Shown here in pieces: positions 1 through 20,900 of a stretch of 20,900 bases of DNA. Location: the IMG/VR virus record IMGVR_UViG_3300006919_000586, positions 1-20,900 of that record, one strand, 5' to 3'. Within the stretch, counting starts at the first letter, position 1. Each line of letters opens with the position of its first letter. The position numbers were made by a program, and so were the translations under genes. The stretch is from a virus. The notes beneath the pieces are model-generated. The model did no database searches, was not told the DNA's origin, and saw nothing but the letters and a program-made list of their open reading frames with translations.

Positions 1-754
1 AATCATCAACATACTTCCATTTTTCCATCCATAATTTTGCTGATTTATCATCATAACTTATTCTAGTTTCATAAGCGCCTTTATTGACTTTGGATAAAAC
101 TCGTCTTGCAATTTTATTATAAGTTGATTCTTTAAAACTATCACCACCACTTGCTTGTGCCTCATCTACTAATAAAGCAAAGTCTTTGTGTTCTTTACCT
201 GATAGAATTAAAATATTTTCATTTATATCATCAACTAATTGTTTTTCAATATCATCAGCCTCTATATCAGCCTTTGGTTTAGTTTTCCAATTAAGTCTAT
301 TACCTAATAGTCTTGCTACAGATTGATTTTCAACTTCAAATATATCAACTTGTATATTTTTATAACCTAGTTCTTTCATTGAACCCCATTTACCTCTACC
401 ATCTGCAGGCATTAGTCTACCTTGTTTATCCCTATAAAAAGCAGGTCTAGGTTCTCTTAAATCATAACCATTTTTTTTAATATCTTCTTTTACTTCAGCT
501 ATTTTTTTATTTTTAGCTGCTCTTACTTTTTGAACAGAATTAGTGACATCTTCTTTAAGACCCTTATCATCTGTATAATAATTATCCATTTTAAACATAT
601 CCCAATCAGCATTGATTGTTTCTATATATTTTGCACCTTTGACTAAAGTGCCGTCACCATATCTTTCTGGAAATATTTCTTTTAATTTTTCATTTAACTC
701 TAAATGAATATCTTTAAATTTTGTACCTGATGGTACTATAAATTGATTTGACAT
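1..754 (-). CDS. ParB-like domain protein, C-terminus cut by window edge
   Basis: At least 251 codons read open from an ATG at 754 to the left edge; the stop lies outside. The start has a good ribosome site (AGGAGA, 8 bases upstream). Residues about 90-140 resemble a ParB/sulfiredoxin-like N-terminal domain: a GYDLREPRPAF stretch, then PADGRGKWGSMKELGYKNIQ, which fits the family pattern 'DG.hR..a.kelG...i.v'. That domain binds or hydrolyses nucleotides, or binds DNA, in different families. The rest is charged and helical with no recognised domain. It follows gp32 on the same strand after a hairpin at 841-876. The domain call rests on pattern resemblance and the biochemical role is unknown. 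Confidence 0.6.
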   Translation of the reverse strand, partial: MSNQFIVPSGTKFKDIHLELNEKLKEIFPERYGDGTLVKGAKYIETINADWDMFKMDNYYTDDKGLKEDVTNSVQKVRAAKNKKIAEVKEDIKKNGYDLREPRPAFYRDKQGRLMPADGRGKWGSMKELGYKNIQVDIFEVENQSVARLLGNRLNWKTKPKADIEADDIEKQLVDDINENILILSGKEHKDFALLVDEAQASGGDSFKESTYNKIARRVLSKVNKGAYETRISYDDKSAKLWMEKWKYVDD

Positions 755-840
755 TTTTGTTCTCCTATATTATTAGTTAGCAGTTTTTAATTGCCAATGT
801 GTTTTATCACATTATTTTCCTTTCTATTTTTTTATTCTTA

Positions 841-876
841 TAGGTAGCCGCCAGAGAAAGGAAAGACGGCTACCTA
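841..876 (-). terminator. Hairpin downstream of gp32, possible terminator
   Basis: A perfect 10-bp inverted repeat (TAGGTAGCCG at 841-850, CGGCTACCTA at 867-876) with a 16-base loop lies 24 bases past the gp32 stop. It is the most GC-rich structure nearby. On the minus strand the following bases are A-rich rather than U-rich, so it is not a textbook intrinsic terminator. It could instead stabilise the 3' end of the gp32 mRNA. The rest of 755-900 holds only the ribosome site of the next gene. Confidence 0.55.
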
Positions 877-900
877 ATTTGAGAAAGTGAGAGAGATAGA

Positions 901-1797
901 TTAATCGTCCTCAGCTAGTTTACTAAAATACGATAATGATTCATCATCATCGGTGGACGATACTTTCCCCACAGAGCCGTTAGAAGATTTGGGTACGTCA
1001 TTACTGACAGGTGGGAGGTCAATATCTTCTACAGACTCCGTGCTTCTTGTTCCAGTAAGTACCTTATTCAGTTTCTCTTTGAGTTCATCATAAGATTTAA
1101 AATTACTAGGATCAATGAAGGGTTTTAGAGCATATTGAGATTTCCATAATGCGTCAATCTCCTCGTCACTAGGTTTTACCCTACTAACTTGCTCAAATTC
1201 AGATTTATCATAATTCCAATAACCGTCAACTTTTCTGATTTTTAGTTTAAAGTTTGCACCTTCCCAAAAATCAAATGGGTTAACTGCCTTTTCATCTTCA
1301 AATTGAGGATTCATTGCTTCAGTTATTTTATCAAATATCTTTTTACCATATTTAAATAAAAATACCTTACCTTCATTTTCAGGATGTTTTGGATCAGATA
1401 CTACTAATACGTTTGAATAGTATTGTAGTTTTCTTTTTCTTTTTCTTGCAATCTCTTTATCAGCTTCAATACCAGTATTCCATAATCTAGTATTTTCTTC
1501 TGACACAGGATCTTTTTTGTTTAATGTTGTTAAACTATTTTCAATGTACCATTGACCACCAGGTCCTTGAAATGCGTGATGCCAGACTCTTTGCCAAGGC
1601 ATATCTTCGCCTTCTACAGCAGGTAAGAATCTTAATACTGCAAAACCATTACCTGATTTATCTAGTTCTGGTTTCCAGAATCTATCATCTTGGTACTTGT
1701 TTTTAGTTTCGGGTTTGTCGATTGTTTTTTCTAACTGTTTAGTTAGAACGTCAAAATTAGATTTTGACTTTTTGAGTGCTTCTAAAGCGTTTGACAT
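901..1797 (-). CDS. 32: gp32-like single-stranded DNA-binding protein
   Basis: Single-stranded DNA-binding protein that coats ssDNA in T4-type replication, recombination and repair and interacts with gp59 and the polymerase. It has 298 residues; T4 gp32 has about 301. The N-terminus has the basic cooperativity region (ALEALKKSKS). The core contains the family signature YYSNVLVVSDPKHPENEGKV followed by FKYGKKIFDKI. The C-terminus is a Ser/Asp-rich acidic tail ending in KLAEDD, the usual protein-interaction tail. There is no cysteine anywhere, so the zinc site of T4 gp32 is absent. The start has a strong AAGGAGAATAT ribosome site. Expression is probably late, from TATAAATA at 1861-1868, with an A/U-only leader that may be an autogenous operator. 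Confidence 0.96.
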   Translation of the reverse strand: MSNALEALKKSKSNFDVLTKQLEKTIDKPETKNKYQDDRFWKPELDKSGNGFAVLRFLPAVEGEDMPWQRVWHHAFQGPGGQWYIENSLTTLNKKDPVSEENTRLWNTGIEADKEIARKRKRKLQYYSNVLVVSDPKHPENEGKVFLFKYGKKIFDKITEAMNPQFEDEKAVNPFDFWEGANFKLKIRKVDGYWNYDKSEFEQVSRVKPSDEEIDALWKSQYALKPFIDPSNFKSYDELKEKLNKVLTGTRSTESVEDIDLPPVSNDVPKSSNGSVGKVSSTDDDESLSYFSKLAEDD

Positions 1798-1859
1798 TAT
1801 ATTCTCCTTTGTATATATTGTTGTATGTATTAATGTAAATATTAATATTAGTATTAATA
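1798..1859 (-). promoter_or_regulatory. A/U-only gp32 mRNA leader, candidate autogenous operator
   Basis: Between the late promoter and the gp32 ribosome site the minus-strand leader contains almost no G or C and repeats TTAATA/CTAATA-type units (several between 1828 and 1860), followed by AAGGAG. T4 gp32 represses its own translation by binding cooperatively to an unstructured A/U-rich stretch over its ribosome site. Composition and position match that arrangement. The function here is inferred, and I saw no upstream pseudoknot. Confidence 0.45.
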
Positions 1860-1991
1860 TTATTTATAAGAGTTCTTCCATTCATTGTAACCTTTTAACC
1901 AGTTTTTATGTGAAGTTTTACCCTTATCACCTTTTAATCTTCTTTTTAAAGATCGCAAAGTTCTTAATAAGAAGTTTATTAATCTTAACAT
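1860..1991 (-). CDS. Small basic 43-residue protein, leaderless gene
   Basis: A 43-residue frame between gp32 and the sialyltransferase-like gene, starting MLRLINFLLR and ending NEWKNSYK. It is strongly basic (many Lys and Arg) with a hydrophobic N-terminal stretch. No family is recognised. Support comes from the promoter: a TTGACA/17 bp/TACAAT promoter at 1998-2026 ends six bases before the ATG, which places the predicted first transcribed base on the A of ATG. There is no Shine-Dalgarno site, as expected for a leaderless message. The same six-base spacing occurs at gp33. Could be non-coding, but the frame fills the gap exactly. Confidence 0.55.
   Translation of the reverse strand: MLRLINFLLRTLRSLKRRLKGDKGKTSHKNWLKGYNEWKNSYK
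1861..1868 (-). promoter_or_regulatory. T4-type late promoter for gp32
   Basis: On the minus strand this reads TATAAATA exactly, the T4 late -10 box recognised by gp55-RNA polymerase with gp33 and the sliding clamp. It lies 64 bases before the gp32 ATG. It overlaps the last codons of the 43-residue gene at 1860-1991, whose final Tyr-Lys-stop is spelled by the box itself. A gp33 gene in the same window makes late transcription plausible. Confidence 0.75.
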
Positions 1992-1997
1992 AGTTCT

Positions 1998-2026
1998 ATT
2001 GTATCATTCTTTCTGCAATTTGTCAA
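1998..2026 (-). promoter_or_regulatory. Sigma70-like promoter, extended -10
   Basis: Minus strand: -35 TTGACA (2021-2026), 17-bp spacer, -10 TACAAT (1998-2003) preceded by TGA, an extended -10. It begins inside the last codons of the upstream gene. Its -35 is part of a 7-bp hairpin (2023-2040). The likely first transcribed base is the ATG of the 43-residue gene at 1991. Confidence 0.8.
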
Positions 2027-2879
2027 GCAGCTGTGCTTGAGTTATATAATGAAGTTGTTTTCTTTCTTTCCACTTTCTCCATTCATCTATTTCTTTGTTT
2101 ATATTTTCTTTGTCTAATGCCTTATTGACTTTGTAAAACTTTATATTAGGATTCCAATCCATAAGTGTATACCATTGATTGACCCAATTTACGTGTGGTG
2201 TAGCAGAACCTTCAATCGGAGCATAATTTTTAGTACCTTTGTACATATTGTTTATTCTACCTGTATTTGATTGTAAGTCGTGTCCTATCAAATATATCTC
2301 ATCTGGATTTTCTAACTTTGTTGCTATGTAACCACTTGTTGCACCACAAGCCCAACCGTGGTCTTTATAATCAGTCCAGCAATCTTTAACGTCATTTGAT
2401 TTATCACCTTCTTTAATCCAAGATATGCTAATTGTTGCGTGTTTAATTTTAGTTTGTACTATTTCTTTTGTTGCTCTAGGATAATCTTTACGTGTCTTTC
2501 GTAAAATATTTACAACACCTTTTAATGACGATCCGTGTATAACAAATTCTTTTGAATCACCTCGTTCATTTTCTTTTACTGCGTCATAACCTTTAAGTTC
2601 TTTTAACTCATCTTCTGTACATAGGCCATTAACTACACTTTCATACATCATTGCAGGAACTTTAGTCCAATTTCTAAAGTAACAAGTTTTCTTCATTGCT
2701 ATTCCGCTATGATAAATCTCGTGTATGATACCATTATCAACAGCAGTTAGTACATCTATTAAGTCAGGATAATCTCTATAGATAGCATTACAACCATAAA
2801 TCTTACCATATGATTTTAATTGTTCTAAAGGAAAATCTTTACGACTTTCGCCATTGCCTATACAAAATACTCTTTTCAT
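2004..2879 (-). CDS. Sialyltransferase-like (GT42/DUF115-like) glycan enzyme
   Basis: A 291-residue soluble protein. The N-terminus VFCIGNGESRKDF, followed by YGCNAIYRDYP, resembles the nucleotide-sugar-binding start of GT42 sialyltransferases ('GNGPSL...CN.fy'). Near residues 180-205 TSGYIATKLENPDEIYLIGHD resembles the family's 'TSG...A..LGYKEIYLSGID'. These similarities suggest a glycosyltransferase or a related DUF115-like fold. The substrate cannot be told. The start overlaps the end of the DUF7220-like gene by four bases (ATGA), so translation is coupled. Its place between gp59 and gp32 is an insertion relative to T4 gene order. Confidence 0.6.
   Translation of the reverse strand: MKRVFCIGNGESRKDFPLEQLKSYGKIYGCNAIYRDYPDLIDVLTAVDNGIIHEIYHSGIAMKKTCYFRNWTKVPAMMYESVVNGLCTEDELKELKGYDAVKENERGDSKEFVIHGSSLKGVVNILRKTRKDYPRATKEIVQTKIKHATISISWIKEGDKSNDVKDCWTDYKDHGWACGATSGYIATKLENPDEIYLIGHDLQSNTGRINNMYKGTKNYAPIEGSATPHVNWVNQWYTLMDWNPNIKFYKVNKALDKENINKEIDEWRKWKERKQLHYITQAQLLDKLQKE
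2023..2040 (-). terminator. Hairpin overlapping gene end and promoter
   Basis: A 7-bp inverted repeat (TCAAGCA / TGCTTGA) with a four-base loop at the 3' end of the sialyltransferase-like gene. Its left plus-strand arm shares bases with the -35 box at 2021-2026. No U-tract follows. It may slow read-through or be a by-product of the extended GCTTGACA -35 motif. Confidence 0.3.
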
Positions 2880-3076
2880 TTTCTTTTTCTAAAGTACCAT
2901 CTCCAACAAGCAGACCTTGTCATAGACACTACGGTAAATATTATTGCTATACCAAAACTATCAAATATAGTAGGATGTAAATCAAATAAAGGAAATATAG
3001 TTAGTTGTATAATAACGGCTAAAAAGAAACCACTACCTACATCTATAACACTTTCTTTTATATCTTTTTTAATCAT
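2876..3076 (-). CDS. DUF7220-like two-helix membrane protein
   Basis: 66 residues. The order is a charged N-terminus with an ESVIDVG motif, a hydrophobic helix (FFLAVIIQLTIFPLF), a short turn, a second helix (FGIAIIFTVVSMTRS) and a basic end WRWYFRKRK. This layout, with a conserved 'S..RS....R.F' end, matches the small phage membrane family I know as DUF7220. The function of that family is not known. Overlaps the following gene by four bases and the preceding gene by eight, so it is within the gp33-gp59 transcript. Confidence 0.75.
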   Translation of the reverse strand: MIKKDIKESVIDVGSGFFLAVIIQLTIFPLFDLHPTIFDSFGIAIIFTVVSMTRSACWRWYFRKRK

Positions 3077-3329
3077 CTGTGTTTTTATCTCTTGTAACTA
3101 AGTTTTTTGGTTGTTCAATTGGCATTCCTGTTTTGTCAAACCAACGATTGTCTTTTGTTTTATAGACATAACTTAAACTACCGCTTTTAAGTTTGATTGA
3201 TTTTGTTTCAATTGAACCATTGTATGTTCGGCCGTTCTTGTTTATAAGTTCTAACGTGCCGTATAGATTTTGATATATTCTATCGCCTTCTAAATTTGAA
3301 AATGGAATTATTACTTGTTGTTGTGTCAT
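3069..3329 (-). CDS. Hypothetical protein, 86 residues
   Basis: Starts MTQQQVIIPF and has alternating polar/hydrophobic stretches that suggest a small beta-rich fold (residues 20-65), then a charged tail. No signal peptide, membrane segment or known motif. Its ATG overlaps the gp59 stop by four bases (ATGA) and its end overlaps the DUF7220-like gene, so it is co-translated between gp59 and the membrane protein. No family recognised. Confidence 0.75.
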   Translation of the reverse strand: MTQQQVIIPFSNLEGDRIYQNLYGTLELINKNGRTYNGSIETKSIKLKSGSLSYVYKTKDNRWFDKTGMPIEQPKNLVTRDKNTDD

Positions 3330-3931
3330 TGTACAAATACCTCCTTCATAATAAATTTACACTTCGTTAAGTTATAATTAACAAATGGTTTTAGTTTCTG
3401 TAACTTTTTAGAAAGTTCAGGCCAAATAACCGTTTCTTCAATTTGTTTATCCCAAGTTTTGATAAACGATAATATCTTATCCAACAAGATGATTGTCTGT
3501 ATTGAGATTTGCTTAGAAAGAAGTAACCGTAGCAATCTAGGATGTTGTCCCATAGATACAGTAAAAATATCGTCAAACTTACAATTATTATCGCTAATAA
3601 CGCTAACAATCCTATTACAATCCATTCTAAAATTGTATGTAAATGACTCAGTATATTTTTTCCACTTAATATAATTTGTTTCACCATCTGCTCTTATCAG
3701 ATTTCCTATCCAAGTCTTTGAGTTATCAAAGAAATTACAGACAAAGAAATCCACTAGTTCTTCTTTTTTATATTTAGTTGCTAATTTATGAAAGAAAAAC
3801 CTATCATTACGTTTTAAAAAACTGTTTAAACTAGAATTAACCTTTGCGTTGTGTTTAAAAAAATCATAGTTTTCAGTCGTAAAATGTAATTTAATAGCAA
3901 GATATAATTTATACGTTTCATAACTGTTCAT
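3326..3931 (-). CDS. 59: gp59-like loader of the gp41 replicative helicase
   Basis: Helicase-assembly protein. In T4 it binds fork DNA and gp32 and loads the gp41 helicase. It has 201 residues, close to T4 gp59 (217). Similarity runs along the length: SYETYKLYLAIKLHF near the start matches T4 'SVYKLYLMIKQH', KRNDRFFFHKLATKYKKEEL matches 'KRRDKYFFQKLSEKYKLKEL', TWIGNL matches 'AWIGDI', and the C-terminal half has the 'FETFILLD'-like SIQTIILLDKILSFI. The start overlaps the gp33 stop by four bases (ATGA). The gp33-gp59 order is as in T4, with gp32 further downstream. Confidence 0.9.
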   Translation of the reverse strand: MNSYETYKLYLAIKLHFTTENYDFFKHNAKVNSSLNSFLKRNDRFFFHKLATKYKKEELVDFFVCNFFDNSKTWIGNLIRADGETNYIKWKKYTESFTYNFRMDCNRIVSVISDNNCKFDDIFTVSMGQHPRLLRLLLSKQISIQTIILLDKILSFIKTWDKQIEETVIWPELSKKLQKLKPFVNYNLTKCKFIMKEVFVQ

Positions 3932-4149
3932 ATAGGCAATTTAGATGTGTTAGATTTTTCTAACAAATTTAGATTTTCAGCTTCTATTTGTATTTTTTCT
4001 TTTAAAGATTTGTTAATTAAAGATGAGACTGTGCCTGTGTCTATTTCATTTTCTTCACAATATTTTAAAACAGCCTCCATATAAGATACACGTTTTTTCT
4101 TAACTATGTCCTCAATGATCAAACCAAACTTTTTACTATTTAATAACAT
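3928..4149 (-). CDS. 33: gp33-like late-transcription co-activator (short form)
   Basis: In T4, gp33 bridges RNA polymerase beta-flap and the gp45 sliding clamp to activate late promoters. This 73-residue protein matches the T4 core: GLIIEDIVKKKRVSYMEAVL aligns with T4 'GFIIEKMVEEFGMSYLEAT', and KEKIQIEAENLNLLEKSNT aligns with 'IEKIQSEAIDENLL...EKTNT'. It lacks the T4 N-terminal extension (T4 is about 112 residues) and ends SKLPI where T4 ends LDFLL, the clamp-binding motif. The ATG lies six bases after a TATAAT box, so the message should be leaderless. First gene of the gp33-gp59 unit. Confidence 0.85.
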   Translation of the reverse strand: MLLNSKKFGLIIEDIVKKKRVSYMEAVLKYCEENEIDTGTVSSLINKSLKEKIQIEAENLNLLEKSNTSKLPI

Positions 4150-4155
4150 AGTATC

Positions 4156-4184
4156 ATTATATCATATTTTTAAAGATTTGTAAA
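4156..4184 (-). promoter_or_regulatory. Sigma70-like promoter for gp33-gp59 operon
   Basis: Minus strand: -35 TTTACA (4179-4184), 17-bp spacer, perfect -10 TATAAT (4156-4161) with TGA just before it (extended -10). The next six bases are GATACT and then the gp33 ATG, so the predicted start site falls on the ATG itself. It directly follows the hairpin at 4187-4210. Confidence 0.85.
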
Positions 4185-4186
4185 GT

Positions 4187-4210
4187 GCCTGTTTTTGTTA
4201 AGATACAGGC
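4187..4210 (-). terminator. Hairpin terminator after small lipoprotein gene
   Basis: Six-bp arms GCCTGT (4187-4192) and ACAGGC (4205-4210) with a 12-base loop, lying 12 bases past the stop of the lipoprotein gene and three bases before the -35 of the gp33 promoter. The downstream tract is ACTTTAC, only weakly U-rich. Position between two transcription units supports a terminator role. Confidence 0.5.
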
Positions 4211-4221
4211 AAACTTAAAGA

Positions 4222-4416
4222 TTAATCTTTTTTGATTAATTCGCAATTTGCTTCGTTAGCAGTTAACCCTACTTTTTTATCCCATAACCAAATGTATGAA
4301 TAGACAACTTGATTGTCTTTTTCTAAACATTTTTTACCAAAAGATAGTCTAGGTTCTTTTATGCTACAAGCCGTCAATAAGACACTTGCAAATAATATTG
4401 TTAATAATGTTTTCAT
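4222..4416 (-). CDS. Small lipoprotein, 64 residues
   Basis: The ATG at 4416 is chosen over an in-frame ATG at 4431 because TAAGGAAAAT precedes it at good spacing. The N-terminus is a lipoprotein signal: MKTLLTILFASVLLTAC with the lipobox LTAC and lipidated Cys at residue 17. The mature part is about 48 residues, basic, with two further cysteines. No family recognised. It follows the exported 111-residue gene with a small gap, so the two are likely co-expressed and envelope-located. Confidence 0.75.
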   Translation of the reverse strand: MKTLLTILFASVLLTACSIKEPRLSFGKKCLEKDNQVVYSYIWLWDKKVGLTANEANCELIKKD

Positions 4417-4423
4417 ATTTTCC

Positions 4424-4759
4424 TTACGCATTAGGTTTTAAATTTTCTAATACTTGCATTTTATTAAATGTATGATATAATATACAAGTTTCTAAGCCAT
4501 TAGGCACATCAACAGTTACCAATGTTTCACCTTTATCATTTTCATAATAAGTTACCATATAAACTGGTTCGCCATCTGGATCACTTGACTCTCTACCTAA
4601 ACTTAAATGTTTAGGAGATAACTCATTGTAATCTATGTAATTTTGAACATCCTCTGGTGCGCCACATACTGCAGGTAAATTTCTCCATACAAATGGAGTA
4701 TATTCTTCTGCAAATACGCTTGAACATAATAATGTTAAAATTAAAATTAATTTTTTCAT
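4424..4759 (-). CDS. Exported protein with Sec signal peptide, 111 residues
   Basis: Signal peptide MKKLILILTLLCSSVFA with likely cleavage after residue 17 (VFA, then EEY). The mature domain of about 94 residues has a PAVCGAPEDVQNY stretch and a later ETCILYH, so it may hold one disulfide in the periplasm. Similar small exported proteins are common in marine phages, but I know no assigned function. The start has an AAAGGGAAGT ribosome site. It probably shares the transcript of the nuclease gene from the 5584-5612 promoter. Confidence 0.75.
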   Translation of the reverse strand: MKKLILILTLLCSSVFAEEYTPFVWRNLPAVCGAPEDVQNYIDYNELSPKHLSLGRESSDPDGEPVYMVTYYENDKGETLVTVDVPNGLETCILYHTFNKMQVLENLKPNA

Positions 4760-4838
4760 ACTTCCCTTTAGCTGTTTGAGGTCGCAAGCAGGACTAATAA
4801 ATCACCTTTTTAATTGAATCAGACTTTTGACTTTATAA

Positions 4839-5546
4839 CTATTTATTCAAGTTACTGTGTCTATCAAAGAAATCTTTAGCGTGTTTGTAGAACAACTCTT
4901 GGTGTTCTTTTATTTTATCTTCACCGTGTATCCATTCTTGTACAAAACCATCTTCACAAGCAGCCAAGATAACAGTTTGTTCTATCTTCTTACTAGGATA
5001 TAATTCTTCAAACATTTTAGCATAAGCTGAAGTTTGTAAAAAGTTACCATAGTTATAATCTGCGTCTCGTTTTTTTGTAGATGTTTTAAAATCAACTACA
5101 GATAGTTTACCTTTGTATTCAGCAATACAATCTACTTGACCTGCAACACCTAATTCTTTAGAGTACAGATATTCTTCTAAGCAATGTATATTATCTATTC
5201 TGGCAAGATATGGTTTGATAATTCTAAAAAGACCTAACGCTGTAACAGCAGTTATGCCTATGTTCTTTTCATCTTCGTTCTTTAAATGATTTTCTATAAG
5301 TGTGTGTGTAGTTTTACCTCTATTAGTAGAAGTAACAGAAATAAAGTTAGCCATTTTTTCACCAACACTATTTCTCCAAGCCAATATCTTTTGTTGTCTT
5401 TCAGGTATTGAACCTAATATGGAAGTAACTGAAGGCATATTGACACCATCAATAGTATAATATCTTATACCATCTTGGTTTTTACCTTTCACACCCAAAC
5501 TTTTGGGTAATACCGATTCTTCTAATTTCACGTGATTGTATGCCAT
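4839..5546 (-). CDS. PD-(D/E)XK (RecB/Mgme1-like) exonuclease
   Basis: 235 residues with the ordered motifs of RecB-type nucleases: MPSVTSIL (37-44), GKTTH with a likely motif-I His81, LEEYLYS (about 123-129), GVAGQVD with metal-binding Asp139, VDFKTS with Asp152 and catalytic Lys154, and QTSAYA (171-176), the family's Q...Y motif. All key residues are present, so it should cut DNA from ends with two metal ions. Roles in host DNA degradation or recombination are both possible. It heads a transcript from a consensus promoter at 5584-5612 and has an AGAAGG ribosome site. Confidence 0.88.
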   Translation of the reverse strand: MAYNHVKLEESVLPKSLGVKGKNQDGIRYYTIDGVNMPSVTSILGSIPERQQKILAWRNSVGEKMANFISVTSTNRGKTTHTLIENHLKNEDEKNIGITAVTALGLFRIIKPYLARIDNIHCLEEYLYSKELGVAGQVDCIAEYKGKLSVVDFKTSTKKRDADYNYGNFLQTSAYAKMFEELYPSKKIEQTVILAACEDGFVQEWIHGEDKIKEHQELFYKHAKDFFDRHSNLNK

Positions 5547-5583
5547 AATATGCCTTCTTTTTAATTAATAATTTTATATATTC

Positions 5584-5612
5584 ATTATATCATAATATAA
5601 AGTATTTGTCAA
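5584..5612 (-). promoter_or_regulatory. Consensus sigma70-like promoter
   Basis: Minus strand: perfect -35 TTGACA (5607-5612), 17-bp spacer, perfect -10 TATAAT (5584-5589) with TGA before it (extended -10). It lies 38 bases before the nuclease ATG and just past the M15 peptidase stop. This is the strongest promoter in the window by match to consensus. Confidence 0.9.
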
Positions 5613-5616
5613 GTCT

Positions 5617-6129
5617 TTACATCAAAGAATTATTTACATCTTCTTTTGATGGACCTGTAGTTTTAGAATATTCTTTTTGATAGACAGTTCTACCATCAGC
5701 GCCTTTAAATGCTCTTAAATATTCTCGTCTATTGTCTTCATCTGTTTTGTATGAGCAATGAACCCAACCACTATTTGGTTCTTCTGGATTCCAAAACTCC
5801 AATATACATTGATCAAAATTCAAATTATCTACGATCCAATCTGCAACTTCCTTATTTGATACTCCAAATATTTCAAAGTCGGCAGCCTGGCCTGAAGCGT
5901 GCTGTGAATTAACACTTGATCCAATTGCAACACAAAGCTCTGCTGATCTATACCCACTGGATATAGATACAACTTTTGCAAAATGGTCTCTTACTGGTTG
6001 CAATATATTAGTTGCTAAACGCTCTAGGTTGTTTATATGGTCTTCGTTAGGATTATTATTAATACCCTTACGAACAGCCGTATCACTCTTAATTAACTCT
6101 TTAAGGGTGAAGTTTTTGCTTAATCGCAT
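5617..6129 (-). CDS. Peptidase M15 family, likely endolysin (cell-wall peptidase)
   Basis: 170 residues of the M15 D-Ala-D-Ala/L-Ala-D-Glu peptidase type. N-terminal FTLKELIKSD is the usual start. ISSGYRSAELC (56-66) leads to the zinc motif HASGQAADFE with His77 and Asp84, and the third ligand His124 is in WVHCSY. It should cut peptide bonds in host peptidoglycan, probably for lysis. It has no signal peptide, so it would need a holin or another route. The ATG overlaps the YdcH-like gene by 29 bases, with AAAGGAT as ribosome site. A second muralytic enzyme is at 10544-11248. Confidence 0.88.
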   Translation of the reverse strand: MRLSKNFTLKELIKSDTAVRKGINNNPNEDHINNLERLATNILQPVRDHFAKVVSISSGYRSAELCVAIGSSVNSQHASGQAADFEIFGVSNKEVADWIVDNLNFDQCILEFWNPEEPNSGWVHCSYKTDEDNRREYLRAFKGADGRTVYQKEYSKTTGPSKEDVNNSLM

Positions 6130-6274
6130 ATAGTTTATCCTTTGCTATTAGTTTTATCTTTTTTAGGGTTTTCATATCATACCAACTTTTAAAAGACCTA
6201 TCAACTTGTCTTGTGTTTTCAGCTTCATTTACTGCTCTTTTTAAATCTTTGTGATGTGATTTAATTTGTGCCAT
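6101..6274 (-). CDS. YdcH/DUF465-like small coiled protein, 57 residues
   Basis: A 57-residue frame with a strong AAGGGGAT ribosome site. Its start HHKDLKRAVNEAE and its end LKKIKLIAKDKLYAI resemble the DUF465/YdcH pattern of a small helical protein ('H..L...I..lE ... LKK.KL.lKD.i'). The function of that family is unclear. It lies one base after the stop of the 132-residue gene and overlaps the M15 peptidase start, so it is well embedded in the operon. Confidence 0.7.
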   Translation of the reverse strand: MAQIKSHHKDLKRAVNEAENTRQVDRSFKSWYDMKTLKKIKLIAKDKLYAIKQKLHP

Positions 6275-6275
6275 A

Positions 6276-6674
6276 TTATCCCCTTGTTAGTTTTAGTAAT
6301 TTGTCCATTTGAGCCTTAATGATTGGTCCTCTATTTGGCCAATGTATGTAAGGTTCATTAGACTTTGAAAGATTGTACAAAAAAGGTAACACAATCTTTT
6401 CAATCTCTTTAAATCTATTTTGAACATCAGCGTCCTGTATCTCTTTATTAACCGTTTCACGTTCAGATACAATTTGCATAATTTCATTCATCATTGATTT
6501 GATTGAAGAAACATCTGATTTTACTTTTGATATTTCTAAATTTGTATTTTCTATTACTGAAGGATCAACAGTAGGTGTTGATGTTGTTTCAGCTGGTTTT
6601 GTAGAGACAGGAGTAAAACCATAATCTACTGTGGTATCAAATTCACGCATAAAATCTGGTATGTCATCTGCCAT
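6276..6674 (-). CDS. Conserved marine T4-like phage protein, 132 residues
   Basis: The N-terminal third is acidic and Thr/Pro-rich (likely disordered), followed by a helical coiled stretch (about residues 45-90). The C-terminal domain contains IVLPFLYNLSKSNEPYIHWP followed by NRGPIIKAQ. The 'lPlLyNL.k....YI.WPNR' signature is one I associate with a protein conserved in cyanophages and pelagiphages with no assigned function. It has an AAGGAG ribosome site before the ATG at 6674. Cytoplasmic. Confidence 0.8.
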   Translation of the reverse strand: MADDIPDFMREFDTTVDYGFTPVSTKPAETTSTPTVDPSVIENTNLEISKVKSDVSSIKSMMNEIMQIVSERETVNKEIQDADVQNRFKEIEKIVLPFLYNLSKSNEPYIHWPNRGPIIKAQMDKLLKLTRG

Positions 6675-6828
6675 TGTTTTGCTCCTTATTCTGTTTGATT
6701 ATTATTTTTGTTGGTGTTGTAACTAGGTCCGATTGTGTAATATTAATAGGACCTAAAGTCGCAATTGTGGGGCCATAACACCCACTTAAAGTAAATCCTG
6801 CTACTATAAAAGCGGGCAGGAGTTTCAA
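6664..6828 (-). CDS. Small lipoprotein, 54 residues, TTG start proposed
   Basis: Read from a TTG at 6828 the product starts MKLLPAFIVAGFTLSGC, an excellent lipoprotein signal with lipobox LSGC and lipidated Cys17, then about 37 mature residues ending in a charged tail. A longer frame from GTG at 6954 exists but lacks a ribosome site and would bury the signal. AGGGCAGG lies 14-21 bases before the TTG. The start is covered by competing inverted repeats (6796-6845), which may control translation. It could act like an Rz1-type spanin subunit, but nothing proves this. Confidence 0.55.
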   Translation of the reverse strand: MKLLPAFIVAGFTLSGCYGPTIATLGPINITQSDLVTTPTKIIIKQNKEQNNGR

Positions 6829-6845
6829 GCAGGAAAGACCTGCCC
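6796..6845 (-). promoter_or_regulatory. Competing hairpins over lipoprotein start
   Basis: Two copies each of CCTGC (6797-6801, 6839-6843) and GCAGG (6816-6820, 6829-6833) allow mutually exclusive pairings: one large hairpin GGGCAGG/CCTGCCC (6814-6845), or two separate hairpins (6796-6821 and 6829-6843). The TTG start at 6828 and its possible ribosome site lie inside. On the minus strand, GCTTTTATAG follows the large hairpin, so it could also act as a terminator. Confidence 0.5.
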
Positions 6846-6925
6846 TAAGTTTGTAGAATAAGCGGATTGACCTATTAGACTCTGGTATACGACCGTTGTT
6901 CTTCGGTTGCTCGCTTTCTACTATA

Positions 6926-7240
6926 TTATTTAGTTTTTGATTTTTGTCTAGCACGATGCTTTTTGATTACCTGTTCAGTTTTCACTTGTTTTATTGACTT
7001 TTTACCATATTGTTGTGCTAATGCACTTTGTGGATGAGCTTCTGATATTTTACTTAATACTTCTTTAAATCCTTGATCATTTTTGTAAGTAATACCTGAA
7101 ACACCAGCAACAATATTCATTCTTTTAGGTACTTGTCTGATATGTGGGTTTTTAGATAGATACTCTTCCATTTCAGCAATGGTCATTATATCATCCCATT
7201 CTTTATTTGTTTTGGTATTAATAAATGAATATGATGGCAT
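6926..7240 (-). CDS. Conserved phage protein with FmdB-like N-terminus, 104 residues
   Basis: MPSYSFINTKTNKEWDDIM at the start recalls the FmdB-like 'MP.Y.F.....G.e.e..M' pattern of T4-like cyanophage proteins, but the zinc-ribbon cysteines are missing. ISEAHPQSALAQ sits in the middle and the C-terminal tail is Lys/Arg-rich (KKHRARQKSKTK), suggesting nucleic-acid contact. The ATG overlaps the preceding stop by one base (TAATG) and no Shine-Dalgarno is seen, so translation is probably coupled. Function unknown. Confidence 0.75.
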   Translation of the reverse strand: MPSYSFINTKTNKEWDDIMTIAEMEEYLSKNPHIRQVPKRMNIVAGVSGITYKNDQGFKEVLSKISEAHPQSALAQQYGKKSIKQVKTEQVIKKHRARQKSKTK

Positions 7241-7632
7241 TATTTTAAAGATAGATGATATAATACATCACTAACAGCTTCCATCATATCTTCTAATACA
7301 CTTTCTAAATCTATGAAGTGACCATTTTTATCGTCTTCACTAAATTGTAAACTAAACAAAGCAAGATCATCTTTAAATCGTCTTATCATAGATGTTAATT
7401 CTTTTAAATCAGAATAATTAGTTAGGCTGGATTTATAATCTGGACTATATTTAATTCTAGTGCCTGTGTTACCTTGATAGATTTCTACAAATCGGTCATT
7501 CAAAGTATTAAATTTAGTGTAAAATTCTCCTAAAGCTTCGTGTTCAGCATATGACTCAGTTTGCCAATGAGCAACTTGAATATCATTTAAGAAAAATATA
7601 TTGTGATTTATAAATTGTGCTATATGATTCAT
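7240..7632 (-). CDS. DUF5856-like conserved phage protein, 130 residues
   Basis: An all-helical protein with the signature AHWQTESYAEHEALGEFY near residues 20-38, then NDRFVEIYQG and a C-terminal helix pair with acidic residues. I associate 'hWQT.SYA.H.alg.fY' with the DUF5856 family of marine T4-like phages. The layout recalls a ferritin/Dps-like helical bundle, but metal-site residues are not confirmed. The ribosome site is weak; it follows the Cys-rich gene by eight bases. Confidence 0.75.
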   Translation of the reverse strand: MNHIAQFINHNIFFLNDIQVAHWQTESYAEHEALGEFYTKFNTLNDRFVEIYQGNTGTRIKYSPDYKSSLTNYSDLKELTSMIRRFKDDLALFSLQFSEDDKNGHFIDLESVLEDMMEAVSDVLYHLSLK

Positions 7633-7640
7633 ATTTTTAT

Positions 7641-7769
7641 TTATTGTACTATTTCAACGTCAGGTCTTTTTTTATTACAAACTGAACAGTTACATTTTTT
7701 ACATTTTTTACATTCATAACAAGGCTCTGGACAATGAGCTTCGCAATTACAGTTTTTACATTTTTCCAT
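7641..7769 (-). CDS. Cysteine-rich 42-residue protein
   Basis: A short frame with 10 cysteines in 42 residues at positions 4, 7, 9, 13, 17, 20, 23, 26, 28 and 31, then a KKRPDVEIVQ tail. Spacing includes CxxC, CxC and repeated CKKC. This density points to metal binding (zinc or copper cluster, metallothionein-like) rather than disulfides, because there is no signal peptide. The ATG has a GGAAATAA ribosome site and lies 14 bases inside the end of the preceding 54-residue gene. No family recognised. Confidence 0.75.
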   Translation of the reverse strand: MEKCKNCNCEAHCPEPCYECKKCKKCNCSVCNKKRPDVEIVQ

Positions 7770-7920
7770 TTATTTCCGTTTCTTTTAATCCTTGTCTTAA
7801 AATTTCTTCTTCGGTTGCTGTAAACAATCTAATCATACGTTTTTCTGAAGCCAATCTTTCGTCTCTTGCTCTTTTTGATTGTTCTCTACTTATCACTATT
7901 GATTCATCTTCAAATATCAT
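7756..7920 (-). CDS. Small charged helical protein, 54 residues
   Basis: Starts MIFEDESIVISREQSKRA and continues as a highly charged helix (RARDERLASEKRMIRLF, then TEEEILRQGLKETE). No motif recognised. Its ATG overlaps the preceding stop in an ATGA arrangement and its end overlaps the Cys-rich gene by 14 bases. This chain of overlaps is the main support for it being a real gene. Confidence 0.65.
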   Translation of the reverse strand: MIFEDESIVISREQSKRARDERLASEKRMIRLFTATEEEILRQGLKETEINGKM

Positions 7921-8090
7921 AATGGCTCTCTATTTGCTTTTATAAAATTGTTTACCCATTCATCTTCGGTCATAACATTTTTTAATCTTTTAAAACTACC
8001 TTTACCTTTTTTAGGTTTAACAGTTCTAGTCTTGTACTTAGGAGTTCTTACTTCTTTTGCAATTGGATTAGATTTCTTTCTGGGCTTCAT
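7917..8090 (-). CDS. Small basic protein, 57 residues
   Basis: MKPRKKSNPIAKEVRTPKYK starts a Lys/Arg-rich N-terminal half, followed by a short acidic helix (MTEDEWVNNFIKANREPL). It looks like a nucleic-acid-binding or RNA polymerase/ribosome-associated small phage protein, but no family is recognised. The ribosome site AAGGAATAAAAA fits the ATG at 8090. It overlaps the upstream gene by 23 bases and the next by four (ATGA). Confidence 0.7.
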   Translation of the reverse strand: MKPRKKSNPIAKEVRTPKYKTRTVKPKKGKGSFKRLKNVMTEDEWVNNFIKANREPL

Positions 8091-8652
8091 TTTTTATTCC
8101 TTCTGCAAACCATTGTGGCATTTTAGCAGGTGCTTTCCAAGTAGCAAATCTTTGTTTTTTCATAATGTAATACTTGCGATAACTTGCTACAACATCACCT
8201 GGTACTTTACATTCATCAGGCATTGCTGGTGTAGCATCTGTACCCATAACATCAATTCTAGCATTCTTTGGTGGTGTCTGTAATAATTGACCTAGTTTTT
8301 GAATTGTTAAATGGTCTTTAGTGTGATTGTATCTTCTTTTGTATTCATCATTAAGTGCCATCATATGTTTGTATAACCATACGTAATTGTATGCTGATTG
8401 TAGTACCCATTGTGTACTAGGATGATTTAACCAGCCTGCCTTGTATATGATAGCTTCTTCATTTGGATTATCAAGTCGCCATCTTTTAATCTTACGGCCA
8501 TTTTTAGTAGTATCAAAATATTCTTTACCATCTAATACTCTTTTAGCAGTACAAAGCATTTGAGCAGATTCTAAAATCATTTTGACCACGTGTTTGTCTA
8601 AAAGCATTTGAGCAGCTTTTACAGGATCTTTATCAACATAAAATATGTTCAT
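8068..8652 (-). CDS. Conserved marine phage protein with DKHVVKM motif, 194 residues
   Basis: The N-terminus MNIFYVDKDPVKAAQMLLDK is followed by HVVKMILESAQMLCTA, KRVLDGKEYFD, NHPSTQWV and YNYVWLY, then TPAMPDECK near residue 142 and a C-terminal MKKQRFATWK. I recognise this as a well-conserved protein of T4-like cyanophages and pelagiphages with no function I can name with confidence. Invariant-looking His, Lys, Glu and Asp residues in the first 40 positions suggest an enzyme. It starts at a TAATG overlap with the DUF2061-like gene. Confidence 0.8.
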   Translation of the reverse strand: MNIFYVDKDPVKAAQMLLDKHVVKMILESAQMLCTAKRVLDGKEYFDTTKNGRKIKRWRLDNPNEEAIIYKAGWLNHPSTQWVLQSAYNYVWLYKHMMALNDEYKRRYNHTKDHLTIQKLGQLLQTPPKNARIDVMGTDATPAMPDECKVPGDVVASYRKYYIMKKQRFATWKAPAKMPQWFAEGIKNEAQKEI

Positions 8653-8879
8653 TATCTTTTTTTACTCCAAGTTCTATCTAAAACATAATACCAACCACCA
8701 TTAATTAATGGTTCTATAATTGCGTCTGCACCAGCAAGAGCCCAATCTGCACCTGTAATTATTCGATTACAAGTCATAGCAATTACAATGTGACCTATTG
8801 TGTAAACAACAGTTCGGCCTAAACTTGTGCCAAGCAATTTTTGTAATGTTTTATATATGCCGTGTTTAAATTCTGTCAT
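8652..8879 (-). CDS. DUF2061-like small membrane protein
   Basis: 75 residues. The TSLGRTVVYTIGHIVIA stretch followed by TGADWALAGADAIIEPLING and WYYVLDRTW matches the DUF2061 pattern ('TS..RT...T.gh...A...TG....A...a..EP..N...Yy.heR.W'). It should have two membrane helices in the inner membrane. The family's function is unknown. Overlaps both neighbours by one base (TAATG), so it is translationally coupled. Confidence 0.85.
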   Translation of the reverse strand: MTEFKHGIYKTLQKLLGTSLGRTVVYTIGHIVIAMTCNRIITGADWALAGADAIIEPLINGGWYYVLDRTWSKKR

Positions 8880-9070
8880 TATCTAGCTGTGTAAATGTTA
8901 CTTCTATTAATTCTTCTTTTTAATACTCTTAATAATTCATCTATTTTATCAATTACGTTAATTAAATCTGTATCAGTAATCATTTTTGATCCTGCTCTTA
9001 ATTCTTCATACTCATCTATTGAAATATGAACCATACCAGACTTATGTTTTTTACCATCATCTTTTACCAT
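8879..9070 (-). CDS. Hypothetical protein, 63 residues
   Basis: Starts MVKDDGKKHKSGMVHIS, then a charged helix (DEYEELRAG, DLINVIDKIDELLRVLKRRI) that could form a coiled coil. No known motif. The ribosome site AAGGGAT lies nine bases before the ATG, and the start abuts the end of the preceding gene. Part of the operon behind the promoter at 9263-9291. Confidence 0.7.
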   Translation of the reverse strand: MVKDDGKKHKSGMVHISIDEYEELRAGSKMITDTDLINVIDKIDELLRVLKRRINRSNIYTAR

Positions 9071-9253
9071 TTAATGTATATCCCTTCTGTATATATCCAT
9101 ACGACCATACTTCTTACATAATTTTTCAAACACATTAAACCAATAGTTTTTGGCCCAATTTGAAGTTGAATTTTTGCAAGCCTTTTTGGCGTTGTCTATT
9201 CTTTTGATTTCTTTTGATTTATAGATTCTATCTATATCTTCTTTAGTCAACAT
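9071..9253 (-). CDS. Hypothetical basic protein, 60 residues, near-leaderless start
   Basis: The ATG at 9253 (MLTKEDIDRIYKSKEIKR) is preferred over an in-frame ATG at 9283, because the latter lies inside the promoter spacer and would not be transcribed from it. The -10 box ends 10 bases before 9253, leaving a leader of only about two to four bases and no Shine-Dalgarno. The protein is basic and Tyr/Lys-rich with a KKYGRMDIYRRDIH tail. No family recognised. First gene of an operon running to 5617. Confidence 0.65.
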   Translation of the reverse strand: MLTKEDIDRIYKSKEIKRIDNAKKACKNSTSNWAKNYWFNVFEKLCKKYGRMDIYRRDIH

Positions 9254-9262
9254 TCTATAATA

Positions 9263-9291
9263 ATTATACATCAATCCGTACATAAAGTCAA
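9263..9291 (-). promoter_or_regulatory. Sigma70-like promoter
   Basis: Minus strand: -35 TTGACT (9286-9291) in the extended form GCTTGACT, 17-bp spacer, perfect -10 TATAAT (9263-9268). It starts the operon that includes the DUF2061-like, Cys-rich and M15 genes. It lies just after the stop-side of the TM/coiled-coil gene at 9306. Confidence 0.85.
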
Positions 9292-9305
9292 GCAGTTAAA
9301 TATCG

Positions 9306-10247
9306 TTATTTTTTGTCATTCCAATCGTATATTTGATTTAATTTTAACTTAATTTCATCTGGATCTAACGAATCTAAGTCTCTTTCAACTAGTTTTCTAA
9401 AGTCACGGTCTTTTTTCTTTAGTTCTTTACTTTGTTTTTCAAGTCGTTGCAACTTGTCTTCTAATCTTTTTTCTTCTTTTGCTTTTGTTAAATTTCTTTT
9501 AAGTCTCCATTGTCTCAATGATATGTTGGCTGCAATTAAAAGTAATACTGCAAGTGGATCAAATACAAATATTAAAATTAGTATTACAATTCTGACCGCT
9601 TCATCAAAATGACTTTTTGCGTCATCACCATATATAAGTTCAGCAACATATTTAATAGGTCCTACTTCGGCCTCTATCTTATCTTGTGCTAATTGTAGAT
9701 TGGCCTTTTCTGTAGATAGTTTAGCAATCTCATCACTTGCGTTTTTAATTGCTGTGTTTAATTCGTTTCTTTCTGCTTCTTGTTTCTGTCTTTCTTTTAA
9801 TCCTCGTGTAGCATATTCATTGTTTAAATAAACTTCTATTGACTTATCTAATTGTGTTAATGTTTTTTCTGCTCGATCAATAACAATTTCTTGTCTTTTA
9901 ATTTGATTATCTATTGCATTAATCTTTATTGTGTTACCAGATGTGGGTTGTACTTGATCAAGGTGTGCCTTTGATAAGAACCCAAAGATACCCATAGATG
10001 TAATGAATATTAAAACTATAATTGCACTAAACAGATATGCTTTTAAAGTAGCTGGCACCATATCTGAGCGCCAATTATTATAGAGCCAAGATGCGGCTAC
10101 TAACTTACCTATTTCTAATGCACTACCCATAGCAATAATTGGCATAGCAGCGCCAGCAAATAATGTTGCTAATCCTATGATTGAGTAACCAGCAGCAATG
10201 ATTGAAATACTGATGGCTGATAGAAAGGTTATAAGTATTAAAAACAT
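9306..10247 (-). CDS. Multi-helix membrane protein with long coiled coil
   Basis: 313 residues from an ATG at 10247 (a TTG at 10271 is the alternative; neither has a strong ribosome site). It starts with three hydrophobic segments (about 1-25, 30-50 and 70-95, ending ITSMGIFGFLSKAHL), then a coiled-coil region of about 100 residues (IDNQIKRQEIVIDRAEKTL onward). A fourth membrane helix is VILILIFVFDPLAVLLLIAA (about 220-240), followed by a second charged coiled coil to the end. Similar coil-containing membrane proteins occur in marine T4-like phages without known role. It may organise the inner membrane or block superinfection, but that is speculation. Confidence 0.8.
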   Translation of the reverse strand: MFLILITFLSAISISIIAAGYSIIGLATLFAGAAMPIIAMGSALEIGKLVAASWLYNNWRSDMVPATLKAYLFSAIIVLIFITSMGIFGFLSKAHLDQVQPTSGNTIKINAIDNQIKRQEIVIDRAEKTLTQLDKSIEVYLNNEYATRGLKERQKQEAERNELNTAIKNASDEIAKLSTEKANLQLAQDKIEAEVGPIKYVAELIYGDDAKSHFDEAVRIVILILIFVFDPLAVLLLIAANISLRQWRLKRNLTKAKEEKRLEDKLQRLEKQSKELKKKDRDFRKLVERDLDSLDPDEIKLKLNQIYDWNDKK

Positions 10248-10255
10248 ACTTCTAT

Positions 10256-10423
10256 TTATTTGTTTAACCAATTCTTTTTATAGTATCTGTAAAAAGACTT
10301 ATCTTCAAAGTATTTTGCTACGTCAGCAGGTCTTACTTGATCGCTTTTTATACAAACAGCCATATCTTCGTAATCACACTTTCTAACAATAGGGGTTTGC
10401 ACCTTCTTTTTTTTCTTTTTCAT
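10256..10423 (-). CDS. Small basic protein, 55 residues
   Basis: Starts with Met and six Lys, then VQTPIVRKCDYEDMAVCIKS and a C-terminal YFEDKSFYRYYKKNWLNK. The middle RPADVAKYFEDKSFYRYY could be a short helix-turn-helix-like element, but that is weak. The ribosome site is AGGAAAAAGAACAG. It starts within the end of the preceding 53-residue gene (41-base overlap) and ends eight bases before the ATG chosen for the next gene. Confidence 0.65.
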   Translation of the reverse strand: MKKKKKKVQTPIVRKCDYEDMAVCIKSDQVRPADVAKYFEDKSFYRYYKKNWLNK

Positions 10424-10544
10424 ACTGTTCTTTTTCCTTTTCTTTTTTTTTAATTTTATTATAGAAATAAAATATTGTAGTTAACCCTACTAATATAATA
10501 GTGTTGTTAATTATTAATATACTAAAGCCATCTATTAGTGTCAT
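10383..10544 (-). CDS. Small single-pass membrane protein, 53 residues
   Basis: The N-terminal half is a hydrophobic helix (FSILIINNTIILVGLTTIFY) and the C-terminal half is a run of Lys and Glu (IKKKEKEKEQYEKEKKEG) ending in PYC. Its ATG overlaps the stop of the glucosaminidase gene by one base (TAATG), so translation is coupled. Architecture matches the 50-residue protein at 12222-12374. It could be a holin-like or spanin-like lysis helper next to the wall hydrolase, but only the layout supports this. Confidence 0.7.
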   Translation of the reverse strand: MTLIDGFSILIINNTIILVGLTTIFYFYNKIKKKEKEKEQYEKEKKEGANPYC

Positions 10545-11248
10545 TATTTTTTACTTTCAACTTTAGAGTCAGTTTTTACTTCAATAGGTATTTCACCTGA
10601 TTGTTGTTCTTGTTTTCTTATTTTATCAATTATATAATTAACTCTTTCTGCATAATCAGGTGTTGTTGAATAACTTTTTAGTGTATAAATTAATTTCTTA
10701 GAATCTAATGGTTTATCCATAACTAGTAACTTAGTTCTTTCAAATCTAAACTCATCATAAGCATAATGATTGTTTAACAATTCAACTAAAAATTTTACAC
10801 CTTGACATTTTGTAGGAAATATTCTAACGCCCCAACCTTTCCAAGTAGTTCTACCTTCTAACAACATATGTGGTACTTGTTTATCATAAGTTCGTATACC
10901 AAATAGGTTATTTCCTTCTAAAGCAAAACGACTTGTACCCCAACCAGACTCTAATGCTGCCATTGCAACTATCATTTCAACAGGCACTCTTTCCATTCTA
11001 GGCGTTTCAAAGTTTACCCAATCAACACACTTACGAACAGCCTGAACAAACTGCATATCATTGTTATAATTAAATGCTGGTTCTTGTAATCCTAAATTGT
11101 TTGCCCAATCTGTAAATTTTGTTTCTACTTCTAATTTAATTTTATGAGATACATAAGGATTAGGAGTAAACGTACCAAACACATAAGCTGCTAATACAAT
11201 TAAAATAAGCCACATTATTTTTTGAAATTGGCGTTTAATTGTTTTCAT
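10544..11248 (-). CDS. Membrane-anchored glucosaminidase (Bax/FlgJ-like, GH73)
   Basis: 234 residues from an ATG at 11248 with AAAGG five bases ahead (an upstream in-frame TTG is less likely). One N-terminal membrane helix (IMWLILIVLAAYVFGTF, about 11-27) anchors the protein or serves as a signal-arrest-release signal. The catalytic domain has VEMIVAMAALESGWGTSRFA with likely catalytic Glu100, then NNLFGIRTY, the hallmark of Bax/FlgJ N-acetylglucosaminidases that cut peptidoglycan glycan chains. The C-terminus is a charged tail. A second muralytic enzyme of the M15 type is at 5617-6129, so two bond types can be attacked. Confidence 0.88.
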   Translation of the reverse strand: MKTIKRQFQKIMWLILIVLAAYVFGTFTPNPYVSHKIKLEVETKFTDWANNLGLQEPAFNYNNDMQFVQAVRKCVDWVNFETPRMERVPVEMIVAMAALESGWGTSRFALEGNNLFGIRTYDKQVPHMLLEGRTTWKGWGVRIFPTKCQGVKFLVELLNNHYAYDEFRFERTKLLVMDKPLDSKKLIYTLKSYSTTPDYAERVNYIIDKIRKQEQQSGEIPIEVKTDSKVESKK

Positions 11249-11525
11249 AAACACCTTTCTTAGCAATTGACTTTAATAACTTTAAATCTACTTTTTTATT
11301 CATTGTAATTACATAATATTTGTGAGTGACCTTGTGAGCATTTACAGGACCTATAAATGGTATGTTGTATTCTCTTTGAAATATTAATAAGTCTTTAAAG
11401 TATAAAGGTAACAAATCATTTAAAAGTTTATCATTTTCATCTTTAGGTACTTTAGGTGTTTTGTAATAACCTTTACCTTTAATTAAACCTTTTAATATTT
11501 CTTTTTGTACTTTATTAAATCGCAT
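11235..11525 (-). CDS. Hypothetical protein, 96 residues
   Basis: Basic protein starting MRFNKVQKEILKGLIKGKGY. The first helix is followed by a KDENDKLLNDLLPLYFKDLLI helix and a beta-like HKVTHKYYVITMNKKVDLK stretch, which could form a winged-helix-like fold. This is structural guesswork. It starts 11 bases inside the end of the preceding gene and its end overlaps the glucosaminidase start. No family recognised. Confidence 0.7.
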   Translation of the reverse strand: MRFNKVQKEILKGLIKGKGYYKTPKVPKDENDKLLNDLLPLYFKDLLIFQREYNIPFIGPVNAHKVTHKYYVITMNKKVDLKLLKSIAKKGVYENN

Positions 11526-11808
11526 TACTAACCTTCTTTACATAATAATCATAACCACCATCATCAAATTTCTTTTGTATGAAGACTAGATTTTTATTAT
11601 CTAAGTATTGTCTATAACCTTTAAATATTTTTTTACTAGTTCTGCCTGGAAAATTATCTAATATATCTTTGTGTAAATGTCCAGTATAGTAAAGTTTCCA
11701 ATCTTTAGATCCATTCTGTAAAACGTAATCTATAGTATTGATACCATTTCTTATTTGTTTTTTTAACCACTCATCAATGTGATTTTTTTCTTCACCTTGT
11801 TTCATCAT
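11515..11808 (-). CDS. Hypothetical protein, 97 residues
   Basis: Starts MMKQGEEKNHIDEWLKKQIR with a helical first third, then DWKLYYTGHLHKDILDNFPG and a C-terminal KFDDGGYDYYVKKVSNAI that looks like a beta hairpin. It resembles the next gene in length and in ending with a Tyr-rich strand pair, but I would not call them paralogues. Ribosome site AGAAAGATAT. It lies between the SprT-like gene and the 96-residue gene. Confidence 0.7.
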   Translation of the reverse strand: MMKQGEEKNHIDEWLKKQIRNGINTIDYVLQNGSKDWKLYYTGHLHKDILDNFPGRTSKKIFKGYRQYLDNKNLVFIQKKFDDGGYDYYVKKVSNAI

Positions 11809-11821
11809 ATATCTTTCTGTG

Positions 11822-12235
11822 TTATAATCTTAAGCCTATCTTTTCAACTCTAGGTTCAAAGGACCAAAATAAATCGTTATGAGCGCCTGTATCACCTAAA
11901 TTCTGCATTTGATATAAATGTACCATTTCGTGTACTAATGTGTCTAAAAAATCTCTTTTTGTTTTATACTCTGGTAACATTTCAAGTTTATATAATCTTG
12001 TTCCTTTTCTTCTCCACTCTAAAGTAATAACTTGTCCTATGCACTTGTCTCTTGTCAAGTCTTTAATTTCAACATCACCAAAAGGAGATAGTTTACCATT
12101 AAAAATATAACTGTTTAATTGTTTAAAATATTTTTTGATGTCTTTGTAAGTAGTTTTATATTTTTTAGCAATAGAATATTGCCTTTTGATTTTTTGTTTC
12201 AATTTGCTCATTCTAATACTTTTACTCGTTGCCAT
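11822..12235 (-). CDS. SprT-like zinc metallopeptidase
   Basis: 137 residues with the SprT/Spartan-type HEMVH motif at about 102-106 (Glu103 catalytic, two His as zinc ligands) and a third His in GAHNDLFW (about 119). An N-terminal helix pair and FNGKLSPFGDVEI match the family's 'fN..L....v.i'. Eukaryotic relatives cleave DNA-protein crosslinks; in phages the substrate is unknown, and no C-terminal zinc ribbon is present here. GAGGAAAAGAAAG precedes the ATG. Its start overlaps the end of the 50-residue membrane gene by 14 bases. Confidence 0.88.
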   Translation of the reverse strand: MATSKSIRMSKLKQKIKRQYSIAKKYKTTYKDIKKYFKQLNSYIFNGKLSPFGDVEIKDLTRDKCIGQVITLEWRRKGTRLYKLEMLPEYKTKRDFLDTLVHEMVHLYQMQNLGDTGAHNDLFWSFEPRVEKIGLRL

Positions 12236-12374
12236 CTTTCTTTTCCTCTTTTATTTTTTTATTTGTATAATATAAACAAATAACTAAAACTGAAAGTAAA
12301 ATAATAAAAAGATCCTTTGGTATAAAGGCATAAACAAAATTCATAGTATCATTAAATACTTCAATTACACGCAT
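12222..12374 (-). CDS. Small single-pass membrane protein, 50 residues
   Basis: N-terminal amphipathic stretch (MRVIEVFNDTMNFVYAFIPK), one hydrophobic helix (DLFIILLSVLVICLYY) and a charged end (TNKKIKEEKKDGNE). Architecture matches the 53-residue protein at 10383-10544. The ribosome site AAAGGAT is eight bases before the ATG, which lies 14 bases inside the end of the exported gene before it. No family recognised. Confidence 0.7.
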   Translation of the reverse strand: MRVIEVFNDTMNFVYAFIPKDLFIILLSVLVICLYYTNKKIKEEKKDGNE

Positions 12375-12696
12375 TTGCTGATCCTTTTAACAATTCACAT
12401 TTATATTTTTCATCCGCCTTCATTCTTAAATCGGCAGCAATGCCATCTAATACAGCAGGCAAATAAATTTGTAATACTGAAATCATATCAATAGCATATT
12501 TGTGAGCAAGTTTTTCTAGTTCTTGTTCCATTAACTTACTACTATCAATATTACCACCAGTAACTTTTTGAGTTACTACGTGACCAATAACTGCCTTTGT
12601 ATAATCATCTGCTTTAGCAGGTTTTACTAAACCTAAAAATATAGCAAAAGTAAAAATACAAATATAAAAAATAACTTTAAACTTAAAACTTTTCAT
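12361..12696 (-). CDS. Exported protein with Sec signal, 111 residues
   Basis: Signal peptide MKSFKFKVIFYICIFTFAIF, continuing to likely cleavage after residue 29 (AKA, then DDYT). The mature part of about 82 residues is helical, with KLMEQELEKLAHKYAIDM and a C-terminal KCELLKGSANAC pair of cysteines that may form a disulfide. No family recognised. It begins two bases after the preceding gene and is in the operon behind the promoter at 12921-12949. Confidence 0.75.
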   Translation of the reverse strand: MKSFKFKVIFYICIFTFAIFLGLVKPAKADDYTKAVIGHVVTQKVTGGNIDSSKLMEQELEKLAHKYAIDMISVLQIYLPAVLDGIAADLRMKADEKYKCELLKGSANACN

Positions 12697-12698
12697 TA

Positions 12699-12890
12699 TT
12701 AGTCTCCGTGTTTTAAGATATAAGCCATTTCATCATAGTCGGTCATATCTGTTACTAAACTTAGATTGTCAATTTTTTCAAGTTTGTTAGCAGCGTCATC
12801 CAAGGTCATTTCATTATTAACTAACTTGTCTTTAATGTCGTCAACTTGTTTTTCTACTGCACTTGTAAAGTAGTCTTTTGTTTTACTCAT
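12699..12890 (-). CDS. Small acidic helical protein, 63 residues
   Basis: The ATG at 12890 (MSKTKDYFTSAVEKQVDDIK) has an AAAGGAG site at eight bases, so it is preferred over an in-frame ATG at 12914 that would include the ribosome site in the coding region. Residues 10-45 form a charged helix suited to a coiled coil; the end is DEMAYILKHGD. No family recognised. First gene of an operon that continues to 9306. Confidence 0.75.
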   Translation of the reverse strand: MSKTKDYFTSAVEKQVDDIKDKLVNNEMTLDDAANKLEKIDNLSLVTDMTDYDEMAYILKHGD

Positions 12891-12920
12891 AATGTTCTCC
12901 TTTATCATATTCATACTATT

Positions 12921-12949
12921 ATAGTATCATAGAAAAAGGCACATTGCAA
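12921..12949 (-). promoter_or_regulatory. Sigma70-like promoter, extended -10
   Basis: Minus strand: -35 TTGCAA (12944-12949), 17-bp spacer, -10 TACTAT (12921-12926) with TGA before it (extended -10). The -35 matches the consensus at four of six positions, compensated by the extended -10. It starts the operon 12890 to 9306. Confidence 0.75.
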
Positions 12950-12989
12950 GCATTATTCCAGTTATTTTTATGTTGAATTATATAAGAAA

Positions 12990-13033
12990 ATAGGGTGTAT
13001 AAGTAAATGTTCTACTTTTGTTCTACACCCTAT
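12990..13033 (-). terminator. Intrinsic-terminator-like hairpin after DUF6433-like gene
   Basis: A 10-bp stem (ATAGGGTGTA at 12990-12999, TACACCCTAT at 13024-13033) with a 24-base loop. On the minus strand it is followed by TTTTCTTATAT, a fair U-tract. The loop holds a short GTTCTAC direct repeat. It separates the late DUF6433-like unit from the next operon. Confidence 0.7.
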
Positions 13034-13053
13034 AGTTGTATTTTATCGAATCA

Positions 13054-13071
13054 GACTAATAATATTTAGTC
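13054..13071 (-). terminator. Short hairpin at stop of DUF6433-like gene
   Basis: Six-bp arms GACTAA (13054-13059) and TTAGTC (13066-13071) with a six-base A/T loop right at the stop codon. It is weak alone and is followed by the stronger hairpin at 12990-13033; it may protect the 3' end. Confidence 0.35.
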
Positions 13072-13547
13072 TAGGCAGTTTTGTAGTCGTTATTCCAACC
13101 AAAGGCTGACCTGACTATTTCACCTGTTAAACCAGTATAAGATTTTTCTAAAGATTTTTCTTTTATAGCAATTAAGATGTCTGCTTCGCTTGAGTGTAAA
13201 CCTTCTAATATCTGTATAAACATCATTTCTTTTTTTGTTTTAGACAGTTTAGGGTCTGCACCTTTTACAAAGTGCCATAATCTTCTTGCTTCATTTGACA
13301 ATAATGTATGTTCAGTTCCTGCTGGAGCCTCATTTCTTTTAAATGGAGGTGTACCATCTGGTAAATCCCACTCAATTTTAGGATCAAAGTTACCTTTGAG
13401 TATTTGTCTTAAAGGTACTGAATCGTGTTTTTTTAAAAGATTGATTTTTTCTTTTTCGTCTGAAGCGTTTTTGACTTTAGTTAATATCTCACTAATTAGT
13501 AAGGCACCTGTGCCTGCATAATTTAAATTAGATGTGTTTGTTGGCAT
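13071..13547 (-). CDS. DUF6433-like conserved T4-like phage protein
   Basis: 158 residues. ALLISEILTKVKNASDEKEK is followed by PLRQILKGNFDPKIEWDLPD, then APAGTEHTLLSNEARRLWHF and MFIQILEGLHSSEADIL, ending VRSAFGWNND. I associate this pattern with DUF6433, a protein conserved in marine T4-like phages and without known function. It stands alone between hairpins and is preceded by an exact late promoter (13580-13587), so it is likely a late, perhaps abundant product. The ATG has a GGAG site. Confidence 0.85.
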   Translation of the reverse strand: MPTNTSNLNYAGTGALLISEILTKVKNASDEKEKINLLKKHDSVPLRQILKGNFDPKIEWDLPDGTPPFKRNEAPAGTEHTLLSNEARRLWHFVKGADPKLSKTKKEMMFIQILEGLHSSEADILIAIKEKSLEKSYTGLTGEIVRSAFGWNNDYKTA

Positions 13548-13579
13548 TTAATCTCCTCATTTTGTAATATATTATAGAT

Positions 13580-13587
13580 TATTTATA
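13580..13587 (-). promoter_or_regulatory. T4-type late promoter for DUF6433-like gene
   Basis: Minus strand reads TATAAATA exactly, 32 bases before the ATG at 13547. Only two exact copies were found on the minus strand of the window, both in front of genes. It follows directly after the hairpin at 13602-13623, which ends the upstream unit. Confidence 0.75.
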
Positions 13588-13601
13588 TTACTTTAAATGT
13601 C

Positions 13602-13623
13602 AAGGGCGAGTTTTCCCGCCCTT
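13602..13623 (-). terminator. GC-rich hairpin after winged-helix-like gene
   Basis: Seven-bp arms AAGGGCG (13602-13608) and CGCCCTT (13617-13623) with a small loop, 15 bases past the stop of the basic protein gene. The following bases on the minus strand are GACATTTAAAG, so the U-tract is weak. Its strong GC stem in AT-rich DNA supports a terminator. Confidence 0.6.
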
Positions 13624-13637
13624 AACGATATGGTTAA

Positions 13638-13976
13638 TTACGCATTTTTGTAAGCGTATGGTGTACCATATAACTTTTTGATACCAGCAGCAACAATTGC
13701 TTTTGTAGGTTGACCCATTCTGTATGAAGTACCTTTTGCTGTTTTGTTAATGTAGATCATATTACCTTCTGATCTCAAAGTATCAATTAATGCTCTAGGA
13801 GAAGTTAGATCAAATCTAGTTCTCAAAGTTTTCCAAGATACTGAAGCACCTTTTGATAAAAGGTTTAATACTTTAGCTCTTTTTGATAATTTTCTTCTAC
13901 CTCTTGTAGAAGTTCTTTTTGATTTAGAAACAACTTTCATATTGTCGTTTCCCATATTGAATAATGATTTAAACAT
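13638..13976 (-). CDS. Basic winged-helix-like DNA-binding protein, 112 residues
   Basis: The N-terminus has a Lys/Arg/Ser-rich segment (SKSKRTSTRGRRKLSKRAK) that fits nucleic-acid binding. Residues about 35-90 (VLNLLSKGASVSWKTLRTRF, then LTSPRALIDTLRSEGNMIYI) have the helix-turn-helix-wing layout. A C-terminal QPTKAIVAAGIKKLYG helix follows. It may be a transcription regulator or nucleoid-like protein of a kind common in pelagiphages; target unknown. AAGGAG lies seven bases before the ATG. It is flanked by hairpins at 13602 and 14017, so it is its own unit. Confidence 0.7.
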   Translation of the reverse strand: MFKSLFNMGNDNMKVVSKSKRTSTRGRRKLSKRAKVLNLLSKGASVSWKTLRTRFDLTSPRALIDTLRSEGNMIYINKTAKGTSYRMGQPTKAIVAAGIKKLYGTPYAYKNA

Positions 13977-14016
13977 TTATTCACTCCTTATTATATAATG
14001 TGCCTCAAATTATAGA

Positions 14017-14043
14017 TTGCATAGTGGCACGTTAACTATGCAA
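14017..14043 (-). terminator. Hairpin after the 167-residue gene
   Basis: A 9-bp perfect stem (TTGCATAGT at 14017-14025, ACTATGCAA at 14035-14043) with a nine-base loop, 16 bases past the preceding stop. No clear U-tract follows. A TATAAT box at 14009-14014 lies just beyond it on the minus strand but has no convincing -35, so the promoter of the next gene is uncertain. Confidence 0.5.
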
Positions 14044-14059
14044 AATACTCCAAAGTGCT

Positions 14060-14563
14060 TTATGGAATCTTATCTTCACCATCTTTACTTTTATTTTTTT
14101 TATCTAAAAGATCAATGATGTCCTGTATTGTGCCAGGTTTTAAATCTTGTGTTTTTACTTTATGTTTAAGTAATATATCTTTGTATTCTAATTGTACGTA
14201 ACTTAATTTTTTAAAATCGTTCTTATCTAATTTTTTACCATCAGAAGAATAACCTACAGCAACTGTATCAACAATTGTTTGTAATGTATGTTTTAATCCA
14301 AAATCTCTATACAATAAAGACTTGATAGAATCCATAGTTAAAGAAAAGTCTTTTTGAAAATCTATATGATCTACTTTAATACCATTCTTATTTAACATTT
14401 GAAATAACTCGTCCTGTATAGCATCTGTTAATTGAGCAACATACATAGAAGCCTGTAAATCTTTAATTTCTTTTTTTTGTTTTTCAGTAAGAGTTGATTT
14501 AGGAGACTCTTTTCTTATTTTAGGAAAGATAATGATGTTATCGTTTATTTTTTCTGCCATCAT
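14060..14563 (-). CDS. Conserved T4-like phage protein, 167 residues
   Basis: Starts at ATG 14563 or at the next codon (also ATG). NIIIFPKIRKESP is followed by LTEKQKKEIKDLQASMYV, then TDAIQDELFQMLNKNGI, and IKSLLYRDFGLKHTLQ near residue 85. I associate this order ('iiiFPK ... YV......l...l ... lKSLL.RdFgi.H.lQ') with a protein conserved in marine T4-like phages and of unknown function. The C-terminus is a charged tail. It lies two bases after the glutaredoxin gene. Confidence 0.8.
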   Translation of the reverse strand: MMAEKINDNIIIFPKIRKESPKSTLTEKQKKEIKDLQASMYVAQLTDAIQDELFQMLNKNGIKVDHIDFQKDFSLTMDSIKSLLYRDFGLKHTLQTIVDTVAVGYSSDGKKLDKNDFKKLSYVQLEYKDILLKHKVKTQDLKPGTIQDIIDLLDKKNKSKDGEDKIP

Positions 14564-14565
14564 AA

Positions 14566-14844
14566 TTATTTATTTAACTCACCCTTAAAGTTTACAAGAC
14601 CTTTGTTGTTATAATATTCAACTAATTGATTGTATCCGCCTACTAGTTCGTTATCTATCATAATCTGTGGCATAGTTCTAACTTTTTTACCAACGGCTTC
14701 AAATAATTCCTCTGGTGTATTAAAATCTTTTCCATATTTCTTTTCAGTAAAACTTAGGTCAAGGCCTTTTAATAAGGCCTTAGCCTTTTCACAATAGACA
14801 CAATTGTCTTTTGTATATACAGTTATATTACTGTTGTTTGTCAT
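14566..14844 (-). CDS. Glutaredoxin
   Basis: 92 residues from ATG 14844 (an in-frame TTG at 14853 is the alternative; the ribosome sites of both are poor and translation is probably coupled to the LPP20-like gene, whose end it overlaps). NITVYTKDNCVYCEKAKALL holds the CVYC redox pair at about 15-18. VRTMPQIMIDNELVGGY holds the cis-Pro motif TMP and the GG loop that bind glutathione. It reduces disulfides such as those of ribonucleotide reductase; T4-like phages often carry one. Confidence 0.92.
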   Translation of the reverse strand: MTNNSNITVYTKDNCVYCEKAKALLKGLDLSFTEKKYGKDFNTPEELFEAVGKKVRTMPQIMIDNELVGGYNQLVEYYNNKGLVNFKGELNK

Positions 14845-15445
14845 CCTTAGCAACCATTTCTACTTCATCATACTTTAAAGCAGCAAGTTTTTTAAGTTCA
14901 TATGCGTCAACTACTGTTTCAATAGAATAGTTATACATCTTATTAAACTCACCAAGTGGTAGTCTTAAACCTACCCAAGCACGATAATATCCTTGTTTGG
15001 TCATTGTAACTTCCTGTTCAAACGTTTCATAACCTCTCACAGGAGTATTTGCAATTATATTTACAAGTGTTGTCTCAACATCTGATACAACTGTCTTAGT
15101 ATTTGACTTACCTAATTCAGTAGTAAATATTTTTGCCTTTTTATTCATTTCACCTTTAATCATATCGGCCATTTCTGCCTTTGCAATTAAGGTTGCCTTT
15201 TCAATAGCAAGTTCTAAGTCTGGCGATACCGAAGTACCAACACCAAAGATACATTGTCTATCTTTATTTTTACCAAAAGTAGTCGTTTCACAAGCTTTCT
15301 TAGCATTGTAATCATTCATATACCAAGAAGGTACTTTTGTAACTACTTTGTCGGTCTCTTTTTTAATTGTGTATGATTTATTAGCACAATTTGTAAGTGT
15401 TAATCCTAACACAATCATAAGAGCATATTTTATGTATTTACTCAT
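14828..15445 (-). CDS. LPP20-like lipoprotein
   Basis: 205 residues. The signal MSKYIKYALMIVLGLTLTNC has lipobox LTNC with lipidated Cys20. PSWYMN begins the domain, then IFGVGTSVSPDLELAIEKAT, AKAEMADMIKG and a C-terminal YYRAWVGLRLPLGEF match the LPP20 pattern ('P.W......gvG.s.....A...A...Ar..l.......  ...aWv.v.lp'). The family occurs in bacterial outer membranes; a phage copy may alter host surface properties. AAAGGTG lies 10 bases ahead of the ATG. A consensus promoter is 26-54 bases upstream. Confidence 0.82.
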   Translation of the reverse strand: MSKYIKYALMIVLGLTLTNCANKSYTIKKETDKVVTKVPSWYMNDYNAKKACETTTFGKNKDRQCIFGVGTSVSPDLELAIEKATLIAKAEMADMIKGEMNKKAKIFTTELGKSNTKTVVSDVETTLVNIIANTPVRGYETFEQEVTMTKQGYYRAWVGLRLPLGEFNKMYNYSIETVVDAYELKKLAALKYDEVEMVAKDDKQQ

Positions 15446-15593
15446 TTATTTTTTTCACCTTTTCTTTCATATTATATACTAGATTTTTAGTTTTGTCAAC
15501 AAGCTGGTGCTCATTAACAGTATTAGTAAATAATTCCCAGTTAAAAGCTAGTAAAACCCAAAGAATTATTACGGTAAATGATATTTTTATCAT
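15438..15593 (-). CDS. Small single-pass membrane protein, 51 residues
   Basis: MIKISFTVIILWVLLAFNWE is one N-terminal membrane helix, followed by a charged cytoplasmic or periplasmic tail (VDKTKNLVYNMKEKVKKINE). The ATG overlaps the preceding stop by one base (TAATG). A consensus promoter (15471-15499) lies inside this gene, and the end overlaps the LPP20-like start by eight bases. No family recognised. Architecture is similar to the 50- and 53-residue membrane proteins in the operon at 12890-9306. Confidence 0.65.
   Translation of the reverse strand: MIKISFTVIILWVLLAFNWELFTNTVNEHQLVDKTKNLVYNMKEKVKKINE
15471..15499 (-). promoter_or_regulatory. Consensus sigma70-like promoter inside a small gene
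   Basis: Minus strand: perfect -35 TTGACA (15494-15499), 17-bp spacer, perfect -10 TATAAT (15471-15476). It sits within the 51-residue membrane protein gene and would drive the LPP20-like gene, the glutaredoxin and the 167-residue gene separately from the upstream envelope genes. Confidence 0.88.
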
Positions 15594-16129
15594 TAGTTTA
15601 TTACCTCCCATTTACCTGTTGGATTTAAACACACGTTACCAGGTCGTTTAAACCAACTATCTGGCCTTGCATACTTTCTACAATATACAGGTGCGTTTGG
15701 ATCTCTATAATAAAATTCAGCAAAAAGTTCCCAGTAACCTGGTTTTCTTGCCTTTTCTAATTCAATTTGTTTTTCTAGTTCTTTAATCTTTTCATTTTTG
15801 GTCATACCAAATCTAGTATCTGCACAATGCAACTCTTCCTTTTTAACTATCTCATCACCTTGTTGTTTTATATTAATAGTTACAAAACACCATTGTCCAT
15901 CTGCGGTTACAAATCTTTCTTTTTCTTTACTCCAAACTGTGTTTTCATCTTGTTTAGATACTTTTACAACATTAAACTTTTCTAAACCTGTATCTACTTC
16001 AATAATTTCATCTTTTTTAAATGCCTTTTTGTTTAAATCGTGGTTATCTGCAAAGGCATATTTACAAAACATTAAAATGAAGATTGTAGCAAACATTAAT
16101 TTTAAAATTACTCTAGGATGTATTCTCAT
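15593..16129 (-). CDS. Exported protein with surface-antigen-like C-terminus, 178 residues
   Basis: Signal peptide (MRIHPRVILKLMFATIFILM, cleavage likely after AFA at residue 27). A middle region contains DGQWCFVTINI and a charged helix (KIKELEKQIELEKARK). The end, VYCRKYARPDSWFKRPGN then VCLNPTGKWEVIN, resembles the 'CR.y.....  G.aC..pdG.W.i' end of the rickettsial 17-kDa surface antigen. It overlaps the next upstream lipoprotein gene by four bases (ATGA), and that gene shares the same C-terminal pattern. Probably periplasmic or outer-membrane located. Confidence 0.7.
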   Translation of the reverse strand: MRIHPRVILKLMFATIFILMFCKYAFADNHDLNKKAFKKDEIIEVDTGLEKFNVVKVSKQDENTVWSKEKERFVTADGQWCFVTINIKQQGDEIVKKEELHCADTRFGMTKNEKIKELEKQIELEKARKPGYWELFAEFYYRDPNAPVYCRKYARPDSWFKRPGNVCLNPTGKWEVIN

Positions 16130-16611
16130 TGAATCTCTACTCTTCCATCAGGCATTATACAAGCAACACCAAAATTAGTTCTTCTAACAGGACCACTTGA
16201 AGCAAAAGCAAAAGGCCAAGATGGTGCAATATCAATTGTACTTTCGTAGTCTCTACATTTGATAGGACCTTTGTACCAAGTTCTTGTAGTTTTAATAATA
16301 CCTGAATTTTTAGTTTTAGGATTGTACCAATTTGTTATATTAGGTTTATTAGGAGCACCAATTAAATGATCAACAAAATAATGTTTATGTGTATTATAGT
16401 CGTCATTCCAAACTTGATCTGCACCGTGAGCAGCACCTGCAGCAGCACAAACTGCAATGGCAGCAGGATCATTAACAACTGTTGAGCAAGTACCAGCAGC
16501 TGTTATTGCACCCATACTAGCGCCACTAGTAGATACTGCGTAATCTCTAGCGGCACAGTTAACAAGTAACAGACAACTAATTAATAGAATAATATTTTTC
16601 TTCAGCTTCAT
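16126..16611 (-). CDS. Lipoprotein of the 17-kDa surface antigen type, 161 residues
   Basis: ATG 16611 is chosen because the product then begins MKLKKNIILLISCLLLVNCA, a proper lipoprotein signal with Cys19; a longer frame to 16701 would bury it. A Gly/Ala-rich zipper-like stretch (SGASMGAITAAGT, later AAIAVCAAAGAAHGA) follows, as in SlyB/17-kDa antigens. The C-terminal IKCRDYESTIDI and FGVACIMPDGRVEI match the antigen's 'CREY..TV.I ... GtACr.pDG.W.i'. In bacteria these are outer-membrane lipoproteins. A host origin by transfer is likely. Confidence 0.7.
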   Translation of the reverse strand: MKLKKNIILLISCLLLVNCAARDYAVSTSGASMGAITAAGTCSTVVNDPAAIAVCAAAGAAHGADQVWNDDYNTHKHYFVDHLIGAPNKPNITNWYNPKTKNSGIIKTTRTWYKGPIKCRDYESTIDIAPSWPFAFASSGPVRRTNFGVACIMPDGRVEIQ

Positions 16612-16906
16612 CTTGTTGTTCTTCAATTTGTTTTTCAAACATATATTCATCATAAGTTTTGCCAAAAACAACTTTATAAAATGAATCAAGTGGACTTTCA
16701 CTTGTATATGCTTTTAAAAGATTATTAAAATCAATATCTAAATTAGAGTAATAACTCGGATTTGATTTTTTTGCATCTAAATGAGATTTTAAGAAGTTAA
16801 CTCTATTTGTAAATACTTCTTCTCTCGGTTCTGGATTTTTAGAAAGTTTAATGTCTTTTTGTTTTTCAACTTCAAACTCTTTAAATAATGTTTCTTTGTC
16901 TATCAT
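16577..16906 (-). CDS. Hypothetical acidic protein, 109 residues
   Basis: Starts MIDKETLFKEFEVEKQKDIK with AAAAGGACAATTATATT ahead of the ATG. Charged helices run through EPREEVFTNRVNFLKSHLDA and a Glu-rich C-terminus (FEKQIEEQQDEAEEK). No signal peptide or motif. It overlaps the following lipoprotein start by 35 bases, so that start is read through this gene. First gene after the promoter at 16947-16975. Confidence 0.75.
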   Translation of the reverse strand: MIDKETLFKEFEVEKQKDIKLSKNPEPREEVFTNRVNFLKSHLDAKKSNPSYYSNLDIDFNNLLKAYTSESPLDSFYKVVFGKTYDEYMFEKQIEEQQDEAEEKYYSIN

Positions 16907-16946
16907 AATATAATTGTCCTTTTGTTATTGTTAATAATATAGATAT

Positions 16947-16975
16947 ATCCTATCACACTTTTAACACATTGTCAA
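16947..16975 (-). promoter_or_regulatory. Sigma70-like promoter, extended -10
   Basis: Minus strand: perfect -35 TTGACA (16970-16975) in the form GCTTGACA, 17-bp spacer, -10 TAGGAT (16947-16952) with TGA before it. It lies 41 bases before the ATG at 16906 and starts the envelope operon. The region 16907-17012 holds nothing else I can support. Confidence 0.75.
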
Positions 16976-17012
16976 GCATTAAAAAAGTTAATAAAATCAA
17001 CAATTTTAACAC

Positions 17013-17222
17013 TTAACTAGTGAAATCCATACCTGATTCTCTTATTTTTTGACATAAATCAGGTCCGTCAACTGCTTTGATAATATAAAAGTCTTCTGTA
17101 TTATCAACAACTTTTGATATTATATTGTTTTCTTTAAACCAAGTTTCTGCTCTAGCCGTTATAGGTCTAATGTAACAAGTGCCGTCATTGGCACTTGTAT
17201 ATACAAAGTCTCCACTAGTCAT
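17013..17222 (-). CDS. Hypothetical protein, 69 residues
   Basis: MTSGDFVYTSANDGTCYIRP is followed by ITARAETWFKENNIIS and VDNTEDFYIIKAVDGP. The pattern looks like a small alpha/beta fold with two cysteines (residues 16 and about 57). No signal peptide. AGGAGTTAAAA precedes the ATG, which overlaps the end of the exported 84-residue gene by eight bases. No family recognised. Last gene of the operon starting at 19020. Confidence 0.7.
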   Translation of the reverse strand: MTSGDFVYTSANDGTCYIRPITARAETWFKENNIISKVVDNTEDFYIIKAVDGPDLCQKIRESGMDFTS

Positions 17223-17469
17223 TTTTAACTCCTAGTTTAGATTTTATTTGAGTCCAAGTATTTGTTAATTGAGTTTTACTTGTTGCCCAACTATTTTTTT
17301 GATACTCTTTTGTTTCTTCCCATTCACTTTTAACAAAGTTAACAACTTTAGCAGGTGCTTCTTTTACACCATTTACTACATTGTCAACTGTCTCATTTGC
17401 CATAACACTATTAGCCATTGCAAAGAAACCTAACATCATTAATATAATTAATGTATATGCTGTTTTCAT
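17215..17469 (-). CDS. Exported small helical protein, 84 residues
   Basis: Signal peptide MKTAYTLIILMMLGFFAMAN with likely cleavage after VMA at residue 24. The mature domain is a single amphipathic, Lys/Glu-rich helix (VDNVVNGVKEAPAKVVNFVK onward, with EWEETKEYQKNSWATSK) of about 60 residues. No cysteines or known motif. Similar to small exported host-envelope-stress proteins only in general layout. Ribosome site AAGGAAAATATAAT. Confidence 0.72.
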   Translation of the reverse strand: MKTAYTLIILMMLGFFAMANSVMANETVDNVVNGVKEAPAKVVNFVKSEWEETKEYQKNSWATSKTQLTNTWTQIKSKLGVKND

Positions 17470-17470
17470 A

Positions 17471-17800
17471 TTATATTTTCCTTCCCATTGATTTAAAATC
17501 AGATTTATCTACAACTTGGTAAGTGCCTTTGTTGTAACCAATACTGATTGTTTTACCTTCAGGTAATTGTGCCATAACTACTTTTCTTTTAACACATACC
17601 CCAGGTATTCTATTGCCAAGTGGCACAGAATTTTTTACTTCATAATCAGGTAATTTAAATCCTTTAAAGACATTTTTTATTTTACCTGTTTTTAAATTGA
17701 TTGAAACACCTAAAGATTTAATCCACTTCCAGTGTTCTAATTTCAATCTATTTAACTTTTGTTTTTTTGTTTCTTCTTTTAAGATCCTTTTGAATCTCAT
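17471..17800 (-). CDS. Conserved-looking basic phage protein, 109 residues
   Basis: The N-terminus RFKRILKEETKKQKLNRLKL is basic and helical. The rest is beta-rich: NLKTGKIKNVFKGFKLPDYE, GNRIPGVCVKRKVVMA and YNKGTYQVVDKSDFKSMGRK. The layout (basic helix, then 'G....vF.g.klP.y') recalls proteins conserved in T4-like pelagiphages and cyanophages, without a function I can name. AGGAGA lies seven bases before the ATG, inside the overlapping (53 bases) membrane protein gene. Confidence 0.7.
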   Translation of the reverse strand: MRFKRILKEETKKQKLNRLKLEHWKWIKSLGVSINLKTGKIKNVFKGFKLPDYEVKNSVPLGNRIPGVCVKRKVVMAQLPEGKTISIGYNKGTYQVVDKSDFKSMGRKI

Positions 17801-17972
17801 CTAGTTCTCCTAAATCACTTGTAGCACTATCACAAACTTTCATCATAGTCTTACAATTTCTTTTCATTCTGTCTAGTATAACACCACAATCTTGTAATGT
17901 CAAGTAAACATAACCTAGACCTATCAATATAATTGTTAATGTAATAATTGAAAATATTTCTGAATCTATCAT
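17748..17972 (-). CDS. Small membrane-anchored coiled protein, 74 residues
   Basis: MIDSEIFSIITLTIILIGLG begins with one membrane helix, followed by a basic Cys-containing stretch (DRMKRNCKTMMKVCDSATSD) and a charged helix (LGELDEIQKDLKRRNKKTKV). Ribosome site AAAGGAGAAGGAAT. It overlaps the upstream gene by four bases (ATGA) and the downstream gene by 53. No family recognised. Confidence 0.7.
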   Translation of the reverse strand: MIDSEIFSIITLTIILIGLGYVYLTLQDCGVILDRMKRNCKTMMKVCDSATSDLGELDEIQKDLKRRNKKTKVK

Positions 17973-18190
17973 ATTCCTTCTCCTTTTGTATATGGGTTGT
18001 TAACTGTTTCTAATGTATCGTTTTGATATTCTAAATTTTCATAGTAGCTGTTCATAGTGTCTAATTCACCTTGTAACTTATCACGCCAAACTATTGCAAT
18101 TCCTTTTGCGGTTGAAAATTCTCTATCTTCTAGTAATAGGATGATTCTATTTAATTTTTCAATATCATCCATCATCATATTTGCTGCCAT
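17969..18190 (-). CDS. Hypothetical helical protein, 73 residues
   Basis: Starts MAANMMMDDIEKLNRIILLL, an acidic, hydrophobic helix, then STAKGIAIVWRDKLQGELDT and a coiled stretch ending NPYTKGEGI. No motif recognised. It begins one base after the stop of the acidic 136-residue protein, with AGGTAA as a plausible ribosome site. Confidence 0.68.
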   Translation of the reverse strand: MAANMMMDDIEKLNRIILLLEDREFSTAKGIAIVWRDKLQGELDTMNSYYENLEYQNDTLETVNNPYTKGEGI

Positions 18191-18191
18191 A

Positions 18192-18602
18192 TTATTTACC
18201 TATTGATTGTTCCCATTCTAAATTGATAGCAGTATCTACATCTGATTTTTCTTTTTCTGATAAATCGTTTTCATCTGCATAAGTGTCAATTGTAACATCG
18301 CCGTTTTCAATTGCCTCATCACCATAAGTGTCAGTATCAAAAACAACTTTGCCCACATATTCAGTATCACCACTTTCATTATAATTAGCGTCTACCATAT
18401 AAGTTTCAACGCCATCTTTTGTTTCAGTAATGTCACTAGTAATTTTAGAGTGATCAATACCGTTATCTGTAAACAGATTATCTGCTTCATCTTTATCTTT
18501 TGCTAATACTTCTTGTTCAATAACAAGTGTATAATAAGTTTTCTTTCTGTAAAGGTTTTTACCTTCGTCTTTTTGTGTATATGTTATATTTGTATCTACC
18601 AT
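18192..18602 (-). CDS. Very acidic hypothetical protein, 136 residues
   Basis: Asp/Glu-rich throughout (KDEGKNLYRKKTYY is the only basic segment), with alternating strands YYTLVIEQEVLAKDKDEADN and DTEYVGKVVFDTDTYGDEAI. It could mimic nucleic acid, as many acidic phage anti-host proteins do, but nothing specific shows that. A very strong ribosome site AAGGAGGACACT precedes the ATG. It lies ten bases after the stop of the 135-residue gene. Confidence 0.72.
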   Translation of the reverse strand: MVDTNITYTQKDEGKNLYRKKTYYTLVIEQEVLAKDKDEADNLFTDNGIDHSKITSDITETKDGVETYMVDANYNESGDTEYVGKVVFDTDTYGDEAIENGDVTIDTYADENDLSEKEKSDVDTAINLEWEQSIGK

Positions 18603-18612
18603 AGTGTCCTCC

Positions 18613-19020
18613 TTAGTTCATTTGGTTAATATATTGTTGTCTTTTAGTTTTGTAATCCTCAATAATTTTTGGATTAAAATCGTATTTAAAAAATTGTCTT
18701 GTATTCCACAACTGGCCATAGTCATTAAATAAGTTATTGTCACCAACTGCAACATCGCCAAAAGCGTCTTCATAAGTTTTGTAGTATTCTTTGTTTGATA
18801 AAATTCTAACAACTGTATTGCCTACAAAGTTACTTGCGTCTTCTTTATAATTCTTATCACAATAGTTTTTGATTTTATCTTTGTATTGCATTAATGTAGT
18901 TACTAGATTTGCTGGTACGTTTCTGAATATAGTATTGTAAACATAAAAAAACTCATCTGATCTGTCATCTGAATCCTGATATTCTCTGCCGTAAACTAAA
19001 TGATATAATTTTTTTGTCAT
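18613..19020 (-). CDS. Hypothetical protein, 135 residues, near-leaderless start
   Basis: MTKKLYHLVYGREYQDSDDR opens a Tyr/Asp/Asn-rich protein with FFYVYNTIFRNVPANLVTTL, a Cys at about 53 and a charged C-terminus (YDFNPKIIEDYKTKRQQYIN). No motif recognised. The ATG follows a -10 box by eight bases and has no Shine-Dalgarno site, so the leader should be one or two bases. First gene of the operon behind the promoter at 19029-19057. Confidence 0.72.
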   Translation of the reverse strand: MTKKLYHLVYGREYQDSDDRSDEFFYVYNTIFRNVPANLVTTLMQYKDKIKNYCDKNYKEDASNFVGNTVVRILSNKEYYKTYEDAFGDVAVGDNNLFNDYGQLWNTRQFFKYDFNPKIIEDYKTKRQQYINQMN

Positions 19021-19028
19021 ATACTGCT

Positions 19029-19057
19029 ACTTTATACTATTTTATTCAAATAGTCAA
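19029..19057 (-). promoter_or_regulatory. Sigma70-like promoter
   Basis: Minus strand: -35 TTGACT (19052-19057) in the form GCTTGACT, 17-bp spacer, -10 TAAAGT (19029-19034), not extended. The -10 is the weakest match in the set, with only three of six consensus bases, so the call leans on the -35 and the spacing. The stretch 19058-19134 up to the glycosyltransferase stop shows nothing else. Confidence 0.65.
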
Positions 19058-19134
19058 GCACTATTTTTTGTTGATTTTATTGAGTTTTTAAGGTATTATA
19101 TAAGAACAAAACGTGAACATTTACACAGATTCGT

Positions 19135-19830
19135 CTATTTCCAGTACTCTTTTACCCACTCTCCACTTTGATACTGCATAGCATAGTCGGGATTAGGGTG
19201 TCCGTGAAAGACACATATTAATGAGTCTTTTTTTAAAGGATGATCTATAGGTTTATATTTCTCGTACTTTTTAGGTTTACCTCTTACAGGCCATTTAAAT
19301 GAATATGTCCAGTCATCTGGCATTATCTGCGTACTTGGATGCCTAAACATCATATCAGTTAATACGTTTTGATCTCCGTGTACTGAATCATACTTACCTT
19401 TATCTTTTAAGTAATTATCCCATATAAAAAAATGATGTTTTAAATTATATCTTATAACACTTGAATTGATAGTAGTTGTAGGTTGACCAAAATCTCTTAT
19501 GACGCAAAAGTCTTCATCTTCGTATTGTTTAAAAAAAGGTTCTAAATTATTTAAAATGACAACATCTAAATCTAAGTATAAAATATTACCTTCAATTTTA
19601 AGTTCTTTATTATAAAGGTGCATTTTATTCCACCAACCATCTAAATTAGGTTTAGGAATGTTAATTGTTTTTATAGCAGCCTCAAATGTTTGTTCAGGAT
19701 TATCTGTTAAACAATAAAAGTTAAAAGGTATAGTCATATTTCTTTTGACCATACGATACAAAGTATTTACATATTTAATAGGATACTTTGTTCCCCAAAA
19801 TACACAAATAACATTATTAATCTTACTCAT
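19135..19830 (-). CDS. GT-A (family 8-like) glycosyltransferase
   Basis: 231 residues. VICVFWGTKYPIKYVNTLYR begins a Rossmann-like nucleotide-sugar domain. NILYLDLDVVILNNL (82-96) holds the DxD metal site (Asp87/Asp89), and VHGDQNVLTDM (150-160) plus VFHGHPNP (208-214) are the downstream family motifs with acceptor and metal-binding His. It should transfer a sugar from a UDP- or GDP-donor. The acceptor (LPS, phage protein or DNA) is unknown. It starts eight bases inside the end of the 270-residue gene. Confidence 0.85.
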   Translation of the reverse strand: MSKINNVICVFWGTKYPIKYVNTLYRMVKRNMTIPFNFYCLTDNPEQTFEAAIKTINIPKPNLDGWWNKMHLYNKELKIEGNILYLDLDVVILNNLEPFFKQYEDEDFCVIRDFGQPTTTINSSVIRYNLKHHFFIWDNYLKDKGKYDSVHGDQNVLTDMMFRHPSTQIMPDDWTYSFKWPVRGKPKKYEKYKPIDHPLKKDSLICVFHGHPNPDYAMQYQSGEWVKEYWK

Positions 19831-20635
19831 ATTGTTTTTTTAATACATTGTAAGCAGTACCATTTTCTATTTCAGATAATGTAAACTGATTTTCTACAAC
19901 GTATTTTAACCATTCATTTATTGTTTTTCTACCAGGTCTAAAAGGTTTTTCTACAAATTTAGGATTATGTGAAGCAACTGGTGAACACACATTTTTTTGA
20001 GCAGTTATAACAGGAACATAGTTTAATAAGGCATCAATAGCTGATAAACTCATATTAGTAACCAAACAATGACAATCTTTTAAGTCATCTTTTATGTCAG
20101 TACCCCACCATTGATTTCCAGGTCTTGGTTTGTTTCTTACTCTAATCTCTCTATTTGTGTGTTTCTTTAATTCTTCAGTAACCATATAAATCCATTGATC
20201 TTGGTTTATACCATTTGTATGAAACGTAACTGTTTGTGATGAAGGTGCAACTAGTATGTGTTTTGTTTCACCTGTATACCAACCTTTAAAGTTAACATCA
20301 ATACCTTTTTGTTCTAATTCTTTTAAACGAGCACCATCGCCAACTTTTCCTCTTGTTGAGTGAATACTACCTTTACATATTCTAAAATAAGTTTTATCAT
20401 AATTGTGTATTTTAGGTTCTGGATAACGTGTTATCTGTTCAGTTAAATAACCAACATCTACATACCACCATTCTTCACCTTTTTCACTTGCCTTTCTAAT
20501 TTCTTCTATATTTTTACCAGCAAGTCCCCAAAAAAAATGTATTGGTCTATCTTCATCTTGCCAACCTTTTTCTATTGCAGGCCATATTTGATGGGACAAA
20601 CAATGTCCCCAATTCATTTTATGAGTTATTATCAT
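19823..20635 (-). CDS. Glycan-synthesis-like protein (capsule/GT-B type), 270 residues
   Basis: The first third has HKMNWGHCLSHQIWPAIEKG and HFFWGLAGKNIEEIRKA. The second has KHILVAPSSQTVTFHTNG, and the third CHCLVTNMSLSAIDALLNYV with PVITAQKNVC, which resembles the acceptor or donor-binding end of capsule-polysaccharide/GT-B enzymes. The C-terminus NQFTLSEIENGTAYNVLKK is nearly repeated in the partial gene to the right, so the two are related. Substrate unknown. The ATG overlaps a tiny frame (20632-20715) in an ATGA arrangement. Confidence 0.65.
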   Translation of the reverse strand: MIITHKMNWGHCLSHQIWPAIEKGWQDEDRPIHFFWGLAGKNIEEIRKASEKGEEWWYVDVGYLTEQITRYPEPKIHNYDKTYFRICKGSIHSTRGKVGDGARLKELEQKGIDVNFKGWYTGETKHILVAPSSQTVTFHTNGINQDQWIYMVTEELKKHTNREIRVRNKPRPGNQWWGTDIKDDLKDCHCLVTNMSLSAIDALLNYVPVITAQKNVCSPVASHNPKFVEKPFRPGRKTINEWLKYVVENQFTLSEIENGTAYNVLKKQYE

Positions 20636-20715
20636 TTAACTTGTACTAATATTGTAGCGTGTGCTGTATTAACATTATTAAATATATTTTCTGAAATTGT
20701 AAAAGTTTCTTTCAT
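20632..20715 (-). CDS. Possible 27-residue micro-protein between paralogues
   Basis: A frame of 27 residues (MKETFTISENIFNNVNTAHA, then TILVQVK) fills the gap between the two related glycan genes. It begins one base after the right-hand gene's stop and ends in an ATGA overlap with the left-hand ATG, so it may serve translational coupling. There is no obvious ribosome site. It could equally be spacer sequence. Confidence 0.35.
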   Translation of the reverse strand: MKETFTISENIFNNVNTAHATILVQVK

Positions 20716-20716
20716 T

Positions 20717-20900
20717 TTATTTTACTCCAAGTTTTTTCCAAGCTGTTCCGTTTTTCATTTCTGATATAGTAAATTGATTTGCCAATAAACTATTAATCCA
20801 ATCTTCTCTTTTATTTGAATATATTGGATTTTCTATTTGAGATAAGTCCATACTCGATACTGGTACTCCACAAGAAATGCCATCACAAAAACTAGGCACA
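20717..20900 (-). CDS. Paralogous glycan-synthesis-like protein, N-terminus outside window
   Basis: Only the last 60 residues or so are inside the window, and the frame is open to the right edge. SFCDGISCGVPVSSMDLSQI with a later WINSLLANQFTISEMKNGTA parallels the 270-residue neighbour's ALLNYVPVITA and LKYVVENQFTLSEIENGTA. The two genes look like a tandem duplication. Function is as uncertain as for the neighbour. Confidence 0.6.
   Translation of the reverse strand, partial: VPSFCDGISCGVPVSSMDLSQIENPIYSNKREDWINSLLANQFTISEMKNGTAWKKLGVK

Follow-up and report, generated by a model that had tools for sequence, protein, structure and literature searches.

T4-like phages of the group represented by this DNA very probably initiate translation on leaderless messages from host-type as well as late promoters and have two designs of gene start, a reading that best explains the sequence evidence as a whole. 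The window (the entire 20,900-nt stretch analysed, from IMG/VR record IMGVR_UViG_3300006919_000586) derives, by its sequence, from a T4-like phage with close affinity to the pelagimyophages, the phages of SAR11. The closest isolate matches of its gp32 are Mosig (72% identical) and HTVC008M (67%), both of which infect SAR11. For the window's own phage, a fragment from a virus collection, SAR11 is the presumed host, judging from these relatives. The two genes at the centre of the analysis and their predicted promoters are as follows:

4179..4184, minus strand: TTTACA, -35 of the gp33 promoter (promoter scan)
4156..4161, minus strand: TATAAT with TGn, -10 of the gp33 promoter, with 6 nt between it and the ATG (promoter scan)
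4150..4155, minus strand: GATACT, 6-nt gp33 discriminator; transcription is predicted to start at the A of ATG 4149 (from sequence)
3928..4149, minus strand: gp33 (73 aa), coactivator of late transcription, with a predicted leaderless start (phrog_254 profile match)
2021..2026, minus strand: TTGACA, -35 of the 43-residue gene promoter (promoter scan)
1998..2003, minus strand: TACAAT with TGn, -10 of the 43-residue gene promoter, followed by discriminator AGAACT at 1992-1997
1860..1991, minus strand: 43-residue gene with a predicted leaderless start, the first gene upstream of gp32 (near-identical or related ORFs in relatives; purifying selection)

The gp33 match to phrog_254, 'late promoter transcriptional regulator', spans the whole protein (E 8.5e-25, residues 2-73 to 9-82 of 84), and no in-frame start codon lies upstream of ATG 4149 in the identical loci L003 and L004. 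Its start region reads TTTACA-17-TATAAT-GATACT-ATG, with TG one base ahead of the -10, and that of the 43-residue gene reads TTGACA-17-TACAAT-AGAACT-ATG, also with TGn. Each predicted promoter matches the sigma70 consensus at 11 of 12 positions with a spacer of 17, and at each the count of bases separating the -10 from the ATG, d, is 6. The identical geometry that the initial annotation had described at these genes is thus borne out, as near-consensus sigma70 promoters with an extended -10. Because the -10 ends exactly six bases before the ATG, the predicted +1 in both cases is the A of the AUG. Neither start has a Shine-Dalgarno (SD) sequence (0/2).

A rival explanation is coincidence: TATAAT-like words would turn up near an ATG by chance in AT-rich DNA, and the genes would have undetected leaders. 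Weak promoter-like matches do behave this way, numbering 58 over the window's first half compared with a shuffle mean of 58.4, and two scrambled motifs gave 6 near-ATG sites (d 3-10, all groups pooled, 5 of them in gp33 loci) compared with 85 for the real motif. Strong promoters do not. Four of the seven on the minus strand of the window are followed 4-10 nt later by an ATG-initiated ORF with 35 or more codons, whereas 200 dinucleotide-preserving shuffles of the window yielded a mean of 0.035 such pairs and a maximum of 1. Both strands were scanned, and all four observed pairs lie on the minus strand. Together with the low control-motif counts, and with the single-base distance peak and the recurrence in divergent relatives described below, the shuffles make coincidence a highly improbable explanation.

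Among 54 distinct gp33 upstream regions in relatives, 35 have an adjacent promoter, at exactly d=6 in 23. The 32 strong leaderless contexts reduce to 16 lineages less than 75% identical to one another, with d of 5-8. These counts leave out contexts with <45 nt upstream and, like the pooled counts, 13 distant loci (L029-L041), which were tallied separately and have 0/15 near-ATG sites; L078 was scored as non-adjacent although TATATA lies six bases ahead of its ATG. An SD occurs in 1/35 contexts with an adjacent promoter, compared with 7/19 without. At first 16/35 had been flagged, 15 of which were GTGA, and these were removed because GTGA is part of the extended -10 (in L097 and L106, of the -10 plus discriminator), leaving L093 alone. 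The 19 contexts lacking the geometry include HTVC008M, whose gp33 has an SD-like AGGA and a start that overlaps the upstream gene; gp33 of Melnitz is SD-led. Conserved SD leaders in relatives had been named as a finding that would count against leaderless starts; apart from exceptions such as HTVC008M and Melnitz, the relatives mostly favour leaderless starts, with no SD at 34/35 promoter-adjacent gp33 genes.

The pooled sigma70-type sites point the same way. Distances from promoter to ATG are bimodal, leaderless or SD-led: of 314 sites, 51 lie at d=6, none at 13-17, and another 49 cluster at 23-37. An SD is present at 6/81 near-ATG sites and at 30/40 sites at 23-37 (Fisher p about 4e-14), using a word list that differs from that of the gp33-context count. 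Sites were merged only if their surrounding sequence was identical, so related contigs inflate these counts and p-values. ORFs beginning MRK, MRN or MQK, likely parts of structured RNA, are retained in the 314-site distribution and left out of the SD comparison, and MLK ORFs are additionally left out of the base-before-ATG count. The Mosig MQK region overlaps a manA RNA match; an Rfam search of L076, L114, L072 and L090 returned no match, and the structured-RNA label for MRK, MRN and MLK is a judgement. The codon at d=6, over 312 sites, is ATG in 75, GTG in 1 and TTG in 1; ATG at the predicted +1 is far commoner than GTG or TTG, which show no enrichment there, and far commoner than ATG at neighbouring positions. 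The base before the ATG is T or C in 80/94 leaderless-type starts, compared with 142/356 SD-led starts. Near-ATG sigma70 sites are sparse in the isolates (Mosig 5/34, HTVC008M 1/25), and three SAR11 podophages have none among 4 strong sigma70 sites in total, a number too small to be informative. The suggestion that leaderless starts look selected is supported by this pattern: d near six in divergent relatives, ATG rather than GTG or TTG, T or C before it, and SDs nearly absent.

The promoters could also be real and serve the downstream genes, while longer read-through messages account for most translation of gp33 and the small gene, by coupling or at unrecognised sites. The genes are packed on one strand, and stop-start overlaps are seen by eye at gp33 in several promoter-less relatives, including HTVC008M. 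Some d=8-9 sites, moreover, have AGGA or AGAGG between the -10 and the ATG, and this could act as an SD on read-through messages. This explanation is nevertheless quite unlikely, given the near absence of SDs at promoter-adjacent gp33 starts, the preference for ATG at the predicted +1, and the 72 nt, containing a hairpin, that separate gp33 from the end of the nearest upstream minus-strand ORF. The predicted start points themselves can move by 1-2 nt.

Other starts in the window have one or the other promoter type:

9071..9253, minus strand: 60-residue gene with a predicted near-leaderless start, TTGACT-17-TATAAT, d=9, leader about 3 nt (promoter scan, homologues)
17748..17867, minus strand: 39-residue ORF, predicted near-leaderless, TTGACA-17-TATACT, d=7 (promoter scan)
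18613..19020, minus strand: 135-residue ORF, weak promoter TTGACT-17-TAAAGT (weak -10), d=8, leader about 2 nt (promoter scan)
7240..7632, minus strand: 130-residue protein (phrog_858, DUF5856), late-type AATAAATA-N5-ATG, d=5 (relatives share the start sequence at d=5)
9306..10247, minus strand: 313-residue ORF, late-type AATAAATA-N5-ATG, d=5, ATG 10247 (relatives similar at d=5, by eye)

The leaders of about one to four bases that had been proposed at 9253 and 19020 agree with these distances, and five homologues of the 60-residue gene occur among the near-ATG starts of relatives, at d 7-9. The start at 17867 is a further near-leaderless candidate, absent from the initial annotation.

The T4-type late motif shows a comparable arrangement. 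ATAAATA is followed by an ATG at d=5 in 51/337 cases in the contigs (11 protein families, the largest with 31), in 9/45 in HTVC008M, 6/56 in Mosig and 3/42 in Melnitz, the last a weak peak, compared with 0/40 in T4 (100 kb examined) and 0/24 in the parts of cyanophage P-SSM7 examined. Four control motifs had at most 3 sites at d=5 in any source. Two of their peaks in the contigs lie elsewhere, AAATATA with 12 sites at d=4 and ATATAAA with 9 at d=7; the former is not an independent signal, as 12/12 contain ATAAATA and are the late motif in a shifted register, which we assume also holds for the latter. For late motif TATAAATA, the SD comparison parallel to the sigma70 one gives 1/35 vs 17/18, and the base before the ATG is T or C in 27/27 late d=5 starts. 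Genes whose ATG the motif adjoins include those of the DNA end protector and gp25, and leaderlessness as an early-only feature was accordingly rejected. Nor is the leaderless start a special device of gp33, as had been proposed, since the same sigma70 geometry is found at the ORF upstream of gp32 and at genes homologous to the exonuclease and the 60-residue gene of the window.

Both designs meet at gp32:

1861..1868, minus strand: T4-type late motif TATAAATA, overlapping the 43-residue gene's stop codon, upstream of gp32 (sequence)
901..1797, minus strand: gp32 ssDNA-binding protein with SD AAAGGAG (phrog_224, E 2.7e-111)

Relatives of the 43-residue gene were located through the neighbouring gp32. 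Of 100 loci matching gp32, 58 have distinct promoter-ATG pairs, 21 have none, and the other 21 are duplicates or lie too near the end of a contig. The 43-residue ORF appears to be a genuine gene whose family is under purifying selection, with pN/pS <1 in 38/38 pairs (60-97% identity; median 0.34). In 31/39 members of the family the late motif TATAAATA lies at -9 to +3 of the stop codon. As a count, the SD check ahead of gp32 is circular, because the first ATG having an SD gets picked; the starts so picked agree within about 6 nt with alignment-based gp32 starts in the rows compared.

In the leaderless reading, host RNA polymerase would transcribe gp33 and the 43-residue gene from strong sigma70 promoters, starting at the A of the AUG, and because of that start point the mRNAs would have neither a 5' leader nor an SD. 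Translation would then begin through recognition of the 5'-terminal AUG, probably by 70S-type initiation. The first gene behind a promoter would be either leaderless, its ATG mostly 5-9 nt past the -10, or preceded by a leader with room for an SD, and the phage's own T4-type late promoters would serve the leaderless design as well. In this way gp33 would form a transcription unit of its own that takes up minimal space. Two messages are predicted for gp32, an early bicistronic one with the leaderless small gene followed by SD-led gp32, and a late SD-led one.

As to purpose, leaderless starts may lack any regulatory role and reflect genome compaction in hosts whose ribosomes accept leaderless mRNAs, a view compatible with the main reading to which we give even chances. 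It fits the spread of the geometry across functionally unrelated genes and the mapping of leaderless mRNAs elsewhere in the Alphaproteobacteria, with 171 reported for Sinorhizobium (PMC3616915) and 119 for Zymomonas (PMC7566282), going by the available text of both reports. On the other hand, many lineages keep the leaderless geometry at the same genes while the adjacent downstream gp32 has an SD-type leader, which suggests a gene-specific preference. Escape from competition set by ribosome-binding-site strength, put forward in the initial annotation for a leaderless late-transcription activator, is a hypothetical benefit. It is rather unlikely that leaderless and SD-led starts form two translation channels between which phage translation genes shift the host ribosome during infection. 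Under that proposal leaderless gp33 would be made before the switch, because S21, once present, would favour SD-led mRNAs. Ribosomal protein S21 and peptide deformylase are found in Mosig and Melnitz, and S21 in HTVC008M; both are called core in pelagimyophages in the available part of PMC7029224. A tight link between translation genes and leaderless gp33 is disfavoured, because in Melnitz, where both genes are present, gp33 is SD-led.

One known system for comparison, lambda cI, is a single gene of a temperate phage. Like gp33 here, it is a phage regulator on a leaderless mRNA (review PMC9031893, available part); the present geometry differs in involving several T4-like phage genes and recurring across relatives. 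The lytic Thermus phage phiYS40 also has many leaderless messages, its middle and late transcripts, which are said to benefit from an increase in IF2 and a decrease in IF3 (review PMC3594737, available part). It belongs to another phage group and infects another host phylum, and in the present phages leaderlessness is predicted at sigma70-type and late-type promoters alike. In Deinococcus-Thermus a -10 directly ahead of the ORF likewise gives a leaderless mRNA, although there in cellular genes without a -35, whereas here a -35, a 17-nt spacer and an extended -10 are present (PMC12340547, available part). T4 shares the gp33 family and the TATAAATA late motif with the window and differs in the ATAAATA count at d=5 given above. 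Melnitz, an OM43 methylophage related to the pelagimyophages, shares the gp33 neighbourhood, including an upstream tmRNA in two pieces (PMC9004378, available part), and the weak late-motif peak; it differs in that both gp33 and gp32 are SD-led.

Our literature search found no earlier report of a leaderless gene-start arrangement in these phages. Promoter detection developed for cyanophages failed in pelagimyophages (PMC7029224, available part), and the leaderless design may explain this failure. The analysis yields single-base start-point predictions for two cultured phages, Mosig and HTVC008M, and, if true, would lead to corrected starts for genes such as those at 9253 and 17867. Leaderless mRNAs are already known; what they resemble here is a systematic way of starting genes, at host-type and late promoters and including the gene of a late-transcription regulator, in phages whose relatives infect some of the commonest marine bacteria.

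The source record of the window is a 20.9-kb virus fragment, and profile searches match the window to the gp33, helicase loader, gp32, exonuclease and endolysin families; its gp32 is 72% identical to that of Pelagibacter phage Mosig and 67% to that of HTVC008M. The initial annotation proposed that gp33, which encodes the late-transcription coactivator, and a 43-residue ORF ahead of gp32 share an identical promoter geometry. Reading of the sequence confirms this, with the -10 element ending exactly six bases from the ATG in each (d = 6, where d is the number of bases between -10 and ATG):

4149, minus strand: gp33 start, predicted leaderless, d = 6
1991, minus strand: 43-residue ORF start, predicted leaderless, d = 6

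Each promoter matches the consensus at 11 of 12 bases, with a 17-nt spacer and a TG one base before the -10. The usual -10-to-start spacing would put the first transcribed base of both genes at the A of the ATG. The window has seven strong promoters on its minus strand; four of them are followed by an ATG-ORF 4-10 nt away (d = 6, 6, 7 and 9), an arrangement that averaged 0.035 and occurred at most once in 200 window shuffles; neither of two strong plus-strand promoters shows it. Two of these four ORFs, at 9253 and 17867, sit within longer reading frames that run through their promoters, which makes the leaderless ATG, judged from sequence, the likelier true start. The window exonuclease itself has a leader (d = 37).

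Relatives were drawn from IMG/VR (39 loci via gp33, plus the top 80 of at least 600 found via gp32), with isolates added. Omitting 13 distant loci and short contexts left 54 distinct 45-nt contexts upstream of gp33, which are not independent, as collapsing removed identical stretches only. A -10 lies 4-10 nt before the gp33 ATG in 35 of them (d = 6 in 23, 7 in five, 5 in three, 8 in two, and 9 and 10 in one each). Under a stricter promoter cut 32 contexts pass, representing 16 lineages mutually <75% identical with d of 5-8; Mosig gp33 has d = 6. In gp33 proteins whose start lies two or three codons ahead of MNSK (MLL, MLM, MNLM, MMLM, MKLM), the first ATG is still no more than one base from the predicted +1. 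Conserved Shine-Dalgarno (SD) leaders in relatives, named beforehand as counter-evidence, are rare beside these promoters, with an SD in 1/35 promoter-adjacent versus 7/19 other contexts (p 0.002). By eye, several of those 19 overlap an upstream stop codon, and thus absence of the adjacent promoter at gp33 tends to accompany an ordinary way of starting.

A hairpin (GCCTG...CAGGC, window 4187-4210) lies immediately ahead of the gp33 promoter. In many relatives a permuted tmRNA precedes gp33, at positions from adjoining to roughly 550 nt off (L017, L020, L042, L043, L058; also L070, L075, L080, L083, L093); a search of the window found none.

Among sigma70-type promoters the pattern is not confined to gp33. 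Distances from -10 to ATG at 314 promoter sites peak at d = 6 (51), and beyond an empty interval at 13-17 another 49 lie at 23-37. A pooled recount of 251 sites in 105 contigs, from which ORFs judged to be structured RNA were dropped, placed 81 at 4-10, eight at 11-22 and 40 at 23-37, with an SD at 6/81 near-ATG sites (4-10) versus 30/40 at 23-37. Scrambled motifs gave six near-ATG sites versus 85 for the real motif. Seven homologues of the window exonuclease (42-46% identical) have near-ATG promoters at d = 6-9, as do five homologues of a 60-residue window gene at d = 7-9. Such sites are few elsewhere: 5/34 in Mosig, 1/25 in HTVC008M, 2/36 in the OM43 methylophage Melnitz, 2/27 in 100 kb of cyanophage P-SSM7 and 0/12 in 50 kb of T4. 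At several d = 8-9 sites (L093, L095, L096, L099, L100), the stretch from -10 to ATG includes an AGGA or AGAGG that resembles an SD and that read-through messages could use.

T4-type late promoters behave similarly. Of 172 sites of the late motif TATAAATA, 35 lie at 4-10, 21 of them at d = 5, and an SD is found at 1/35 of these versus 17/18 at 23-37. ATAAATA sites with d = 5 number 51/337 in the contigs, 9/45 in HTVC008M, 6/56 in Mosig, 3/42 in Melnitz and 2/6 in the window, whereas the stretches scanned of T4 (100 kb, 0/40) and P-SSM7 (150 kb, 0/24) have none. The 51 contig sites represent 11 protein families, 31 falling in one, the DNA end protector (named from Mosig and HTVC008M annotation). 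Four control motifs gave d = 5 counts of at most three in every source. Two of them overlap the late motif and have peaks away from d = 5, and this overlap accounts for the AAATATA peak. The late motif also lies near the gp25 ATG (d = 8 in Mosig, 5 in HTVC008M), and the HTVC008M annotated starts of gp25 and the end protector agree with the predicted late-motif starts.

T or C directly precedes the ATG at 80/94 promoter-adjacent starts versus 142/356 SD-led starts, and at 27/27 late d = 5 starts. At d = 6, the codon at 312 sites is ATG in 75, GTG in one and TTG in one. Both biases are compatible with transcription beginning at the A and with an AUG requirement. Leaderless mRNAs have been mapped in other Alphaproteobacteria (PMC3616915, PMC7566282). 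Among the matches listed, in a search whose coverage excluded most subscription papers and bioRxiv, no leaderless report was found for Pelagibacter, SAR11, T4-like phages, cyanophages, pelagimyophages or late promoters; the Mosig and Melnitz papers use "leaderless" once each, within a reference title.

Other elements were noted. A sub-threshold SAM-II riboswitch match (RF00521; window 4748-4818, minus strand), scoring 23.1 bits against a gathering cutoff of 36 and with E 0.0075 when 801 nt were searched, sits directly upstream of a 111-residue ORF (4424-4759) whose start appears secreted-protein-like by eye. Mosig has a manA RNA match upstream of rubrerythrin. An element recurs upstream of gp32 in L126 (about 4985-5230), L072, L076, L078, L079, L090, L114 and L122; its apparent ORFs (MRK..., MLK...) look like structured RNA, and an Rfam scan of it in L072, L076, L090 and L114 returned no match.

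Upstream of gp32, 58 distinct promoter-ATG pairs were found (d = 6 in 37, 9 in 11, 7 in seven, 8 in two and 5 in one), and none at 21 further loci. The 43-residue family is encoded by 39 of the 58. In six loci without it (L048, L055, L062, L103, L116, L120), a promoter with an ATG at d = 6-9 opens short, unrelated ORFs that overlap the gp32 start. The family is under purifying selection (pN/pS <1 in 38/38 pairs, median 0.34); a Pfam/PHROG profile search of two members gave no match. In the window, the late motif ahead of gp32 (1861-1868) falls within the small gene's final codons and stop, and the encoded C-terminal -YK thus doubles as promoter sequence. In 31/39 members an [N]ATAAATA motif falls between -9 and +3 relative to the stop codon; in the others it lies 22 nt before the stop in five and 22 nt after in one, and is absent in two. 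All 39 have an SD-led start downstream, within 120 nt, the ATG being picked for having an SD. The likely outcome predicted for the gp32 locus would be two messages, the early one with a leaderless start and the late one with an SD-led start.

What the first reader, a model, noticed from the sequence alone, without database searches (positions are those of the whole stretch)
15593..16611. Adjacent exported proteins sharing a rickettsial 17-kDa antigen-type C-terminus
Both end in a 'C...pdG.W/VE.I' pattern after a CR.Y motif; the 161-residue one is also lipidated with a Gly/Ala zipper. In bacteria such proteins are outer-membrane lipoproteins. Two neighbouring copies in a phage suggest host-derived genes reshaping the envelope, perhaps to block other phages.
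Basis: partly seen in the sequence, partly recalled or inferred. Interest (0 to 1): 0.65.

Follow-up and report, generated by a model that had tools for sequence, protein, structure and literature searches.

The report
Pelagiphage 17-kDa-antigen envelope protein cassette
This marine T4-like phage carries a strictly ordered set of small envelope proteins, one of them a much-changed copy of a bacterial outer-membrane lipoprotein, in phages related to those of SAR11 (among the ocean's commonest bacteria); it probably alters the infected cell's envelope, but its job is untested.

Summary
ORF B (16126-16611, -) is a lipoprotein whose phage family aligns over 125 mature columns with bacterial 17-kDa antigen proteins (Pfam PF16998): hhalign score 114, against at most 23 for shuffled controls. 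The window copy alone misses every Pfam profile; the family shows the link. ORF A (15593-16129, -) shares only the last 36-39 residues ('YCRKY...G.VCL..GKW'). It has no lipobox or zipper, so it carries the motif but is not a full member.

Both genes belong to one cassette: B, A, a 57-aa membrane peptide, an LPP20-like lipoprotein, then glutaredoxin. The order is the same in about 90 marine viral contigs and in cultured Pelagibacter phages HTVC008M and Mosig. A consensus sigma-70 promoter is conserved inside it (at least 11 of 12 bases in 52 of 64 distinct regions). Phage B copies form one clade on a long branch: an old, single acquisition, not a recent host capture.

Best reading: early-expressed envelope proteins that modify the infected cell's outer membrane, most likely to exclude competing phages as T5 Llp does. 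Identity is solid; function is inferred (about 0.38). The curli genes of these phages lie 14-27 kb away and are separate.

The parts
16126..16611 (-). ORF B: lipoprotein with a divergent 17-kDa antigen (PF16998) domain, 161 aa; lipobox LLLVNC, small-residue helical hairpin, C-terminal beta domain
15593..16129 (-). ORF A: exported or membrane-anchored protein, 178 aa; invariant Cys pairs C81/C102 and C150/C167, YW.LFA.FYY block, 17-kDa-type C-terminal hairpin only
15438..15611 (-). ORF C: 57-aa peptide with one hydrophobic segment; its 3' half contains the conserved promoter
15471..15499 (-). Perfect sigma-70-type promoter TTGACA-N17-TATAAT before D, conserved in relatives
14828..15445 (-). ORF D: LPP20-like lipoprotein, 205 aa
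14566..14844 (-). ORF E: glutaredoxin (PF00462), last gene of the conserved order
16947..16975 (-). Promoter-like site (10 of 12) about 340 bases upstream of B; several relatives have a site of at least 11 of 12 at the corresponding place
17875..17903 (-). Promoter-like site (11 of 12) about 1.3 kb upstream of B; many relatives have a strong site at a similar distance

Best explanation
An ordered envelope-protein cassette, B-A-C-D-(glutaredoxin), of T4-like phages of SAR11 and relatives. Shown by sequence: B is a divergent member of the bacterial 17-kDa antigen lipoprotein lineage; A carries only its C-terminal hairpin; C is a small membrane peptide; D is an LPP20-like lipoprotein; sigma-70-type promoters lie before D and upstream of B. 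Inferred: the proteins are made early and exported by the host machinery, with B and D lipid-anchored at the outer membrane and A and C tethered at or near the inner membrane. Inferred and, I think, most likely: they bind host envelope components from the periplasmic side and change the cell surface so that competing phages can no longer adsorb or inject, as T5 Llp does to FhuA. The C-terminal beta domain of B, not the zipper, would be the working part, since the HTVC008M-like clade has lost the zipper. The identity part is near 0.95; the number given is for the function.
For: Constant gene order and strand in about 90 viral contigs and two cultured phages. B homology to PF16998 lipoproteins. 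Conserved sigma-70-type promoters, 104 sense against 15 antisense over 58 loci, and no excess of T4-type late promoter words, point to early expression. Purifying selection on every gene. Precedent: T5 Llp is a small periplasmic phage lipoprotein with a disulphide, expressed early, that blocks the receptor from inside (PMC9586334); B has an invariant Cys pair C119/C151.
Against: No experiment. No sequence or significant fold match to any known exclusion protein. No receptor partner known. Four proteins is more than known lipoprotein exclusion needs. In Melnitz the D gene is followed by a cell wall hydrolase, which fits wall work or lysis as well. Early timing is read from promoters only.
Confidence: 0.38

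Rival explanations
1. Envelope support: B and D brace the outer membrane of the infected cell, as SlyB does under stress, so that a small cell survives long enough to make large virions.
For: The bacterial PF16998 proteins gathered here match the SlyB glycine zipper (7ojf, 1.8e-5); B has a helical hairpin in the model; SlyB rings stabilise the outer membrane and its proteins (PMC13067283).
Against: The zipper in phage B is degenerate (only 1 of 52 members touches PF05433, at E 0.42) and wholly lost in the HTVC008M-like clade, which keeps the rest of the cassette. The phage profile itself does not find SlyB.
Confidence: 0.24
2. Lysis or wall remodelling: an exported or anchored A with small membrane peptide C and lipoproteins B and D bridge or disrupt the envelope at the end of infection (spanin-like work).
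For: C is a small membrane peptide and A has a predicted helix-rich middle; a glucosaminidase lies about 3.5 kb downstream, and in Melnitz a cell wall hydrolase follows D directly.
Against: Sigma-70-type rather than late promoters; only a meaningless spanin profile match for A (E 0.099); strongest conservation is in the cysteine-bridged domains, not in coiled coils.
Confidence: 0.17
3. Part of the phage's reported curli-type (CsgGF) secretion system, as accessory or substrate proteins.
For: Some of the same phages carry csgG, and the reported operon includes hypothetical proteins (PMC7029224).
Against: csgG lies roughly 14-27 kb from the cassette in the four records that hold both, and it was not found in Mosig, which has the cassette.
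Confidence: 0.05

Closest known systems
17 kDa outer membrane surface antigen family (Pfam PF16998, 17kDa_Anti_2)
   Same: B: lipobox, helical hairpin region, W.NP.(S/T)GN.G block, CR.Y...G.AC..pDG.W end, co-linear over 144 columns
   Different: Phage B is on a long branch, the glycine zipper is degraded and has an added Cys pair, and one clade lacks the hairpin; A has only the last 36-39 residues
HTVC008M AGE60507.1, 'putative outer membrane protein, surface antigen protein', and Mosig QOI69132.1
   Same: Direct homologs of B in the same gene order
   Different: HTVC008M copy is 116 aa without the hairpin; only annotated, never described as part of a cassette in what I could read
LPP20 lipoprotein family (PF02169)
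   Same: D: 20 of 41 homologs match, best 1.5e-4
   Different: The window copy is at E 0.092, below the cut-off; function of LPP20 proteins is itself unclear
T5 Llp superinfection exclusion lipoprotein
   Same: Small phage lipoprotein with an invariant Cys pair, apparently early (PMC9586334)
   Different: No sequence relation shown or tested; Llp acts alone and is much smaller
TraT surface exclusion lipoprotein
   Same: Two TraT entries are ranks 1 and 6 of the PDB fold search with B (E 0.088 and 0.39)
   Different: Not significant, superposes badly (rmsd 20 A and over), and the profile comparison is empty (0.8%)
Phage curli pore genes csgG/csgF of pelagimyophages and Melnitz
   Same: Same phage group, envelope-directed genes taken from bacteria (PMC7029224, PMC9004378)
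   Different: Different locus, 14-27 kb away

Membership tests
17kDa_Anti_2 (PF16998), for B | Match to the curated profile | tested here: inconclusive
   Window copy: no hit. Family: 45 of 52 members hit at E up to 1, best 1.1e-6, and L105 exceeds the cut-off, 28.9 against 26.6 bits
17kDa_Anti_2 (PF16998), for B | Co-linear profile similarity to bacterial members beyond the leader | tested here: met
   Score 113.9 over 125 columns, shuffles at most 23.0, reversed 13.8
17kDa_Anti_2 (PF16998), for B | Lipobox and C-terminal CR.(Y/F)...AC...(D)G.W motif | tested here: met
   C19 nearly invariant, C119, C151, P154-D155-G156 invariant; final W is V in the window copy
17kDa_Anti_2 (PF16998), for B | Location in the outer membrane | not testable with these tools
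   Needs fractionation
Glycine zipper 2TM (PF05433, SlyB/Rickettsia 17 kDa) | Match to the zipper profile | tested here: not met
   1 of 52 members at E 0.42; zipper region absent in the HTVC008M-like clade
17kDa_Anti_2 (PF16998), for A | Full-length co-linear match with lipobox and zipper | tested here: not met
   Only 36-39 C-terminal columns match (41.7 against at most 18.6), no lipobox in the window copy; 13 of 55 members weakly hit, best 0.014
LPP20 (PF02169), for D | Match over the curated cut-off | tested here: inconclusive
   20 of 41 members, best 1.5e-4; window copy 13.6 bits against 25.9
TraT (PF05818) | Profile similarity to TraT proteins | tested here: not met
   hhalign 0.8% for B, TraT alignment small (2 sequences)
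Phage superinfection-exclusion lipoproteins (Llp/Cor) | Blocks adsorption or injection of related phages when expressed | not testable with these tools
   Needs a bench test
Pelagimyophage curli operon | Adjacent to csgG/csgF | tested here: not met
   csgG 14-27 kb away, none found in the window or in Mosig

The most novel reading that the evidence does not exclude
A phage envelope apparatus not described before: a domesticated bacterial 17-kDa antigen lipoprotein, a second protein that carries its C-terminal hairpin, a small membrane peptide and an LPP20-like lipoprotein act together across the periplasm as a multi-part exclusion or surface-remodelling machine in phages of SAR11 and possibly of other marine bacteria.
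Probability: 0.3. Interest if true: 0.72.

Novelty: new variant of a known kind. Interest (0 to 1): 0.5.

Why it matters
SAR11 is among the most abundant bacteria in the sea and its large myophages are mostly unannotated. This cassette is constant in order across diverged phages, and at least 567 viral stretches encode a relative of B, so it is likely important to infection. It gives a defined, testable unit for how these phages treat the envelope of a minimal host, and suggests that a bacterial outer-membrane lipoprotein lineage was taken over by phages once, long ago.

Tried and rejected
Single-sequence Pfam, PHROGs and NCBIfam scans of A and B: nothing useful. A and B as duplicate copies: rejected, 16-19 columns only. 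hhalign percentages taken at face value: rejected, because two unrelated lipoprotein leaders alone give 94% and E 1e-7 (B against D); I therefore removed leaders and used shuffles. TraT membership: rejected. Curli operon membership: rejected by distance. Freshwater 'phage' hit MW462191: its neighbours look bacterial, so not counted. T4-type late promoters near the cassette: fewer in the window than expected by chance. Fold search with A: nothing. C as a non-gene (only a promoter read as an ORF): considered; it keeps a hydrophobic segment and a start in Mosig and HTVC008M too, so I keep it as a probable gene.

Full report
What the window is. The record is a 20.9-kb fragment of an uncultured virus. 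It carries a T4-type gp32 (PF08804, 2e-43), an exonuclease, an SprT-like protein and a glutaredoxin. The nearest cultured relatives for the genes studied are Pelagibacter phages Mosig EXVC030M and HTVC008M, both listed under Kyanoviridae with host Pelagibacter ubique HTCC1062. The host of this window is inferred from that kinship, not shown.

The two ORFs. A (15593-16129) and B (16126-16611) are on the minus strand and overlap by four bases. Relatives of B and A were found in 23 and 80 viral loci at first; a profile-guided scan gave at least 567 viral stretches encoding a relative of B. Both are under purifying selection, strongest in the C-terminal part (pN/pS 0.21 for B, 0.19 for A).

B is a 17-kDa antigen lipoprotein. 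The window copy alone hits no profile, but 45 of 52 homologs hit PF16998 at E up to 1, best 1.1e-6, and the copy in L105 passes the curated cut-off. I gathered bacterial PF16998 proteins from genomes of one class, apparently alphaproteobacteria, and compared profiles: 99.6%, E 1.1e-24, 144 columns, from the leader to the last residue. Pairwise hhalign values can mislead, because two lipoprotein leaders alone reached 94%. With leaders removed, the score is 113.9 against at most 23.0 in 100 column shuffles; for the C-terminal domain alone it is 93.8 against 18.8.

A is not a second copy. Only its last 36-39 columns match the bacterial family (41.7 against at most 18.6) and only 16-17 match B (30.2 against at most 18.6). 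The window copy has no lipobox or zipper; the A family has its own invariant cysteine pair C81/C102 and an invariant YW.LFA.FYY block. Whether the shared end is descent of a small domain or convergence on a cysteine-bridged hairpin is open.

Origin. In a maximum-likelihood tree all 22 phage B representatives form one clade (100/99) on a branch of 1.33 changes per column, within the ordinary bacterial sequences and apart from the paralogs of an AT-rich small-genome family. This suggests one old acquisition.

The cassette. In nearly every locus that reaches far enough the order is B, A, C (small membrane peptide, not always recognisable by profile), D (LPP20-like lipoprotein), E (glutaredoxin), all on one strand; Mosig and HTVC008M agree, with a small ORF in the place of C and one or two extra small ORFs between B and A. 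L045 carries B-A-C-D twice in tandem. A contig in a gammaproteobacterial single-cell genome (L108) has the full order as well, so the host range of the cassette may exceed SAR11, unless that contig is contamination. In OM43 phage Melnitz, D (1.4e-25) is preceded by a small membrane peptide and a cysteine-rich exported protein and followed by a cell wall hydrolase; B itself was not found there. B varies in form: the HTVC008M-like clade has lost the whole hairpin, so the C-terminal domain must carry the common function.

Regulation. A perfect TTGACA-N17-TATAAT lies inside C, 25 bases before D. At least 11 of 12 bases, always with 17 spacer bases, are kept in 52 of 64 distinct upstream regions, though not in the HTVC008M-like clade. 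Sites of at least 11 of 12 are found 104 times in sense and 15 times antisense over 58 loci, concentrated before D and at two distances upstream of B. Synonymous change is lowered over the promoter inside C (0.40 against 0.52-0.55 in the rest of C). T4-type late promoter words are rarer than chance in the window. I infer early, host-polymerase expression; it is not measured.

Structure. AlphaFold gives B a helical hairpin and a beta domain (pLDDT 76) and A a poorer model (67). Against viral models, B finds a 116-aa entry, the length of HTVC008M's copy (M1I816, E 6.7e-9, 44% identity). Against the PDB nothing is significant; TraT ranks 1 and 6 at E 0.088 and 0.39, but a profile comparison with TraT is empty.

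Mechanism. Steps shown: gene order, family membership of B, motif in A, lipoboxes, promoter sequences, selection. Steps inferred: export, outer-membrane anchoring, early timing, interaction of the four proteins, and the purpose. I commit to envelope modification that excludes competing phages (0.38), on the pattern of T5 Llp, which is periplasmic, lipidated, made early and acts on the receptor from inside (PMC9586334). Envelope support like SlyB (0.24; PMC13067283) and lysis or wall remodelling (0.17) are the main rivals; the remaining weight is on functions I cannot name.

Known or new. The two papers on these phages that I searched discuss curli genes and do not use the word lipoprotein (PMC7029224; PMC9004378), and csgG lies 14-27 kb away from the cassette. 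I found no description of the cassette as a unit, in a library that lacks most subscription journals.

Noticed in passing
window 15471-15499 (-): Consensus sigma-70 promoter embedded in the coding sequence of C; the conserved residues VDK and VYN of C coincide with the -35 and -10 boxes, so the peptide's conservation is partly that of the promoter.
   Followed up: yes
window 5584-5612 (-): Second perfect TTGACA-N17-TATAAT, upstream of the exonuclease ORF 4839-5546; strong sites in the window mostly point in the gene direction.
   Followed up: partly
L045 4486-8733: B-A-C-D block present twice in tandem, the second B very divergent.
   Followed up: partly
L108 2706-4547: Complete B-A-C-D-glutaredoxin order on a contig filed under a gammaproteobacterial single-cell genome, suggesting a related phage in a non-SAR11 host or contamination.
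   Followed up: partly
L275 2979-5040 (Melnitz, OM43 phage): D homolog in a parallel module: small lipoprotein-like ORF, Cys-rich exported protein ending in a C...C.W-type tail, small membrane peptide, D, then a cell wall hydrolase.
   Followed up: partly
window 5617-6129 and 10544-11266 (-): Two cell-wall enzymes: peptidase M15 (3e-17) and glucosaminidase (1.7e-16), the latter called endolysin-like by PHROGs.
   Followed up: no
window 4222-4759 and 6664-6954 (-): Further small exported or lipoprotein-like ORFs outside the cassette; the window is rich in envelope-directed proteins.
   Followed up: no
L147-L176: An AT-rich (about 27% G+C), 0.9-2.0 Mb bacterial family often carries two divergent PF16998 lipoprotein paralogs, in several genomes about 22 kb apart.
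   Followed up: no
MW462191.1 (L276): A record labelled bacteriophage that reads as bacterial chromosome (cytochrome c maturation genes, PhoP).
   Followed up: partly
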